From Kiloniella litopenaei (GTDB lineage Bacteria; Pseudomonadota; Alphaproteobacteria; Kiloniellales; Kiloniellaceae): a stretch of 64,000 nt of DNA. Numbering within the stretch: position 1 is the first letter of the stretch; every line of letters begins with the position of its first letter. The translations under genes and the position numbers were made by a program. Below the pieces are notes generated by a model that made no database searches, was not told the origin of the DNA, and saw only the letters and a program-made list of their open reading frames with translations. The DNA lies in contig NZ_LANI01000017.1 of the NCBI RefSeq assembly GCF_000982415.1, forward strand, positions 62,001 to 126,000. Reading direction: 5' to 3'. Of the stretch, positions 1 through 64,000 are shown piece by piece.

Positions 1-2
1 TG

Positions 3-518
3 GCCGGGATGCGGTTACCGATTGAAAGCCACGTTTTACAGGCTTTTGTATCTGAAGGTTTAAAACCGATCTTGCCCGGTGTTGTCACCTTTGGGGCTGG
101 GCATTTTTATGTTTCCCAATCAGACAAAGGCGGCTTGGTTTTTGGCGGTGATATCGATGGATATAACAGTTATGCGCAACGCGGGAATTTGCCGGTTGTT
201 GAAGATGTCTGCGAAGGGGGGATGGCCCTGATGCCTATGATCGGTCGTGCCCGTTTACTGCGTATGTGGGGTGGTGTCATGGATATGTCCATGGATGGAT
301 CACCCTTTATCGACAAAACACATATCGATGGCCTCTATTTTAATGGGGGTTGGTGTTACGGTGGCTTTAAGGCAACACCGGCAAGTGGCTGGTGTTATGC
401 GCATCTTTTGGCAAAAGATAAACCACATCCTGTAGCGACAGAATATCGTTTAGATCGCTTTAAACGAGGGGCGATGATTGATGAAAAGGGCGTCGGTGCC
501 CAACCGAACTTGCATTAG
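3..518 (+). CDS. soxB: Sarcosine oxidase subunit beta, C-terminal part (cut by window start)
   Basis: This is the last ~170 residues of the FAD-containing beta subunit of heterotetrameric sarcosine oxidase, which oxidises sarcosine to glycine, passing the methyl group to tetrahydrofolate and making peroxide. The open frame runs to the left edge of the window, so the first ATG (position 9) is internal. The segment RLPIESHVLQAFVSEGLKP and the C-terminal Gly/Trp-rich GLYFNGGWCYGGFKATPASG are typical of the family's FAD-domain end. The stop is 11 bases before soxD, and soxD, soxA and soxG follow in the standard order. The N-terminal dinucleotide-binding motif lies outside the window. Confidence 0.93.
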   Translation, partial: AGMRLPIESHVLQAFVSEGLKPILPGVVTFGAGHFYVSQSDKGGLVFGGDIDGYNSYAQRGNLPVVEDVCEGGMALMPMIGRARLLRMWGGVMDMSMDGSPFIDKTHIDGLYFNGGWCYGGFKATPASGWCYAHLLAKDKPHPVATEYRLDRFKRGAMIDEKGVGAQPNLH

Positions 519-529
519 GAGCACAGAAC

Positions 530-853
530 ATGATCATTCATCATCCTCTTCTGGGGCCTCGTGATGCTTCGGAATTTGTATACAAAGGTGATGCATCTCT
601 TATCAACCGCCCGGACTGGCAAGCTGATAATGCGCCTGAACTCTTTCATGATTATCTTTATCTGCGTGATAATCCCGCCGGGGAACACCAAGAGCTTTGG
701 TATCATGAACAGGGGGACCGTTCCTGGCTGGTTGTGACCCGAAATACTCTGACCCATGATATTACCAATGTAGAGTTGGCCCGTGATGTCGCGTTTGCCA
801 AACAGGCGAACAAATCCGGCCGAGTTGAAAAATCAGGCCGGGGTAAAAAATGA
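530..853 (+). CDS. soxD: Sarcosine oxidase subunit delta
   Basis: A small subunit (107 aa) of heterotetrameric sarcosine oxidase. The opening residues IIHHPLLGPRDASEF and the later ELWYHEQGDRSWLVVTRNT are characteristic of SoxD. In known enzymes this subunit carries a zinc site and contacts the alpha subunit. An AGGAG ribosome site lies just upstream. The stop overlaps the start of soxA in an ATGA arrangement, which implies translational coupling. The usual Cys zinc ligands are not obvious: the N-terminal C-x-x-C seen in many homologues is replaced here by HHPLLG. Confidence 0.92.
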   Translation: MIIHHPLLGPRDASEFVYKGDASLINRPDWQADNAPELFHDYLYLRDNPAGEHQELWYHEQGDRSWLVVTRNTLTHDITNVELARDVAFAKQANKSGRVEKSGRGKK

Positions 854-3816
854 GCCAGATAAACAGAATTGATGGCGGGTTGGTTGACCGTACACAAAAA
901 CTTAACTTTACCTTTGATGGGCAAACACTTGAAGGTTATGCGGGGGATACGCTTGCGTCGGCCCTTTTGGCCAATGGTCATAAAATGGTTGGCCGATCAT
1001 TTAAATACCACCGACCTCGTGGTATTTTCTCTGCGGGTTCGGAAGAACCAAATGCATTGGTACAGCTCCGTTCGGGGGCGTATCAGGAACCCAATACCCG
1101 TGCGACAATTACTGAATTGTTCCATGGATTAGAAGCGACAAGTCAGAACCATCGTGGATCGTTGAAGTATGACTTTATGGCGGTGAATGATCTCTTTTCA
1201 TCATTCTTGTCTGCCGGGTTTTATTATAAAACCTTTATGTGGCCGAAAGCTTTCTGGGAAAAATTTTATGAGCCTGTTATCCGGGCTGCTGCAGGTTTAG
1301 GTCGTTTGTCTGGGGAGGATGACCCGGATATTTATGACAAAGGCTTTTTACATTGTGACGTCCTTGTTGTTGGTGCGGGGCCATCTGGCTTGTCCGCAGC
1401 ATTGTCTGCTGGCCGGGCAGGGGCACGTGTTATTCTAATGGATGAAGATTTTCACATGGGTGGTCGTCTCAATGCGGAAATCTTGTCAGTAGATGGTCAA
1501 AGTGGCCATGAATGGACCAGGCAGGCAATTGCGGAATTGTCAGCGATGGATAATGTCCGCTTGATGACACGTACAACAGCCTATGGTGCATATGATCATG
1601 GTATTATTGGTGCCTTGGAGCGTGCCACGGACCATCTGATCTCTTCTAGTGACAAGCCCAATCTAAAGAAACCAAGGCAGATCCTGTGGCGGGTTTATAC
1701 GGAACGCACCATTTTGTGCGCTGGATCTACAGAGCGTCCAATTGCCTTTGGTAACAATGATCGGCCCGGGATTATGCTTGCCGGGGCTGTTCGGGCTTAT
1801 GTTAATCGTTGGGGGGCGCTTCCGGGCAAAAGAGTAGCTGTCTTTACCAACAATGACGACGGCTGGCGTACTGCAACGGACTTGGCAGAAAAGGGTGTTG
1901 AGATTACAGCCGTCATTGATAGCCGAGATGGGCAACCACCTGTTGATGTACCCAACGGTGCTGCTGTGGTTATGGGGGGGCGCATCGTTGATACCCAAGG
2001 GCGACATGGCATCCGTTCAATTACGCTATCGAACGGCCAGAAAATTCCAACTGATTGCCTTGCTGTGTCAGGGGGGTGGAGCCCGAATGTGCAACTAACC
2101 TGTCATCAGCGTGGTCGACCGACGTGGCGAGAAGATATTGCTGCTTTTGTTCCCGGTGGTGAGTTGCCGCAGGGAATGATGGTTGCCGGGGCCGCGGCAG
2201 GTAATTTGTCTCTCTCATCTGTCTTGCAGGACGGACATGATTTGGGCAATCAGGCCGTAAGTGATCTTGGCTTTAACCCAACAGCAGCAGTTGCAGCTAT
2301 ATCAGAAGAAGAGACCGTTGGCATATCAGCCTTTTGGTATGTGAAAGAGAGTAAGGCGAGATCATGGCTGGATCTGCAGAATGATGTAACCGTAAAGGAC
2401 GTCAAGCTATCACATCAGGAAGGTTTCCGATCTGTTGAACATCTCAAGCGCTATACGACACTTGGCATGGCAACGGATCAGGGGAAAACGGCCAATATTC
2501 CTGCTTTGGCAGTTATGGCTGAATGTACAGGAAAGTCGATCCCTGAAACCGGAACAACAATTTTCCGACCGCCCTACACACCTGTGGCAATCGGTGCGCT
2601 TGCGGGACGGGCCAGAGGTAAAGACTTCCGCCCTGCAAGACTGACCCCCAGTCATGCCTGGGCAGAAGAGCAGGGGGCTGTCTTTGTTGAAACTGGCATA
2701 TGGTATCGCGCGCAGTGGTTCCCTAAAGCAGGTGAAACCCATTGGCGGCAGTCGGTTGACCGTGAAGTCACGCAAACCAGAGCCTCTGTCGGGGTCTGTG
2801 ATGTTACCACGCTTGGAAAGATTGATATCCAGGGGAAAGATGCTGCTGAATTCCTGAACAAGGTTTATGCGAACGCTTTTGCCAAGTTACCTGTGGGCAA
2901 GGTTCGTTATGGCATCATGTTACGCGAAGACGGCATCATGATGGATGATGGAACATCAGCAAGGTTTTCTGATAATCACTTTGTTATGACAACCACAACA
3001 GCGAATGCTGTTGGCGTGTTCAGACATATGGAATTCTGTCGCCAGTGCCTGTGGCCGGAAATGGATGTGCATTTAATTTCAAGCACTGAACAGTATGCAC
3101 AGTTTGCCGTGGCAGGGCCTAATGCACGCAAGCTTTTGCAAAAGGTCGTCGATAGCTATCATGATATTTCCAACGAAGCTTTTCCTTTTATGGCCTGTGG
3201 CGAAATTACGGTCTGCGATGGTGTTCCTGCGCGCTTGTTCAGAATATCTTTCTCTGGCGAGTTGGCCTATGAAATCGCTGTTCCAACCCGATACGGAGAT
3301 TCTTTGGTACGCACGTTAATGGCGGCGGGTGAAGAGTTTGATGTAACCGCTTATGGCACAGAGGCTCTTGGCGTTATGCGTATTGAAAAAGGTCATGCAG
3401 CCGGGAATGAACTTAACGGTCAAACGACGGCACAAGATCTTGGTATGGGGCGCATGGTTTCCAAGAAAAAAGATTGCATTGGGAATACGCTTTCAGAACG
3501 TGAAAATTTAAATCGGGAAGATGGATTAAGCCTTGTTGGCTTGCGCCCTGTTAATCGAAGTGATGAGCTTAAAGCGGGGGCTCATTTCATCGCGAAAGGC
3601 AAAGCTGCCAATATGACAAATGATGAGGGATGGATGTCGTCAGTGGCCTTTTCTCCCAGCCTTGGGCATTCCATTGGCCTTGGCTTTATAAAACAGGGAA
3701 ATGACCGTATGGGGGAAATCGTACGTGCGGCGGATCCACTTCGGGGTAGTGAGGTCGAAGTCGAAATTGTTTCCGCACACTTTATTGATCCAGAGGGGGA
3801 ACGTCTCCGTGCCTGA
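850..3816 (+). CDS. soxA: Sarcosine oxidase subunit alpha
   Basis: The 988-aa large subunit. An N-terminal 2Fe-2S-ferredoxin-like domain without its cluster cysteines (about residues 10-100, containing YHRPRGIFSAGSEEPNA) is followed by an NAD(P)/FAD-binding domain with VVGAGPSGLSAALSAGRAGA near residue 172. The C-terminal third is a GcvT-like aminomethyltransferase domain (from about residue 590) that binds tetrahydrofolate and converts the methyl unit to 5,10-methylene-THF. Length and domain order are normal for SoxA. It starts in an ATGA overlap with soxD and ends 8 bases inside soxG, so the four genes form one operon. No frameshift or missing motif was noticed. Confidence 0.96.
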   Translation: MSQINRIDGGLVDRTQKLNFTFDGQTLEGYAGDTLASALLANGHKMVGRSFKYHRPRGIFSAGSEEPNALVQLRSGAYQEPNTRATITELFHGLEATSQNHRGSLKYDFMAVNDLFSSFLSAGFYYKTFMWPKAFWEKFYEPVIRAAAGLGRLSGEDDPDIYDKGFLHCDVLVVGAGPSGLSAALSAGRAGARVILMDEDFHMGGRLNAEILSVDGQSGHEWTRQAIAELSAMDNVRLMTRTTAYGAYDHGIIGALERATDHLISSSDKPNLKKPRQILWRVYTERTILCAGSTERPIAFGNNDRPGIMLAGAVRAYVNRWGALPGKRVAVFTNNDDGWRTATDLAEKGVEITAVIDSRDGQPPVDVPNGAAVVMGGRIVDTQGRHGIRSITLSNGQKIPTDCLAVSGGWSPNVQLTCHQRGRPTWREDIAAFVPGGELPQGMMVAGAAAGNLSLSSVLQDGHDLGNQAVSDLGFNPTAAVAAISEEETVGISAFWYVKESKARSWLDLQNDVTVKDVKLSHQEGFRSVEHLKRYTTLGMATDQGKTANIPALAVMAECTGKSIPETGTTIFRPPYTPVAIGALAGRARGKDFRPARLTPSHAWAEEQGAVFVETGIWYRAQWFPKAGETHWRQSVDREVTQTRASVGVCDVTTLGKIDIQGKDAAEFLNKVYANAFAKLPVGKVRYGIMLREDGIMMDDGTSARFSDNHFVMTTTTANAVGVFRHMEFCRQCLWPEMDVHLISSTEQYAQFAVAGPNARKLLQKVVDSYHDISNEAFPFMACGEITVCDGVPARLFRISFSGELAYEIAVPTRYGDSLVRTLMAAGEEFDVTAYGTEALGVMRIEKGHAAGNELNGQTTAQDLGMGRMVSKKKDCIGNTLSERENLNREDGLSLVGLRPVNRSDELKAGAHFIAKGKAANMTNDEGWMSSVAFSPSLGHSIGLGFIKQGNDRMGEIVRAADPLRGSEVEVEIVSAHFIDPEGERLRA

Positions 3817-4387
3817 TTACACACTTACTGCCAGTACGCCTTTGGATGGATATAGCCGGGATTTCGTAGGCGTTTCTATTCATGAAGTCAATGATAGGGC
3901 GATTGTATCAATTGCCGTTCCCAAACATGGAGAAAGGGAACTGGCCAAATTATTGACAAGCTCTTATCAAATCGAATTACCAAAACCCGGTATATTATCT
4001 GTTGCATCCCGGGATAATGTCGTTCTTTTCAATATGGCACAGGATCAATATTTTCTTGTATTTGACTATACAGGAAATACGGCAACTTCAGTTGTGCGTA
4101 ATCTTCTGGGGGATACAGCTTACTTAACGGATCAATCGGACAGTTATGTTTGGGTGCGCATATCAGGAACAAACAGTCGATGTTTGTTAGAGCGTATTTG
4201 CCCTCTGGATATCCACCCATCCGTTTTCCCCGTTGGTTCCGTAGCACGAACGGTTATGGAGCATCTGGGCACAACAATTATACATGACGCAGAAGATAGC
4301 TTCCTTTTGTTATCTGCCCGTTCTTCAGCACATTCGTTTTTGGAAGCAATCGAAACGTCGGCAGCCAATACTGAACCTGTTAACTAG
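3809..4387 (+). CDS. soxG: Sarcosine oxidase subunit gamma
   Basis: The gamma subunit (about 192 aa) completes the tetramer. I place the start at the GTG at 3809 because a strong AGAGGGGGA ribosome site ends 8 bases before it and the product then begins VPDYTLTASTPLDG. A longer frame from 3701 would run 116 bases into soxA and add residues unlike the family. The body shows weak GcvT-like folding features (PLDIHPSVFPVGSVART, then an HDAEDSFLLLSARSSA stretch). The 3' end overlaps the tail of the convergent monooxygenase gene by 8 bases, so no spacer is available for a separate terminator. Confidence 0.88.
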   Translation: MPDYTLTASTPLDGYSRDFVGVSIHEVNDRAIVSIAVPKHGERELAKLLTSSYQIELPKPGILSVASRDNVVLFNMAQDQYFLVFDYTGNTATSVVRNLLGDTAYLTDQSDSYVWVRISGTNSRCLLERICPLDIHPSVFPVGSVARTVMEHLGTTIIHDAEDSFLLLSARSSAHSFLEAIETSAANTEPVN

Positions 4388-4670
4388 ATATCAATTCCAG
4401 ACATCGGACTTCTTTGTGCGCAATCCAGTTTGATATAATTTGATCAAATGCGAGAAAATGATCTGATTGTAAGTGAGTATCAAAGGCCGAGGCATCCGTA
4501 TAACATTCATAAAGAAAGAATTTATGCGGCTCATCTGGTGCTTGGCAAACGTCAAAATGAGTGCAATCTTCTTCCTGTTTTAGTGACGTAGTTGCTTGAA
4601 GCAGCATTGCTTCTTTAAACGGTTTGACGAATTCTGGTTTAATCTCGAAATCTACGAGGACAACATACAT
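4380..4670 (-). CDS. ABM-fold (antibiotic biosynthesis monooxygenase-like) protein
   Basis: A 96-aa protein of the dimeric alpha/beta-barrel ABM family: YVVLVDFEIKPEFVKPF at the N-terminus, the conserved C.HFDV strand, and FFLYECYTDASAFDTHLQS in the middle. Related small proteins include putative quinol monooxygenases and LsrG-like isomerases acting on reactive carbonyl compounds. It is the last gene of the leftward acid-sugar operon, two bases after the otnC-like gene. It may therefore process a labile keto-intermediate or side product of that pathway; this is inferred from position. The substrate cannot be read from the sequence. Confidence 0.75.
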   Translation of the reverse strand: MYVVLVDFEIKPEFVKPFKEAMLLQATTSLKQEEDCTHFDVCQAPDEPHKFFLYECYTDASAFDTHLQSDHFLAFDQIISNWIAHKEVRCLELISS

Positions 4671-4672
4671 AG

Positions 4673-5347
4673 TTATTTACTCTCACTAGTGACAAAAGCT
4701 TTGGCACTGCCGTACCCTTTGTTGAATTTTTGCAGAGCTTTATCCATTTGATTTTTGTTCAAAATAGTTGGGCCACCAGCAACCAATGTGCGCCAATAGA
4801 CGTCACAAAGTGTTTCAACTTCCATTGCCATGGATAAAGCTTGTTTCAGACTGTTTCCCAAGGCGATTTGCCCATGGTTTGCCAGTAAACAGGCCTTGCG
4901 ATCTTTAAGTGCTTCGACCGCAACAACTGAAAGTTCTTTGGTCGCAAAGGTCTGGTAAGGTGCACAGCGGATGGTGTCGCCACCCATCAGGCCGATCATA
5001 TAATGGAACGGAGGAATATCCTTTTGCATACAGGCAATTGTCATAACCGCTTTGCCGTGCGTGTGTACAATGGCACCAACATCTGGCCTGTCATCGAAAA
5101 TATCCTCGTGAAAACGCCATTCACTAGATGGCTTTCTCAGCCCGTTTGGACTTTCGTAAGTTCCATCCATCCGCTTCAGTACAATATCTGCAGGCGTAAT
5201 ATCTTCGTATGCCATGCCAGATGGGGTGATTAAAAAACCGTCTTCTACTCTTACAGCTGCGTTACCTGATGTGCCCTGATTAATACCCATCCTGTTCATT
5301 TCCAAAACGGTGTGAATGAGGTCGCGGCGTAGTTCTATAAATTTCAT
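4673..5347 (-). CDS. otnC: Class II aldolase family, OtnC-like 3-oxo-tetronate 4-phosphate decarboxylase
   Basis: A 224-aa class II aldolase/adducin-family enzyme. The family's substrate loop NQGTSGNAAVR, the metal-binding IVHTHGKAVMTIA (His pair) and a later LLANHGQIALG (third His) are all present. Next to a DUF1537 kinase, the best-supported role is decarboxylation of 3-oxo-tetronate 4-phosphate to dihydroxyacetone phosphate. A fuculose-phosphate-aldolase-type reaction remains possible. ATG at 5347 is preferred over the TTG one codon earlier because an AAGG lies about 8 bases upstream. It is 10 bases downstream of otnK. Confidence 0.85.
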   Translation of the reverse strand: MKFIELRRDLIHTVLEMNRMGINQGTSGNAAVRVEDGFLITPSGMAYEDITPADIVLKRMDGTYESPNGLRKPSSEWRFHEDIFDDRPDVGAIVHTHGKAVMTIACMQKDIPPFHYMIGLMGGDTIRCAPYQTFATKELSVVAVEALKDRKACLLANHGQIALGNSLKQALSMAMEVETLCDVYWRTLVAGGPTILNKNQMDKALQKFNKGYGSAKAFVTSESK

Positions 5348-5357
5348 CAAAATAACC

Positions 5358-6650
5358 TTATTTCGTTATCTCGTATTGCGTTAGTTGATTCAGTGCTTTT
5401 ATGAAAAAATCGTCTGTTCCAAAATTGCCAGATTTCAAGGCCAAAGCTATTGGTTTTTCATTAATAATTGTGCTGGTCCATGGAACACCCGGATCAATTT
5501 GTGGACCGATAGACATCGTTTTGACCGCTAAAGCATTTATGACTGCACCCGACGTTTCGCCACCGGCAACGACAAAACGATTAGCCCCCAAAGCGTGAAG
5601 TTTTTGTGCTATCTCACCTATGACAGCTTCAACGCGTGATCCGACATCAATTTGGTTCTGGTTGTTTTGTATCTGTTCAACAACTGACGGATCAGCCGAT
5701 GAATATAATAATACAGGTGTGGCCGTATCTATATATTTAGTCGCCCAATTGATGGCTTCGTTAGCCACAGGTTCGCCCTTTAAAATTGCCACGGCATCAA
5801 GGCAGTAACTTGGGATATGGTTTTGAGCATAGCTTACTTGGCTTCGTGTTGCTTCCGAACAGCTTCCTGATAGAATAACGCTTGCCCCGACCGGTGCGAA
5901 AAAAGATTGCGCCTTTGTTCTGGAGCGAAGCAAACCCTGTTCTTCAAAATTTAACGGTAAGCCTTGTGCGACTGCTGATCCGCCTGTGACAAGCTTCATA
6001 TCTTTACAGGCTTTTCCTATGGATCGTAGATGGTTGTCATTCAGTGCGTCTGTAATGTGGATGATCGGTTGGCCCGTTTCTTTTTCGGCAACCGCTTGGG
6101 CAATAACTTCGTGCCCTTTCTCTATTTGCTCAAAATAGAGGTTAGAAACTTTGGAAGATGATTGAGCAGAAAGAATACGCTTGATGTTAGAATCTCTCAT
6201 TGGAGTGAGAGGGTGATTACGAAGAGATGATTCAGAGAGCAATCCGTGATTCACAAATAGATATCCGTGATAAACGGTCCGTCCGTTTTCCGGGAAAGCA
6301 GGGCAGGCAATCGTACTTGCACATTCAAGGTGTTTCATGAGTGCATCTGTTACCGGACCGATATTTCCTTGGTCTGTAGAGTCAAAGGTAGAGCAGTATT
6401 TGAAGAAAATTTGTTTCGCACCATGAGATTGTAACCATTTACAAGAGCTTATAGTCATTGAAATGGCTTCTTGGGCATTATTTGTTCTTGATTTCAACGC
6501 CACAACGACTGCTTCTGCATTTGGGGCAGGGGTATCGGCATTTGGTTCTCCGACAACTTGAACGGTTTTCATGCCTTCACGAACCAAAATCATAGCAAGA
6601 TCGGTAGCGCCGGTTAGATCGTCTGCGATACAGCCTAAAATAATACTCAT
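5358..6650 (-). CDS. otnK: Four-carbon acid sugar kinase, OtnK-like (DUF1537)
   Basis: A 430-aa kinase of the DUF1537 family. The N-terminal substrate domain carries the signature LGCIADDLTGATDLA. KYCSTFDSTDQGNIGPV and ACPAFPENGRTVYHGYLFV are further hallmarks. The C-terminal nucleotide-binding domain shows RFVVAGGETSGAVINAL. Known members phosphorylate 3-oxo-tetronate or related four-carbon acid sugars with ATP. The gene sits between the dehydrogenase and otnC, spaced for one transcript (13 bases and 10 bases). The partner enzymes usually seen with OtnK (LtnD, OtnI) are absent from the window. Confidence 0.92.
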   Translation of the reverse strand: MSIILGCIADDLTGATDLAMILVREGMKTVQVVGEPNADTPAPNAEAVVVALKSRTNNAQEAISMTISSCKWLQSHGAKQIFFKYCSTFDSTDQGNIGPVTDALMKHLECASTIACPAFPENGRTVYHGYLFVNHGLLSESSLRNHPLTPMRDSNIKRILSAQSSSKVSNLYFEQIEKGHEVIAQAVAEKETGQPIIHITDALNDNHLRSIGKACKDMKLVTGGSAVAQGLPLNFEEQGLLRSRTKAQSFFAPVGASVILSGSCSEATRSQVSYAQNHIPSYCLDAVAILKGEPVANEAINWATKYIDTATPVLLYSSADPSVVEQIQNNQNQIDVGSRVEAVIGEIAQKLHALGANRFVVAGGETSGAVINALAVKTMSIGPQIDPGVPWTSTIINEKPIALALKSGNFGTDDFFIKALNQLTQYEITK

Positions 6651-6663
6651 AATTTCTTCTCGG

Positions 6664-7767
6664 TTATTTCTGCTGAATGCGTTGAATGATTTCTTGGGTT
6701 ACAGCTTTTGTTCCCATGTCGCCGCCAAATTCCATTGGGCGAATAGAATTCTCTTTAAAGCCTTGATAAATTGAATGTTCAATTTCTCTTGCTGCGTCTT
6801 CCAAGGCCTGAACGCCGGATTTATCTGCCAGATAATCCAGCATCAAAGCACCACTTAAGATAGCTGCCAGCGGGTTGGCTTTATCTTGTCCCATAATATC
6901 CGGGGCGCTGCCGTGCGCGGGTTGGAAAAGTCCGTGATTATCACCAATCTCTCCACAAGATGCCATGCCCATACCGCCAACCAAGCCGCCGGCAAGGTCG
7001 GAAAGAATGTCGCCAAACATGTTTTCCATAACCAGAACGTCAAATTCCCAGGGGCGCCTGATAAAATCCAGAGCTTGTGCATCAACGTAATTATAAGTGG
7101 ATTTTATGTTTGGGAAGGAAGATTTTCTTTCATCGAAAATTTGTCGAAAGAATGCCATTGACCTGAATACATTAGCTTTATCTACACAAGTCACTTGCCC
7201 CATTCCGCCGCGTGATTTTCTTTTATCGGCTAATCTGAAGGCAAAGTTATGAAGTTTTTCTGTGGTTTTTCGTGTGATCCGAACTATGTCCTGTACTTCT
7301 TCGTCGGTCTGTACCGGACAGCGGTTATGTACCGCAGCTGAATAAAACAGACCTTCGGTTGATTCCCTCAGGATGATCATATCAATTTCACTCGCCCGAG
7401 GGTCGGCAAGACGTTGTGGGGAGTTTGGGTATGCCTTGATCGGTCGTACACCAGCATAAAGTTGAAAGCGATCTCTTAGACGCAAGTGGGGTGATATCTC
7501 TGTACCATCGACATAGCGGATAGAAGGAAGTCCAATGGCACCCAGAAATATAGCATCAGCTTTTCCCGCTGCCTCTTCCCCGCCAGACTGAATATCCAGG
7601 CCTGTTTCTTTATAATATCCCGCTCCAGCTGCGATGAAATTATAAACAAGGTTAAAGCCGTTGATTTTTTTCTGCGCTGCATTGATGACGGCCAGAGTTG
7701 CTTCAGTCACATCAACGCCAATTCCATCACCTTTTATCGTAGCAATTTGAAAAGATGGTGTACTCAT
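6664..7767 (-). CDS. Isocitrate/isopropylmalate dehydrogenase-family (tartrate/malate type) enzyme
   Basis: A 367-aa NAD(P)-dependent metal-requiring beta-decarboxylating dehydrogenase. The start [16 protein letters not shown], the substrate-binding arginine region [16 protein letters not shown], the Asp ligands in [19 protein letters not shown] and the cofactor loop [18 protein letters not shown] are all in place. Length and sequence style fit the tartrate/D-malate dehydrogenase branch. It is the first gene of the leftward operon, with AGGA 9 bases before the ATG. In characterised OtnK/OtnC pathways oxidation is done by a beta-hydroxyacid dehydrogenase, so this enzyme may replace that step, or act on a tartrate-like substrate (inference). 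Confidence 0.88.
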
Positions 7768-7954
7768 TTTTTTTATCCTGTTGTTGCTTTTTTCTTCATG
7801 AAACTATTCAGAAGAATGCGTTACGTATTGTTGTTTTTTTGAGGGATGGAATTTATTTTTACTAAAATATTCAAGAAAATAAATTTCGCTTATTATTTTA
7901 ATAATCCATATAAAACAACTCTCTATCGTGGATTTTGTTTCTGTAATTGTTTCT

Positions 7955-7983
7955 ATTAAATAGATAATTTTTGTATGTGTCAA
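7955..7983 (-). promoter_or_regulatory. Sigma-70 promoter for the dehydrogenase-otnK-otnC operon
   Basis: Reading the minus strand, a perfect -35 TTGACA (7983-7978) is followed after exactly 17 bases by TTTAAT (7960-7955), five of six matches to the -10 consensus. The -35 lies inside the inverted repeat, so a bound repressor would block it. By symmetry of the repeat the plus strand also has TTGACA (8004-8009), with a weaker TATCGT 16 bases further, pointing toward the TRAP operon. Confidence 0.65.
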
Positions 7984-8014
7984 TGTATACATTAAAATAT
8001 ACATTGACACATAC
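7973..8014. promoter_or_regulatory. Perfect 17-bp inverted repeat, probable GntR operator
   Basis: The left arm GTATGTGTCAATGTATA (7973-7989) is exactly reverse-complementary to 7998-8014, with an 8-base spacer. Inside the left half is a second, self-complementary AATGTATACATT (7982-7993), the size and style of a GntR-family site. It is centred in the divergent promoter, and a FadR-type GntR gene lies at the end of the rightward operon. It therefore most likely binds that regulator and controls both operons. Confidence 0.72.
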
Positions 8015-8138
8015 TTTTAATGATTTATCGTAACCCAGGTCAGAGGTTGTTGTGGTTTTTGAAATTTTCAAATCAGCCAAACAACAATCCGAATTGAATT
8101 TAAAATGGCAAAACATGCTGTTAGCTGGGGAGGCTAAA

Positions 8139-9161
8139 ATGTTTAAAAAATTATCTAGAATGACAACCGGAACACTTACGGCAGTCGCGTTATTGGGAAC
8201 TGCAATGCTCACTTCTGGTGATGCCAATGCTGAAAAGGTGCTCCGTTTTAGTCATACGGATAATCCCGGTGGTTCCCGTCAGGCCGCTGCCGAAGTTTTT
8301 GCGGAAAAGGTTAGCGAATATACCCAAGGGCGCTATAAAGTTAGAATATACCCGGCTGGTCAATTGGCAAATGATCCAAAAGCGATTGAACAGTTACAGC
8401 TGGGTGGTGTTGATTTTACAGTTTCTGCTACAGGGAGTTATGCAACACATCAGCCCAGCCTGAATTTAACTGCGATGCCGTTCCTTGTTGATACCTATGA
8501 GCAGGGCTGGGAGTTTTATGATAACTCAGCTTGGATGAAGTCAGAGTTTGCAAAGCTACCTGAAAAAGGATTTCGCGTTCTCTCCACTTGGGAAGCTGGC
8601 TTTAGAAGTTTTACAACAAGTGATCCCCTTGCATCACCTAAAGATGCTGAGGGTAAAAAAATGCGCGTTTATCCTAACGACATGATTAGATGGACTATGG
8701 AAGCGATCGGTTTCCAAACTGTGGTGATGCCAATTACTGATGTTTATCTTTCTATCCAACAGGGCGTTGTAAATGGACAGGAAAACCCGGTTGATACAAT
8801 TAAATCCCTTCGTTTTTACGAAGTGGCCCCGAATATTACGCTGACCCGTCATGTTTACAGCCCTCTGCCTCTAACAGTTTCAGAGCAGACTTGGCAGAAT
8901 TTTTCTCCTGAAGATCAGGCCGCGGTCCAAAAGGCGGCAAATGAAGCGTCTGCTTTCAGCCGTAAACTGGTGCGTGATTCCGTAAATGGTCAAATTGAAG
9001 AGATGAAAAAAGCAGGTGCCACCGTAAGTGTTCCTGAAATTGGTCCATTCCGTGATTCAGTTCAATCAGTATATGAAAAAGCCAAAGGTATCTATGGTGA
9101 CGAAGTTGAAAAGGTCCTGGCTGATACTGCTGAAATTCGTAAAAAACTCCCGGCAAACTAA
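8139..9161 (+). CDS. TRAP transporter solute-binding protein (DctP family)
   Basis: The periplasmic substrate-binding subunit (340 aa) of a tripartite ATP-independent transporter. A signal peptide of about 31 residues ends ...SGDANA before EKVLRFSHT. The typical DctP features follow: AEVFAEKVSEYTQGRYKVRIYPAGQL, the carboxylate-binding Arg region (KKMRVYPNDMIRWTMEAIG) and the QQGVVNGQENPVD motif. The start is the ATG at 8139, with GGGGAGG 5 bases ahead. A longer frame from 8052 lacks a ribosome site and would bury the signal peptide. The neighbours suggest an organic acid or acid-sugar substrate. A terminator-like hairpin after the gene probably raises its expression relative to the membrane subunits. 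Confidence 0.94.
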   Translation: MFKKLSRMTTGTLTAVALLGTAMLTSGDANAEKVLRFSHTDNPGGSRQAAAEVFAEKVSEYTQGRYKVRIYPAGQLANDPKAIEQLQLGGVDFTVSATGSYATHQPSLNLTAMPFLVDTYEQGWEFYDNSAWMKSEFAKLPEKGFRVLSTWEAGFRSFTTSDPLASPKDAEGKKMRVYPNDMIRWTMEAIGFQTVVMPITDVYLSIQQGVVNGQENPVDTIKSLRFYEVAPNITLTRHVYSPLPLTVSEQTWQNFSPEDQAAVQKAANEASAFSRKLVRDSVNGQIEEMKKAGATVSVPEIGPFRDSVQSVYEKAKGIYGDEVEKVLADTAEIRKKLPAN

Positions 9162-9174
9162 GTTTTAAGTTATT

Positions 9175-9209
9175 GAAGTGCCTTTTCTTTCGAGAAGGCA
9201 CTTCTTTTT
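9175..9209 (+). terminator. Terminator/attenuator between TRAP binding protein and permease
   Basis: GAAGTGCCTT (9175-9184) pairs perfectly with 9195-9204, followed by a T5 run. It lies 13 bases after the binding-protein stop and before the permease start. This is the usual arrangement that lets the binding protein be made in excess. Confidence 0.85.
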
Positions 9210-9231
9210 ATCAAGATTGGGAGCCCATATT

Positions 9232-9777
9232 GTGGATTACCGAAATCGATATCCCGCTTTGTTAAGGTATCTAAGCAAATCGATAGATGTCTTTCTTGTA
9301 TCTGGCGGCGTGATTGTTCTCTTACTTATTTTTTCCAATGCGGTATTACGTGGGGCTGCAGGATTTGATCTAGCTTGGTCACTAGAAGTAACAGCGTTTT
9401 TACTCTTGTGGTTGACTTTTCTGGGGTGTGCTGCGGCTACTGCACGTGGTGCACATATGCGTGTTACAGAGATTGTTGAAAACCTCGTTCCTCTTAAGCT
9501 GCAATCCCTATTGCAAATTCTGATCAATCTAGTGATCACAGTTATATTGGTAACTGTACTCTACAATGGAAGTAACATAGCCCTGCATACCTGGGCCCAG
9601 AAAACGACAGTTCTGTATTGGCCAGTGGGTCTTTTGTATGCATCATTGCCGGTTGGAATGTTACTTACACTGATTTTTCATCTGTATAATTGCTTCATAG
9701 ATATACAGGGCATCTCTAAAAATATTGATGGCGGGATTTCGAAATCCGATGACCATAGTTGGGAGGATTTCGAATGA
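9232..9777 (+). CDS. TRAP transporter small permease (DctQ family)
   Basis: A 181-aa four-helix membrane protein. Hydrophobic segments include VFLVSGGVIVLLLIFSNAVL and FLLLWLTFLGCAAATARGAH, the latter with the ARGAH motif conserved in DctQ proteins. GTG at 9232 is chosen because GGGAG stands 8 bases before it. The longer frame from 9178 would start inside the terminator hairpin. Its last codons overlap the large permease gene (ATGA). It forms the membrane complex with DctM. Confidence 0.9.
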   Translation: MDYRNRYPALLRYLSKSIDVFLVSGGVIVLLLIFSNAVLRGAAGFDLAWSLEVTAFLLLWLTFLGCAAATARGAHMRVTEIVENLVPLKLQSLLQILINLVITVILVTVLYNGSNIALHTWAQKTTVLYWPVGLLYASLPVGMLLTLIFHLYNCFIDIQGISKNIDGGISKSDDHSWEDFE

Positions 9778-11057
9778 TTTTACTATTCATCTGTGCCGTA
9801 TTTCTTTTTACAATTGTGATCGGAATACCACTTGTCTGGGCAATTCTAATTACAGCAATATTGCCCATATTTGTATTTGATTTGGGATATCCGTTACAGG
9901 CTGTATATCTGAACTTTATAGGCGGCGTAGAACCAAATCATTTTATTGCCATACCACTGTTCATTTTTGCAGGTGAATTGATGGGGCGTGGTGGGGTTGG
10001 CCAACGAATTATCGATTTTGCAAAAGAAGCTTTTGGCTTTTTACCCGGTGGCCTTGGGTTTGTTGTTGTTGGTGCGTCTATGCTGTTTGGCGGTATTTCC
10101 GGATCAGCGATTGCAGATTCCGCAGCAATTGGTTCGGTCATGATTCCAAATATGGCCAAGCAAGGTTATAAAAAAGCTTTCGCAGGTGGTCTGGTTGCTG
10201 CTGCAGGAACCATTGGCATTATTATTCCGCCATCAATTCCGATGCTTATTTATGGTTTTGTCGGCAATGTATCTGTGGCTGATTTGTTTTTGGCTGGTGT
10301 TGTTCCTGGGCTTATTTTTGGCCTGCTGTTTATGGCTGTGTGTTACTATGTCGGGAAAAAAACAAACTGTGATCCCGGGGGGCAGCGTACTTCTGCCAAG
10401 GCTCTTTGGCGATCATTTGTGCGATCTGCACCAGCGTTATTCATGCCTGTTTTAATACTTGGTGGAATTTTTGGCGGGATTGTTACCCCAACAGAAGCTG
10501 CTGCTGTTGCTGTGGTCTATGGTTTCTTTGTTACTGTTGTTCTGTACAGAGATTTTCATATCAAAGAAATGCCAAAGTTGATCGTTGATTCTTTCATAAC
10601 CAGTGCAATTGTTATGGTTGTCATCGGTGCGACAACTGTATTGGGCTGGCTTATAACACTTGAACAGCTTCCACAAATGCTTGCACAGTTTATCAACAGC
10701 GTGTCCGAAAATCCATTTACCTTTTTGTTACTGGTTAATGTTGTTTTGTTAATGCTTGGTTTGGTTCTGGACCCATTGCCAGCAATTCTGTTGACGGCAC
10801 CTTTGTTTATTCCCACGGCAATGAACTTTGGTGTAGATCCCGTGCATTTGGGGGTCATTATGACGTGTAATGTCGCGGTTGGATTGTTTACACCGCCCGT
10901 TGGTGCAACACTTTATGTCGCATCTCGGATCTCTGGTGTGGGGGTTCTGTCAATCGCGAGGGCAATGGCGCCACTTTATTTAGCTGCTATTTCGGCCTTG
11001 TTACTGGTTACCTATGTTCCGGCAATATCCATGACAATGGTAGAGCTATTCCGGTAG
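9774..11057 (+). CDS. TRAP transporter large permease (DctM family)
   Basis: A 427-aa membrane protein with 11-12 hydrophobic helices and the family signatures FAGELMGRGGVGQRI, GASMLFGGISGSAIADSAA, PPSIPMLIYG and, near the end, NVAVGLFTPPVGATLYV. It carries the ion-coupled translocation path. ATG at 9774 overlaps the DctQ stop and is preceded by GGGAGG. A start five codons earlier is less likely. A hairpin follows the gene at 11090. Confidence 0.94.
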   Translation: MILLFICAVFLFTIVIGIPLVWAILITAILPIFVFDLGYPLQAVYLNFIGGVEPNHFIAIPLFIFAGELMGRGGVGQRIIDFAKEAFGFLPGGLGFVVVGASMLFGGISGSAIADSAAIGSVMIPNMAKQGYKKAFAGGLVAAAGTIGIIIPPSIPMLIYGFVGNVSVADLFLAGVVPGLIFGLLFMAVCYYVGKKTNCDPGGQRTSAKALWRSFVRSAPALFMPVLILGGIFGGIVTPTEAAAVAVVYGFFVTVVLYRDFHIKEMPKLIVDSFITSAIVMVVIGATTVLGWLITLEQLPQMLAQFINSVSENPFTFLLLVNVVLLMLGLVLDPLPAILLTAPLFIPTAMNFGVDPVHLGVIMTCNVAVGLFTPPVGATLYVASRISGVGVLSIARAMAPLYLAAISALLLVTYVPAISMTMVELFR

Positions 11058-11089
11058 TTTTGCGCTATGTTTCGTGAACTTGATTATCA

Positions 11090-11122
11090 TGAGCCTGAAT
11101 TAAACAGCAAAATTCAGGCTCA
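11090..11122 (+). terminator. Hairpin after TRAP permease gene
   Basis: TGAGCCTGAATT (11090-11101) pairs perfectly over 12 bases with 11111-11122, with a 9-base loop, followed by a short T/A-rich tail. It may end or attenuate transcription before the lactonase gene. The tail is weak, so read-through into the next two genes is plausible. Confidence 0.6.
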
Positions 11123-11130
11123 TTTAATCA

Positions 11131-12165
11131 ATGAGTATTAAGGTTAAGAATACAATGATAAGTCTTGATAGTATCGAGAGTGTGGGCACAGGTCTGAACA
11201 GACCAGAATGTGTTTTGGCAACATCAAATGGTCGTTTGTATACAGCTGACTGGCGCGGCGGTGTCGGTATAACCGAAGCTGATGGGGCTCAGTGGTATTT
11301 GTTACCGAATGATAAATCTCTAAATCTAAAGCCAAATGGCATATGCCTTATGCCGGATGGTTCTGTTTTAGTCGCTCATTTAGGTGACACAGACGGTGGT
11401 GTCTATCGTATAGCCGAAGACGGGACAACTACGCCGTTTTGTATAGAGGTTGATGGGGAACCGCTCCCCCCGAGTAACTATGTGCATTTAGATCATAAAG
11501 GCCGTGTCTGGATAACCGTTAGTACACGAAAGATGCCTAGAAGCGAAGGATATAAACCTGATGTGTGTGACGGGTTCGTCGTGCTGGTTGATCCATCAAC
11601 AGAAAATAGGGAACCTAGAATAGTTGCCGATAATCTTGGTTATACAAACGAATGCTTGGTTAGCCCAGATGGCAACACGCTCTATGTAAATGAAACCTTT
11701 GCTCGAAAACTGGTCTCTTTTGATATTGCTGGAAATGGCGATCTCTCTAATAAAAAAATAGTTGCAGAGTTCGATCAGGGGACATTTCCTGACGGTATGA
11801 CCTTTGATACCAAAGGCGGAATATGGATTACCTCTATTGTAAGCAACAGGGTTATCCGTATTGACCCGGATGGTTCTCAGGTCATTATGATCGAAGATTG
11901 CAAACAGGATCACTTGGCATGGGTAGAAGCTGCATTCCAAGCCGGGGAAATGGGACGACCACATCTGGATAATGCACAAAGTAAAAAGTTAAAAAATATC
12001 TCTAGTTTAGCATTTGGTGGTGATGATTTAAAAACGGGATACCTTGGCTGTTTGTTGGATCAGTCTATCTATTCTTTTGCGTCGCCTTATCAGGGACACG
12101 CACCTGTGCACTGGAATTTTAGCGGGCCTCAAAAAATCTTGCCAAATAGTGAGATTGCATCCTGA
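11131..12165 (+). CDS. SMP-30/gluconolactonase-family protein
   Basis: A 344-aa six-bladed beta-propeller of the SMP-30/gluconolactonase/LRE family. Recurrent blade motifs are visible (NGICLMPDGSVLVAH, NECLVSPDGNTLYVNET, PDGMTFDTKGGIWIT). The conserved Asn-Glu and Asp/Asn metal-site regions fit a sugar-lactone hydrolase. The ATG at 11131 has no clear ribosome site. The ATG at 11155 has an AAGG about 11 bases upstream and is an alternative. Its stop overlaps the next gene by one base (TGATG). It likely hydrolyses a lactone made by the adjacent dehydrogenase. Confidence 0.82.
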   Translation: MSIKVKNTMISLDSIESVGTGLNRPECVLATSNGRLYTADWRGGVGITEADGAQWYLLPNDKSLNLKPNGICLMPDGSVLVAHLGDTDGGVYRIAEDGTTTPFCIEVDGEPLPPSNYVHLDHKGRVWITVSTRKMPRSEGYKPDVCDGFVVLVDPSTENREPRIVADNLGYTNECLVSPDGNTLYVNETFARKLVSFDIAGNGDLSNKKIVAEFDQGTFPDGMTFDTKGGIWITSIVSNRVIRIDPDGSQVIMIEDCKQDHLAWVEAAFQAGEMGRPHLDNAQSKKLKNISSLAFGGDDLKTGYLGCLLDQSIYSFASPYQGHAPVHWNFSGPQKILPNSEIAS

Positions 12166-13208
12166 TGAAGCCTTCAAGAACACTAAAGGTTGCGACTGTC
12201 GGGACGGGTTATTTTAGTCGATTTCAATATTCTGCCTGGGCTAGAATTCCCGAGGTGGAAATCGTTGCTATTTGTAATCGAACGTTGGAACCTGCTCAAG
12301 AATTGGCGAATAGATATCAGATTAAATCTATCTATCACGATTTTGATCAAATGTTGGATGAGGTTGCGCCAGATCTGGTTGATATTATCACCCCCCCGAT
12401 AACGCACCAATCATATGTTCGGTCATGTGTCGACAGGAGTATTCCTGCGATCTGCCAAAAGCCTTTTACGCCTTCTCTCAAAGATGCGACTGATTTGGTG
12501 TGCCTGATCAAAGAAAAACAGGCCAAAATCATTATTCATGAAAACTTCCGGTTTCAACCATGGTACCTGAAAGTCAAAGAGCTTTTGGCAGAAAATATTT
12601 TAGGTGAATTGTATCAAATTTCTTATGCGCTTCGTCCCGGTGATGGGCAGGGGGCAGATGCCTATATGGAACGACAACCTTATTTTCAGCAAATGGAACG
12701 TCTATTGGTGCACGAAACGGCAGTGCATTTGATTGATGTTTTCCGTTTTCTTTTTGGAGAAATAAAATCAATTTATGCTGATCTAAGGCGTCTAAACCCC
12801 GTTATTAAAGGGGAAGATGCCGGTATCATTATTTTTGATTTTACCAATGGAACGCGCGGGGTTTTTGATGGAAATAGATTGTCTGATCATAAAGCCAACA
12901 ATCGCCGTCTAACTATGGGTGAGTTAAAGATTGAGGGTGCGAAGGGGACTTTGTTTCTGAACGGCGATGCTGAATTATCTTTTCGTCGGCATGGTGATAA
13001 CCAAGATGAAAAAATAAACTATAGTTGGAACGATTGTGATTTTGGCGGTGATTGCGTTTATAATCTGCAACGTCATGTTGTTGATCATTTGTTGTATAAC
13101 AAAGAGATCATGAACACGGCGTCTGAGTATTTATTAAATGTTCAGGTGGCTGAAGCTGCATATCGGTCAAATGATCTTGGGAAGTGTCTTAATTTGATTG
13201 ATCGCTAA
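12165..13208 (+). CDS. Gfo/Idh/MocA-family oxidoreductase
   Basis: A 347-aa NAD(P)-dependent dehydrogenase. The Rossmann motif VATVGTGYFSRFQYSAW is at the N-terminus, and the family's IICQKPF-type Lys-Pro motif appears as AICQKPFTPSLKDA. A substrate-domain region ERLLVHETAVHLIDVFRFL (catalytic His area) follows. These enzymes oxidise sugars, inositols or sugar acids. It is translationally coupled to the lactonase gene, so the two likely work in sequence. The substrate is not identifiable from the sequence. Confidence 0.88.
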   Translation: MKPSRTLKVATVGTGYFSRFQYSAWARIPEVEIVAICNRTLEPAQELANRYQIKSIYHDFDQMLDEVAPDLVDIITPPITHQSYVRSCVDRSIPAICQKPFTPSLKDATDLVCLIKEKQAKIIIHENFRFQPWYLKVKELLAENILGELYQISYALRPGDGQGADAYMERQPYFQQMERLLVHETAVHLIDVFRFLFGEIKSIYADLRRLNPVIKGEDAGIIIFDFTNGTRGVFDGNRLSDHKANNRRLTMGELKIEGAKGTLFLNGDAELSFRRHGDNQDEKINYSWNDCDFGGDCVYNLQRHVVDHLLYNKEIMNTASEYLLNVQVAEAAYRSNDLGKCLNLIDR

Positions 13209-13275
13209 AACAACTCTTGATAAACGCAATAGTGTTGTTAAAAAATTTGCTCAAATATAAAGGGGATAGTCATTG

Positions 13276-13968
13276 GTGACGGCACTAAAAAAAAAGAAAT
13301 CTAAATCACCAAAAATCTCTTTAACTGAAAAGGCATACAGAGAGCTTAAACGACGTATTCTGGAAAATGAGTTGCCACCGGGGACACAGCTTATGGAAGG
13401 CGAACTGGCAGAGCTGCTAGCCATAAGTAGAACCCCGGCGCGCGAGGCGATGACACGGTTGGAAGTCGAAGGTTTGGTTGAGGTTCGTGCCCGTCATGGT
13501 ATGAAGGTTAAACCAATATCGGTTTCCGATATGAAAGAAATTTATGCATTGCTAACAGGCTTGGAATCAACGGCTGCATGGCAAGCTGCAAAACGAGATC
13601 ATAGCAAGAAAGAGATTGAGAGCTTAAGAGATACCGTTAAGGATATGGAGCGGGCTTTACAGACGCAGGATCTGAAACTTTGGGCTTCATCTGATGAAAA
13701 ATTCCACAAAGTTCTTGTCTCTATGAGTGGTAACAATAGGCTGATTGAACTAGTCGATCGTTTCATTGATCAATCCCATCGGGTCAGGATGTTGACTTTA
13801 ACGTTACGGCCACTCCCCGCGCAATCAAATGAAGATCATGCAAAAGTTGTTGATGCCATAGAAGCAAAAGACGCAGATACTGCCCGTCGTATTCACCGTA
13901 TACATAGGGAAAATGCCGGTAAGCTTTTGGTTGAACTGCTGGAAAAGCATCATCTTACACAATTATAA
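13276..13968 (+). CDS. GntR-family (FadR/FCD type) transcriptional regulator
   Basis: A 230-aa regulator. A Lys-rich N-terminus is followed by the GntR winged helix (KAYRELKRRILENELPPGTQL ... ELLAISRTPAREAMTRLEVEG) and a C-terminal FCD helical effector domain containing D.KFHKVLVSMSGNNRL and an HRIHRENAG tail whose His residues normally bind metal. GTG at 13276 has GGGG 10 bases ahead; a TTG one codon earlier is equally possible. It most likely binds the inverted repeat at 7973-8014 and responds to an intermediate of the acid-sugar pathway. Confidence 0.9.
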   Translation: MTALKKKKSKSPKISLTEKAYRELKRRILENELPPGTQLMEGELAELLAISRTPAREAMTRLEVEGLVEVRARHGMKVKPISVSDMKEIYALLTGLESTAAWQAAKRDHSKKEIESLRDTVKDMERALQTQDLKLWASSDEKFHKVLVSMSGNNRLIELVDRFIDQSHRVRMLTLTLRPLPAQSNEDHAKVVDAIEAKDADTARRIHRIHRENAGKLLVELLEKHHLTQL

Positions 13969-14101
13969 GAAAACAGTTTGACTATATTGTACCCAGTTGT
14001 CTGGTTGGCAATGGTGTTCTTAACGTCATCATAAATTCCGCTGTTCAATTCATAAAAAATATTACAAATATTATTTTCCTGAAAAGGGCCTTTGAGAAAG
14101 C

Positions 14102-15034
14102 ATGTTTGATATTTTAATCAAGGTTTCCCCTTTTTTTGGTCTTGTTGCTCTTGGTTATCTGATTAAACAAAAACAGATTATATCAGTAGCTGGGCAGTTA
14201 TATCTCACGCGCTTTATCATGTATGTCTCGCTTCCTGCTGTTCTGCTAGAAAAGCTCGCGACGACAGATTTTGACATGTTGTTAAATTTCAAATTTCTGG
14301 GGGCTTATAGCTTTTCCTTACTCCTTCTCTTAATGTCGAGTGGAGCCCTCGGTTTTCTTGTCTTTGAGCGCAAGGCATCGCATGCCATTATGATAGGCCT
14401 TGGCAGTGTCTATGCAAATATTGGCTTTCTAGCTATCCCGGTCTTGGCGCTAAGTGTTGGTGAGTGGACCTCTATTCCGCTTGCTCTTATGCTGACAATT
14501 GATCTGGTGATCCTGTTGCCGCTAGCTTCTTTTTTCTTACAGCTTACGACAATGCAAAGTGTGGATAATGCCCACACCCCTATGAAAATTTTAAAGCGTT
14601 CTCTTCTCAATCCCTTGATTGTTTCTATTGTCATTGGGCTTTGTCTGTCAGCTATGAGGATTAAGGTGGGGGAGCCGATAACAGATATCTTGAAATTTAT
14701 TGGAAATACCGCAGGGCCTTGTGCCATGTTTATTGTCGGGACATCGTTGGTTGGACGAAAAATAAGCGCAAAGCCTTATGAGGCTGGTTTCATATCTATT
14801 TTCAAGCTCTGTATCGCCCCTTTTGTTGTTTTTGTGGTGATGACAAGCTTTGAGGTTTCCCCCACATGGATAATGGCTGCAACTTTGGGTGCTGCTATGC
14901 CATGCGCCGCTGTTTTAGGTGTTGTTGCAGAAGAATATAAGGTCATGCCTTTCCAAGCCTCTACGGCGGTTGTCTTGACAACGTTATGTGCTGCGGGAAC
15001 TCTGCCGTTCTTAATTCATTATTTTCCTGGTTGA
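14102..15034 (+). CDS. AEC-family (auxin efflux carrier-like) permease
   Basis: A 310-aa membrane protein with about ten hydrophobic helices in the AEC/bile-acid-transporter fold: ILIKVSPFFGLVALGYLIKQ at the start, GLGSVYANIGFLAIPVL (the family's N-G-ha motif region) in the middle, and GAAMPCAAVLGVVAEEY near the end. Bacterial members export or import malate, malonate or other organic acids. It stands alone 133 bases after the GntR gene and could belong to the same catabolic locus. A short hairpin at 15082-15102 follows it. Confidence 0.87.
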   Translation: MFDILIKVSPFFGLVALGYLIKQKQIISVAGQLYLTRFIMYVSLPAVLLEKLATTDFDMLLNFKFLGAYSFSLLLLLMSSGALGFLVFERKASHAIMIGLGSVYANIGFLAIPVLALSVGEWTSIPLALMLTIDLVILLPLASFFLQLTTMQSVDNAHTPMKILKRSLLNPLIVSIVIGLCLSAMRIKVGEPITDILKFIGNTAGPCAMFIVGTSLVGRKISAKPYEAGFISIFKLCIAPFVVFVVMTSFEVSPTWIMAATLGAAMPCAAVLGVVAEEYKVMPFQASTAVVLTTLCAAGTLPFLIHYFPG

Positions 15035-15164
15035 AATTTATATGAAATCTGGATGGCAGTGACCTGTCGTCTTTTCCTAAGGCTACGCAAATAAAGCGTA
15101 GCAATCTTCACGATGCCTGAGATGCGTTTGATGTCGTTTGTGATTAATTATTAACGATCGCGAA

Positions 15165-15188
15165 TTGATAGTGTTACAATTGATACAA
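15165..15188 (+). promoter_or_regulatory. TTGATA/TTGATACAA repeat upstream of the kinase gene
   Basis: TTGATA (15165-15170) and TTGATACAA (15180-15188) occur in direct orientation about 80 bases before the kinase start. The same word recurs in doublets at 20738, 20951 and 22408, upstream of unrelated secreted-protein genes. A shared site for the adjacent OmpR-type regulator is the simplest explanation, but it is unproven. Confidence 0.4.
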
Positions 15189-15267
15189 ATAACAATTGCT
15201 TAGACATCTAACAGATACCTTCACCTGGTACTGTAATTAGATAGAATTATTGTATTGTGGCTCATAT

Positions 15268-17532
15268 ATGAAAGAAATTGATGGGGTGAAGTCTGTTTTT
15301 GAGGCGGTATTGCAAAAGGGATCTCAAATGGAGGCTGGTTGTGCGACCTTCGATCAAGCTGGGCGTTTGCTCACGATGGATGATAGTTTTTTGCGGTTAT
15401 CAGATGAAGAAAAACAAGGTTTCTCTGATACAAAGGCAGAGCAATATGTATTGGAAAGATCCTTAGGCGGGACTGAAAACTCAACAAAAATTAAACAAGT
15501 TGTTCGTAGATGGCGATCCTCTGAAAAAGGTTTTATTTGGCAAGGTCATGTTGGTGATAAGCTTACATTATCCCGTTACATAACATCAGAAGGTAAAACC
15601 TGTTACCTGAAAGTTCCTCTTGAAAATGAAGCATTAAACGATCAAATACCCTCGTCGGAGGTGCTTTTTGATGTAATCCAGTCATTAGATATAGCTGTCG
15701 CACTTTATGATGCAGATCTGTGCTTCGTCCTCTCAAATCAAAAGTATGCCGATATGATTGCTGTGCGTCAGGATCAGTTGCGTCCGGGGCAGCCTATACA
15801 TGAAATTATGCAAGGCTTGACTACGAAAAATCGAGATCACTGTGATCATGATGCTGCAATCTCACTTGCCCGAAAAGCCAAGAAACTTGTTAGCAAAATT
15901 ATTGAATCTATCACGCGTTATGAAAAGGGGCTTGAAGTAAAGCGTTCAGACGGCCGGATACTGTTAAGTTCTTCACATGAAACCGGGTTTGGCGGTTATT
16001 TGGTAACGGTCAAGGATGTTACGGAACAAAGACAAATCGAAGAAGCCCGTCGTGAAGCCGATATGTTGTTGCATAAAATTGTCGAAGCATGTCCCACGAA
16101 CTTTTTGGTATCTCGCGTTTCTGATGGAAAAATCATATATTTTCCGCCAGCTTCCCGTGATCGATTTGGCGATATTGATACCGCAAAAAGCTTCTTTATA
16201 AAGCCTCAGGACCGTGAAGACTATCTTAAGGCCTTGCTTCCAACAGGGACTTTGGATGATTACAGGGTTCAATTTCGTCGGCGAGATGGTTCTATTATGC
16301 AGGGACTGACTTCTGCGCGTGTTACGGATTATAAGGGGGAAGACGTTATTGTTTCTTCCACGCGTGATATTACAGAACAGCTTTTGATGCAAAAAGAGTT
16401 GGAAGAGCAACGGGAAATTGCGCATCAGAATGAAAAAATATCAGCACTGGGCGGTTTGCTTGCGGGGGTTGCACATGAACTGAATAACCCACTTTCTATC
16501 GTCGTAGGTTATGCCTTGATGCTTCAGGATAAAACGGATGATCCCGAGGTAAAGCGAAGAGTAGATCGGATTGCAATCGCTGCGGAACGTTGCGCCAAAA
16601 TCGTTAAAACATTTTTGGCTATGGCAAGACAACGCCCGATGCAGATAGAAAATTGTAATTTGAACGAAGCAATCGAAGTTGCCATGGATGTTGCTGGTTA
16701 CGGGTTAAGGGTATCTGGCGCGAAAATAACTTTATCATTGGCAAATGATTTGCCCTGTGTTGCTGCCGACCATGATCAAATGGCACAGGTCTTTACCAAT
16801 TTAATTGTTAATGCAGAGCATGCGTTGTCTGAAAAAGGTGAAGAAGGGGAACTAGTCATTCGTTCTTCCTTTGACGAGCTATTGGCAGAAGTGGTTGTTG
16901 ATGTAATTGATAATGGCGTTGGTATTCCCAAGGAAATACAAGCAAGAATTTTCGAACCATTTTTTACGACCAAAGATGTCGGAAGTGGGACCGGGGTTGG
17001 CCTTGCTTTTTGTCACCGTATTGTTGATGCCCACAATGGTAACTTGTCATTCCGATCATCATTGAAAACCGGAACTTGTTTCACCGTTCGAATGAAGGCA
17101 TCTGGTGAAAATCAAATCAATGATGATGTTCTTAATGTAACTGAGCCTAGAAATCTGAAGCAACGCGTTTTGGTTGTTGACGATGAACAAGGGGTCGCAG
17201 ATCTAATTAGTGAAATTCTGACTGAAGATGGATATCAGGTGACAACGGTAAATTCTGCGAAAGCCGCGTTAATTGAATTACAACACCATTCATTTGAAGC
17301 CGTTTTAAGTGACGTAAAAATGCCGGGTATAGATGGCACAGAGCTTTTGCAGCGGATTACGGAACAGTTTCCGGAAATGGCTTCACGAACAGCTTTTGTC
17401 ACAGGAGACACGTTAAGCACGGATGTCGCCAGTTTTATCGAACATTCAAAGTGTTTGCATATAGAAAAGCCTGTATCTCCCCGAGAGCTTGTTATGTTGG
17501 TACAATCGCTTATACAGAAAAACGGGAAATAG
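15268..17532 (+). CDS. Hybrid PAS-sensor histidine kinase with C-terminal receiver
   Basis: A cytoplasmic-looking 754-aa hybrid kinase with no membrane segment. Two PAS-like domains (about residues 125-255 and 265-375) precede a HisKA domain with [17 protein letters not shown], then a HATPase with the N-box [17 protein letters not shown] and [11 protein letters not shown] receiver (about 630-750) follows with VLVVDDEQG and the phosphoacceptor Asp in [15 protein letters not shown] at 15268 is preferred to the TTG at 15250, though neither has a strong ribosome site. The partner response regulator starts 5 bases after the stop. TTGATAC-type repeats stand upstream at 15165-15188, suggesting autoregulation. 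Confidence 0.92.
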
Positions 17533-17537
17533 TTTTT

Positions 17538-18245
17538 ATGAACGCGAATGGTTATCAAATCATTGTTTGTGACGATGAGCCGCATTTACGTGAAATGGTT
17601 GCTGAATATCTGAGCGATCGTGGCTATGAGATAATAGAGGCGGCGAATGCAAAATCTATGTATGAAGCTTCTGAAATGTATTCGCCAGATCTTGTCATTC
17701 TGGATATTAATATGCCCGGGGAAGACGGGTTAACAGCCTTGCGTAATTTGCGGAATAGCTCTGACGTACCTGTTATAATGTTAACGGCAGCTTCAGAAGT
17801 TGTTGATCGTATCGTTGGGCTTGAAATGGGGGCCGATGACTATCTGGCTAAACCGGTTGATCTAAGAGAGTTGGAAGCAAGGATAAAGGCTACTTTACGT
17901 CGAAGGCCTGGAGTAATATTTGATCAAAAATCGCCAAAAACCACAGGGTCTGTTCAGTTTGGCCTATGTCGTCTTGATCTTGACAGCGCACAGCTTTTTG
18001 ATGCTGACAATAATGAAATTGCCATCACTGCTATGGAATTTAGCTTGTTGCGTGTTTTTTCCGAAAATGCGGGTCGTGTGTTAAATCGGGATCAGTTGCT
18101 TGAACAGGCTCATGATAGAGATTGGGAGCCATTTGACCGTTCGATTGATCTGCGTATTTCACGTCTTCGCCGCAAGATTGAAACAAACCCGACAAAGCCA
18201 GAGATTATTCGTACTGTCAGGGGGATTGGTTATGTATTTGGTTAA
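17538..18245 (+). CDS. OmpR-family response regulator
   Basis: A 235-aa regulator: a receiver domain (IIVCDDEPHLREMVAEYLSD, phosphoacceptor Asp in LVILDINMPGEDGLTAL, Thr in VIMLTAAS, Lys in DDYLAKPVDLREL), then a C-terminal winged helix (GLCRLDLDSAQL ... RSIDLRISRLRRKIE). The start at 17538 gives the standard N-terminus; a longer frame from 17451 would run inside the kinase gene. Its proximity to the hybrid kinase makes them a phosphorelay pair. TTGATAC repeats in the neighbourhood are candidate targets. Confidence 0.94.
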   Translation: MNANGYQIIVCDDEPHLREMVAEYLSDRGYEIIEAANAKSMYEASEMYSPDLVILDINMPGEDGLTALRNLRNSSDVPVIMLTAASEVVDRIVGLEMGADDYLAKPVDLRELEARIKATLRRRPGVIFDQKSPKTTGSVQFGLCRLDLDSAQLFDADNNEIAITAMEFSLLRVFSENAGRVLNRDQLLEQAHDRDWEPFDRSIDLRISRLRRKIETNPTKPEIIRTVRGIGYVFG

Positions 18246-18269
18246 GGATACCGGAAGTGTTGTTAGCTC

Positions 18270-18809
18270 TTAGCTTTGGGGGATCGCTATCATTATATCG
18301 CGGGCTTTATTTTCATCGCAGGGGATATTTTTAAGAAGGACATGTTTCTCGTCCATTCCTGTCAGAACACTTCCGCAATCACCCGGTGACATTGACCATA
18401 TTTCTTGGCTTTTCTGTGTTTCAACATTCAAATAGTAGGCTTTGCCCGAACCGTTATATCCTTCTGTTGCGACATAAAGCGATTTTCTATCGGTTCCCCA
18501 CATGAAGCTGGTAATAGAAAAAGCCCAGTCTCCACCTTGCCAGGTTCTTTTTGTCAGGGTGTAGGGACCAACCATTGGGGCATCAAATTTTAGTTTTACA
18601 ACCGAAATATTGGTACCGAGAGCGTCATCACAATAAACATCAACAGAAAACTCCCCAATGGGCTGCACATATCTATCTGCTTCGCATGTTTCAACGAAGT
18701 CTTTAAGGGCTGGTTTTTGTTCGTTTGCGAATACACTGGGGGCACAAGTGAAGAATAATCCCGTGAGCAAAAATAAAAACGAGCCAGCAGAAAGTGTTTT
18801 CGTCAACAT
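18270..18809 (-). CDS. Secreted protein of unknown family
   Basis: A predicted exported protein of about 179 aa. The N-terminus MLTKTLSAGSFLFLLTGLFF is followed by an Ala-containing cleavage region (SVFA before NEQKP). The mature part has four Cys (ETCEAD, DVYCDD, PGDCG, NIPCDE), perhaps in two disulphides, and beta-strand-rich segments with FSITSFMWGTDRKSLYVATEG resembling a propeller blade. AAGG 7 bases ahead supports the ATG at 18809; an ATG six codons earlier (18827) is an alternative. It follows a small acidic ORF by 34 bases and converges on the response regulator gene. I do not recognise the family. Confidence 0.7.
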   Translation of the reverse strand: MLTKTLSAGSFLFLLTGLFFTCAPSVFANEQKPALKDFVETCEADRYVQPIGEFSVDVYCDDALGTNISVVKLKFDAPMVGPYTLTKRTWQGGDWAFSITSFMWGTDRKSLYVATEGYNGSGKAYYLNVETQKSQEIWSMSPGDCGSVLTGMDEKHVLLKNIPCDENKARDIMIAIPQS

Positions 18810-18843
18810 GGGTAGGCCTTTTTTCATGTGTGTGCCGAAAAGT

Positions 18844-19050
18844 TTACAGCTTAATGGGGAACTCGTGAATATCAATTATACTGTTTAATAGATATTGCTG
18901 CGTCTTTTCGTCGAGAAGATGGTGTTTGTTATCTGTAAGGGATTGTCGGTTTTTCTTGACTTCATAAAAAGGAACGATGTCGTCAAATAGATCTGAAAAC
19001 TCCACAAAATCATCATTTTGGTTATCTTTTTCAGAATGGTGAACATGCAT
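18844..19050 (-). CDS. Small acidic protein of unknown function
   Basis: A 68-aa product beginning MHVHHSEKDNQNDDFVEF, with several Asp/Glu clusters and no signal peptide or membrane segment. The main support is a strong AGGAG site 8 bases before the ATG at 19050, and a position just upstream of the secreted-protein gene on the same strand. A longer frame from 19116 lacks a ribosome site. Coding status is moderately supported; no homologous family comes to mind. Confidence 0.5.
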   Translation of the reverse strand: MHVHHSEKDNQNDDFVEFSDLFDDIVPFYEVKKNRQSLTDNKHHLLDEKTQQYLLNSIIDIHEFPIKL

Positions 19051-19219
19051 TATCTGAACTCCTGTTTCATTTCGGTGTACAGACGTTTGTCGCTTGCATG
19101 GGGATGAATGGTTCAAAATATTTCTTGGATAAAGTTTTTTGAACCAAACCGAACATTGAAACGACGTAAGGGTTTGTGGGTAAAAATTACGTATACGAAT
19201 TCTAAAAGAGGGGATTGTT

Positions 19220-19621
19220 ATGAAACTTGGATTTGTTGTGATTTATGTCGATGATGTTCGTGAAGTTTTGAACTTTTACCAACAGGCTTTCGATTTAAAA
19301 GTTCGAATGGAATATAAAGAACACGATTACCTGCTTTATGGAGAGCTTGAAACGGAAGGGGCAATTCTGGGTATTGCATCTCATATCATGGGGAAAGAAA
19401 GCTTTAGGGGGGACTACCAAAAACTAAGCGTCAACAGTTTGCCCTTTGGCCAGACACTGGTTTTTGTAACTGATGATGTTTACCAAAAGTGGGGGGATGC
19501 GATAAAAGCAGGTGCTGTAGCAATTTCAGCACCCCAAGAAAAGCCGTGGGGACAGATCGTAGCCTATTTAAGGGACAAAGCTGGTACGCTTATTGAGATT
19601 TGCACACCAATGAAGGCGTGA
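19220..19621 (+). CDS. VOC-family (glyoxalase-like) protein
   Basis: A 133-aa vicinal-oxygen-chelate protein: GFVVIYVDDVREVLNFYQQA at the start, then LVFVTDDV and a C-terminal IVAYLRDKAGTLIEICTP strand with the conserved Glu. The first metal ligand position (usually His near residue 5-8) is replaced by Val/Ile, so it may be a binding or resistance-type protein rather than an enzyme. GAGGGGA supports the start. The stop is 6 bases before the next gene, which may be cotranscribed. Confidence 0.82.
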   Translation: MKLGFVVIYVDDVREVLNFYQQAFDLKVRMEYKEHDYLLYGELETEGAILGIASHIMGKESFRGDYQKLSVNSLPFGQTLVFVTDDVYQKWGDAIKAGAVAISAPQEKPWGQIVAYLRDKAGTLIEICTPMKA

Positions 19622-19627
19622 TGAGTA

Positions 19628-20719
19628 ATGACTTACCTTATGCATAACCAGCTTAAGTATTTTTACAGGTTGTTATTAGCCGTTTCTATTTTGGTGTCCA
19701 TGAATGTTGATGGCGGTGCCGATGAAAACTCTGGCTTGGTCAAAAAAGTCAGTTTGGTTCTAAAGTCAGATAATGTCGTGTTACAGGTTAATCGTTCTGA
19801 TATTTCGGATAGCATTGAGTTTTTGAACAAGCTTGATTATCTCGATGTATTAGTTGATGGGTATGTGATCTGTTCAGAAGAGGCAACATTAGTTCCTGAA
19901 AATACAGAGGTCTATTTTGGCACTTACGAACGTGCATTATACGGGACAAGATACCCGGTACATTCGCAAGAGTGGAATAATGCTGCTGTCCAAGGGGAAA
20001 CAAAATATAGCTCTGGACCGCAAGTGTTTAGAGTGCCACTGGAAAATATATCAAATGGACACTCGACATTACGCGTCGATACCAATGAGTTGATGCAAAA
20101 AAAGCTTTTGAATCATTTAAAGACAGGGGAGCCATTAAAGAATTTTTATCAGAATACTCATGAAATCACACTCTCTCGAACTATTACACTGATTGCGGAA
20201 TGTGAAAGCGAGGGGAAACGATCATTTGGTTATGATACTCAAAATGTTAACATTACTGTTCAATATCAAGGTGATCCAGGTTATTCCAATTCAAAGTTAA
20301 TAGATCGACAGCTGTCAAATTTTAATAAGTCATTTTTAAAGCTGACAGATCTATCTGTATTCCGGTCATCGCTGATGTATTCCGGTGCTTGTGATTCTCA
20401 AACAACCCGCCCCGTTAAGTTTTCCTATACGGCTGTTGGGAAAGGGGATATTCGTTTTATTCTGGTTCAAGGCGGAGAAACCATAGCTGGGTCTGAAATA
20501 ATTACGCATAACTCTGAGATTGAAAAAACAGTTCATTCTGAAGTTCTATATCCATTGGGTATGCAAGGGTTTCACAAAGCTGGTCCAGGTTCTTTCGATG
20601 AAATGTCTGCCTATTCTTTTTCGATTAAAGCCCAGATTAAGGAAGCCCGTGGACCCCAATGGGGTGAATGGTTTGATCTTGCACATGAACAGTTTCGTTA
20701 TCATTGTCTCAGTGAATAG
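19628..20719 (+). CDS. Secreted protein, first of two tandem paralogues
   Basis: A 363-aa predicted exported protein with a hydrophobic N-terminus (RLLLAVSILVSMNVDGGA) and a beta-rich mature part. It is clearly related to the next gene: both share an EVYFG/KIYFG strand, a VPL..I.NGH...RV block, FYQN..EI.L.R, and a V.Y.GDP segment, in the same order. Paired Cys residues also correspond (VDGYVICSE here, ADGFVQCGD there; ...AECES; SGACDS; YHCLSE). It begins 6 bases after the VOC gene. I do not recognise a family; a periplasmic or surface-binding role is inferred only from export and fold style. Confidence 0.75.
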   Translation: MTYLMHNQLKYFYRLLLAVSILVSMNVDGGADENSGLVKKVSLVLKSDNVVLQVNRSDISDSIEFLNKLDYLDVLVDGYVICSEEATLVPENTEVYFGTYERALYGTRYPVHSQEWNNAAVQGETKYSSGPQVFRVPLENISNGHSTLRVDTNELMQKKLLNHLKTGEPLKNFYQNTHEITLSRTITLIAECESEGKRSFGYDTQNVNITVQYQGDPGYSNSKLIDRQLSNFNKSFLKLTDLSVFRSSLMYSGACDSQTTRPVKFSYTAVGKGDIRFILVQGGETIAGSEIITHNSEIEKTVHSEVLYPLGMQGFHKAGPGSFDEMSAYSFSIKAQIKEARGPQWGEWFDLAHEQFRYHCLSE

Positions 20720-20737
20720 AAACTGCCTGTAATGACA

Positions 20738-20753
20738 TTGATACAATAGATAC
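20738..20753 (+). promoter_or_regulatory. TTGATACAA/TAGATAC direct repeat
   Basis: TTGATACAA is followed immediately by TAGATAC, giving a 9-base period, 18 bases after the stop of the first paralogue gene and about 230 bases before the second. It matches the doublets at 20951 and 22408. A 10-bp hairpin (20792-20837, one wobble) between it and the next gene could be a terminator for the first paralogue. Confidence 0.4.
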
Positions 20754-20950
20754 GTTCCCTGAAATACGATTGATAAATTTATCATTGATAATAACGCCTT
20801 GATGTTTGGGTAATCTGATCCCGAGTATCAGGGCGTCTTTCTTGGGAGCAATCAAATAAATGTAAAGCCGTTATCTGAATTTTTTTACTTTATTTTGAAC
20901 CTTTCCCGTTTCCATTTCGTCAGACCCTGTAACAACGACATTGAGTTGTT

Positions 20951-20968
20951 TTGATACAACGATTGATA
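20951..20968 (+). promoter_or_regulatory. TTGATACAA...TTGATA direct repeat before second paralogue
   Basis: TTGATACAA (20951-20959) and TTGATA (20963-20968) lie just upstream of the GGAG ribosome site of the 20984 gene. Because it is so close to the start codon, a bound protein could repress, or the site may be unrelated to initiation. It belongs to the group of TTGATAC doublets in this region. Confidence 0.35.
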
Positions 20969-20983
20969 AAGCAGGAGATCAAA

Positions 20984-22333
20984 ATGAATAGGTTCAAAAA
21001 AATATTTCTTGGCGCCAGTGCTGTTGCACTTGGGGTGAGTGTTATTGCTACAAATGCTGTTTTCGCGGCATCCAGTGGAAATTCTGAGTATGTTCAAAAT
21101 GTTGACTTGAGCTTTCCAGGGTATGCCGCGGTTATTAATGTCAAAAATACATCGGGAAGCAAATCCGTAAACAATGTTAATCTACAGGTTCAGGAATCAT
21201 CCATTGAGATTGAAGCAGACGGCTTTGTACAGTGTGGTGATAATAAGAAAATTACGTTCAAAGAAGCCAAGATTTATTTCGGTCCTGTCAGCATGTTTGT
21301 CGATGATATCAATGACAATGGTGCACTGTACCAAAGTGACTACGAAGTCAGTCATAAATCCCGAATTGGACTTGGAAAGTGGATGACAGAGGGCACAAAT
21401 GGCAATGAGAGTTTTATTGTTCCTTTGAATCAGATTAAAAATGGTCACCCAGCCGTTCGTGTTAATCCATTGGAAGAAATCAATAAAAAATTGCAGGCCC
21501 ATCTTCAAGGTGGTGGAACCAAGGTTGATTTCTATCAAAATGATCAGGAAATAGTTTTACAAAGACCTGTTTCACTGGCGGGCTGGTGCCGAAAGTATCT
21601 TGCGCCAGGCAATAACCCCTGGAAAGCTGGCTTTGAGACCCAAAACTTCACCATTCAAGTTAAATATAAAGGTGATCCAGAGATAACAGACAAGCCGATT
21701 TTAAATGCGCAGTTGGGGCAGGTGGGGAATAATCCGCAATTTAATAACAATCAGCCATTGCTATTAAATCAAGCGACATTCCAACCAAATATGCCGCATC
21801 ATATTGGCAAATGTACAGAAGGTACACCCAACCCTAAAATTCGTGTGAATTATAAAGGATCAGGTAAAGGAACGGTTCGTTTTAAAATTGCAGTAAAGAA
21901 TAGTGAAGGAAACTTTGTACTGCCGAACATCTATCTGGGCAGTTACGATTCAGAGAACCAGATTAACAGGCATTTTGATTTCGATTATCCCTTGATTGAT
22001 AAAATGTACAATCATCACGAATACAAGTGGTGGAAGATGATCAATAAAACCTATGAACATGACATGACTATTCAAGCGCAGGTCAAAGATCAGAACAGCG
22101 ATAGCTATGGATCTTGGGTAGAGTTCGGTTCTGCAACCTTCAAGCATCGTTGTACGCCTCAGGTGATCGTTAATGGAGGAAATGCAACGCTTGGCGGGTA
22201 TCAGAATCAGGGTAATGACGATACACAGGATTCAAGAGGTATTCTCCAGAAAAAACCGCAACGGGCACCACTGGGTAAAACAACCGGGGAAACTGATAAG
22301 CCAAAGCGTCTGATAATTCGGACCCCTCAATAA
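20984..22333 (+). CDS. Secreted protein, second of two tandem paralogues
   Basis: A 449-aa exported protein with a clear signal peptide (RFKKIFLGASAVALGVSVIA ... NAVFA before ASSGN). It is collinear with the preceding product: ADGFVQCGDNKKITF, AKIYFGPVSMF, VPLNQIKNGHPAVRVNP, DFYQNDQEIVLQRPVSL and VKYKGDPEITDKPI each have a counterpart. It is longer, with an Asn-rich insert and a ~55-residue C-terminal tail rich in Gly, Gln, Lys and Pro that looks disordered. ATG at 20984 has GGAG 7 bases ahead. A terminator follows. Function unknown. Confidence 0.82.
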   Translation: MNRFKKIFLGASAVALGVSVIATNAVFAASSGNSEYVQNVDLSFPGYAAVINVKNTSGSKSVNNVNLQVQESSIEIEADGFVQCGDNKKITFKEAKIYFGPVSMFVDDINDNGALYQSDYEVSHKSRIGLGKWMTEGTNGNESFIVPLNQIKNGHPAVRVNPLEEINKKLQAHLQGGGTKVDFYQNDQEIVLQRPVSLAGWCRKYLAPGNNPWKAGFETQNFTIQVKYKGDPEITDKPILNAQLGQVGNNPQFNNNQPLLLNQATFQPNMPHHIGKCTEGTPNPKIRVNYKGSGKGTVRFKIAVKNSEGNFVLPNIYLGSYDSENQINRHFDFDYPLIDKMYNHHEYKWWKMINKTYEHDMTIQAQVKDQNSDSYGSWVEFGSATFKHRCTPQVIVNGGNATLGGYQNQGNDDTQDSRGILQKKPQRAPLGKTTGETDKPKRLIIRTPQ

Positions 22334-22348
22334 GCTTGAATAAGTAGA

Positions 22349-22382
22349 GTATGGCAGAGTCTGATTTCAGGCTCTGCCATAC
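22349..22382 (+). terminator. Terminator after second paralogue
   Basis: GTATGGCAGAG (22349-22359) pairs perfectly with 22372-22382 around a 12-base loop, followed by TTCGTTT. It isolates the paralogue genes from the outer-membrane/ECF gene group. Confidence 0.75.
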
Positions 22383-22407
22383 TTCGTTTCATAATTAATG
22401 ATTTCTA

Positions 22408-22425
22408 TTGATACAATTGATACAC
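22408..22425 (+). promoter_or_regulatory. TTGATACAATTGATACAC direct repeat
   Basis: This is the most regular copy of the TTGATAC doublet, with two 9-base units differing only at the last position. It is 82 bases upstream of the GTG start of the barrel-like protein gene, a suitable place for an activator or repressor site. Confidence 0.45.
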
Positions 22426-22506
22426 TTTGAATTATTGTTCAGAATACTGATTCCTATAGTATCTTGGTGTAAATTGTACGAAGTCTGCCTTGGGGAATAT
22501 TCGGGC

Positions 22507-24591
22507 GTGCGTTTGAAAACAAGAAAAAAGATGCGGTATTGGGGCGGTCTTCTGACAACGGCAATGTTTTTGCCGTTTTTGTGCGTTCAGCCATCCATGG
22601 CAGATTGGTCCGCAAATTTTACACCGCCTGATGCACCCGATGGAACATTAGTTATTGATCTGCCTGATGACCTTGATGTCGTAACCTTAACCCAGCTTGG
22701 TGTGGAGCTGGATGGTATAGATATTACATCACTTCTTTCGCTTGATGGTGTTGATTTTATATACAAACCTCTTCAAGCGTTGGATGGAAATGAACATACT
22801 CTCAAATTAGTAACATTAAACCCGGATGGCTCGTCAGAGGTAAGGCAGCAATGGAATTTTAATGTGGGCCATGCTGAAAGTTCTGATGGCAATATTTCTG
22901 ATCTAACTGAAAATAGTCCAGAGATTGAAATGGCCGAGCGGTTATTGCGCTCCGCTTACTTTCGGGCTGATACGTTAACAGAATTCAGTCGCCGTGTGGT
23001 CCAGCAAAATATCGGGCATGAAACCAATCGTTCAACCCTCTCTGGCAGCGGTGATATCAATACGGGTTTTGCAGCCGGGAAATGGACTGTTGACGGACAT
23101 GCAAATTACCTGGTGCAAAGCGATGTCGATTTCGCGCAGACAGAACGTACTATCGATTTAGGTGAATACGATATAAACGCGGATTATCAGGGGGATAGTG
23201 TTGTCGGTGGTATGTCTCTCGGCCATCATGATACCGGATTGGAAACATTGCTTGTTTCTGATTTTTATCGCCGTGGCGTTTCCGCTCGACTAGGAACCAG
23301 TAACCGCAGGATAGAGGCACAGGGATTTGCTTTTGGGACTGAATCTGTCTCTGGTGCCGCAGATCCAACAGGCCTTAACAATACAGAAAATCGTCTCAAA
23401 GGCGTTAGCCTGGCCGTAAAGCCTTTTTCAACAGATGTAGATGCGTTGAAATTAACGGGTACTTACTATGATGGACGGGGCGAGGGGAGTGGCATTGGCC
23501 TCTCAGATTTGGATAGTTCTGCGTCCGGTTCTGGCTGGGGTGTCGGTCTCGAGAAAAGCTTTGGGCAAAACAGAACCCGTTTAAAGGCTCAATATGCCCA
23601 TGCTTTGTTTGATCAGGATGGTGATAATGGAGATGCCCCAAAAGACGGCAGTGATGCGATTTCATTTTTGATTGAACATGGTTTGTTTGAAGAAGGCCCC
23701 GTCATTGGTAATGACGTGCTCGATATTGATGTCGGTTTCGGGTATGACCGTGTTGATACTTTTTTTGAAAGTCTTGCAAATCCTGGCTTGGTTTCTGACC
23801 GCGATGCCTATTCTGCCTATAGTAACCTTTATTGGGGGGCGCTATCCGCAAATATTTACGCGCTTCATGAAACCAATAATGTTGATGACCTCGCAAATGT
23901 GCCAACAGATCGTCTAAAGAGCATTGATTTGGGTCTGAATTATACTTTTGACCAACAGACAGGATTGATGGAATGGCTTGGGACACCTTATATTTTTATG
24001 AATAGCTATCTTGCAAGTTTGGGGCGTGTGAAAACGCCGACTGGCTATGATGGTGGCGACACAGATAATTTATCTTCATCCATAACACTGGGTGGTGGAT
24101 CGAACTATGACGACTGGTATTGGTCTGCATCCCACAGTTATTCTCGTTTTGATGACTATACGAATGTATCAAGTGACACAGTTAACAATCTGACAGGTTT
24201 TAACGTGGGTTGGATTGTTTCTGACCGGCTGGATGTTAATGGCGGGACACAATTCGGGGTGTTTGAGGACCTTGATACAAATAAAAACAGCTTTACTACA
24301 AACCTTTATCTGGGGGCGACAGCAGAGCTTGTTCCCGATAAAGTTGACTTGAATATTGATTATAATTTGAACCTTGCGAACGGTAGCGGCGACTCATCTG
24401 ATAGTCATATCGTTAATAGCGAGGTAGAATGGACCTTCCTTCAACCTCGCACCAATCGCCCAGGTTTGGCATTGGCCCTAAGAGGATCAATGGAGGAATT
24501 CAATGGAAACACAGACAGTGCTCAAAATGAAACAGAGTATCAAGCCTATATGGTTTTGCGCGTTAAAGCACCATTTTCACTTAGCTATTAA
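22507..24591 (+). CDS. Outer-membrane beta-barrel-like protein with N-terminal soluble domain
   Basis: A 694-aa product. A signal peptide (basic MRLKTRKKMRYW, hydrophobic stretch, cleavage near PSMA before DWSANF) precedes a ~100-residue soluble domain rich in Asp (VIDLPDDLDVVTL, GVDFIYKPLQAL). A long region of alternating hydrophobic/polar strands follows, ending APFSLSY, i.e. a C-terminal aromatic residue as in many outer-membrane proteins. GTG at 22507 is chosen for GGGGAA 9 bases upstream; a TTG at 22408 would lie inside the TTGATAC repeat. The last 89 bases overlap the next gene. The family is not recognised; the barrel is inferred. Confidence 0.75.
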   Translation: MRLKTRKKMRYWGGLLTTAMFLPFLCVQPSMADWSANFTPPDAPDGTLVIDLPDDLDVVTLTQLGVELDGIDITSLLSLDGVDFIYKPLQALDGNEHTLKLVTLNPDGSSEVRQQWNFNVGHAESSDGNISDLTENSPEIEMAERLLRSAYFRADTLTEFSRRVVQQNIGHETNRSTLSGSGDINTGFAAGKWTVDGHANYLVQSDVDFAQTERTIDLGEYDINADYQGDSVVGGMSLGHHDTGLETLLVSDFYRRGVSARLGTSNRRIEAQGFAFGTESVSGAADPTGLNNTENRLKGVSLAVKPFSTDVDALKLTGTYYDGRGEGSGIGLSDLDSSASGSGWGVGLEKSFGQNRTRLKAQYAHALFDQDGDNGDAPKDGSDAISFLIEHGLFEEGPVIGNDVLDIDVGFGYDRVDTFFESLANPGLVSDRDAYSAYSNLYWGALSANIYALHETNNVDDLANVPTDRLKSIDLGLNYTFDQQTGLMEWLGTPYIFMNSYLASLGRVKTPTGYDGGDTDNLSSSITLGGGSNYDDWYWSASHSYSRFDDYTNVSSDTVNNLTGFNVGWIVSDRLDVNGGTQFGVFEDLDTNKNSFTTNLYLGATAELVPDKVDLNIDYNLNLANGSGDSSDSHIVNSEVEWTFLQPRTNRPGLALALRGSMEEFNGNTDSAQNETEYQAYMVLRVKAPFSLSY

Positions 24592-25696
24592 GCTTATTCT
24601 GTTCTTCGGTGTTTTGTCCGGGGCTGGACTTGCCGTGCCAATGATTGCTGAGGCTAATGTGAGCTCGGTGACTGTTTCACCTCAGCGTGCGAATGTTAAT
24701 GTGAAGGGGGCATCTGCCCTTTCGTTGACGTGGAATGTTACAAGGTTTGAACCTACGGCCCCGACGACTGTTTTGGTTAGCTCGACAAATGCTGTTCTTC
24801 AGATCAATGGTTCTACTGTTGCGAATTTAGGCGGTCTTTTGTCCAGGCAATCTTCTTTAGCGGCGGCGCAAAGCGAAACACTGCGCTTTAACGAAGTGCT
24901 TTCAATTTCGCCAGCATTGGCCAGAAAAATTGCCGAAGCTCCTGCTGGATCTGTTTTGATCTCTAGAACTTTTACGGATACGCAAACAACAGGTTTGGCA
25001 AGGCTTTCCGTTTTTGCTGGTACGGGGCAAGGTGGTGCGCTTAGCATTAATCGTATTGATCTAAAGTTCGACAATGATGCCAGAACGGATGTGATCGCCA
25101 AAGGTGATACAAGAAGAGCCATCGCAGAGATCAATTTCCGCAGTAGCGGCCTTTTAAAGGGCGAGTGGCGGATCATTGATCCTTCTGCAAGCCTGGGCAG
25201 TGCACGTGGTCGTATCCTGCAGGTTGTGCGTCAACAGGTTGTTAGCTCGGGACAGGGAAGAACCAGAATAGTAAGTCCAGCCTTACCGACAGCTAAGAAC
25301 GGTCTCTATCTACTGACATTTAGTGTCGAAGATGCAGATGGTATCGCTGAACTTCCTGTATTGAGATACTTTGTTCTGGAAGGCGCAACCGATAGGCCGC
25401 GTGACAATCTGACTACACTAAGCCCCGGTAATGGTGCCCGAGTTAGTCAGGATACTGTTTTTGCGTGGGAAAATGTACCTGGTGCTCTTGCCTATCAGAT
25501 TGAAATATTCAATCCGGGTCACAGCAAGGTGGTTTCAGGCAAGGTCGTATCCGCCAAGGATCTGAAGCTCAGACTTTCCGCTTTTTCTCTGGATAATCTG
25601 ACATCCGGCGAAAGTTATGACTGGCGATTACGGGCCTTTGATCAAGAAGGACGCGTTATCGGGTCTTCGCCCCGCCAATTAATATATATGCCATAG
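24503..25696 (+). CDS. Exported protein with C-terminal fibronectin-III-like domain
   Basis: A 397-aa product starting inside the 3' end of the barrel gene in another frame. A GGAGGAA site 4-6 bases ahead of the ATG at 24503 fixes the start. A hydrophobic stretch (LAIKLILFFGVLSGAGLAVP) then Ala-rich cleavage region suggests export. The middle is beta-rich (VSSVTVSPQRANVNVKGAS), and residues ~300-397 resemble an FN3/Ig-like domain (FAWENVPGALAYQIEI ... YDWRLRAFDQEGRVI). The 89-base overlap with the barrel gene implies tightly coupled expression, so the two products may form one surface complex (inference). No family recognised. Confidence 0.75.
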   Translation: METQTVLKMKQSIKPIWFCALKHHFHLAIKLILFFGVLSGAGLAVPMIAEANVSSVTVSPQRANVNVKGASALSLTWNVTRFEPTAPTTVLVSSTNAVLQINGSTVANLGGLLSRQSSLAAAQSETLRFNEVLSISPALARKIAEAPAGSVLISRTFTDTQTTGLARLSVFAGTGQGGALSINRIDLKFDNDARTDVIAKGDTRRAIAEINFRSSGLLKGEWRIIDPSASLGSARGRILQVVRQQVVSSGQGRTRIVSPALPTAKNGLYLLTFSVEDADGIAELPVLRYFVLEGATDRPRDNLTTLSPGNGARVSQDTVFAWENVPGALAYQIEIFNPGHSKVVSGKVVSAKDLKLRLSAFSLDNLTSGESYDWRLRAFDQEGRVIGSSPRQLIYMP

Positions 25697-25708
25697 AGAT
25701 CTTTTTTG

Positions 25709-26260
25709 ATGACAGAAAACGATACTGCATTTTCTCTTCTAAAACGTGTCAGCAAAGGCGATGAAACCGCCTTTGCTGATTTTTATAATCTGTTTGAAAA
25801 GCGTTTGTATCTTTTTATTAAATCAAAATTGAACGATTCATTCGAAGCTGCCGACATACTAAACGAGACTTTTTTAGAGGTTTGGCGCAAAGCTGAAACC
25901 TTTGAAGGACGTTCGAAAGTATCAACTTGGCTATTTGGAATAGCGTATTACAAGACGGTGGATCGGATGCGTAAAAAAACAGACATACCAATGGATAGTG
26001 ACAACTTTCCAGAAACTGTGGATGATAGCCCTGATGCAATGGCATGTCTTTTGACGGCTGAAAAAAGCGATCATATCAAGTTTTGCCTGGATACACTAAA
26101 GGCAGTTCATCGCGCAGTGATGCAATTGGCATTTTTCGAGGATCTCCCTTATTCAGAGATTGCTGTAATTGTGGACTGCCCGGAAAACACCGTTAAGACC
26201 CGTATGTTCCATGCCAAACAGGCGATGAAACGTTGCCTGTCCAACCGTATGGGAGGCTGA
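25709..26260 (+). CDS. ECF-type RNA polymerase sigma factor
   Basis: A 183-aa sigma factor with region 2 (FADFYNLFEKRLYLFIKSKL ... LNETFLEVWRKAETFEGRS, then STWLFGIAYYKTVDRMRKK) and region 4 (AVMQLAFFEDLPYSEIAVIV, ENTVKTRMFHAKQAMKR). ATG at 25709 is preferred to the TTG one codon earlier. It starts 12 bases after the FN3-like protein gene and ends 2 bases before the anti-sigma gene, so it may be transcribed with the surface-protein genes upstream and could activate them. No obvious shared ECF promoter was found by eye. Confidence 0.95.
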   Translation: MTENDTAFSLLKRVSKGDETAFADFYNLFEKRLYLFIKSKLNDSFEAADILNETFLEVWRKAETFEGRSKVSTWLFGIAYYKTVDRMRKKTDIPMDSDNFPETVDDSPDAMACLLTAEKSDHIKFCLDTLKAVHRAVMQLAFFEDLPYSEIAVIVDCPENTVKTRMFHAKQAMKRCLSNRMGG

Positions 26261-26262
26261 AC

Positions 26263-26880
26263 ATGAAAAAGGAAATTGAAGAGCTGTTGCCGTTTTATGT
26301 AAATGGCAGCCTAGAAGGTGAAGAGCTTGAAACTGTCAGAAAAGCCCTGGCCGAAGATGAAACCCTTCGTGAAGAGTGTGCTTTTCTTGAGAGTATGAGA
26401 GACGAGGTTCAAAATCAGGATCTTGGCTTATCACCGGGTGAATTTGGATTAAAACGCTTACAACGGGATATTGCGAAAGAAAAAAATATTGATACACAAC
26501 CCGTTCCGCAAAATGACAACCGCAGAAGCGGTGTATGGAAGATTGCTTCAATTGCAGCCTGTATTATGTTGCTTGTCCAAACAGCTTATGTTGTCCCGCT
26601 ATGGCAACAGAACAATGATTTGGTGGCGGCTAGCGGTGGTAATGTTGCCCCTGTTCGTGGGCCTGTTCTCTCGGTTACTTTTGTGCCCGAGGCACAGGAA
26701 GAAAATATTCGGGAACTGTTGCTGGCTGTTGATGCCCGTATTGTTGACGGTCCTTCTGCACTGGGCGTTTATAAACTTGCTGTACCAAAGCACCCCGAGG
26801 CAGTTATTTCAAAGCTTCTGGCCCATAAGAATTTAGTGGAAACCGTACAAAGAGACGGCGGGGAAAGTGGTGGGAAGTGA
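26263..26880 (+). CDS. Membrane anti-sigma factor with subtilase-propeptide-like C-terminal domain
   Basis: A 205-aa single-pass protein. Residues 1-50 (EEIEELLPFYVNGSLEGEE-type helices) resemble a zinc-less anti-sigma domain; the usual H-x3-C-x2-C is absent. One membrane helix spans about 91-113 (WKIASIAACIMLLVQTAYVV). The periplasmic part (133-197) reads LSVTFVPEAQEENIRELLL, then ARIVDGPSALGVYKLAVP and a final helix-strand, the pattern of subtilase propeptide (inhibitor I9-like) domains. GGGAGG precedes the ATG at 26263. It lies between its sigma factor and a subtilase gene, whose start overlaps its stop (TGATG). Confidence 0.85.
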   Translation: MKKEIEELLPFYVNGSLEGEELETVRKALAEDETLREECAFLESMRDEVQNQDLGLSPGEFGLKRLQRDIAKEKNIDTQPVPQNDNRRSGVWKIASIAACIMLLVQTAYVVPLWQQNNDLVAASGGNVAPVRGPVLSVTFVPEAQEENIRELLLAVDARIVDGPSALGVYKLAVPKHPEAVISKLLAHKNLVETVQRDGGESGGK

Positions 26881-28406
26881 TGTTACGCTATTCTATGACA
26901 CTCCTTGGCTTCCTTTTGATTTCAGTGGGATGGGTGCAAACTCTTTCCGCGCAAACATCGGTTGACCCTACGGGTATGGTGCCCGGAACGACACCTTCGG
27001 TCGATCGTTCCCCAAACCCCGGGATGCCAGAGACTAGAGAACCCGGGGGAATAGTTTTTTCGGGTCTTAGGGCAAGTTGTGTTCGCCCCGGCACGATCCT
27101 TACCATTCAGGGTAAGAATTTTGACACCATGTCGCATAATAATCGACTTGGGCTGAATAATGCTGGCAAGTTGATAGAACTGGAAATTCTGAATAAAAAC
27201 AAAACACGAATTTCGAGCTATCTGCCCAAAAATAATGTTGAGTTTAATACCTCTTACGACCTTGTGTTCTATCAAAAGAGTAATGAATACACGTTTAAAC
27301 AAACTGGATTGAGTGTTCGAACTTGTCCGGCAAACGATATAACCTCTAATGATAGATCGGTCGTACAGGATGTTATTATCCTTGTGGAAGAAGCACAGGA
27401 AAATCCGGTTCGATCAGAGCTGCAAAGACGCGGTTTGCCGATTGTAGATGTGTATAGCTTAAATGCCTTGCAGTCAGTATTAATCCATACACGCGCATCA
27501 AATGCCGTAACTGTTATTCAGGAATTAAGAGTTGTTTTCCCGGATGCCGAGATTGATTTAAATAATGATCTTACTGCTTCTGCCAAACCACGTTTATATG
27601 CGCACAAGACCCTTGGTTGGACGTCAGATAGCGGGTGTCAAAATACACAACTAGGATTTCCCATAGGTTTATTGGATGGCGCAATAGATCAAAACCATTC
27701 AGCCTTTGCAGACCAATCCATTGTATCCCGAAATTTTTTAGGCGATCAAAAAATTGACCTAAACCATGCAACATCAATAGCATCTATTTTGATTGGCAAT
27801 AATCAGGAACAGGGCTATCAAGGGCTCATTCCTGGGACAAACATATATAACGCGGTGGTCTTACGGGTTTCCAGTTCTGGTGACCAGTTGGCCAGTACGG
27901 TTGCTGTTCTGCAAGGGCTTGATTGGCTGCTCTCTCAGCAGGTTCGCTTGATTAATGTTTCGCTTAGTACAGCAACAGCGAACCGGGTACTGAACAAAGG
28001 TTTTATTCTTTCGATAGAAAAGGGGGCTATTGTCTTTTCAAGTGCAGGGAACCAAGGTCCGGAAGCCCCTGAAAGTTATCCGGCTGCTTTGGATGGTGTT
28101 TTTACAGTGACAGCGATTGATTCCCGGCAAAAAATCTATCGCGATGCCAATCAGGGTGACTTTATTGATTTTGCCGCACCTGGCGTTGATATCTGGGCTG
28201 CGACACCTGATAACAAGGGGGCTTATGTATCGGGGACATCTTTTGCGACGCCTCATGCACTGGCCGTTGCGTCTCTTATCCTGAAAAACAATTCAAAAAT
28301 TTCTCGTCAGGTCTTGTCGCGTGCTTTGTCTTTTTCTCTGACCGATCTTGGCGTTCCCGGAAATGATCCGGTTTTTGGTGCCGGGTTACTTAAAGTTACT
28401 TGTTAG
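26880..28406 (+). CDS. Subtilisin-like (S8) serine protease, exported
   Basis: A 508-aa exported protease. Signal peptide (LLGFLLISVGWVQTLSA); a region (~60-145) resembling an IPT/TIG-type Ig domain (GTILTIQGKNFD); a possible prodomain (~160-235); then the S8 catalytic domain. Likely triad: Asp266 in IGLLDGAID, His296 in LNHATSIASIL, Ser454 in VSGTSFATPHA; oxyanion Asn391 in SSAGNQG. The usual Gly after the catalytic His is Ala, a mild change, so activity is expected but not certain. Coupled to the anti-sigma gene by TGATG. A role in processing surface proteins or the anti-sigma factor is inferred. Confidence 0.9.
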   Translation: MLRYSMTLLGFLLISVGWVQTLSAQTSVDPTGMVPGTTPSVDRSPNPGMPETREPGGIVFSGLRASCVRPGTILTIQGKNFDTMSHNNRLGLNNAGKLIELEILNKNKTRISSYLPKNNVEFNTSYDLVFYQKSNEYTFKQTGLSVRTCPANDITSNDRSVVQDVIILVEEAQENPVRSELQRRGLPIVDVYSLNALQSVLIHTRASNAVTVIQELRVVFPDAEIDLNNDLTASAKPRLYAHKTLGWTSDSGCQNTQLGFPIGLLDGAIDQNHSAFADQSIVSRNFLGDQKIDLNHATSIASILIGNNQEQGYQGLIPGTNIYNAVVLRVSSSGDQLASTVAVLQGLDWLLSQQVRLINVSLSTATANRVLNKGFILSIEKGAIVFSSAGNQGPEAPESYPAALDGVFTVTAIDSRQKIYRDANQGDFIDFAAPGVDIWAATPDNKGAYVSGTSFATPHALAVASLILKNNSKISRQVLSRALSFSLTDLGVPGNDPVFGAGLLKVTC

Positions 28407-28560
28407 TATCTAATTGATTTATTTTGTAAAAATAAAAATATTAAAAATAAAATTAATTATTTGAACCGTTATCTTTTTTGTTCCGACTTAGTGATGAAGA
28501 AAACATCAGTGCTGATGTTAATGCCGCCTGGCTTTAACACCAGGAATGAGAGGAAGTATC

Positions 28561-29355
28561 ATGTTTAAAAGTATAAAACCTGTTTGTTGGGCTTTAGTAA
28601 CAATGGGATCAATGGGGATAACGGCAATGCCAGCTCATGCATGTAAAGAAATTACAACTGTTGCCCTACAAGGTAGCGATGCAGCAACTTTAACGGTTCG
28701 GGTGAATGATGTAATCCTTGTTAATCATAAAGGATCACACTTTAACGCAATCCCCGCTAACTTTTTGTTCGAAGGGGATAACGATTTTGAAATTGAATTG
28801 GTAACGGATGATCCCGAAGCAACGGGAAGAGCTGAAGTTTTTATTGCCTGTCAGGGGGATTTTCCAGAAGAGCCGGGCAAGAATCAAAATGTACTGACTG
28901 AACTGCATCAAAAAGGGGCAGGGACGCAAAGTGCTGTTTTCCAGGCAGGCGCTCAACCGGCATTCAGTTATTTAACGGGTGATGTAACATCGGATGATGG
29001 ATTACTCGAAGCAATTGAAGCTATGTATAACGCGGCTGTTAAGGGGGATACCGAAGCCTATATCGCTTTCTTTGACCCCATGATGACTGATTTGAAACTA
29101 GAAGATGGCCCGCCACCTGAGATGATCAAGGGGATGGTTTCTGAATTGCTAAGTGGCAAGTACACGATAAAATCATCCAAGAATATTGAAGTGCATAAAG
29201 TGCTGGGTGGTCGAGGATATCAGGTTGTAAACAGTAGAGGGCAGGGACCTGTTCAATTCGAAGAAAAAACCGATGTTGCCACAGGGCGCACAACCATTTC
29301 ACAAGGCGCGTTCTGGCTTAAAACAGATAGAGGATGGAAAGTTTTCAGGCCCTAA
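28561..29355 (+). CDS. Exported protein with NTF2/DUF4440-like C-terminal domain
   Basis: A 264-aa product. The signal peptide (FKSIKPVCWALVTMGSMGI ... PAHA before CKE) is followed by a ~90-residue beta-rich domain (VRVNDVILVNHKGSHFNAIP) with a Cys pair. The C-terminal ~120-residue domain has NTF2/SnoaL-like features: LLEAIEAMYNAAVKGDTEAY near its start and FWLKTDRGWKVFRP at its end. ATG at 28561 has AGAGG 7 bases ahead; the ATG at 28546 lacks one. It stands 154 bases after the protease gene with its own upstream A/T-rich region. Function not known. Confidence 0.75.
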   Translation: MFKSIKPVCWALVTMGSMGITAMPAHACKEITTVALQGSDAATLTVRVNDVILVNHKGSHFNAIPANFLFEGDNDFEIELVTDDPEATGRAEVFIACQGDFPEEPGKNQNVLTELHQKGAGTQSAVFQAGAQPAFSYLTGDVTSDDGLLEAIEAMYNAAVKGDTEAYIAFFDPMMTDLKLEDGPPPEMIKGMVSELLSGKYTIKSSKNIEVHKVLGGRGYQVVNSRGQGPVQFEEKTDVATGRTTISQGAFWLKTDRGWKVFRP

Positions 29356-29433
29356 TTTCATACGATAAATTCCACACCATAAATTTCAGGCCAAAAATTT
29401 CATGCCAAAAATTTTATGTCGTAAATATATTTC
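29350..29433. repeat. Degenerate 14-bp tandem repeat
   Basis: Six consecutive 14-base units beginning at the stop codon of the NTF2-like gene. Examples are CATAAATTTCAGGC, CAAAAATTTCATGC and CAAAAATTTTATGT (29378-29419), with flanking units less well kept. It lies between the gene and its terminator, so it would be in the 3' untranslated RNA. Confidence 0.7.
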
Positions 29434-29440
29434 GAAATAA

Positions 29441-29473
29441 CAAAGCCCCCGCAGATTTTCTGCGGGGGCTTTG
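29441..29473. terminator. Bidirectional terminator between convergent genes
   Basis: CAAAGCCCCCGCAGA (29441-29455) pairs perfectly over 15 bases with 29459-29473 around a 3-base loop. T-rich bases flank both sides. It serves the rightward NTF2-like gene and the leftward adhesin gene. Confidence 0.92.
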
Positions 29474-29490
29474 TTTGTAAGGAAGTGAAC

Positions 29491-32400
29491 TTAGCCAACA
29501 ACAATCGTATGTTCGTCGTTATCTAGTATCACGGTCAGGATATCTGTTGCACTGACATTTTCCATAACAGCAATTTCTGTATAGGTAACGCCGTCACTAG
29601 AAATTTCCAGTGATGTGCTTGGTCCTGTATCCGTTGCCCGGATAAAGTTCGCGACAACATCCGTATTGTCATCAAAGACAACAAGGTCACTGACGTCCAG
29701 AATATCACCCTCGCTATTGTCATAATCAGTGATGGTATCCACATCAACACCGACACTCTGACCATAGAAGAGGAAGGTATCCGCCCCGGTGCCACCCGTT
29801 ATGTTGTCTGATCCTGCTCCTCCAACAAGCAGGTCATCACCTGCTCTACCGTCGAGGAAGTCATCACCGCCATTTCCGTACAGATTGTCATCAGCAGGGA
29901 CGAGGGCTGTAGAGATAGCTTCACCTTCAGAATTATCGCTATTACCTACACGATCATAAACGCCAGTTGAAGTTGTGCCATCACTCCAGGTGACGGTAAA
30001 AGTAACACCACCGTCACCAAAATCATCACCATCATTACCGCTTAGATTATCAACATCTATATTGAAATCAAACCAGTCACCAACCCCAAAAGAGTTTCCG
30101 CTAAAATTCATTGTAAGGGTCGAACTTATCGTGTTTGTTGGTGAGAAAGTTACATCTCCTGATGATAGGCCAGAACTGTTATTAAAAGAAGGCCCATAAT
30201 CTGAGCTTCCAAGTGAACCCGCAGGATCAAAGTAAGCGTTAGTATCACTACCACCTTGTAAATCGATAACAATCTGCTGTATGTGTTCACCGGCTGCACC
30301 AGCTGCTAAATAAAAGCGAAGGAAATCATTATTATCGCGACCACCTTCGCCACGTGCAGTAGCGACCAGTCGACGTGTCACAATTTCCATAGTATCGCGA
30401 CCAATGAGAATTTCATCCTGATCGCTACCAACGACAGTATCTGTTTCACTTCCTCTGTTACCACTGACCCGTTTTACGTCAACTCTGGCATCATCAGGTG
30501 ATTCAAGGCCATTCTGTTCTAGGTCATAGTGAAAATGCCTGTCCCCGGAACCAGCTGAGGCAAAATCAAAGATCACGTCATCTGTGTCCATTGAAACACC
30601 ATCAGAACCATGAGCGTTTAGGTTGATAAAATCAGGTTCAGGACTTGGATCATCCATAAAGTTATCATTTATCAAGAGCGCCGCTTTGGCAATTGACAAA
30701 GGATCACCAGAGAGATCATTTGTCAGTACCAGATCATCGCTTGTTTCGGGTGGCTCTGGCAACGTTACACAGACCTTCAGATCTGCGGAAGAAGGATCGC
30801 CGTCACCATCGACCATGGTATAGACAAAGGTTTCTTCATAATCGCCATTAACTGACCCGGGTGCGGTATAGGTGTAATCACCTGTCGCTGTATTAACCAC
30901 CAACTTACCGCCTTCGGCAGTTGTTGCGATGGTGATGATACCATCACTGCTACCATCCCCGGCATCTGTATAGGTTACACCGTCGTGGAGTACTTCGGTA
31001 ATTGCCGTTGTGCCAAAACCATCGGCGCCCGGTACATCATTAGCCAAAAGATTACCACTGGCATCTGTGCCGCCAATTGTATCGTCCAGAGCATCAGCAA
31101 GGTCGTTATAGTTCGGGACACTGACAAAGGTATAGAGGCTTGCGGGGATTGAAGGGTTACCTCCGTCACCGCCGCCAGTGTTAAGGAAATAGTCCTCTAA
31201 CCCGTCTTCAACCGAAGAGTTTGAACCTACGGCAACACCCGTAACCTGAATGTTGTTATCAACAATGGCAGCTGCAACGCCACTATCAATTTCATCATCG
31301 TTGCCCGTGTTAGTGTCATTTGGGCTACCGTCACTGATGAAATAGAGGTGATTTTCAGCTGAAGGCATACTCATTACAGGGTTGTCCAGATATTCTGAGC
31401 TGCCGCTGAACATAGACGCCATTCCAGCATCATAGTTGGTTGACCCTGAACCATCATAGGCCCCGTAAATGGTGGTCAGTTGGTCATCTAACGTAACCGA
31501 TGACAAGGTGCCATCATTGTTGAGGCGTTTGAAATCGTCCAGATCCAGTGTTCCGCCTGCAAAGCCATCAAATACAAAGGTTCCATAGTCCTCGGCATTG
31601 GTACCAAAGGTAACCAAAGAGAATGCCAATGTATCCAATGCTGTACTTTCAGCGACCAGATTATCAATAAAGCTGCGGACACCATTGATCTGGGTCTGAT
31701 AGTTTGTTTGACCAATCGATCCGCTTTCATCAATAACAAAGGCGATATTAAGCGGTGGTGTTTCACCGGGCAGGGCGACAAGGCAAATCTCGTCATTGTT
31801 TGCAACCGGTTCATCGTCCTTGATGCAAATTGTTAGATCTGCAGAGGATTTATCGCCGTCGTTATCAAGGATAGAATAGGTGAATACATCATCAACAACG
31901 TCATCTGTTGCTGATCCCGGTGGGCCATGTTGCACTGATGGTTGGCTGGTGTAGGTATAGTCACCAACAGCATTGCTACCCTGATCATCCATGTAGATTT
32001 CAAGGGTACCTTTGGATGATGTAACGGTTAGCAATTTGGTGCCGTGATCATAAGTTGCTGATGGTGTACCCGTTGTCGGGCCAGTAAGTACCCCGGCGTC
32101 ATCAACACTAAAGGTCGTTCCTTCGACCTCAATATCACAGATACGGTCAAGTCCATCGGCGCCAATTTCGTCATTTGTGACGACGTTGCCACTAACGCTA
32201 TTGCTCAATCCGATTGTGTCGACCAGAACATCAGCAAGATCTTCGAAGGATTCAGCGTTTAGAACTTCGCCGTCGTTGGCAACAACACCACCATCAAAGA
32301 AATCGACAAAATCACTTGGCTGGACGCCTCCACCAATACCAACAGCGGTAAAACCAATGTCGCCGTCAAGAAGGTCCGCTTTACCACCGCTATCCAAGAC

Positions 32401-35400
32401 GATAGATGCATTGCTTAGTGGTGATGCGCCGTCGTTCTGCTCCCCATCACTGAGGAAGAAGACCTGGTTATTTGCACCAGGAACATATTCAAAGTCCCCA
32501 CCGCTGTCAGAAAAGAGCATTTCCATAGCTGCTTCGTAATCTGTTGCACCAGAGTCTATGATGCCGCGGCTGGTACCATCCAGTGCAGCCTCTGCAGAGG
32601 CCAGATCAGTGAAGGTCCCAAGGTTCGCAGCATCAGCACCAAAGGCCACAAGTGTCACGGAAACACTTGCACCCGAAGCAAACAGCGTCTGGATAAAGGT
32701 TTTAACGCTGGCAATTTCTGTGGCCAAGTCACTGTCGCTGACTGACCCACTGAAATCCATCACGATACCAATATTTTGCGGTTCTGCGTCCGCTTCCACT
32801 TCCGTGACACACTCTTCATCGTCGTGGGCAGTTAAGCCGTCATCTTTAACAACGACATCAACGGATCCCCAGTCATAATCCCAGTCTCCGTCGACCAGTT
32901 TCACTTTGAACTGCATTGGCAATGAATCGTTGTGATCGTTTCCATCAGAATGTTCTAACGCGATAAATTGCTCGTACTCATAAGTACCATCAGCATTAAC
33001 AGTGAAGGTGAAGGCAATGTCGCCTCCAGCCCAACCAGTCAGAACATTACCGACTTGTGATGTCGTAATTGGCGTATCTGTTTCAGCTGTTGTTATGCCA
33101 CTGGTATCGACACTGATCTTGATGGCATCATTATGTGGAGTCCAAGGATAGTCCGTTTGTGGCCCATCGGCCCCAAAATCAAAGGTATCAAAAGCACCGC
33201 CATCCTTGATTGAAGCATTTGTGTTCAGGTCAGTCTCATCGACCATCACCATTTCCTGGCCACCAATATCTGGTCCATCATCCAAGACTTTAACGATGAC
33301 ATTGCCATAGGCTTTGTCTCCATCACCATCCTTGATCCGGACGGAAAATTTCATGCCGATTGGTTCGTTATGGTTATAGGGATTCCAGTGTTCTAACGCT
33401 TCATATTGTTCGTAGCTGTAAGATCCGTCCGGGTTTACAGTAAACCGGAATACTTCTTCGCCATCGGCTGTACCGATCAGTGTGTCGCCGGATTGGCTCG
33501 TACTAACAGCATGATTCCCGTCCGATGTCCGGATCGTACCAAGAGAGAACATGCTGATACGGATGTCGTTAATGGCCGGGCCGTCTGCGCCGAAATCAAA
33601 GGTATCAAAGACACCAGAGTCTGAAATAACCGGGCCATTATCAAAATCGGTTTCATCAACACAAAGGAACTCATGCCCGCCGATTTTAGGACCATCATCA
33701 TCAAAATTGATGCGTAGTTTTCCGATATTACTCTGGTCACCTTCATCATCAACAGCAAAGAACCTTAGTTTCATTGTGTTGATGTCTTCGTCGTGAGAGT
33801 AAGGGTTAGGGTGTTTGAGCGACAGGTATTGTTCAACGTAAATGTTGACATCATTCTCGCCATTTGTGAGTTCGGCATCAATTGTCACAACAAAAGCCAA
33901 CTCACCATCTTCGCCGCCGACACGTCCATAGATAACCGAAGGATCAGAGTCAGAAGAATAGAGATTGATATGTGAACCATCTGTGGTTCTTACGCCACTG
34001 TAAGCGCCATCATAATCAATGAAGCGAATGTCTTCCAGATCATCAGGTGGGGAGAAGCTGGGACTTGAAGGAGCATCAGTATCTAAAGGTCCATCAGAAC
34101 CATCTGCTTCATCATTGGAGCCATCTGTATAAAGGTTCAAACCATCTGCGATCGATGTAAAGCCTCGGCTTACAATTTCACCGCCTAATGTGCCGTCCGC
34201 TGCCATCGCCGCAGATAATACTGTCTGTGCATCTGAAACACCTGGAACATCATTGGCAGCACGCCATTCATCCCAAGTCTGAACGCCATCGGTTTCATCC
34301 AGATATAGTTTTGCATAACGCACAATGTCTGGAACATCTTCTTCTATATCGAAAATGAAGCTGCTTTCTGCAATAGCAGTATTGTTTTCGATCGTTAATT
34401 CGTCGGTTCCAACATCTGTTTCCTGTTCTTCTGCAATGGCTTGAACCGTGATAACAACTGGACCGTTTGTATGTGTAGGGCCTTCCTGATAGCGGCCACC
34501 GTCTTCCGGCTCAGAGGGTAAAACGACAGATTGTTCATCTGTTAGTGCCGTTACAACTGGCGTTTCACCACCTTCACCGCCTTCGCCACCTTCGACATCT
34601 ACGCCTGTAGTTGTGTAGTCGTTGGTATTAAATGCGACTAATCCGCCAAAGGTTGTGAAGTCAACGGTTTCAGAGGGATCAAGATCTGGATCATCTGGAT
34701 CTGGAAGATCACCTGTGTAGCGAATAATATATTGAACCAATTGCCCTGGTTCTTCAGCCAATATGCTGTCCTCACCACCTTCGCCACCGTCATCAGGAAT
34801 TGGATCAGGTGTAATGGGGCCAAAAAGTTCCCACCCTTCGGGTAGCGTTGTGCACTCTTCGTTAATAGTAAAGGCCGCCGGAATACCAGAGAGAACGAGG
34901 GTTAAGGTTTCGGATCCATCTTTGTCGCAAAGTTCAGCATTGATGGGAAGCTTAATAACACTTTCTTCGTTAATAGGGTCGTTCAAGCCACCGTTTAAGA
35001 ATACTTCATTGTCGTTCTCGGAAGGAAGGTCAGTAATCTGATCTTTCACTAAAAGATCGGGATAGCTGTATTCACCGCCTTCACCACCTTCACCACCTTC
35101 ACCACCTAATGATAGCAATGGCATATCAGCAACTGCATCTATAATAGCTTCGACAGAATAGGGGAGTACGGCTGACAGTCCTGAATCTGGATCCGTAATA
35201 ACCGCGGTTCCGGAAACATTGATATCTTCATCGGAATCAGGGGGGGGAAGAATATAAACATCCCCTAAATCAGATGCATCGATGACTGCTGGGAACCCGC
35301 CTCCGTATTCATCGCCTAAATCTGTACCGCCAATGAATAAGCGGGCACCATCTGGTAATGGGTCCATTACGACAAAATCGAGAGTTTCATTATCAGCAGG

Positions 35401-36183
35401 GACAAAAGTAAATATGACCTGCATCGGTGCTGCGACAGCCTCTAAAGAATCTTCGCCGCCTTCGCCACCAAAGGGGTTATCATCTTTGCCTTCATCGCCA
35501 CCGGGTAAATGCTGGTTTGGTAGCCAGTCTTCAAAACCACCAGCAAAGGTGCCTGATATGCCACCCTCATAATCAGGAACTTCAGTTTCTGTTGTTATAA
35601 AGGTAACGTCCAGTGTTCCTTCAGCAGGATCGGTGTTTTCATCAATCCCATCAAGAAGTCCAAAGTTTAATTCTGTTGGGCCAATAATGCCTTGGGCAAT
35701 GAGCAGGTCGATAACACTACCCGTGTCTTCACTATAAACACTACCACCGCCACCTGCGGGGCCAGCACCTGCACCAGCTGCTGTTTCAAGTGGTAAATCC
35801 CCAGCCTGCGCCAGAACAAGACCTATTAACTGACTGGCGGCAACTTCTGTTCCATCAATGATAAGAAGGGGCGCTTCATCATCAGAAAAATCACCAGCTA
35901 GATTTTCGAAGACAATGCTACTTTCAGGGGTACCATCGTTGTTGAGGTCAAAATTCAAGACTAAATTCTGTCCATCGACAACGGCAGCTGCTTGTGTTGC
36001 ATCAAAGTTGAGCTGTAATCGTTGACCTGCCTGTGCAGTTATTGACTGGGATGTTCCAACGGCGGGTAAATCTATCGAGAGTTCCGTGGCTTCTTGGCCT
36101 ACAGCAAGAATTGGTTCTTGTTCTAACGCTTCAATCTCAGATGTAGCGTCGCCGGAATTACGGGGTGTGTTTGAATCTGACAT
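29491..36183 (-). CDS. Giant RTX adhesin: LapA-like retention region, VCBS-like repeats, two vWA domains
   Basis: A 2230-aa acidic, Cys-poor protein. Residues 1-150 resemble the retention module of LapA-type adhesins, with TAAG at 134-137 before a Gly-rich linker, the form of a LapG cleavage site. Gly-Gly-Glu tracts separate Ig/cadherin-like domains to about residue 830. Two similar ~140-residue VCBS-like repeats follow, sharing DDGP.IGG and FDTFDFGADGP. Two vWA domains (about 1135-1330 and 1477-1700) have MIDAS motifs DFSGS and DESGS. RTX nonapeptides (GGDDFLDGRAGDDLLVGGAG, about 2100-2140) precede the type I secretion signal. Start at 36183 is fixed by GGAGG; no secretion genes are nearby. 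Confidence 0.92.
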   Translation of the reverse strand: MSDSNTPRNSGDATSEIEALEQEPILAVGQEATELSIDLPAVGTSQSITAQAGQRLQLNFDATQAAAVVDGQNLVLNFDLNNDGTPESSIVFENLAGDFSDDEAPLLIIDGTEVAASQLIGLVLAQAGDLPLETAAGAGAGPAGGGGSVYSEDTGSVIDLLIAQGIIGPTELNFGLLDGIDENTDPAEGTLDVTFITTETEVPDYEGGISGTFAGGFEDWLPNQHLPGGDEGKDDNPFGGEGGEDSLEAVAAPMQVIFTFVPADNETLDFVVMDPLPDGARLFIGGTDLGDEYGGGFPAVIDASDLGDVYILPPPDSDEDINVSGTAVITDPDSGLSAVLPYSVEAIIDAVADMPLLSLGGEGGEGGEGGEYSYPDLLVKDQITDLPSENDNEVFLNGGLNDPINEESVIKLPINAELCDKDGSETLTLVLSGIPAAFTINEECTTLPEGWELFGPITPDPIPDDGGEGGEDSILAEEPGQLVQYIIRYTGDLPDPDDPDLDPSETVDFTTFGGLVAFNTNDYTTTGVDVEGGEGGEGGETPVVTALTDEQSVVLPSEPEDGGRYQEGPTHTNGPVVITVQAIAEEQETDVGTDELTIENNTAIAESSFIFDIEEDVPDIVRYAKLYLDETDGVQTWDEWRAANDVPGVSDAQTVLSAAMAADGTLGGEIVSRGFTSIADGLNLYTDGSNDEADGSDGPLDTDAPSSPSFSPPDDLEDIRFIDYDGAYSGVRTTDGSHINLYSSDSDPSVIYGRVGGEDGELAFVVTIDAELTNGENDVNIYVEQYLSLKHPNPYSHDEDINTMKLRFFAVDDEGDQSNIGKLRINFDDDGPKIGGHEFLCVDETDFDNGPVISDSGVFDTFDFGADGPAINDIRISMFSLGTIRTSDGNHAVSTSQSGDTLIGTADGEEVFRFTVNPDGSYSYEQYEALEHWNPYNHNEPIGMKFSVRIKDGDGDKAYGNVIVKVLDDGPDIGGQEMVMVDETDLNTNASIKDGGAFDTFDFGADGPQTDYPWTPHNDAIKISVDTSGITTAETDTPITTSQVGNVLTGWAGGDIAFTFTVNADGTYEYEQFIALEHSDGNDHNDSLPMQFKVKLVDGDWDYDWGSVDVVVKDDGLTAHDDEECVTEVEADAEPQNIGIVMDFSGSVSDSDLATEIASVKTFIQTLFASGASVSVTLVAFGADAANLGTFTDLASAEAALDGTSRGIIDSGATDYEAAMEMLFSDSGGDFEYVPGANNQVFFLSDGEQNDGASPLSNASIVLDSGGKADLLDGDIGFTAVGIGGGVQPSDFVDFFDGGVVANDGEVLNAESFEDLADVLVDTIGLSNSVSGNVVTNDEIGADGLDRICDIEVEGTTFSVDDAGVLTGPTTGTPSATYDHGTKLLTVTSSKGTLEIYMDDQGSNAVGDYTYTSQPSVQHGPPGSATDDVVDDVFTYSILDNDGDKSSADLTICIKDDEPVANNDEICLVALPGETPPLNIAFVIDESGSIGQTNYQTQINGVRSFIDNLVAESTALDTLAFSLVTFGTNAEDYGTFVFDGFAGGTLDLDDFKRLNNDGTLSSVTLDDQLTTIYGAYDGSGSTNYDAGMASMFSGSSEYLDNPVMSMPSAENHLYFISDGSPNDTNTGNDDEIDSGVAAAIVDNNIQVTGVAVGSNSSVEDGLEDYFLNTGGGDGGNPSIPASLYTFVSVPNYNDLADALDDTIGGTDASGNLLANDVPGADGFGTTAITEVLHDGVTYTDAGDGSSDGIITIATTAEGGKLVVNTATGDYTYTAPGSVNGDYEETFVYTMVDGDGDPSSADLKVCVTLPEPPETSDDLVLTNDLSGDPLSIAKAALLINDNFMDDPSPEPDFINLNAHGSDGVSMDTDDVIFDFASAGSGDRHFHYDLEQNGLESPDDARVDVKRVSGNRGSETDTVVGSDQDEILIGRDTMEIVTRRLVATARGEGGRDNNDFLRFYLAAGAAGEHIQQIVIDLQGGSDTNAYFDPAGSLGSSDYGPSFNNSSGLSSGDVTFSPTNTISSTLTMNFSGNSFGVGDWFDFNIDVDNLSGNDGDDFGDGGVTFTVTWSDGTTSTGVYDRVGNSDNSEGEAISTALVPADDNLYGNGGDDFLDGRAGDDLLVGGAGSDNITGGTGADTFLFYGQSVGVDVDTITDYDNSEGDILDVSDLVVFDDNTDVVANFIRATDTGPSTSLEISSDGVTYTEIAVMENVSATDILTVILDNDEHTIVVG
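35070..35107. repeat. 9-bp in-frame tandem repeat encoding Gly-Gly-Glu
   Basis: The plus strand shows CCTTCACCA-type units repeated four times, encoding GGEGGEGGEGGE on the minus strand. Related shorter tracts occur in the same gene at about 34567-34600, 34771-34791 and 35456-35470. The 9-base period allows length change by slippage without breaking the frame. Confidence 0.75.
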
Positions 36184-36595
36184 TCTAGCCTCCTCGGGCT
36201 CTTCGTATTGGCACCGCCTTTTCAGGCAACTCACTCAGGCCATGGTTGAGGAATATGACTTAAATATCTTATCAGTATTTAAAATTTTATATATAAATAA
36301 TCTCTAAAAAACTACATATCATTGTGTTATATTTTTAGAATATTGCGTTAAATGTTAATATTTGTAAGAAAATATTCATAATACTGTTTATTGAGTAATT
36401 GTATTAAGGGTTCGATTATTGTTGTTTGTTGGGGTGGATATTTTGCATTATCTTTAGTAAGTGTTTTTAATGCGTAATTTTATTGGTCGTTATTAATATA
36501 GGGGGCGTGCTTGATGGGGACATCAAGTCCGATATCTTGCTTCTTGTCGTAGATTTCTATGGCTATTTTTTTACCGATTGTATTCTTGTTGCGAT
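36184..36595. other. Long A/T-rich region upstream of the adhesin gene
   Basis: A 412-base stretch between the adhesin gene and the MFS gene, both leftward. It contains the adhesin ribosome site (GGAGG near 36190), a run of A/T-rich sequence (36260-36500) that should hold the adhesin promoter, and a short 7-bp hairpin at 36510-36527 without a T run. No supported ORF or RNA gene was seen. Confidence 0.6.
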
Positions 36596-37837
36596 CTACT
36601 TTTCTGATGTCTTGGCTTTGATCGCTGCAGTATAGAGCTGTTTACTGCTCATCCCGTTACCCCCCAAGGGCAAGAAGGGCGCTTTGCTCTCTACATGTCT
36701 TTGGCGTTGGAAGATACGGATTATAGTAAAGATCACCAACAAACAGTTATTGAGCACAAAGAACATAAATATACCTTCGGGGCCAATAAACGCCATAAAT
36801 TGGGCTGCGATTGTTGGTCCCAGACTTGCGCCAACTCCATAGGCGATTAGCAATCCGGCAGAGACTTGAACAAGCTCTTTTCTGTCAGCCATGTCGTTCA
36901 CTTGTGACGCAGAAATTGGATAGATGGTAAAGGACATGCCCCCATAGATCGCAATGGCTGCTATCAGGATAATAAAACTCTGTCCTGTGGCCCAGATAAC
37001 AGCAAAGCAGGATCCAATTGTTAAAAGCGAGGAAAAGATAAGAACGGTACGTCTGTCAAAGCGATCTGAAATACGACCGATAGGAAACTGCAACAGCATA
37101 CCGCCAAAAATTGCAGCAGCCATAAAGGTCGAAATCTGGGGAATGGAAAGGCCGACATCTTTGCCAAAAACGGCGCCCATGCTGTTCAGGGAAGAGTTGG
37201 ACATACCGGCACATACAGTGCCAAATACCCCTACGGGTGAGACCAGAAATAACTTTTTGAAAGCCATGCGCTTGGGTGAACTTGGTGTCGGGGCGGTTGC
37301 TCTGGTCAAAAGCAGAGGCACCAAAGCAAAGGAATAGACCATAGAGGCAATTACAAAGAGCTGGAACTGGGCGGGATCGCCAAGCAGCATCATAAATTGC
37401 CCCGAACCGGATCCTATATAGTTGGTGATCATATAGAGGGAGAGGATTTTTCCTCTGTTTTCGTTACTGGATTTTTCATTCACCCAGCTTTCAACCACCA
37501 TAATCATGCCCGCCATGCAAAAGCCTGTCACAATCCGCAGGAAAAACCAGAAAATCGGATCGGCAAAAAGAACATGGGCAAGGACGGCAACCGAGAGGAT
37601 AGAGGCAAAAGCGGCAAAGGAGCGAATGTGTCCAACAGCCGCAATAACGCGGATGGCAAAAACTGCGCCGATCAACATACCGACAAACTGGCCAGTCATA
37701 ATCAGTCCGGTTGTTTCTGTCGAGAAGCCTTCAATTCTGCTGCGCAGGCCCAGTAGTGTATTAATCATCCCCTGACCAAGCATAAGCATGGCAAAGCTGA
37801 AAAGAAGGGATGAAATTGATCTGATTGATTGCCACAT
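36596..37837 (-). CDS. MFS transporter (YcaD-like)
   Basis: A 413-aa major facilitator with twelve hydrophobic helices. Family features include QFVGMLIGAVFAIRVIAAVG, RIVTGFCMAGMIMVVESWVN and the central QFPIGRISDRFDRRTVLI, a typical MFS loop-8/9 motif. The arrangement resembles the YcaD branch, whose substrate is not established. The gene is monocistronic and divergent from the threonine aldolase gene across a 238-base A/T-rich spacer. No drug or sugar specificity can be read from the sequence. Confidence 0.9.
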   Translation of the reverse strand: MWQSIRSISSLLFSFAMLMLGQGMINTLLGLRSRIEGFSTETTGLIMTGQFVGMLIGAVFAIRVIAAVGHIRSFAAFASILSVAVLAHVLFADPIFWFFLRIVTGFCMAGMIMVVESWVNEKSSNENRGKILSLYMITNYIGSGSGQFMMLLGDPAQFQLFVIASMVYSFALVPLLLTRATAPTPSSPKRMAFKKLFLVSPVGVFGTVCAGMSNSSLNSMGAVFGKDVGLSIPQISTFMAAAIFGGMLLQFPIGRISDRFDRRTVLIFSSLLTIGSCFAVIWATGQSFIILIAAIAIYGGMSFTIYPISASQVNDMADRKELVQVSAGLLIAYGVGASLGPTIAAQFMAFIGPEGIFMFFVLNNCLLVIFTIIRIFQRQRHVESKAPFLPLGGNGMSSKQLYTAAIKAKTSEK

Positions 37838-38075
37838 GCCGCGTATTTACCGCTGAATAGGAACAGAAGAAGAGTATTTCAGGTGACTATCTAATATCAA
37901 TTGATGGGATTCTACCTAATTGTTTATTTGGTTTTTGGATTTTATATCAAAGATTTCCGGCAAAAAATTAGATAGTTCGTGTAAAAAACTCTTTTACCGC
38001 CGCGTTGATTTCCTGTCGTGACAAAGTTTCTAGCTGTGTTTATCGTTTGCACCATTGTTTTGTAGGAGAGTTTAT

Positions 38076-39150
38076 ATGTACTCAAGCATGTTGGATCGAA
38101 AAAACAAGATTGGTTCAAATTCAGAATTAATTGCTGATTTCCGCAGTGACACCGTCACAAAGCCCAATAAAGGTATGCGCGCTGCGATGGCACAGGCCAG
38201 GGTTGGGGATGATGTTTATGATGACGATCCAACCGTATCAGAGCTTGAGCATAAACTTGCTGAAATGGCGGGTATGGAGCATGCCCTTTTTTTTTCCGAC
38301 GGGAACCCAGAGCAACCTTGCGGCTCTACTAAGTTATTGTGGCCGTGGGGATGAATATATCGCAGGGGATGAGTATCATATCTTTATTGATGAGGCTGGC
38401 GGTGCTGCCGTACTCGGGGGAATTTCTCCTTTTCCGTTGCCTACCAATAATTCAGGTGGCCTTGATCCGCAGCAGGTTAAAGATGCGATAAAACCGGATG
38501 ATTTTCACTGTCCAATCAGCCGTTTGCTATGTCTTGAAAATACAGTGTCCGGGCGAGTGCAAGATCCTGTACGCATTGCGTCCCTGGCAGCAGTGGCACA
38601 CGAAAATGACCTGTCTGTACACCTTGACGGTGCGCGCATATTCAATGCTGCAACCGCTTTGAATGTACCGTTAAAAACGCTGTGTGAGCCTGTTGATTCA
38701 ATCTCGATATGTCTTTCCAAAGGATTGGGCGCACCCGTTGGATCTGTCCTTTGCGGTTCTGAAGATTTAATCAAGCGTGCAAAGCGGATGCGAAAACTGT
38801 TGGGCGGTGGTATGCGACAGGTTGGCGTGCTTGCGGCCTGTGGTCTTTATGCTTTGGAGCATAATGTTTCCCGGCTTGGCAACGATCATAAAAAAGCGAC
38901 AAACCTGGCTCAGGGGTTACAGTCTATTCCGGAAGTTTCAATTGATATGTCCAGGGTTGAGACGAATATGGTCTTTATGAACCCGGGAGAGGGACATCAT
39001 CAAGCCCTGTGTGATTTTCTTCTCGAGGAAGGCATTCTCATTGGTGCACAGGTTCCGGAAATCCGGTTGGTTACCCATATGGACATCTCTGATGAAGCTA
39101 TAGACCTCTTGATCGAGAAAACCCGATCCTACTATCAAACGAAAAACTGA
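38076..39150 (+). pseudogene. ltaE: Low-specificity L-threonine aldolase, frameshifted at a T9 tract
   Basis: A PLP enzyme cleaving threonine to glycine and acetaldehyde. The first frame (from ATG 38076, AGGAG ahead) encodes [18 protein letters not shown] and breaks after HALFF. The following frame continues in perfect homology with [20 protein letters not shown], then VHLDGARIFNAA and LSKGLGAPVGSVLCG, the latter with the PLP lysine. The break is at nine consecutive T (38287-38295); eight T would restore a ~358-aa protein. It may be a sequencing error, a recent mutation or a slippage-tolerant tract. All other parts look intact. Confidence 0.85.
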
Positions 39151-39321
39151 CCCTTTACTGTTGGCTATGTGAAAGACCGGAATTCATCTAGACAAGTTCT
39201 TCTCCTTGTGCAGGAAAAGAGAAAGACGTTAACAGAACCTTAAAACAACCATCACGCAGGAGTCTTTGAAAGGCGGCAAACTTGTACCCACAAACATTCA
39301 AGCGTTTATGGTGCAAATTTC

Positions 39322-40149
39322 ATGGTTGCGATCAAGGTAACAGGTCTGAGCAAGACCTTCACGAAGGGCAAAAAAGCCCTGAACTCACTGGATCTACAGA
39401 TTGATAAGGGTGAGATGGTTGCCCTGATCGGGGCATCCGGTTCTGGTAAATCCACCCTGATCCGACATGTCTCGGGCTTGATGAAAAGTGACAGTGATAA
39501 CAGTAAAATCGAAGTCCTTAATCAAACCATTCAGGAGAACGGCAAGCTGGGACGCGGTGTTCGTTCTGCGCGTTCTGATGTCGGGGTCGTATTCCAACAG
39601 TTTAATCTGGTGAACCGTCTTTCTGTTTTGACAAATGTGCTCATTGGTCTTCTTGGGCAAATTCCAAGATGGCGGGGCACTTTGGGTTTTTTTACTCGCG
39701 CTGAAAAAATGTTGGCGATGAAGGCTTTGGCACGGGTTGGTATTGATAACCTTGCCGAGCAGCGTTCATCAACTTTATCAGGCGGCCAGCAACAACGCGC
39801 TGCGATTGCCCGTGCCATCACCCAGGGAGCACAAGTGATTTTAGCGGATGAGCCGATTGCTTCCCTTGATCCATCTTCTGCCCGCAAGGTCATGGATACA
39901 CTTGAAAATGTAAACAAAGAGGACGGTGTCACTGTCCTGGTTTCTTTGCATCAGGTTGACTATGCGCTTCGCTATTGCCCCCGCACAATTGCAATGCGGA
40001 ACGGTGAAATTATTTTTGATGGCGACTCAAAACGTTTGACGCCAAAACTTCTCGAACAGCTTTACGGTGATGACAGTTTGGAATTGCTAGGTTCCAATCA
40101 GCAGGAAGAGCCTGTTGTGACATCACTTCCCGAACAGGCAGTAGCTTAA
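39322..40149 (+). CDS. phnC: Phosphonate ABC transporter ATP-binding protein
   Basis: A 275-aa ABC ATPase with Walker [18 protein letters not shown]-loop [12 protein letters not shown], signature [12 protein letters not shown] and Walker [14 protein letters not shown]. The N-terminal [20 protein letters not shown] and the overall length fit PhnC. It is the first gene of the rightward phn operon, with the binding protein and permease behind it. An incomplete GTNTANAC-like ATCTAGAC lies upstream at 39186. Confidence 0.95.
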
Positions 40150-40216
40150 CGACTACGACCTGCAGTTCCTTATTCATCTGGCATTTATGTACTCTAAAAC
40201 TAGGAGAACAGGTAAA

Positions 40217-41233
40217 ATGGTTCGCAAACTTATCGCTACTGCAGCTGTTGCAGTAACAGCACTTGTTGGTGGTGTCGCCCAGGCTGATACCAACTACAAA
40301 CCTCTTGAGAAAGATCCAACAGAGTTGAACTTCGGGATCATTTCAACAGAATCAACTTCTAACCTGAAAGAACAGTGGGTTCCTTTGATGAAGGACCTGG
40401 AAACTGCTCTTGGTATGAAAGTTAATCCTTTCTTTGCCCCTGACTATGCGGGTGTTATCGAAGCAATGCGCTTTGGTAAAGTTCATTTGGCTTGGTTCGG
40501 TAACAAATCCGGTATCGAAGCTGTTGATCGTTCCGGTGGTGAGGTTTTTGCTCAGACATCCAAAGCTGACGGCAGCCAAGGGTATTATTCACACATTATC
40601 ACGCACGTTGATAACAAGGACATCAATAGCCTTGAAGATATCTTCAAATGTGACAAGTCTTTGAACTTTGGTATCGGTGATCCAAATTCTACGTCTGGTT
40701 TCCTGGTTCCTTCATATTACGTTTTTGCTCAGAACAATGTTGATCCAAAAGAGTGTTTCAAAACTGTTCGTAATGCGAACCACGAAACGAACCTGATGGC
40801 GACTGCTAACAAACAGGTTCATGTTGCTGCCAACAATTCAGAGCAAATTGGTCGCTCTATGAAAAAAGCACCGGAAGCAGCTGAAAAAATTAAAGTAATC
40901 TGGACGTCTCCGCTAATTCCATCTGACCCGATGGTTTATCGCAAAGATATGTCCAAAGAACTTAAGTCTCGTATCAAAGCCTTCTTCCTGGGTTATGGTC
41001 GTATTGGTGATGTCGCCCATGCTAAAGAAGTTTTGGGTGGTATCTCTGATGGTCAAGGGCTGTTCATGGAAAGCAACAACACACAGCTATACCCTGTACG
41101 TCAGCTGGCTCTGTTCAAAAATAAGCTAAAGATCGAAGGTAACGAAGGTCTTTCCGCTGATGATAAAGAGAAAAAGCTACTGGTAATTAACAATAAACTT
41201 TCTGATCTGAAAGTTCTGGTCGCTGCTCAATAA
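40217..41233 (+). CDS. phnD: Phosphonate ABC transporter substrate-binding protein
   Basis: A 338-aa periplasmic protein. Signal peptide ([20 protein letters not shown], cut near AQA before DTNY). The mature part has [19 protein letters not shown] and [20 protein letters not shown], the PhnD phosphonate-binding helix region. ATG at 40217 has AGGAG about 10 bases ahead; a frame from 40187 lacks one. A strong hairpin terminator after the gene should favour its expression over phnE. Confidence 0.95.
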
Positions 41234-41247
41234 GCAATGACAATACG

Positions 41248-41277
41248 AAAACGGTGCTCTCTTTGAGCACCGTTTTT
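41248..41277 (+). terminator. Attenuating terminator after phnD
   Basis: AAAACGGTGCTC (41248-41259) pairs perfectly with 41265-41276 around a 5-base loop and runs into T residues. It separates phnD from the permease gene. Read-through or a downstream promoter is needed for phnE and the accessory genes. Confidence 0.9.
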
Positions 41278-41325
41278 CTGTTCATAAGAACAGTTATTCC
41301 CTTCATCAATATAAGATTTTTTCCG

Positions 41326-42132
41326 ATGTCTAATCTTTCAGAAACTCAAAAATCCATCGAAATTCCTGCTCATGATTTGAAGCGGTCCGTTGGTAGTTTG
41401 GTTATGTGGGCTGTCTTTTTTGCCTTGCTGGCACTGTCATGGGAAGGGGCCGATATGCGGCCTTGGGATCTGATTGAAAATGCAGAAAACATGAGCCAAT
41501 TTGCCTCTGGTTTCTTCCCGCCGGATATGTCGCAGTGGAAAATGTACACTGAAGAAATCTGGATTACGATTCAGATTGCGATCTGGGGAACAGCCCTCAG
41601 TATTGTTTGTTCAATACCTTTTGGCATTTTGTGTTCTGAAAATATTGTACCCTGGTGGGTTTATCAGCCTGTTCGTCGGCTTATGGATGCAGCTCGCGCA
41701 ATTAATGAAATGGTATTTGCCATGCTCTTTGTTGTTGCTGTTGGCCTTGGGCCATTTGCGGGTGTTCTTGCCCTATGGATACATACAACCGGTGTTTTGG
41801 CCAAGCTATTCTCTGAAGCTGTCGAAGCGATAGATCCAAGCCCTGTTGAAGGCATCCGGGCAACAGGCGCAACAGGCCTGCAGGAAGTAATTTTTGGTGT
41901 GATACCACAGGTTTTACCACTCTGGATCTCCTATTCACTGTATCGTTTTGAGTCTAATGTTCGTTCTGCAACGGTTCTTGGTATCGTTGGTGCTGGCGGA
42001 ATTGGCATGGTTTTGTGGGAAAACATTCGTGGCTTCTATTATGCTGAAACCGCAGCCGTTATTATTCTGATTATCATATCAGTCAGCCTTTTGGATGTCC
42101 TATCTCAACGCCTAAGAAAAATGGTTATCTAA
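41326..42132 (+). CDS. phnE: Phosphonate ABC transporter permease
   Basis: A 268-aa inner-membrane permease with about six helices; the coupling-loop region is [20 protein letters not shown] followed by [20 protein letters not shown], the EAA-type motif. ATG at 41326 is the likely start. It has no clear ribosome site, and a longer frame from 41254 begins inside the terminator. Only one phnE is present, whereas many alphaproteobacteria carry two adjacent ones. Four bases separate it from the next gene. Confidence 0.93.
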
Positions 42133-42135
42133 AAA

Positions 42136-42780
42136 ATGTACTTCCAAACCCAACCTCATGAAAAAAAACAACTTTTCGAAATGCCGACTGTTGCTGGTAC
42201 CGCTGTCGTATTGGATAGTCATTTGGGGCAATGGACTGAGGTTGGGGAGGGAACCAAGATTGTAGAAAGTAAACTGGATGATTATAGCTATGTCGTGAAT
42301 AACTGCGATATTATCTATAGCCAGATAGGCAAGTTTGTGAATATTGCGGCTTTTGTTCGCCTTAATCCAGGGCAACATCCTATGGACCGGGCAAGCATGC
42401 ATCATTTTCAATATCGGAGTGATGCTTATGATATGGGGGATGATGATACCGAATTTTTCAACTGGCGGCGTTCGTCCCCTGTTCATGTCGATCATGATGT
42501 ATGGATTGGTCACGGCGCAATTGTCAAAGGTGGCGTTCACATTGGTACTGGATCTGTAATTGGTTCAGGAGCCGTTGTTACCAAAGATGTTGCGCCTTAT
42601 TCTATTGTTGCCGGTGTTCCTGCTACGGAAATTCGTTCCCGTTTCGAGAAACCTATTCAAAAGGCTCTCTTGCGGATCAGGTGGTGGGACTGGGGACATG
42701 ATCTGTTGACGCTACGTTTAAGTGATTTTAGAAAACTTACGATTGATGAATTCTGTTTGAAGTATGATCCCGAATTATAG
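42136..42780 (+). CDS. Phosphonate-operon hexapeptide-repeat acetyltransferase-like protein
   Basis: A 214-aa left-handed beta-helix transferase: repeats such as VGEGTKIVESKLDDYSYV and HVDHDVWIGHGAIVKGGVHI, then GSVIGSGAVVTKDVAPYSIV. This is the hexapeptide family regularly found in phn operons of alphaproteobacteria. Known relatives are thought to acylate an aminophosphonate or C-P lyase substrate, but the reaction is not well established. It follows phnE directly and precedes the DUF1045 gene. Confidence 0.9.
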   Translation: MYFQTQPHEKKQLFEMPTVAGTAVVLDSHLGQWTEVGEGTKIVESKLDDYSYVVNNCDIIYSQIGKFVNIAAFVRLNPGQHPMDRASMHHFQYRSDAYDMGDDDTEFFNWRRSSPVHVDHDVWIGHGAIVKGGVHIGTGSVIGSGAVVTKDVAPYSIVAGVPATEIRSRFEKPIQKALLRIRWWDWGHDLLTLRLSDFRKLTIDEFCLKYDPEL

Positions 42781-42813
42781 TCAAGGATCTGAAAAATATA
42801 GGGTATATAAATA

Positions 42814-43515
42814 ATGGTTTATGAACGCTATGCCATTTATTATGTTCCGCGGTTAGAGAGTGATTTAGGGCAATTTGGGAATGCATGGCTTGGCTATGAC
42901 CCCGTTTCTGGCAAGGATATTCCAAGGCCAACAGTTCAAGGGATGACTTCCCAAGAGATTGTAAGCATTACGAAAGGTGCAGGGCGTTACGCTTTTCATG
43001 GAACATTAAGATCTCCTTTTAAGTTACGGAAAAATCGTAGCTTAAGCTCTCTGGATAAAGCTCTTCAATCATTTGCAGCAAAAGTTCATCCGATTATCTG
43101 CGGACCACTTTCCATAAGATCAATAGGGCGCTTTCTGGCGCTTGTTCCTGATGACCCGGAAAATCAAATTCCTGGTCTTGCTGAAAAATGTATGAGAGCG
43201 TTTGACAATTTCAGGTTGGCACCAGGAAAGCAGGAACTCGACCGTCGGCGCCAAGCTGGCCTCACGGATATTCAGGAACAGCTTCTTCTGCGCTGGGGAT
43301 ACCCTTTTGTGATGGAAGAATTCCGTTTTCACCTGACGTTGAGCGACAAGCTTGAGGGGATGGACCTGCTCAGATATCAGGCTTTACTTGAAAAGCATTG
43401 TAACGGCTTGTGCAACGAGCCTTTTGTCATTGATGAAATCGCTCTTTTGGGCGACCCGGGGCAAGGCGGGAAATTTGAAGAAATTTCCCGTTATAAACTT
43501 TCAGCTGCCAACTGA
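42814..43515 (+). CDS. DUF1045 phosphonate-operon protein, 2H phosphoesterase-like
   Basis: A 233-aa member of the DUF1045 family that accompanies C-P lyase genes. The N-terminal RYAIYYVP strand is followed by two H-x-T motifs, FHGTLRSPFKL and FRFHLTLS, as in the 2H phosphoesterase superfamily. A role in opening cyclic phosphate intermediates of phosphonate breakdown, replacing PhnP, is a plausible inference since no phnP is visible. It is the last gene of the rightward phn operon and converges on phnN. Confidence 0.9.
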   Translation: MVYERYAIYYVPRLESDLGQFGNAWLGYDPVSGKDIPRPTVQGMTSQEIVSITKGAGRYAFHGTLRSPFKLRKNRSLSSLDKALQSFAAKVHPIICGPLSIRSIGRFLALVPDDPENQIPGLAEKCMRAFDNFRLAPGKQELDRRRQAGLTDIQEQLLLRWGYPFVMEEFRFHLTLSDKLEGMDLLRYQALLEKHCNGLCNEPFVIDEIALLGDPGQGGKFEEISRYKLSAAN

Positions 43516-43575
43516 TTATCCCTGCGAATTGGTTATCCTGCGAATTGGTTATCTCTGTGAATTGGTTATCATTGG
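43516..43575. repeat. 16-17 bp tandem repeat at the convergent phn junction
   Basis: Three and a half units of TTATCCCTGCGAATTGG type: 43516-43532, 43533-43548 (one base shorter), 43549-43565 and a partial 43566-43575. It begins two bases after the DUF1045 stop and its end includes the phnN stop codon. No conventional terminator hairpin was seen between the two operons. Confidence 0.8.
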
Positions 43576-44174
43576 CCCCGGAGTGTTGGGGATTCTGTGT
43601 AGAGGTAGGGGTGGTTGGTCTGTAGATAGGGGTTTTCGATCGCTATAACAAAATTGCTAATGGCTTCTTCGAGTGAGCCACTGTTATCGATCTCAATGAC
43701 ATCATCACCACGTACGCGATAGGATTTGGCACGTTCTAACCTTTTTTGAATATCTGCTTCACTTTCCCGTCCACGGGCATGCAATCGCCGAGACAGAATA
43801 TCGGGATCAACTGTGATCGAGATTATTCTCAGGTTCGGGTATTCGCTACGGGCTTCGTTAAGAACACTCCGGGATACATTGACAACAACACATTTACCTT
43901 CGGATAGTTCGTCATTGATAGATCTGGGAATGCCATACTTTAAATCGTGTGCGTCCCATGAAAGGGCAAAAATACCTGCCCTTTTTTTTCGGGTGAATTC
44001 CTCAACAGAAAGGCCTAGATGATTTTCACCGCCAGCATTTGCGGGGCGGGTGATTGATCGTCTTGGGAAAATAACGCTTGTGGTGTTGCTAAAGCGTTGA
44101 CGGGCGGCATCAAGCAAGGTGTCCTTGCCTGCGCCACTTGGTCCAACGACAAGGTAAAGCCAGCCAGTTTCCAT
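43569..44174 (-). CDS. phnN: Ribose 1,5-bisphosphate phosphokinase
   Basis: A 201-aa P-loop kinase that converts ribose 1,5-bisphosphate to PRPP, the salvage step of C-P lyase. Walker A is GPSGAGKDTLL; VIFPRRSITRPANAGGENHLG is family-typical. ATG at 44174 lies one base after the phnM stop. A longer frame from 44273 would overlap phnM. The C-terminal ~18 residues (NPYLQ then HPYLY) are repetitive and run into the 17-bp repeat, so the tail may be an extension. Confidence 0.92.
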   Translation of the reverse strand: METGWLYLVVGPSGAGKDTLLDAARQRFSNTTSVIFPRRSITRPANAGGENHLGLSVEEFTRKKRAGIFALSWDAHDLKYGIPRSINDELSEGKCVVVNVSRSVLNEARSEYPNLRIISITVDPDILSRRLHARGRESEADIQKRLERAKSYRVRGDDVIEIDNSGSLEEAISNFVIAIENPYLQTNHPYLYTESPTLRGQ

Positions 44175-44175
44175 T

Positions 44176-45318
44176 TTAAGAGACCCTGTTTCCTTCGCGC
44201 CATACACCTCTGACAACAGGGTGGTGGTGCGAGTGGTGGACATGAATAAGATCGGCACGTTTTCCCAAGGCAATTTCGCCCCGGTCCGTTAAGCCAACAC
44301 GCTCTGCCGGTGTCTTGGTAACCGTCTGAATTGATTTGGGCAGGTCGTAGGCATCAAAATCTTCATAGAGCAACATCGCAGCGTGCAGTAAGCTATGGGG
44401 AACGTAGTCACTGGAAATAATATCCAGATATCCTTCCTTGGCCAGTTCGCCCGCCGAAACGTTACCGGAGTGAGATTTTCCCCGAACTACATTGGGGCCT
44501 CCCATCATAACGGCCAAGCCGGAATTATGTGAACTGCGGGCTGCTTCCAGTGTGGTGGGAAATTCAGCGACCGTCATACCATCAGATACGGCTTCTTCCA
44601 CGTGGGTTTCAGTAGCATCGTCATGACTTGCAAGAGCGAAACCGTTATCATGAGCCGTGCCCACAACGTATTTACGGTTCTTTTGGCTGTATCTTTCTTG
44701 ATCCTGACGTCTTTCGGAAATGAATTTCTCCATTTCACCGTCGCTTAAGCCATATTTCCCCTGATAGTAAATGTAATAGGCATCCAGCGATACAAACTGT
44801 CTTTGTCCGGGCGTATGATCCATAACGGATAGCATTCGCACCAGATTGTTTTTCGACAACTTGTCCAAAGCCGGGGCCATATCAGCATAACTGACTTCAC
44901 ATCGCAGATGTATTAGATGATCTGCGCGTAGCAGGTTTTCGCGATTGGCGTGAACGAGGCTGCCGACCATTTCTTCCAGTCGTTTAACCCGGCTGCTCCC
45001 TTCGTTTACATCACCCACGGCTATGGCATCAAATACAGTCGTAATCCCTGCACTTGCGACTTGACTGTCGTGACTGACAACTGCGGCAACAGATGGCCAC
45101 TCTGTCTTTGGGCGAGGGGTCATATGTTTCTCAAGGTTATCAGTGTGTAGTTCGACCAGACCTGGAAGCAAGAGATCGCCGTCCATATCCAGCGCACTGG
45201 ATATGGATACGTTTCTTGTCGAGATATCTTCAATCTTGCCATTGGCAATTTTTAAGGATCCGTGAACAACTTCGTTCGCCAGAACTATTTTTGCATTGGT
45301 GAAGACTTTTTCATTCAT
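44176..45318 (-). CDS. phnM: Alpha-D-ribose 1-methylphosphonate 5-triphosphate diphosphatase
   Basis: A 380-aa amidohydrolase-fold enzyme that removes pyrophosphate from the ribose methylphosphonate triphosphate intermediate. Metal-ligand motifs LPGLVELHTDNLEKH, LASHDDATETHVEEA and SDYVPHSLLHAAML are present. It starts two bases after phnL and ends one base before phnN, in the middle of the leftward operon. Confidence 0.95.
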   Translation of the reverse strand: MNEKVFTNAKIVLANEVVHGSLKIANGKIEDISTRNVSISSALDMDGDLLLPGLVELHTDNLEKHMTPRPKTEWPSVAAVVSHDSQVASAGITTVFDAIAVGDVNEGSSRVKRLEEMVGSLVHANRENLLRADHLIHLRCEVSYADMAPALDKLSKNNLVRMLSVMDHTPGQRQFVSLDAYYIYYQGKYGLSDGEMEKFISERRQDQERYSQKNRKYVVGTAHDNGFALASHDDATETHVEEAVSDGMTVAEFPTTLEAARSSHNSGLAVMMGGPNVVRGKSHSGNVSAGELAKEGYLDIISSDYVPHSLLHAAMLLYEDFDAYDLPKSIQTVTKTPAERVGLTDRGEIALGKRADLIHVHHSHHHPVVRGVWREGNRVS

Positions 45319-45320
45319 CT

Positions 45321-46016
45321 CTAAACACTCTGAAATTGGGTGACATCAAAGGTTCTGGAACAAACCGCTTCTCTTGCTTCGTGATCGTGAAAAATGCCCA
45401 GAATTGCGCAACCTCTGTCCTTGGCCTGTTCGATCAGGTCAAGAACTGTTTGTCTGTTCACAGCATCAAGAGAGGCCGTTGGTTCATCGAGTAACAGGAT
45501 TGGATAATCCGCGATAAATCCCCGGGCGATATTGACACGTTGCTGCTCACCCCCGGAAAAGGTCAGGGGAGATAAACTCCACAAGCGTTCAGGTATTCGC
45601 AAACGTGCAAGAATGTCCTGCGCCTTTGCAATGGCCTGTTCTTTATCCACTCCGAGCGCAAGAAGTGGTTCGGCGACAATCTCAATGGTCGGTACCCTTG
45701 GAATGACACGTAAAAACTGACTGACGTAGCCGAGAGTACGCTTTCTGATATCCAGAACTTGATGCGGGTCTGCCGTGGCTATATCAACCAGTCGATCATT
45801 ATGGCGGATATGAATGCTGCCTTTGTTGCATATGTAGTTGGCGTATAGCATGCGCATAAAAGTACTCTTACCTGAACCTGATTCACCTGTTAGCGCAACG
45901 CATTCACCCTGATTTAAAAAGAAGGAAATGCCTTCGAATACCGGGATTGTCATGCTTGCCTGATTGTGGAGAGTAAAATGTTTTGCGACATTTTCCACGT
46001 TAATCATTTTTGACAT
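45321..46016 (-). CDS. phnL: C-P lyase complex ABC-type protein PhnL
   Basis: A 231-aa ABC-fold ATPase: Walker [19 protein letters not shown], signature [14 protein letters not shown], Walker [14 protein letters not shown]. PhnL is required for phosphonate use and binds with PhnK to the PhnGHIJ core. ATG at 46016 is preferred because AAGGA lies 7 bases ahead of it, compared with one base for an ATG two codons earlier. It follows phnK by 10 bases. Confidence 0.95.
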
Positions 46017-46026
46017 ATTCATGTCC

Positions 46027-46830
46027 TTAAGATTGCAATATCGATGAAACGAGAAGCTGTGTGTAAGGGTCCTGGGGATCGTCAAGAACCTGATCCGTTA
46101 AGCCGCTTTCAACAACCTGCCCGCTTTTCATCACCATAAGACGATGGGACAATAATCGGGCGACTGCGAGGTCATGTGTGACAATGACGACTGATAGCCC
46201 GAGATTTTGCACAAGCCCCCGAAGAAGATCGAGCAGCTTTGCCTGTACGGAGACATCCAGACCGCCTGTTGGTTCATCCATAAAGACCAGACGGGGAGCC
46301 GTCACAAGATTGCGGGCTATTTGCAGTCTCTGCTGCATGCCGCCGGAAAAAGTGGAGGGAAGATCATCAAGGCGTTCTGTTGCTATTTCAACCTTGCCAA
46401 GCCAGTCTGTTGCGGTATCCCGGATGTTGCCATAGTGCCGCCAGCCAACGGCCATCAGTCTTTCGCCTATGTTGGCACCGGCGCTGACACCCATTCTGAG
46501 GCCATCACGCGGGTTTTGATGAACAAAGGCCCAGTCTGTGCGCATAAGAAAGCGGCGTTCGGGTTCACTCATATCTGCAAAGAGATTTTGCTCACCATCA
46601 TGACGGGTGTGATAGCTGACGGATCCAAAGGTCGGTTTGAGCTGTGCGGAGATACAGTTGAGAAGGGTGGATTTTCCTGATCCGGACTCACCGACAATCC
46701 CAAGAACTTCACCGGGACGAAGGTCAAATGATATGTTCTGACATCCGATCCGGTTTCCATACATCATGGTCAGGTCTTTGACGCTTAAAAGGGCTTGCTC
46801 TGGTGATTGTGTTTGATTTGAGGAAGTCAT
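46027..46830 (-). CDS. phnK: C-P lyase complex ABC-type protein PhnK
   Basis: A 267-aa ABC-fold ATPase with Walker [17 protein letters not shown], signature [14 protein letters not shown], Walker [15 protein letters not shown] and a [14 protein letters not shown] start. In known complexes PhnK docks on the PhnJ subunit. The start overlaps the phnJ stop (ATGA), which couples their translation. Confidence 0.95.
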
Positions 46831-47747
46831 TTTGATGCCTCTGCATTTACGGATTGCATCTGGGAAGCCTGGGTGAGTGTGTGTTCGACGGGCGGAAGTT
46901 TCGAATCATCCCGCCTGCTTTGGCAGTAATCGCTGTCGGAGCAAACAAACATACGGTTGCCTTTGTCATCCAGAATGACCTCGTCCAGAAAGCTGTCTTT
47001 TGATCCGCAGAGCGCACAGTCCTGATCCCAGGATTGAATTTCAAAGGGGTGATCTTCAAAATCCAGGCTTTGAACTTTTGTATATGGCGGGATGGCATAA
47101 ATCCGTTTTTCACGACCGGCACCGAACAGCTGCAGGGCAGCACAGTCATCCATTTTTGGATTATCGAATTTCGGGGTCGGGGAAGGGTCCATAACATAGC
47201 GATCATTGACCTTTACCGGATAGGCATAGGTTGTGGCGATATGTCCGTGGCGTGAAATGTCTTCGTAAAGCTTTACATGCATCAGGCCATATTCTTCCAG
47301 CGCATGCATCTTGCGGGTTTCTGTTTCTCTAGGCTCTAGAAAGCGTAGCGGTTCGGGAATTGGCACCTGATAGACCAGAATTTGTCCTTCGGTTAGCATT
47401 TCTTCTGGAATTCTGTGTCGGGTTTGAATAACAGTCGCCTCTTTGGTTTTCTCAGTAGTATCTATATCGGCTGTCTTTTCAAAAAACTGCCTGATACTTA
47501 CGGCGTTGGTTGTATCGTCACTGCCCTGATCGATGACTTTCAATGTGTCTGACGGGCCGATAACGGCTGCTGTTACCTGTACGCCGCCTGTGCCCCAACC
47601 ATAGGGCATTGGCATTTCCCGCCCGGCGAAAGGCACCTGATAACCGGGGATTGCCACTGCTTTTAAGAGTGCCCGGCGGATCATGCGTTTTGTTTGTTCG
47701 TCCAGATATGCGTAATTATAGGACGATGCAGTTGTATTTTGAGACAT
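46827..47747 (-). CDS. phnJ: C-P lyase radical SAM subunit PhnJ
   Basis: A 306-aa catalytic subunit that cleaves the C-P bond by radical SAM chemistry. The unusual cluster motif is present exactly: C-x2-C in DCALCGSKD, then 21 residues to the third Cys in FVCSDSDYC, whose last Cys, six residues on, corresponds to the essential thiyl-radical Cys. N-terminal AIPGYQVPFAGREMPMPYGW is family-typical. ATG at 47747 gives the standard length; the longer frame from 48026 would overlap phnI. It sits 4 bases after phnI. Confidence 0.97.
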   Translation of the reverse strand: MSQNTTASSYNYAYLDEQTKRMIRRALLKAVAIPGYQVPFAGREMPMPYGWGTGGVQVTAAVIGPSDTLKVIDQGSDDTTNAVSIRQFFEKTADIDTTEKTKEATVIQTRHRIPEEMLTEGQILVYQVPIPEPLRFLEPRETETRKMHALEEYGLMHVKLYEDISRHGHIATTYAYPVKVNDRYVMDPSPTPKFDNPKMDDCAALQLFGAGREKRIYAIPPYTKVQSLDFEDHPFEIQSWDQDCALCGSKDSFLDEVILDDKGNRMFVCSDSDYCQSRRDDSKLPPVEHTLTQASQMQSVNAEASK

Positions 47748-47751
47748 CGTA

Positions 47752-48897
47752 TTACTCTGCCGCCTGTTGTGTTTGTGTGTGATTGTCCTGTTGCTCTTCG
47801 CGCATGCGACGAACCAATCCAAGCTCGGCCTGAAAATCCACGTAATGAGGAAGCTTGATATGTTCGACAAAACCTGTGGCCTGGATGTTATCGCTATGGG
47901 ACATAACGAACTCTTCATCCTGAGCCGGGGCAACAATCTCTTCGCCCATTTCTTTTGCGCGCAGGGCGCGGTCAACCAGTGCCATTGAAATGGCTTTGCG
48001 TTCGTTTTGTCCGAAAACCAGACCATAACCGCGCGTAAACTGTGGGGGTTCTGTCTTTGATCCCTGGAACTGGTTAACTGTCTCGCACTCAGTTATTTCC
48101 AGATCACCGATATCAATTGTAAACCCGAGTTCAGGAGGCTGGATTTCGATGGCAACGGTGCCCAATCTAATCTCGCCGACAAAGGCATGATTTCGGGCGT
48201 ACCCGCGCTGTGTTGAATAACCGAGTGACAGAATGAAACCTTCGTCGCCACGGGCAAGATTTTGTAACCTTTGATCGCGATCAACCGGAAATTCCAGTGG
48301 CTCCCGGGTTAAGTCTCCAACAGGATGGTCGTCTTCATTTTCGGGAAGCTTCTCTGCTTGTATAAGGCCTTCGTTATTCAAAAGACCGCCCAAAACCCGT
48401 GGCATATCTGTCTCGGATGCCTGAAAATCATTTTCCGTTTGTGATCCCTGGGTATCTGGTGTTTCCTTTTCTGATGGCGTGTCGTCATCAGTTTCCATCA
48501 GATCAAAATCAAGGAGACGGTGGGTGTAATCAAAGGTAGGACCGAGAATTTGCCCACCGGGTAAGTCTTTATAGGTCGCTGAAACCCGGCGCTCTACAGT
48601 CATCTTGTCCGTTCTGATCGGCAGGCTGTAGGCCAGGCGAGGTAGTGTGGTTCTGTAAGCACGAATCAAGAAGATCGCTTCAATTAAATCGCCGCGCGCC
48701 TGTTTGATTGCCAAGGCGGCAAGATCTTCGTCAAACAATGATCCTTCGGCCATGACACGAGACACAGACAGGCTGAGTTGTTCTTTTATCTGGGCAATGG
48801 AAAGTTCGGGGATTTCTTTTGGGCCCCGACGCTTTTCTGCAAGAAGACGGTGGGCATTTTTGATCGCTTTCTCGCCACCTTTTACGGCTACATACAT
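47752..48897 (-). CDS. phnI: C-P lyase core subunit PhnI
   Basis: A 381-aa subunit that attaches methylphosphonate to ribose using ATP, with PhnG, PhnH and PhnL. MYVAVKGGEKAIKNAHRLL at the start and YTHRLLDFDLMETD in the middle are conserved in PhnI. ATG at 48897 overlaps or abuts the phnH stop within 2 bases. A longer frame from 48972 has no support. Confidence 0.95.
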   Translation of the reverse strand: MYVAVKGGEKAIKNAHRLLAEKRRGPKEIPELSIAQIKEQLSLSVSRVMAEGSLFDEDLAALAIKQARGDLIEAIFLIRAYRTTLPRLAYSLPIRTDKMTVERRVSATYKDLPGGQILGPTFDYTHRLLDFDLMETDDDTPSEKETPDTQGSQTENDFQASETDMPRVLGGLLNNEGLIQAEKLPENEDDHPVGDLTREPLEFPVDRDQRLQNLARGDEGFILSLGYSTQRGYARNHAFVGEIRLGTVAIEIQPPELGFTIDIGDLEITECETVNQFQGSKTEPPQFTRGYGLVFGQNERKAISMALVDRALRAKEMGEEIVAPAQDEEFVMSHSDNIQATGFVEHIKLPHYVDFQAELGLVRRMREEQQDNHTQTQQAAE

Positions 48898-48898
48898 T

Positions 48899-49525
48899 TT
48901 AAATGTCCATTTCTGAAGAACGTGGAAGGGCGCAAATATGGGTGGGAGAGGCAAAGATGATATCAACGCCACAAGGGAAGCTATGCCTGCTTTCCTTCAT
49001 CCATCCCCAAAACTTGGAATTGAGCGGTGAGGGAGACAGATCAATTGTCGTTTTTATGCCAGGTCCGCTTAGCACTGCCTTTTGTTCTGCATTGAAATGA
49101 TCTACGGCGATGATAAGCGTTGCCGACCGGTCTGGATATTCAGCTGTGCCAATTGGCAAGTTCGCGACCAGATCAGGATATTCCCGGCCATCAATAACGG
49201 CAAAGTCGCAGTTGCTTGTATTCTTTGTTAGCGAACATCCGGTATGGAAGCGCAAATAGTCTGCAACATCTGAACAATCTGTTTCCGGGGATAGCCAGAC
49301 AGCGGTGTCCATGTCTGTGATGGCTAATAGAATTGAAGCTGCTGATGAATTCAGCTTGTTGGGACTTTCGCAGGTAAGCGGTGTTTCGATAACAGTACCG
49401 GGGTGAGACATTGCGTCCAGAACGGCTCTGAACACAGCTGTGGCGTCAAACACGGGGTTATGGAACCCGGGAAGGGTTGTTTGGCCAATATCTTGTGTCG
49501 AAAGAGAATTTGTCTGAGGGTTCAT
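48899..49525 (-). CDS. phnH: C-P lyase core subunit PhnH
   Basis: A 208-aa subunit of the PhnGHIJ core: LPGFHNPVFDATAVFRAVLD then AMSHPGTVI are conserved, and C-terminal residues include FPCGVDIIFAS. It likely contributes to phosphonate transfer to ribose. ATG at 49525 overlaps the phnG stop (TGATG). A GTG one codon earlier is a minor alternative. Confidence 0.93.
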   Translation of the reverse strand: MNPQTNSLSTQDIGQTTLPGFHNPVFDATAVFRAVLDAMSHPGTVIETPLTCESPNKLNSSAASILLAITDMDTAVWLSPETDCSDVADYLRFHTGCSLTKNTSNCDFAVIDGREYPDLVANLPIGTAEYPDRSATLIIAVDHFNAEQKAVLSGPGIKTTIDLSPSPLNSKFWGWMKESRHSFPCGVDIIFASPTHICALPRSSEMDI

Positions 49526-50031
49526 CACGCGTCTTCTCCTCGTACCATTGTGAAGAAATCAACCTTTGAGGTCGCAATCTGTGATTTACGATTTTGTCTT
49601 GTTTTTTGCTGGGCAGACGCTAAAGGCGCCACAAAGGTATCGCGGATTTTTTGTGACCAGCGATTGGTTTGGAGCAGGGCGTCCAGAACGGCAACCAGTT
49701 CCGCTTTTTTGTGGTCCCGGCCCCGGATATAGGCATATCCAATGTGGTCGCTATCAAGGCATACTGTGCAGCGGGTGACAGAAACTTCCCCCAGATTGAA
49801 CTGTTGCCCGTCACCACCGGCTCTGCCACGAACCATAACCAACCCGGTTTCAGCCTTACGCAGGAAACGATAGGGAAGGTTACTTAAATCTGCTTCAGAC
49901 TTTGTCAGTTCATTCCAATGATGTTGTAAGTCGTGCAATGTGCAGCGCGCCAGAACTGATAGCCAATGCTGTCTCTCGCTATTCACATGCACCTGGCCTT
50001 TCTGGCCTAACTGTCCCGAAACATCGGTCAC
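49525..50031 (-). CDS. phnG: C-P lyase core subunit PhnG
   Basis: A 168-aa core subunit, first gene of the leftward operon. RQHWLSVLARC near the start and the later RFLRKAETGLVMVRGRAGGD and ARDHKKAEL-like C-terminal region are family-typical. GTG at 50031 is fixed by AAGGAGA about 6 bases ahead. The promoter and two GTNTANAC boxes lie in the 126-base gap to phnF. Confidence 0.92.
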   Translation of the reverse strand: MTDVSGQLGQKGQVHVNSERQHWLSVLARCTLHDLQHHWNELTKSEADLSNLPYRFLRKAETGLVMVRGRAGGDGQQFNLGEVSVTRCTVCLDSDHIGYAYIRGRDHKKAELVAVLDALLQTNRWSQKIRDTFVAPLASAQQKTRQNRKSQIATSKVDFFTMVRGEDA

Positions 50032-50061
50032 TTTTATCTCCTTTCGACAAATGTTAAATTT

Positions 50062-50077
50062 GTCTAGACGTCTATAC
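50062..50077. promoter_or_regulatory. Tandem GTNTANAC boxes, probable PhnF operator
   Basis: GTCTAGAC (50062-50069) is followed directly by GTCTATAC (50070-50077). Both match the GTNTANAC consensus of HutC-type GntR regulators, the subfamily of PhnF. They are between the divergent phnG and phnF starts, so PhnF probably represses both operons. Confidence 0.75.
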
Positions 50078-50157
50078 CTTTTTGATTTATAGGATGTAGC
50101 GTCAGCGAAGACAATTGACGACTGATGAAAGTTTTATGAACTTTAAAGGACAGTGAG

Positions 50158-50895
50158 ATGGAGTGGGAAAAAGGTGAAGCAATCTGGAAGCAGATTGGGC
50201 GTCTTTTGCTTCAGGATATTACGGCGGGTGTATACAAGCCGGGGGATAAGCTACCGACAGAAAACGAGCTTGCAAAAAGGTTTGGTGTAAATCGACATAC
50301 GGTACGTAGTGCAATTGCTGCCCTTACAGAAGACAACGTCATGCGTGTTGAGCAGGGGCGTGGAACCTTTGTTCAGGAAAGCCTGATGGACTATACACTG
50401 GGAAGCCGAACTCGTTTCTCGCAAATTGTGTCTGGACGTCATCGCTTGCCGGATAAGACCTTGTTAAGCAGCGAGAGGGAAAAAGCAACAAAGCAGGTTG
50501 CAAAAAAATTGATGGTTGCCAGGGATGAAAAGGTTATCAAGCTTGAATCTGTCAGTCAGGCCGATGGTATTGCCCTTGCTCATTCCATTAGCTATTTGCC
50601 AGCTCTGCGTTTCAAGGGAATTGAAAAAGTCTTTGCGGAAACCAAATCTTTGACTGAGGCTTTTAAGTATTTCGGGTTGAACGATTACACCCGTAAAAAT
50701 ACGAGAATTACGGCACAGATGCCGAGCAAGCGTACAGCTGAACTGTTGAAGCAGGCTAAAAACAAGCCCGTTTTGATTACAGAAAGCGTTGATGTGGATG
50801 CCACTGGCAAAGTGATACAGTTTGGTATTACGCATTTTGCCAGTGAACGTGTGCAGCTCTTTGTCGATAACGAGAGTACCAGCCCACTCTCGTAA
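50158..50895 (+). CDS. phnF: Phosphonate regulator PhnF (GntR/HutC, UTRA)
   Basis: A 245-aa regulator: N-terminal GntR helix-turn-helix (GVYKPGDKLPTENELAKRFG, VNRHTVRSAIAALTEDNV) and a C-terminal UTRA effector domain (about 85-235). It is divergent from phnG with an operator in between. AAAGGA precedes the ATG. It probably senses a phosphonate or C-P lyase intermediate. It converges on the fructokinase gene, 8 bases between stops. Confidence 0.94.
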   Translation: MEWEKGEAIWKQIGRLLLQDITAGVYKPGDKLPTENELAKRFGVNRHTVRSAIAALTEDNVMRVEQGRGTFVQESLMDYTLGSRTRFSQIVSGRHRLPDKTLLSSEREKATKQVAKKLMVARDEKVIKLESVSQADGIALAHSISYLPALRFKGIEKVFAETKSLTEAFKYFGLNDYTRKNTRITAQMPSKRTAELLKQAKNKPVLITESVDVDATGKVIQFGITHFASERVQLFVDNESTSPLS

Positions 50896-50902
50896 TCTAT
50901 AT

Positions 50903-51847
50903 CTATTCTATTGAAGCGAGATCCTCTGTCCACGGGGGAACTGCGCCACTTTGCGTAACGGTAAAGGCTGCAACTCTGTTGGCTTTATCTAAAGCCAAAG
51001 ACAATTGCTGCTCGGTCAAATCTCTTAAACAGGATTTCGAGAGAAGACCTTGCTCGCTTAGACTGGAAAGAAAGCCTGCGTTAAAGCTGTCTCCGGCACC
51101 AATGGTGTCTTTTACCTCAACCTTTTTACTTCTTAATTTTAAAGTGGCGTGCTTGCCAAAGGCCGTTGCGCCTTGCGAGCCTTCTGTGACAAGGACAACA
51201 GATGCGCCTTGTTCTAACTGATGTTGTGCAAAATCTTCTGGTTTTGTGTCTGGTGAAAGCCATGACAGGTCTTCGTCAGAGACTTTAATGATATCACTGA
51301 TTGATAGCAGTCGATTGATACGTTGGCGATATCCATCGGGATCCGTGATAAAGCTTGTCCGAATATTGGGATCAAATGACAGCACGCAGTTTTCTTTTGC
51401 TGACGTTACGAGATCTTCAAAGGCTGTTCCGCAAGGTTCTTGAATGAGGCTGATGGCCCCGAAATGAAAGGCCTCTATATCCGTTGGAATTTCTTTGATA
51501 TTGTGTCTTTGGAAAAGCTTACCGGCAGTATTCTCGTCGTAAAAAGCATAACTGGCCTGTCCGTCTGTAAATTTTACAAAGGACAGGGTAGTTGGCGAGG
51601 CCTGTCGGTGGGAATAGCTGTAATCAACATTTGATTCTGTCAGTGATTGGCAAAGCTGTTCCCCAAAGAGGTCTGTTGAAATACCACCGCAAAAGCCTGT
51701 TTTCACGCCCAAACGCCCCAAGGCGATGGCGGTATTGAAGATCGCGCCGCCGGAAACAGGTTGATAGGCGGTTTTTTTTTGTTCTTTTTGCGAAGGAACC
51801 TCGATTGGCAACATGTCAATCAAGGCTTCGCCACAACAAATGATCAT
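50903..51847 (-). CDS. PfkB-family sugar kinase (fructokinase-like)
   Basis: A 314-aa ribokinase-family enzyme: ICCGEALIDMLPIE at the start, GGAIFNTAIALGRLG, and the C-terminal signature DTIGAGDSFNAGFL with the catalytic Asp. Sequence style fits bacterial fructokinases. Together with D-lyxose isomerase in the same operon, it could phosphorylate fructose from mannose or fructose itself. It follows the isomerase gene by 3 bases. Confidence 0.88.
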   Translation of the reverse strand: MIICCGEALIDMLPIEVPSQKEQKKTAYQPVSGGAIFNTAIALGRLGVKTGFCGGISTDLFGEQLCQSLTESNVDYSYSHRQASPTTLSFVKFTDGQASYAFYDENTAGKLFQRHNIKEIPTDIEAFHFGAISLIQEPCGTAFEDLVTSAKENCVLSFDPNIRTSFITDPDGYRQRINRLLSISDIIKVSDEDLSWLSPDTKPEDFAQHQLEQGASVVLVTEGSQGATAFGKHATLKLRSKKVEVKDTIGAGDSFNAGFLSSLSEQGLLSKSCLRDLTEQQLSLALDKANRVAAFTVTQSGAVPPWTEDLASIE

Positions 51848-51850
51848 GAG

Positions 51851-52552
51851 TTATTTCATCCACTTATCGTAGTCAGAAACCAACAAATGTTTGGGCGCTT
51901 CGTTTTCTTCAATTTGAGAGAAACGTCCGATTTTTTCGCGAAAGACGTTGTCGGTCAGATCGTCATTTACGGTTGAAACTTCACCGATAAGAACATCTGC
52001 TTTCTCACCCCAGAAGGCATGCCAAACGCCGGGTAGGAGAGTAACACTTTCACCCGGTGCCAACTTCAGCAAGCCACCCGCTTTCAGTTTTCTATTGATG
52101 CCATCACAGGGAACAACCACTTCGGCTTCTTCATCAATGTTACCCTTGGGATCTGACATGAAAAGCTCCAGCACCAGATCGCCGCCGCCGCGGTTGATAA
52201 TATCTTCGGCTTTGATGTTGTGGCGGTGCATCGGGGAAATTTGATCTTTGCGGGATATCATGATTTTTTCCGCATAGAGCATGCCTTTACCTGTTTGAAG
52301 GTCTTCTGCAAATCCGTTTCTGACGGTGAAAAGGAATAACCCCAACTCATCAAATTTTCCCTGACCGTAATCGGTGATGTCCCATCCCATTCGGGCCTTT
52401 GTGATGCCTGCTAATTCAGCTTTGCGCGTTTGCATATCTTGCGGCGTGAAGTAGGCAAAGGGAGGCAGTATATAGCCATGTGATTTGATGAAATTGTCTG
52501 ATTGGGCAAGGATTTCATTAACTTCTGAGCGTTGCATTTTTTGAATTCTCAT
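51851..52552 (-). CDS. D-lyxose ketol-isomerase
   Basis: A 233-aa cupin-fold isomerase. HRHNIKAEDIINRGGGDL carries the conserved metal-binding His pair and Glu, and LPGVWHAFWGEKADVLIGEVSTVNDD the fourth His and family ending. It interconverts D-lyxose/D-xylulose and D-mannose/D-fructose. ATG at 52552 is preferred; an ATG five codons later is possible. The longer frame from 52639 would overlap the ROK gene. Confidence 0.9.
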   Translation of the reverse strand: MRIQKMQRSEVNEILAQSDNFIKSHGYILPPFAYFTPQDMQTRKAELAGITKARMGWDITDYGQGKFDELGLFLFTVRNGFAEDLQTGKGMLYAEKIMISRKDQISPMHRHNIKAEDIINRGGGDLVLELFMSDPKGNIDEEAEVVVPCDGINRKLKAGGLLKLAPGESVTLLPGVWHAFWGEKADVLIGEVSTVNDDLTDNVFREKIGRFSQIEENEAPKHLLVSDYDKWMK

Positions 52553-52565
52553 ATGTTTTAAAAAG

Positions 52566-53846
52566 TTATTGATTAAGAGAGAGGTTCTGATCAACAAGAT
52601 AGTGATCAAACAGAGGCAGGCTGGCGCCACCCAAAGCACGGGCGATTGTCCCCAGCGAACCTTCGCTGATGACGGGTTGCTCGATCCCGTGTTGACTGTA
52701 TTTTTTTATGGCTTGTCGCGTAGCGTCGACTATTTTGCTTCGAACCTGTTCCGGAAAGGCGCCGTCAATCACCGTTGCTTCCTGATCAAGCAGGGCTGTC
52801 GTAGAAATAATTGCCTGGGCCAGACCATTGGCAACGCGCTCTACCCAGGGGGTAATCTTTTCATTGAAATCTTGCCAACCATTTTCCCTGTTCCAGAGTG
52901 GAGAGGGATCTTCGTGAGCTTCTTGGAGCTGTCTCTCAAAGGTAATGATTGAGGCTTCGTTAATAAGTTGCGTTGTGTTGCCGTTTTTGTCACTGATGAG
53001 CATAGAACCCAAAGCTCCGGCATTGCCATTTTTTCCAATAAAAAGGCTGCCGTTGATAACCAGACCGCCGCCGATGAAGGTACCGATATAAAAGTAAGCA
53101 AAATCGCGTTTGTTTTGGTTTGTACCAAAGGCCAGTTCGGCACCACAGGCGGCTGTCGCGTCATTCTGAAGATAAACCGGGTAGGAACAGTAACTCCTTA
53201 ATACCTTCTGTATGTCGTATGTCTTCCAGCTTTCCATCTTGTCTATTGAGGCACCGATAGCTTCAGCCCAGTTCCAGAGTTCAAATGGCATTGCAATGCC
53301 AAGGCCGGAAATCTTGTTTGTTTCCCCTAAATCAGCCTCAAATTCTTTGATCGACTTGAGGGTAAATTTTTCAATATCTTTTGGTTCAGGAAAGGGATAG
53401 GTGTGGACAGTTCTTTTCTTCACTTGTCCTAAAAAATCAACAAGAATGAGTTCAGAGCTGCGCCGCCCGATCTTTAACCCCAGAAAGAGCGCGCCATCGG
53501 GATTGAGGGAGAGAGGCACGGACGGCTGGCCGACTTTTCCGCGCACGGGTTCACTCTTTACCAGCAATCCATCTGCTTCCAACGATCGCATAATAACGGA
53601 TACTGTTTGTGCCGATAGCCCGGTCATTTGCGCAATTATCATCTTAGGCAATGGTCCATTCCGTCGAACCAGTGAAAGCACCAGGCGTTCATTGTAAGCT
53701 CTCATATTACTTTGATTAGATCCCTTTAGTTGTTGATCTAATTTAGAAATATTTTTGCTGCTTTGTTTTTTGTGCAACTTTTTATGCCTCTTTTCTCGGG
53801 CTTCTTTTTTCTGGGCAATAACCAAATCCCTGGATAAGCCAATCAC
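52566..53846 (-). CDS. ROK-family transcriptional regulator
   Basis: A 426-aa repressor-type ROK protein. A basic N-terminal extension precedes a winged helix (SLVRRNGPLPKMIIAQMTGL, SAQTVSVIMRSLEADGLL). The sugar-binding ROK domain follows, with YLQNDATAACGAELAFG and YIGTFIGGGLVING. It is divergent from the kinase gene at 53976 and upstream of the isomerase and fructokinase, which it probably regulates. The GTG start is uncertain: the family core begins at about GSNQSNMRAYN (near 53720). Confidence 0.9.
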   Translation of the reverse strand: MIGLSRDLVIAQKKEAREKRHKKLHKKQSSKNISKLDQQLKGSNQSNMRAYNERLVLSLVRRNGPLPKMIIAQMTGLSAQTVSVIMRSLEADGLLVKSEPVRGKVGQPSVPLSLNPDGALFLGLKIGRRSSELILVDFLGQVKKRTVHTYPFPEPKDIEKFTLKSIKEFEADLGETNKISGLGIAMPFELWNWAEAIGASIDKMESWKTYDIQKVLRSYCSYPVYLQNDATAACGAELAFGTNQNKRDFAYFYIGTFIGGGLVINGSLFIGKNGNAGALGSMLISDKNGNTTQLINEASIITFERQLQEAHEDPSPLWNRENGWQDFNEKITPWVERVANGLAQAIISTTALLDQEATVIDGAFPEQVRSKIVDATRQAIKKYSQHGIEQPVISEGSLGTIARALGGASLPLFDHYLVDQNLSLNQ

Positions 53847-53975
53847 ACGCTTTCTGATAGTAATATTCGGGATTATTTCTACATGGTCAATAAATAAATA
53901 AGAATGATTTATTTATTGAGGAGTATTGCAAAAACGACTAATATCGTGAGAATGTATTTACAAAGAGGCAGATAA

Positions 53976-54614
53976 TTGCTGCGTGATAATCAGTCGATAA
54001 AAGAGCTAGCAACTTACATCTTGTCGGTAAAAGGACATGATAATCGCTTTATCATTTCTATCGCTGGGCCACCCGGATCAGGTAAATCAACCCTGAGTGC
54101 GGATCTTTGTGATCTGCTTAATAATCAGTTCGGTCGTGAAGAAGCCGTTGTGATGCCAATGGATGGATACCATCTTGAAAATACGATCCTTGAACAAAAG
54201 GGGTTGTTATCAAGAAAAGGGTCGCCAGATACCTTTGATGTTGAAAGCTTTCTCTATGATCTGCACCAAATCTACAAGAAGGGTGCAGAGCTAACTATTC
54301 CGGTTTTTGACAGAGAGCAGGATTGTTCAATTCCACACGCTAAACATATTCTCAAAAAACATCATCTGATTTTGGTCGAGGGTAATTACCTCCTGCTAAA
54401 AGATGACCCTTGGCATAAAGTAAAAAGCTTTGTGGATTTGAGTGTTTTCTTGAAAGTACCTATGAAAACGCTTGAAGAGCGCTTGATCAAGAGGTGGCTG
54501 GATCATGGTTTCGCCAGAGAGTTGGCAACCAAACGTGCTCTATCCAATGATATTCCAAATGCCCATCTTGTTAATCAAAACTCCCTGCCAGCCGATATTG
54601 TTCTTGAGCTTTAA
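53976..54614 (+). CDS. P-loop sugar/nucleoside kinase (FrcK/uridine-kinase-like)
   Basis: A 212-aa kinase of the phosphoribulokinase/uridine-kinase superfamily. Walker A is GPPGSGKSTLSADLCDLL; VVMPMDGYHLENTIL, DTFDVESFLYDL and LVEGNYLLL are conserved in this group. Rhizobial relatives sit beside fructose ABC transporters. TTG at 53976 has AGAGG about 9 bases ahead and is the likely start. It is divergent from the ROK regulator, whose operators are expected in the 129-base spacer. Confidence 0.85.
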   Translation: MLRDNQSIKELATYILSVKGHDNRFIISIAGPPGSGKSTLSADLCDLLNNQFGREEAVVMPMDGYHLENTILEQKGLLSRKGSPDTFDVESFLYDLHQIYKKGAELTIPVFDREQDCSIPHAKHILKKHHLILVEGNYLLLKDDPWHKVKSFVDLSVFLKVPMKTLEERLIKRWLDHGFARELATKRALSNDIPNAHLVNQNSLPADIVLEL

Positions 54615-54637
54615 GTGTCGACTAGCTGTGAAATAAT

Positions 54638-55552
54638 TTAAAATTCAGCAGTAATCTTGAAGGTCATCCAGCCTTCAATGGTTTCTAGTGGGCCAAGAAC
54701 ATCTATGCCGGTGTCTTCCAGTGACATACCTTTCGATGATGGGGTCAGGGCATCTGTTATGTGTGACGTTGGCTCGACGCAAAAGAAGTCTTCATTCTTT
54801 GGGGCGTATACGACCAGGCGATTCAGGTTTTTACTGGCGTTCAATTCAACTGAAACACTGTCACCTGGCCAAAGGATTTTTGCTTTGCCGTCCCATGGTT
54901 CAAACTGATTGTCACATTCCAGGGTTTCCACCAAGGGATTTTGTCTTAAATCCCAATGCTCGGGACAGGTCACTCGCTTCCGAGGCAGGCAGGTGTGATC
55001 TGTGACCCAAACATTTGGCGTGTTTGCCTTTAAATGTGTGTTCTTTCGTTTGGGAAAATACGGATGCATCCCAAGGCCGACAGGCATGTGGCTATTACTG
55101 GTGTTGGTGACTGATATATGTTGCGTTAAATCTGTTTCGGTGAGACTAAATGTCTGAACAGCATAAAAATCAAAGGGCCAGTCTCCGGATTTCATATCCC
55201 TTGCTTTGTAATCATACTCCAACACGGTTTTATCTTCTTTGTGGTCTTTAACCCGCCAGGGGTTTTGCCAGGCATTTCCATGAATGGAGTGCGGGTGATC
55301 CAGAAAGTTCAAGGCAAGTTGATAGGACTGATTATTAAAAGAAAATTTCCCATTTTTAATACGGTTGGAATAGGGGATTAAAGGAAAGGAGGCTGCGTTT
55401 AGTGGTGAAAAAGGGGTTTTACTATTCTGCTGATAGGGGCGCAATATATCGTAAATACGGTTTCTTTTTAATGCATATGCGGTAATGCAACCACCATCAA
55501 GAGAAAAGGATGCAATCGCTGTTTCTGTTTCAATGATCAGATTTGAGGACAA
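54638..55552 (-). CDS. Aldose 1-epimerase family protein
   Basis: A 304-aa beta-sandwich mutarotase: FPLIPYSNRIKNGKF (Arg), HSIHGNAWQNPW (catalytic His), GLGMHPYFPKR (second His) and FFCVEPTSHITDAL (catalytic Glu) are all present. It interconverts sugar anomers before phosphorylation or isomerisation. It starts at a TTG with AAAGG about 10 bases ahead. It converges on the P-loop kinase gene, 23 bases apart, and closes the sugar cluster. Confidence 0.9.
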   Translation of the reverse strand: MSSNLIIETETAIASFSLDGGCITAYALKRNRIYDILRPYQQNSKTPFSPLNAASFPLIPYSNRIKNGKFSFNNQSYQLALNFLDHPHSIHGNAWQNPWRVKDHKEDKTVLEYDYKARDMKSGDWPFDFYAVQTFSLTETDLTQHISVTNTSNSHMPVGLGMHPYFPKRKNTHLKANTPNVWVTDHTCLPRKRVTCPEHWDLRQNPLVETLECDNQFEPWDGKAKILWPGDSVSVELNASKNLNRLVVYAPKNEDFFCVEPTSHITDALTPSSKGMSLEDTGIDVLGPLETIEGWMTFKITAEF

Positions 55553-55797
55553 GAGCGGAGAACCTTTAATCGGGAAGAAATGGCTTTAGGCTTATAGGGG
55601 ACGGCCTGTGGTGTGATTGTTATTAATCGGACATTTTTATAATATCATAAAGTTTAATCCGTTTTTCAAATCTAGATTTTCAAATATAAATACATACAAA
55701 ATAAAAGTAACTGAGTAGGGTGCCCCAACATTTCGCCATAACAGTCTTATGGCGTAAACTTTATCAACGTCCCGTTTCAGTTATATTTTGGAATTTT

Positions 55798-56502
55798 ATG
55801 AACGATCTTTGGCAGGCATTTTTCAAAGCGATATCTCTTGTCGTCACTCTTGATGCCAAGCTGCTCGAAATCGTCTTTTTATCCCTGCGGTTAAGTTTGT
55901 CTGCTGTGGGCATTGCTTTGCTTGTCGCATTGCCTTTGGGCGCTGTTCTTGCGCTGACAAAATTTCCGGGGCGTCGTGTTGTAGTTATTCTCATCAACGT
56001 TTTTATGGGCCTGCCACCTGTCGTAGTTGGACTATTTGTTTATTTGCTTTTGTCGCGTAGCGGGCCTTTTGGTGTTTTTGGATTGCTGTTTACACCTACA
56101 GCAATGATTATTGCCCAGGTCATTCTGGTTGTTCCTATCGTAACGGCAATTACGCGACAGGTCCTCGAAGAACTCCACCTTGAATATGACGAGCTTCTAA
56201 GATCTTTGGATGTTCCTTGGTATCGCAAGGTTACTGCCTTGGTTTGGGATGCAAGGTTTTCGCTGACAACAGCTGCACTTGCCGGATTTGGACGTGCGAT
56301 TTCAGAGGTCGGAGCAGTCATGATTGTCGGCGGTAATATCGATCACCTCACACGTGTTATGACAACGGCGATTGCTCTTGAGGCAAGAAAGGGAGATCTG
56401 GTGATGGCTCTTGCTCTTGGGTTGGTGCTGTTGACGGTTGCCCTTGCAATCAACCTCTTTGCATACAGCATTACTGAAACGGTCAAGAGGCGGCATCAGT
56501 GA
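55798..56502 (+). CDS. tupB: Tungstate ABC transporter permease
   Basis: A 234-aa permease: NDLWQAFFKAISLVVTLDAK, then ALPLGAVLALTKFPGRRVVV and GRAISEVGAVMIVGGNIDHL (EAA region) are typical of TupB. ATG at 55798 gives the usual length; the frame could start at a GTG at 55720. Five to six helices are evident. It overlaps tupC by one base. Confidence 0.9.
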   Translation: MNDLWQAFFKAISLVVTLDAKLLEIVFLSLRLSLSAVGIALLVALPLGAVLALTKFPGRRVVVILINVFMGLPPVVVGLFVYLLLSRSGPFGVFGLLFTPTAMIIAQVILVVPIVTAITRQVLEELHLEYDELLRSLDVPWYRKVTALVWDARFSLTTAALAGFGRAISEVGAVMIVGGNIDHLTRVMTTAIALEARKGDLVMALALGLVLLTVALAINLFAYSITETVKRRHQ

Positions 56503-57263
56503 TGACAAATCATCCTTCGATTTTACCGTTAAAAGTTCGAAACCTTGATTATGAGGCGGGTGGCAAAAACCTCGTCAAAAATATCAACTGCGAATTTAAT
56601 CACGGAAAAAGATATCTTCTCTTGGGACCCAACGGAGCGGGAAAGACGCTTTTGCTTCGGCTTTGCCATGGTTTGTTGAAACCAAAATCCGGTAATGTTG
56701 TTTGGTCATCAGGTAAAGATATTAACCCCAAACACCATCAGGCAATGGTGACCCAGCGACCCGTTATGTTGCGGCGTTCTGCCTATGCAAATATTGATTA
56801 CGCCCTTTCTGTTCGCGGCGTCGATAAGGCTCTGCGCCCGGATATGATCAACGCTGTTATGCAACGCACGGGATTAACACGGGTTGCGAACAAACTTGCA
56901 ACGGTTCTTTCTTTGGGGGAGCAACAGCGTTTGGCAATTGCGCGGGCATGGGTGTTGAAACCACAGGTTCTGTTTATGGATGAGCCAACAGCCAGCCTGG
57001 ACCCGCCAGCCACCCATTCCATAGAAGAGCTTATTCACGAAATTTCAGCAGAGGGCACCACGGTCATTATGACCTGTCACGATCTTGGACAGGCAAAGCG
57101 TCTGGCGACGGACGTACTTTTTATGTTCAGAGGCCGTATCAAGGAAATGTCTTCTGCTGATGATTTTTTTGCTGGTCCGCAAAATGATTTGGCACAGGCC
57201 TTTCTAGACGGCCAGCTTATCTGGTGGAAACGCCGCCCCGAAAAAGATGATGTTCAAATTTAG
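56502..57263 (+). CDS. tupC: Tungstate ABC transporter ATP-binding protein
   Basis: A 253-aa ABC ATPase: Walker A GPNGAGKTLLLRLCHGLL, signature LSLGEQQRLAIARAW (Gly-Gly replaced by Leu-Gly, as in TupC/ModC relatives), Walker [16 protein letters not shown]. The ATG at 56502 overlaps the tupB stop. It is followed by tupA after 15 bases. Confidence 0.92.
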   Translation: MTNHPSILPLKVRNLDYEAGGKNLVKNINCEFNHGKRYLLLGPNGAGKTLLLRLCHGLLKPKSGNVVWSSGKDINPKHHQAMVTQRPVMLRRSAYANIDYALSVRGVDKALRPDMINAVMQRTGLTRVANKLATVLSLGEQQRLAIARAWVLKPQVLFMDEPTASLDPPATHSIEELIHEISAEGTTVIMTCHDLGQAKRLATDVLFMFRGRIKEMSSADDFFAGPQNDLAQAFLDGQLIWWKRRPEKDDVQI

Positions 57264-57278
57264 GAGTAATTTTGTTAA

Positions 57279-58112
57279 ATGATTAACAAATCTATTATGC
57301 GTGCACTTGGTTTTGCAACCGCATTGGTAATGGTTGGGTATGGTCCAGCTTCTTACGCAGATGAAGCTACGAATATTACTTTGGCTTCCACGACTTCGAC
57401 ACAAAATTCTGGATTGTTTGATTACCTGTTGCCTCTCTTCAAAAAGCAGACTGGTGTTGATGTACACGTAGTAGCTGTTGGGACTGGTGCTGCTCTCAAG
57501 CTTGCTCGTAATGGGGATGCTGATGTTCTAATGGTGCATCATAAAACATCGGAAGATAAATTTGTTGCTGATGGCTATGGTGTGAAACGTTTTGATGTGA
57601 TGTACAACGACTTTGTCCTTGTTGGGCCGGATAGCGATCCAGCTGAAGTGAAAGGTTCTGAAACTATCATTGATGCATTGAACAATATTAAAACGAAGCA
57701 ATCAATTTTCCTCTCTCGCGGTGACGACAGTGGTACCAATAAAAGAGAGCTGGAGCTTTGGAAAGCGAATGGTGATAACCCAAAATCAGCCTCTGGTGAC
57801 TGGTATCGTGAAACCGGCTCCGGCATGGGTGCAACCTTGAATACAGCTGTGGCAATGCAGGGGTATGCACTGACTGACAGAGCAACCTGGATTAGCTATA
57901 AAAATAAACAGAACATGGAAATTCTCTTTGAGGGTGATGAACGCCTTTTCAATCAATATGGTGTTATTGTGGTTAACCCAGAGAAGTTTCCTCATGTTAA
58001 AGTCAAGCCAGCAGAAACCTTTGTGAACTGGATTATATCACCAAAAGGTCAAGAGGCCATTGCCGGATATAAACTGTCCGGCGAACAACTTTTTATACCA
58101 AACGCAAAATAA
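57279..58112 (+). CDS. tupA: Tungstate-binding periplasmic protein
   Basis: A 277-aa binding protein with signal peptide (SIMRALGFATALVMVGYG ... SYA before DEA). ITLASTTSTQNSGLFDYLLP holds the oxyanion motif, with STTS here where TTTS is common in TupA. DADVLMVHHKTSEDKFVADG follows, typical of the family. Tungstate would serve tungsten enzymes such as certain formate dehydrogenases. The order B-C-A is a less common arrangement. A terminator follows. Confidence 0.92.
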   Translation: MINKSIMRALGFATALVMVGYGPASYADEATNITLASTTSTQNSGLFDYLLPLFKKQTGVDVHVVAVGTGAALKLARNGDADVLMVHHKTSEDKFVADGYGVKRFDVMYNDFVLVGPDSDPAEVKGSETIIDALNNIKTKQSIFLSRGDDSGTNKRELELWKANGDNPKSASGDWYRETGSGMGATLNTAVAMQGYALTDRATWISYKNKQNMEILFEGDERLFNQYGVIVVNPEKFPHVKVKPAETFVNWIISPKGQEAIAGYKLSGEQLFIPNAK

Positions 58113-58133
58113 AAGCTCTTGATGAAAAATAGG

Positions 58134-58163
58134 AGAGGGAGCCGAAAAGCTCCCTCTTTTTTT
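58134..58163 (+). terminator. Terminator after tupA
   Basis: AGAGGGAGC (58134-58142) pairs with 58149-58157 across a 6-base loop and runs into six T. It ends the tup operon just before the convergent DUF411 gene. Confidence 0.92.
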
Positions 58164-58174
58164 ATACGCTGCTC

Positions 58175-58630
58175 TTATTCAACGGCATAAAGTGAGATTG
58201 CCTTATCTCCCTCGTTCAGATCGTAAGAATAAACCTGAAAGGGTTCTTCCTTTTCTATGCCCATTCCAGGGGATCCCATCGGCATTCCGGGTAGGAATAT
58301 TCCTGTCACCTCTGGATTTTCAGATAAAAACTTATCAACGATATTGATAGGCACATGACCTTCAATAACATACCCGTCGATAAGGGTGGTGTGACAGGAA
58401 GCCATGTCGTCAGAAATGCCATATGATTTTTTGATCAGTGACATCTGTTCGGTTGGCACTTCCTTCACTTTATACCCACTTTGGCGAAGATGATCCGCGT
58501 AGGCACTGCAGCAACCACATTGTGGATTTTTGAATAGTGTTGCACCCCCTTCACCTGCATGCGCATGCATGGGGAACAGGTTGAAAAGAAAAGTGACCGC
58601 AAGAGTAACGGCAGAGATAAAAGATCTCAT
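58175..58630 (-). CDS. DUF411 exported metal-binding protein
   Basis: A 151-aa exported protein: signal peptide (AVTLAVTFLFNLFPMHAHA), then the DUF411 motif NPQCGCCSAYADHLRQSGY, later MASCHTTLIDGYVIEGHVP and a Met-rich LPGMPMGSPGMG segment. DUF411 proteins are associated with copper handling; the Cys-Cys and Met motifs agree with that. It follows a second Cys-containing exported protein gene by 48 bases. Confidence 0.9.
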   Translation of the reverse strand: MRSFISAVTLAVTFLFNLFPMHAHAGEGGATLFKNPQCGCCSAYADHLRQSGYKVKEVPTEQMSLIKKSYGISDDMASCHTTLIDGYVIEGHVPINIVDKFLSENPEVTGIFLPGMPMGSPGMGIEKEEPFQVYSYDLNEGDKAISLYAVE

Positions 58631-58678
58631 GAGTATTGTCCTATAATCTTTTGAATAAACGTTTGGGTTTTGGTCGTT

Positions 58679-59023
58679 TTAAAGATCTATAGGGGGAGAG
58701 ATCTCTACCGTTGGCCTTAAACCACGGCTGAGCTCAGTATGAGGATGAACAGGTTCTGGCTGTAAATTCAATTTCAAGGTCGGCAAATCCACGAGGATAG
58801 CTGCGATCATTGTTAGACAGAGATCAAGACAGGTCATTTTACCGGAATGATCTATACAGTCCTCACAGGTATCACCTGTAGCCAACCGGCTTTCTAGCTC
58901 AATGTTATCAGAGATAAAGTGCATACCATTCATTTGGGATGAATGCTGGCTCGCCTGAGCAAATGTCGTAAATAACGCGCTCAGGCTGAAAAGCATGCAT
59001 ATTATGGCGATCAACTTTTTCAT
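58679..59023 (-). CDS. Small exported Cys-containing protein of unknown family
   Basis: A 114-aa product with signal peptide (KKLIAIICMLFSLSALFTTF ... AQA). The mature part has TCEDCIDHSGKMTCLDLC, an arrangement of four Cys in two CxxC-like/CxxxC pairs, then a hydrophobic segment (LTMIAAILVDLPTL) and a His/Pro tail. In the same operon as the DUF411 gene, a copper- or metal-related role is likely but inferred. I do not recognise the family; it could be DUF2946-like. Confidence 0.75.
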   Translation of the reverse strand: MKKLIAIICMLFSLSALFTTFAQASQHSSQMNGMHFISDNIELESRLATGDTCEDCIDHSGKMTCLDLCLTMIAAILVDLPTLKLNLQPEPVHPHTELSRGLRPTVEISPPIDL

Positions 59024-59082
59024 AGAGCTAAATTAACCAATTCAATAGGGCACTGTCGAGGCCATAATTGTCGCATTAAAAA

Positions 59083-59114
59083 AGGCAGAAAGATCATAGC
59101 AAATCTTTCTGCCT
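59083..59114 (-). terminator. Terminator of the serine-pathway fusion gene
   Basis: AGGCAGAAAGAT (59083-59094) pairs perfectly with 59103-59114. Read on the minus strand the stem is followed by six T, as expected for the leftward gene. A second hairpin, AAGGTGCCA pairing with TGGCACCTT (about 59125-59153), precedes it. Confidence 0.88.
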
Positions 59115-59178
59115 CTCAATGTATAAGGTGCCATGAATAAACGTGGCACCTTTTGAATTTTCCAAGCTAACGGTTAGA

Positions 59179-62154
59179 TTAACCGTAAGGACCTTTCAGG
59201 CCGAGCTTTTCAACAAGAGTGATGTACTTGTTGGACTGTAGAGTCAATTGAGCACCATAGCGATCAATCAGCTCTTGGCGACGATCTGCGTCTTTGGTGA
59301 CGGACAGCGCGCCCCAGATAGCAGCCATATCTTCTGTTAGCTTGCGTAGTTCAGCGGCAGTCTCATCTTCAGCAGCAACAGAAGACAGCGCGTTTGGTGT
59401 CACTTTACCAACGCCGTTAACTGTTGTTGCGCCTGCATCAGTATAACCCGCTGGCAGATCACCTTTCAGGTTCATGATGGACTTGAACTGGATTGCATCG
59501 AAAATCTGATCAACCGCTTGCTTAGCACCCTGAACACGGGATACGTGCTCCGTATCTGCAGCAGCGTGCGGAAGCAGCTCAAGCTTGTCAGCGTGACGAT
59601 CAACCAGGCTCAGGTATGGAACCATTGGGCCGCTTAGCTCACCACTTTCTGCGTTCTTGAAAAGGTCCGCATCGATAGCTGCGTAGGCTACTTTACCGCT
59701 TGTTAGCGCTGCATCCAGTGCATCGATGTTGATGACTTCACCGCGGTCGTAGTTCACAACTATGGCACCATCGTTGAGTGCGTTGAGAACGGTTTCGTTT
59801 ACGAGGCTGTCGTTGGCAAACTTGCCTGTGTCAGAATTGAAAGCACCAAGACCAGTGTGTGGGCTGATCACATCCGCACCTTTTGCTGCTTCTTCTGGTG
59901 TCTCTGCATAGGTGAAACCTTCGGACTCAATCCAGGCTTTATGGCGCGAACGGGCAAAGATAGATACTTCCATACCAAATGCTTTACCTAGGTTTGCCAC
60001 TTCACGACCGATGTTTCCGTAACCGATCACAGCAAGGCGTTTGCCTTCCAGTTTCTCGGTCGGGAACTTGCAGAGGTCTTTACCAGTGTCAAAGTTACCT
60101 TCGCAAACCAGCTTGTGCATTTCATCAACAGGCAGGTCAGGAGTAACCTTTAGTAGGGCCTTCATAGCCATCTGTGCCGTCGCACGGCTGTTGAAGCTTG
60201 GTGTGTTCATGAGGGCAGCTTCACCGCCATCACCGTTACCACCACCCCAGGAGTCTGAGCCCATGTTGCCAGTACCAGCACCAATGCGAACACCGCCAGA
60301 TTTAAAGACAGAGCCTTTCGGCAGGAAGGTTGCTGCTGCAATAGTCGCGTCAAACTGACCGTCTTTTGTAATTGGCAACAGTTCTTCTTCGGTGCTGAGG
60401 TTTGGCTGATAAGAGAAGTGGATTTTACCAGCTTCCAAATTAGCCTTGTCAGCAAAAGGACCTTCGTGGAAAACGCCGCCTTTGGCTTCGACGTAATCGC
60501 GTACTTCAGAGTGATCAGGATTTCCATTAGCGTCAAACTTCAGGCCGACAAGGTCTGCAACGAGAACCTTGTAAGCTTTGTTTGGATCGTCCTGACGAAC
60601 TTTGCTGTTGCCGTTTGAAGAAGAGACCTCGAAGGTAACGCCTTCTTTCGCAAGCAATTCTTCAAGAACAACGATCTTGGCGCGGTGATAGGCGTACTCA
60701 AGGTTTTCGAGAAGAGCAACCACGTCTTCAACAGGACGCAGGCCACCGATCCACGCACGGTAGTCTCCAGGTGTACCAGGGAAAGCGTTGACATAACGGG
60801 CAACGTCCAGACCTTTTTCGTGCTCACCGTTCGGGTGTGTCAGGCCTTCGTAACCAAGAAGTTGTTTGGACTTGGCGATGATTTCAGCGTGGATCGCTGG
60901 ATCAGTGTTAGCGCCTTCAGTTACTTTCAGGAGGGTAACAGCCGCACCGCGGTTATCAGCATCAGTAACACCAAGTTCCAGAGTTGGGTTCTTCGCAATC
61001 CACTCATTCGCGGTTTCACGGTTCTTGATAGAACGCTTGTTCAGATCGCGAACGGAACCGAGCGACTTCTCAGCACGAAGCAGACCAAAGGTTGTTTCAG
61101 CAAAAGCCAGTGTTGAGAAGGTGTTGATGATACCGCCAAGCATTTTGTGTTCAGCAGGATCGTAAACAGGGCCTAGTTCCCATGTCTTTTCAGAGCTCAT
61201 TGGCTCTTTAGGATCAGTTGGAACCGCAATTTTCAGCTGACGAGGGATCGCCCAGGCTGGATCTTTCTGGTTCTCGTTCATGAGAGCCAGCGCTTCTGGT
61301 GTGTAAGAAGCGATGAAGTAACCAGAGATACCCCCGATAGCCTTCTGGAAAGGCATGAACATGCAGCACTTGTCAAGAACTTCCAGCACAACTTCTTCAG
61401 CCCATGGCATTGCACCCAGCATGGATGTGCTGTCGATGATTGCGTGGTGCTCAGATGGGTTGCTATCGATCCACTTGAGAAGTTCTTTGATTTCGCTTTC
61501 TTTGTAGGTTGTCGCACCAGTTGTTTCGTGACCTACACCGACAAAAAGCTTGATGCCCTTTTCAGATAGTTCGGCGGCAGTCGGGATTGCGCCTTCACCT
61601 TCTGAATAGTGGATACGTTCGATATCACCCTTGGCAGCAAACTGCTGCATTTCCATAATCTGGGAGCCCCAGGACTGACGGAAGAAACCACCAGCTTTGC
61701 CTTCGGCTGATTCTGGTTTTGGTGTATCAACATAGATCTTCTGATCAGCGTTGTTGGCATTCATCAGGTGTAGGATGGATACGGTAAAACCACTGTGTCC
61801 ACCACCAAGGCCGATGGCCATTTTATTCTTTTTAGGGAATTCGAAATAACGGTGAATTTCACGCGCCATATCCAGCAAGACTTTATCCGCCGGATAACCA
61901 CGGTGCATGCTGCGACCGATTTCAGCAGTCGTAAAGCTGCCGATGCGATTACCACGATCATCGACTTTGGCATAATTTTCTTCAAGCCATGCATCAAACT
62001 CAAAGCGCAGGCGACGCCCGTCAACTTCATCAGATGTCATATCTGTAATAGGGCCTACGCCAAAGAACTGGTTAGACGTTCTTGTTGGAGCACCGTTTGC
62101 GGTAGCAGCCAAGGACGCATCGCGTTGTGCCTTTAGGTCATCAATCGATACCAT
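59179..62154 (-). CDS. Phosphoserine aminotransferase / phosphoglycerate dehydrogenase-like fusion protein
   Basis: A 991-aa two-enzyme protein. Residues ~20-500 are a class V PLP aminotransferase like SerC: IIDSTSMLGAMPWAEE, then FQKAIGGISGY, with PLP Lys at about 271. Residues ~525-900 are a 2-hydroxyacid dehydrogenase like SerA: NTPSFNSRATAQM, VIGYGNIGREVANLG (NAD site, 711-716), NYDRGEVINIDAL (Arg 804), LPHAAADTEHV (His 863). The ~120 C-terminal residues are unassigned. It could perform two steps from 3-phosphoglycerate to phosphoserine. No serB nearby; leader of 488 bases. Confidence 0.88.
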   Translation of the reverse strand: MVSIDDLKAQRDASLAATANGAPTRTSNQFFGVGPITDMTSDEVDGRRLRFEFDAWLEENYAKVDDRGNRIGSFTTAEIGRSMHRGYPADKVLLDMAREIHRYFEFPKKNKMAIGLGGGHSGFTVSILHLMNANNADQKIYVDTPKPESAEGKAGGFFRQSWGSQIMEMQQFAAKGDIERIHYSEGEGAIPTAAELSEKGIKLFVGVGHETTGATTYKESEIKELLKWIDSNPSEHHAIIDSTSMLGAMPWAEEVVLEVLDKCCMFMPFQKAIGGISGYFIASYTPEALALMNENQKDPAWAIPRQLKIAVPTDPKEPMSSEKTWELGPVYDPAEHKMLGGIINTFSTLAFAETTFGLLRAEKSLGSVRDLNKRSIKNRETANEWIAKNPTLELGVTDADNRGAAVTLLKVTEGANTDPAIHAEIIAKSKQLLGYEGLTHPNGEHEKGLDVARYVNAFPGTPGDYRAWIGGLRPVEDVVALLENLEYAYHRAKIVVLEELLAKEGVTFEVSSSNGNSKVRQDDPNKAYKVLVADLVGLKFDANGNPDHSEVRDYVEAKGGVFHEGPFADKANLEAGKIHFSYQPNLSTEEELLPITKDGQFDATIAAATFLPKGSVFKSGGVRIGAGTGNMGSDSWGGGNGDGGEAALMNTPSFNSRATAQMAMKALLKVTPDLPVDEMHKLVCEGNFDTGKDLCKFPTEKLEGKRLAVIGYGNIGREVANLGKAFGMEVSIFARSRHKAWIESEGFTYAETPEEAAKGADVISPHTGLGAFNSDTGKFANDSLVNETVLNALNDGAIVVNYDRGEVINIDALDAALTSGKVAYAAIDADLFKNAESGELSGPMVPYLSLVDRHADKLELLPHAAADTEHVSRVQGAKQAVDQIFDAIQFKSIMNLKGDLPAGYTDAGATTVNGVGKVTPNALSSVAAEDETAAELRKLTEDMAAIWGALSVTKDADRRQELIDRYGAQLTLQSNKYITLVEKLGLKGPYG

Positions 62155-62642
62155 GATATTAAATTCCCTGTGTTACTCAATAGTGATGGCCTGCTGGGCG
62201 TGGTGAATGCACACGATCTGTCGATTGTTGTCAATCGTAAGAAAATAGGCTTAATCGGAATAATCCAGAGCCTAAAAAGTAATTTGGTGTTCAATTACCA
62301 GCCAATTGCAGCACAAAATTTCAAAATTTTGTATTCCATGTGCTGTATATCCTCCCTGTAAATCAGGGGTATGCCGATCAGCGCAGCAAAATGTGGTAAA
62401 TACGACCACTTGCTGTTTAGCTTATGAGTATAGCAGGGTTTGATAGGCAAATCCTACTATATGATTTGAGAAAACAGATAGGATTATTGATTGAGAGGCC
62501 CAACGGACCCATCAGGAAAAGGCTTGGGCAAGTGTTTTTTCGGAAATATCATATATAAACAGCTCTGAATTTTACAACAGAGCTGTTTATAGGGAAGCTT
62601 GTAAAGGCGGTATAAGGCAATCGCTCAAGCATGAGGTCGTGT
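62155..62642. other. Hairpin-rich leader of the fusion gene
   Basis: A 488-base region upstream of the leftward fusion gene and downstream of the hydrolase gene. It contains a hairpin at 62385-62416 (stem of 11 bp with a bulge), one at 62429-62461 (14-base arms with two mismatches), and a weaker one near 62312-62331, plus the hydrolase-side hairpin at 62555-62590. An ORF on the plus strand (62170-62361) has no ribosome site and is unlikely real. A riboswitch or sRNA is possible but I recognise no known class. Confidence 0.55.
62555..62590 (-). terminator. Hairpin after the fumarylacetoacetase-family gene
   Basis: ATAAACAGCTCTG (62555-62567) pairs perfectly with 62578-62590 with a 10-base loop. 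On the minus strand only a weak T/A tail follows, so termination efficiency is uncertain. Confidence 0.65.
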
Positions 62643-63665
62643 TTATTGTGGGGTAGAATATTCCACAACTTTTTGATCAATTCTCCCGAAGATTGATTGA
62701 CCTTCTTTATCCAGCATTTCTATGGAAATCGTATCGCCAAACTTCATAAAGGGTGTTTGAGGTGATCCGGAATTAATGGTTTCAATCATGCGAACTTCTG
62801 CAATGCAGGCATAACCAACTCCACCGTCGTTCACATGTTTACCTGGACCACCATCCAGTTTGTTGGAAACGGTTCCGGAACCGACAATTGTACCGGCGCC
62901 TAATGGGCGTGTTTTTGCCGCGTGGGCGACAATTGTCGGAAAGTCAAAGGTCATATCTTCGCCAGCTTCTGGTTTTCCAAAGAGTTCACCGTTTAACGTT
63001 GATAGCAAGGGTAAGTGAACCCTGCCGTCTTTCCATGCATGGCCCAGTTCATCTGGTGTTACGGCGACAGGGGAAAAGGCACTGGATGGCTTGGATTGGA
63101 AAAAACCAAATCCTTTTGCCAGTTCTGCCGGAATTAAACCCCGAAGTGAGACATCGTTGACCAACATTAGAAGCTTGATGTGATCCGCCGCTTTATCAGG
63201 GGATGTGCCCATGGGCATATCATCTGTGATCACCGCAATCTCTGCTTCAAAATCAATGCCCCAGTCCTCTGAAGCCAGTGGGATATCGTCTCTGGGGCCT
63301 ATAAAACTGTCTGATCCACCCTGATACATCAAAGGATCTGTCCAGAAGCTATCCGGTAATTCGGCACCTCTTGCTTTTCTGACAAGCTCAACATGGTTTA
63401 CATAGGCAGAACCATCCGCCCACTGGTAAGAACGGGGAAGCGGGGATGCACATGCAGGTTCTTCAAAGTTAATAGTATCCGGCAGATCACCACTATTAAG
63501 GGATTTATAAAGTGTTTCCAGTTGAGGTGAGATCTTATTCCAGTCGTCCAGTGCTGATTGTAAGGTCGGGGCAATTGTTGTTGCTTTAACACACTTTTTA
63601 AGGTCGCGGCTGACAACAACAAGCTCACCATCTCTGGTGCCATTTTTATAGGTAGCGAGTTTCAT
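62643..63665 (-). CDS. Fumarylacetoacetate hydrolase-family protein
   Basis: A 340-aa FAH-fold hydrolase/isomerase: N-terminal LATYKNGTRDGELVVVS domain, then the catalytic DFEAEIAVITDDMP (metal ligands Glu), LRGLIPAELAKG and GTVSNKLDGGPGKHV with GIVGSGTVS-like turn. Members cleave fumarylacetoacetate or hydrolyse related aromatic ring-fission products. The upstream neighbour is a VOC/extradiol-dioxygenase-like gene on the same strand, which supports an aromatic degradation role. It may act as maleylpyruvate or homoprotocatechuate-type hydrolase instead. Confidence 0.88.
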   Translation of the reverse strand: MKLATYKNGTRDGELVVVSRDLKKCVKATTIAPTLQSALDDWNKISPQLETLYKSLNSGDLPDTINFEEPACASPLPRSYQWADGSAYVNHVELVRKARGAELPDSFWTDPLMYQGGSDSFIGPRDDIPLASEDWGIDFEAEIAVITDDMPMGTSPDKAADHIKLLMLVNDVSLRGLIPAELAKGFGFFQSKPSSAFSPVAVTPDELGHAWKDGRVHLPLLSTLNGELFGKPEAGEDMTFDFPTIVAHAAKTRPLGAGTIVGSGTVSNKLDGGPGKHVNDGGVGYACIAEVRMIETINSGSPQTPFMKFGDTISIEMLDKEGQSIFGRIDQKVVEYSTPQ

Positions 63666-63700
63666 TTTATTAACCGTATTATGGGGCTATTCAGCGTAAT

Positions 63701-64000
63701 TTATGAGGAAAGCTCTTTTTGGTGCATCCAGTCAGCATGCGTTGGGGCTTTTTTGGTTTTGGACCACTCTTCAAGCATTTGCCATTTCACGTCGTCGAGC
63801 TTTTTACTCATGTCCGGTGTTGCTGTGTTGACGGCCAGCTCAATACGATGACCACTTGGGTCAAAAAAGTATATGGATTGGAAAAGGGTGTGATCCGTTG
63901 GTCCTAATACATCAATACCATCCGCTTCCAGCTTGCTTTTAACGCCTAGCATTTCGTCCATTGTCCCTACGGAAAGTGCTAAATGCTGTACCCATTCCGG
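63701..64000 (-). CDS. VOC-family dioxygenase-like protein, C-terminal part (cut by window end)
   Basis: The last ~99 residues of a protein that continues beyond the right edge. The open frame reaches the edge with PEWVQHLALSVGTM, whose His is the expected metal ligand. IYFFDPSGHRIELAVNT contributes the conserved Glu of extradiol dioxygenases and related VOC enzymes. The ATG at 63961 is internal, not the start. A C-terminal SKKLDDVKWQMLEEWSK stretch follows. 35 bases separate it from the hydrolase, so an operon is likely. Confidence 0.85.
   Translation of the reverse strand, partial: PEWVQHLALSVGTMDEMLGVKSKLEADGIDVLGPTDHTLFQSIYFFDPSGHRIELAVNTATPDMSKKLDDVKWQMLEEWSKTKKAPTHADWMHQKELSS

Follow-up and report, generated by a model that had tools for sequence, protein, structure and literature searches.

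The periplasmic domain of a membrane anti-sigma factor of Kiloniella litopenaei appears, together with its relatives, to resemble the prodomain of subtilases, and its gene is found beside that of a protease in a broad range of genomes. This single anti-sigma domain accompanies two unrelated protease clans, S8 subtilases and C14 caspases. We tentatively propose, with a confidence that stops a little short of even, that the domain, tethered to the membrane, serves as a prodomain-like docking module and couples the protease encoded beside it to the release of the sigma factor. The window refers below to the whole 64,000-nucleotide stretch of K. litopenaei DNA that was analysed.

Gene organization of the locus

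Three consecutive genes on the same strand encode an ECF sigma factor, an anti-sigma factor with one transmembrane (TM) stretch and an exported S8 subtilase (Table 1). A preliminary description of this DNA, made from the sequence alone, had reported the coupling of the last two genes by TGATG and had recognized a secreted S8 protease in the downstream product. The sequence indeed has the anti-sigma stop codon TGA (26878-26880) overlapping the start codon ATG of the next gene (26880-26882), whose product matched Peptidase_S8 (4e-25) and begins with a signal peptide as read by eye. The top NCBIfam match of the sigma factor was PRK12515 (1.5e-43, 148.5 bits for a cut-off of 236), and the protein is 97% identical to the sigma factor of a K. 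majae locus (L059).

Profiles place the second protein below their curated scores, with 33.7 bits for the anti-sigma family NF052375 over residues 8-118 (cut-off 100) and 17.1 bits for zf-HC2 (cut-off 22.2), and no zinc ligands were seen by eye in the window copy. It was therefore filed as an anti-sigma factor on its architecture and gene order, namely a gene following that of an ECF sigma factor and a product composed of a cytoplasmic part, one TM stretch (by eye) and a periplasmic domain. The linker between membrane and domain is a candidate region for a first cut; AGG, ASG or LSG motifs were read by eye in many relatives within the 55 residues preceding strand 1, and this motif is taken as a hint only.

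Table 1. Features of the locus, with coordinates given as nucleotide positions in the window
Feature	Position	Strand	Remarks
Outer-membrane-barrel-like secreted protein, 727-aa frame	22408..24591	+	by eye
Secreted protein of the cluster, 397-aa frame	24503..25696	+	true start maybe later
Alternative TTG start of the ECF sigma factor	25706		possible
ECF sigma factor, 183 aa	25709..26260	+	Sigma70_r2 7e-12, Sigma70_r4_2 1e-11
Membrane anti-sigma factor, 205 aa	26263..26880	+	ATG at 26263
Single transmembrane stretch, residues ~91-113	26533..26601	+	by eye
Short periplasmic juxtamembrane linker	26602..26664	+	AASGG small-residue motif
Prodomain-like beta-alpha-beta-beta-alpha-beta domain, residues 135-198	26665..26856	+	AF2 model
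DGPSALGVY hairpin, residues 162-170	26746..26772	+	
C-terminal tail GGESGGK, 7 residues	26857..26877	+	Gly/Ser-rich, low pLDDT
TGATG overlap of anti-sigma stop and S8 start	26878..26882	+	
Exported S8 subtilase, 508 aa	26880..28406	+	signal peptide by eye
Prodomain-like region of the S8 subtilase, residues ~158-232	27351..27575	+	weakly similar to anti-sigma domain
Catalytic Asp266 (27675), His296 (27765) and Ser454 (28239)	27675..28241	+	

A prodomain-like domain in the anti-sigma factor

The C-terminal part of the anti-sigma factor had been described as following the pattern of subtilase propeptides, and the two stretches quoted in support of this view are both present (residues 136-154 and 158-175). 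AlphaFold2, supplied with an alignment of 77 domains (A3), predicted a strand-helix-strand-strand-helix-strand succession with block pLDDT values of 93-96 in the core. This is the strand and helix order of the subtilase prodomain family PF22148, and on this point the predicted fold agrees with the preliminary description. The alignment leaves out four of 81 rows, one with frame breaks (L065), two at a contig end with no clean frame (L085 and L106) and one that is divergent (L132), and identical rows were likewise liable to removal; a further copy (L056) with a different C-terminal domain was present in the first alignment and then removed.

PF22148 (Fervidolysin_NPro-like) was the commonest Pfam match, found for 38 of the 77 A3 members at E<=1 when these were scanned singly, the runner-up family reaching 4/77. 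It also matched 5 of the 31 domains added by sampling across the phylum (A5; best E value 4.2e-6), and its curated score of 21 was passed by at least two members (L173 with 27.5 bits and L084 with 21.2 bits). Taken singly, the window copy gave a weak match (E 0.14, 13.0 bits) that fell behind a chance-level match to another family (0.074), and the Pfam scan of the full-length window protein (P0001) returned no PF22148 match; the prodomain claim is thus made for the family. Judged from these profiles, the pattern of the domain exceeds chance at the family level, with the fervidolysin-type prodomain as the nearest family. The propeptide resemblance consequently stands through the relatives, and the window copy on its own and the I9 type mentioned in the preliminary description do not sustain it: Inhibitor_I9 was absent among the matches listed for A3 (the best 25 of 33 families) and for A5 (all 10). 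Searching PDB sequences with the domain profile yielded three matches, all at chance level (best E 0.54), and the full-length protein yielded none.

Conservation within the domain is highest in the hairpin and at Phe140. Among 108 aligned domains, the hairpin pattern GPxxxGxY had its first G in 106, P in 100, the second G in 106 and an aromatic residue (Y/F/W) in 106, and it is common to the S8-linked and C14-linked groups. In the loci read by eye, the domain terminates a short protein and is preceded by a hydrophobic stretch; it is not placed N-terminal to a catalytic domain in one chain, as prodomains are.

All 57 partner proteins matched the S8 profile, with D266 and S454 invariant and H296 conserved in at least 90%. 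Most of them bear, by eye, a prodomain-like region of their own ahead of the catalytic domain, and PF22148 matches only 2/57. Comparing the anti-sigma domain with this region by hhalign (108 and 84 rows) gave a probability of 36.7% and an E value of 3.6e-4 over 63 columns, against 0.6% for the catalytic domain and 1.2% for the sigma factor used as controls. The same comparison gave 3-5% with the smaller first sets; when the C14-linked domains were taken by themselves, the probability stayed below 1% and no real alignment resulted. These profile alignments lend moderate support to a shared descent of the anti-sigma domain and the S8 prodomain-like region.

Association with protease genes across genomes

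Within the order of the window, the anti-sigma factor was found in 22 of 61 genomes. Of 26 loci examined there, 22 had an S8 match, including the one (L056) with a different domain. These 26 loci largely overlap the 80 obtained with the full anti-sigma profile (the best 80 of 170), for which the gene following the anti-sigma factor encoded an S8 protease in 59, a C14 protease in 14 and neither in 5, two loci ending with the contig. As for the five, the contig of L122 breaks off within a frame whose N-terminus looks exported (by eye), L101 has its S8 gene upstream of its sigma gene, the contig of L097 is short, and the orphan copies L100 and L111 have no sigma match.

Because the anti-sigma part could bias this sampling, the domain was also searched alone. 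An even draw of 398 genomes across the phylum yielded 32 with a match, one of them the genome of the window. The 32 loci read in the remaining 31 (L167-L198) comprised 28 with S8, three with C14 (adjacent in L169, ~1.5 kb away in L196 and ~2 kb away in L187) and one with neither; L167 repeats L102, and extra matches in G284 and G380 were not counted separately. A further 200 genomes from another order gave 17 matching genomes and 16 places not yet read, with S8 in 12, C14 in one and neither in three; one of the 16 (L219) repeats L133, to judge by the length and genes of its contig. The linkage with subtilase genes in other genomes, which the preliminary description had proposed as a check, was thus recovered in each of these samples. 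Neither S8 nor C14 was found in the fetched region for the carriers L195, L218, L221, L232, L100 and L111.

Gene order varies, the S8 gene being mostly downstream of the anti-sigma gene, upstream of the sigma gene in L171, L174 and L101, and divergent in L172. The S8 linkage spans alpha-, beta- and gammaproteobacterial records, a Mariprofundaceae bin (L102) and a Nitrospiria bin (L094), and anti-sigma identity to the window among S8-linked loci falls to 26-30%. Four loci (L078, L083, L088 and L092) have the anti-sigma/S8 pair although the region retrieved around it gave no sigma match, and in the genome of L078 (G037) a Pfam search over about 7.5 kb to either side did not find sigma region 2; these pairs point to the anti-sigma factor and the protease as a unit. 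As a background, four genomes contained 61 sigma-region-2 hits and 9 S8 hits, with five sigma hits within 3 kb of an S8 hit: three are the present system and two are divergent pairs placed like RpoE6 (distances taken from tables).

To our knowledge, the roles of bacterial caspases are mostly unknown. In a betaproteobacterial group (14/80 loci, among the best 80 of 170), a C14 caspase replaces the S8 protease beside the domain, which is therefore not restricted to subtilases. Four C14 proteins, including the second caspase gene of its locus (L104:7506-8831), were confirmed as PF00656 (3.8e-37 to 1.5e-39), and the rest were identified by phmmer. On a sigma tree of 104 rows, built by a quick method, with several long branches and unrooted as to the direction of replacement, the S8/C14 label needs two changes, against a mean of 15.1 after shuffling. 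One odd row (L196) has a doubtful sigma assignment and a long branch, and the simplest reading of this tree would be one main replacement of the protease clan.

C-terminal tails of the domain

Tails were compared in two sets, the A3 relatives (set 1; 58 S8-linked and 14 C14-linked rows) and the phylum-wide domains (set 2; 27 and 3 rows, respectively). In set 1, 41/58 S8-linked domains end at most two residues past the last strand and 17/58, including the window copy, extend by at least three; the corresponding numbers in set 2 are 11/27 and 16/27. The median tail is 0.5 residues for S8-linked and 7 for C14-linked domains in set 1, and 5 and 7 residues in set 2, the contrast between S8 and C14 being confined to set 1. 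A rank test on tail lengths gave p 8e-7, which is no proof since the rows are relatives of one another.

An AEP-like motif, which is typical of prodomains, closes several of the set-2 domains. The window tail, GGESGGK, is not conserved beyond the genus. C14-linked tails (L104, L116-L119, L121, L124-L128, L134-L136) are 6-11 residues long, with LP/VP-x-R/K in 9/14, and metacaspases cut after Arg or Lys. This motif is a hint only, because the C14 rows are close kin and set-2 S8-linked domains often have 7-residue tails too. The flush-ending S8-linked copies have no peptide equivalent to the one that a canonical prodomain places in the active site, so inhibition by a tail in the active site is disfavoured for them; for the window copy, with its 7-residue tail, plain inhibition is less favoured.

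Conserved neighbouring genes

Two secreted proteins encoded upstream of the sigma gene recur in related loci. By BLAST clustering, in which contig ends clip some loci, the 397-aa type was found in 42/81 loci including the window and the 727-aa type in 40/81. All Pfam matches of the former lie under the cut-off, and the Pfam scan of the latter returned no match. Conservation of these upstream genes suggests that the circuit may govern a surface structure.

Further upstream, two neighbouring frames (19628-20719 and 20951-22333) encode related secreted proteins of one BLAST cluster, and the Pfam scan of the second returned nothing over the cut-off. Direct repeats of the TTGATACAA(T) type occur at 20738-20755 and 22408-22425, upstream of two cluster genes, and are conserved in four Kiloniella relatives (L057-L060); the motif TTGATACAAY occurs six times in the window for 0.41 expected, three of these outside the cluster. 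The repeats are a possible regulator site. Downstream of the cluster, on the minus strand (29491-36234), a 2247-aa frame displays, by eye, two von Willebrand-like stretches and RTX-like glycine-rich repeats, and its BLAST cluster covers 6/81 loci.

Comparison with known systems

The closest arrangement that we found in print is the ECF26 system RpoE6-EcfR6/SMa0142 of S. meliloti (PMC6180224), which also associates an ECF sigma factor, a one-TM anti-sigma factor with a periplasmic C-terminal domain and an adjacent S8 protease. There, expression of SMa0142, the serine protease gene next door, goes up by 4.7 (log fold change) when RpoE6 is overexpressed, the SMa0142 promoter is tabulated, and the sigma-subtilase arrangement is described as widely conserved among ECF26 (PMC6180224). 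SMa0142 is homologous to the window S8 protease (7.9e-47) and the two sigma factors are distantly similar (1.6e-7), but the S. meliloti protease gene is divergent whereas that of the window is co-oriented, and the EcfR6 periplasmic domain differs, with no match to the A3 domain profile at E<=10. No GGAATA-type site was found directly upstream of the window sigma gene, and the ECF26-type promoter GGAATA...CGTY had one match in the window for 1.07 expected. Having neither a divergent S8 gene, nor an EcfR6-type domain, nor a GGAATA-type promoter, the window was not retained as an RpoE6-type ECF26 system. GGAAC...CGTT occurs five times in the window for 2.41 expected, two of the sites overlapping at 26985-27011 inside the S8 gene. 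Homologous divergent S8 genes beside an anti-sigma factor with another periplasmic domain were seen in L199 (S. meliloti pSymA 70000-85000) and L056, which indicates that the linkage does not depend on the domain.

Other comparisons bear on parts of the system. The anti-sigma domain matches the PF22148 prodomain by profile in relatives and by predicted strand and helix order, but it stands in trans, on a membrane regulator, and often lacks a tail reaching the active site. A likeness is proposed to RsiV, the lysozyme receptor anti-sigma factor (PMC5014341), which controls its own destruction through the binding of an enzyme to its outer part; RsiV senses a foreign enzyme, whereas the present system encodes its own, a protease. 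For RseA and DegS (PMC8103513), a periplasmic cut of a one-TM anti-sigma factor is followed by intramembrane proteolysis, which is the route proposed here, but DegS, with its PDZ domain, belongs to the HtrA proteases and is neither S8 nor C14. ECF54 sigma factors lie near subtilase and caspase-like (CHAT) genes, as in the present loci (PMC8999054, in part). Neighbourhoods of sigma factor, anti-sigma factor and serine protease are thus already in print; a prodomain-like or caspase-linked anti-sigma domain was not found in the titles and abstract beginnings that searches of open-access literature listed, which leaves its absence in print unproven.

A proposed signalling route and its alternatives

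A functional anti-sigma/protease pair is the most likely interpretation, because the domain is prodomain-like and remains linked to the protease gene despite rearrangements, even where no sigma match lies nearby. In the proposed route, the anti-sigma factor would hold the sigma factor at the inner membrane while exposing a subtilase-prodomain homologue in the periplasm, and this domain would serve as a docking site for the protease of the same cluster, S8 here and a C14 caspase in the betaproteobacterial group. Docking would tie the presence or activity of the protease to the proteolytic removal of the anti-sigma factor, most likely through a site-1 type cut in or beside the juxtamembrane linker, after which ordinary intramembrane proteolysis would free the sigma factor, and this would transcribe the cluster's genes for the protease and for surface proteins. 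Binding, signal direction, cut site and regulon are all steps that we infer. Docking is favoured over classical inhibition because many copies lack an active-site peptide and the domain is kept with a caspase; action of the protease on the anti-sigma factor through docking is the favoured direction. Against this route stand the S8 homologue beside EcfR6, whose periplasmic domain is another one, the pairing with C14, the carriers with no protease found nearby, the weak match of the window copy and the moderate profile similarity to the S8 prodomain-like region. Since RpoE6 switches on the protease gene in S. meliloti (PMC6180224, in part), the protease is probably an output of the sigma factor too, and by this analogy a feedback is possible.

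That the protease might be nothing but such an output, the domain sensing something else and its prodomain resemblance reflecting a common small fold, seems to us rather unlikely. It would account for the induction by RpoE6 of SMa0142, a homologue of the window S8 protease, next to an anti-sigma factor with a different domain (PMC6180224, in part), and for the retention of the domain beside C14, but not readily for a commonest Pfam match that is a protease prodomain, for S8 or C14 near 31/32 and 13/16 loci in domain-only sampling, or for anti-sigma/S8 pairs persisting where no sigma gene was found nearby. A true membrane-tethered inhibitor, silencing the mature protease in the periplasm as a propeptide does and being cut or released on demand, appears improbable. 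Although prodomain similarity, gene coupling, AEP-like ends in several set-2 domains and tails of sufficient length (17/58 and 16/27 S8-linked domains in sets 1 and 2, the window included with 7 residues) are consistent with it, 41/58 and 11/27 have no peptide reaching the active site, the window tail is unconserved, and most S8 partners own a prodomain-like region by eye.

We give very little credence to the genes being coincidental neighbours, that is, a generic periplasmic anti-sigma module and a protease gene inherited with no functional link. The two label changes over 104 rows of the sigma tree do imply that much of the linkage is shared descent, and a few carriers have no protease nearby; against this, the S8 linkage extends across distant records (anti-sigma identity to the window down to 26-30%) despite changes in gene order, and where the neighbour is not S8 it is again a protease.

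Extended beyond the window, the docking reading would define a class of anti-sigma factors across Pseudomonadota in which a prodomain tethered in trans is both receptor and substrate and the protease a direct input to transcription, the betaproteobacterial caspase version keeping the domain with mostly Arg/Lys-bearing tails; we advance this wider claim as a doubtful but real possibility. Should it hold, signals would be received by a propeptide module, and bacterial caspases would gain a defined, testable signalling circuit. The system would also offer a concrete candidate for the first-cut protease in a widespread group of sigma systems, and its two genes form a pair open to testing in a heterologous host.
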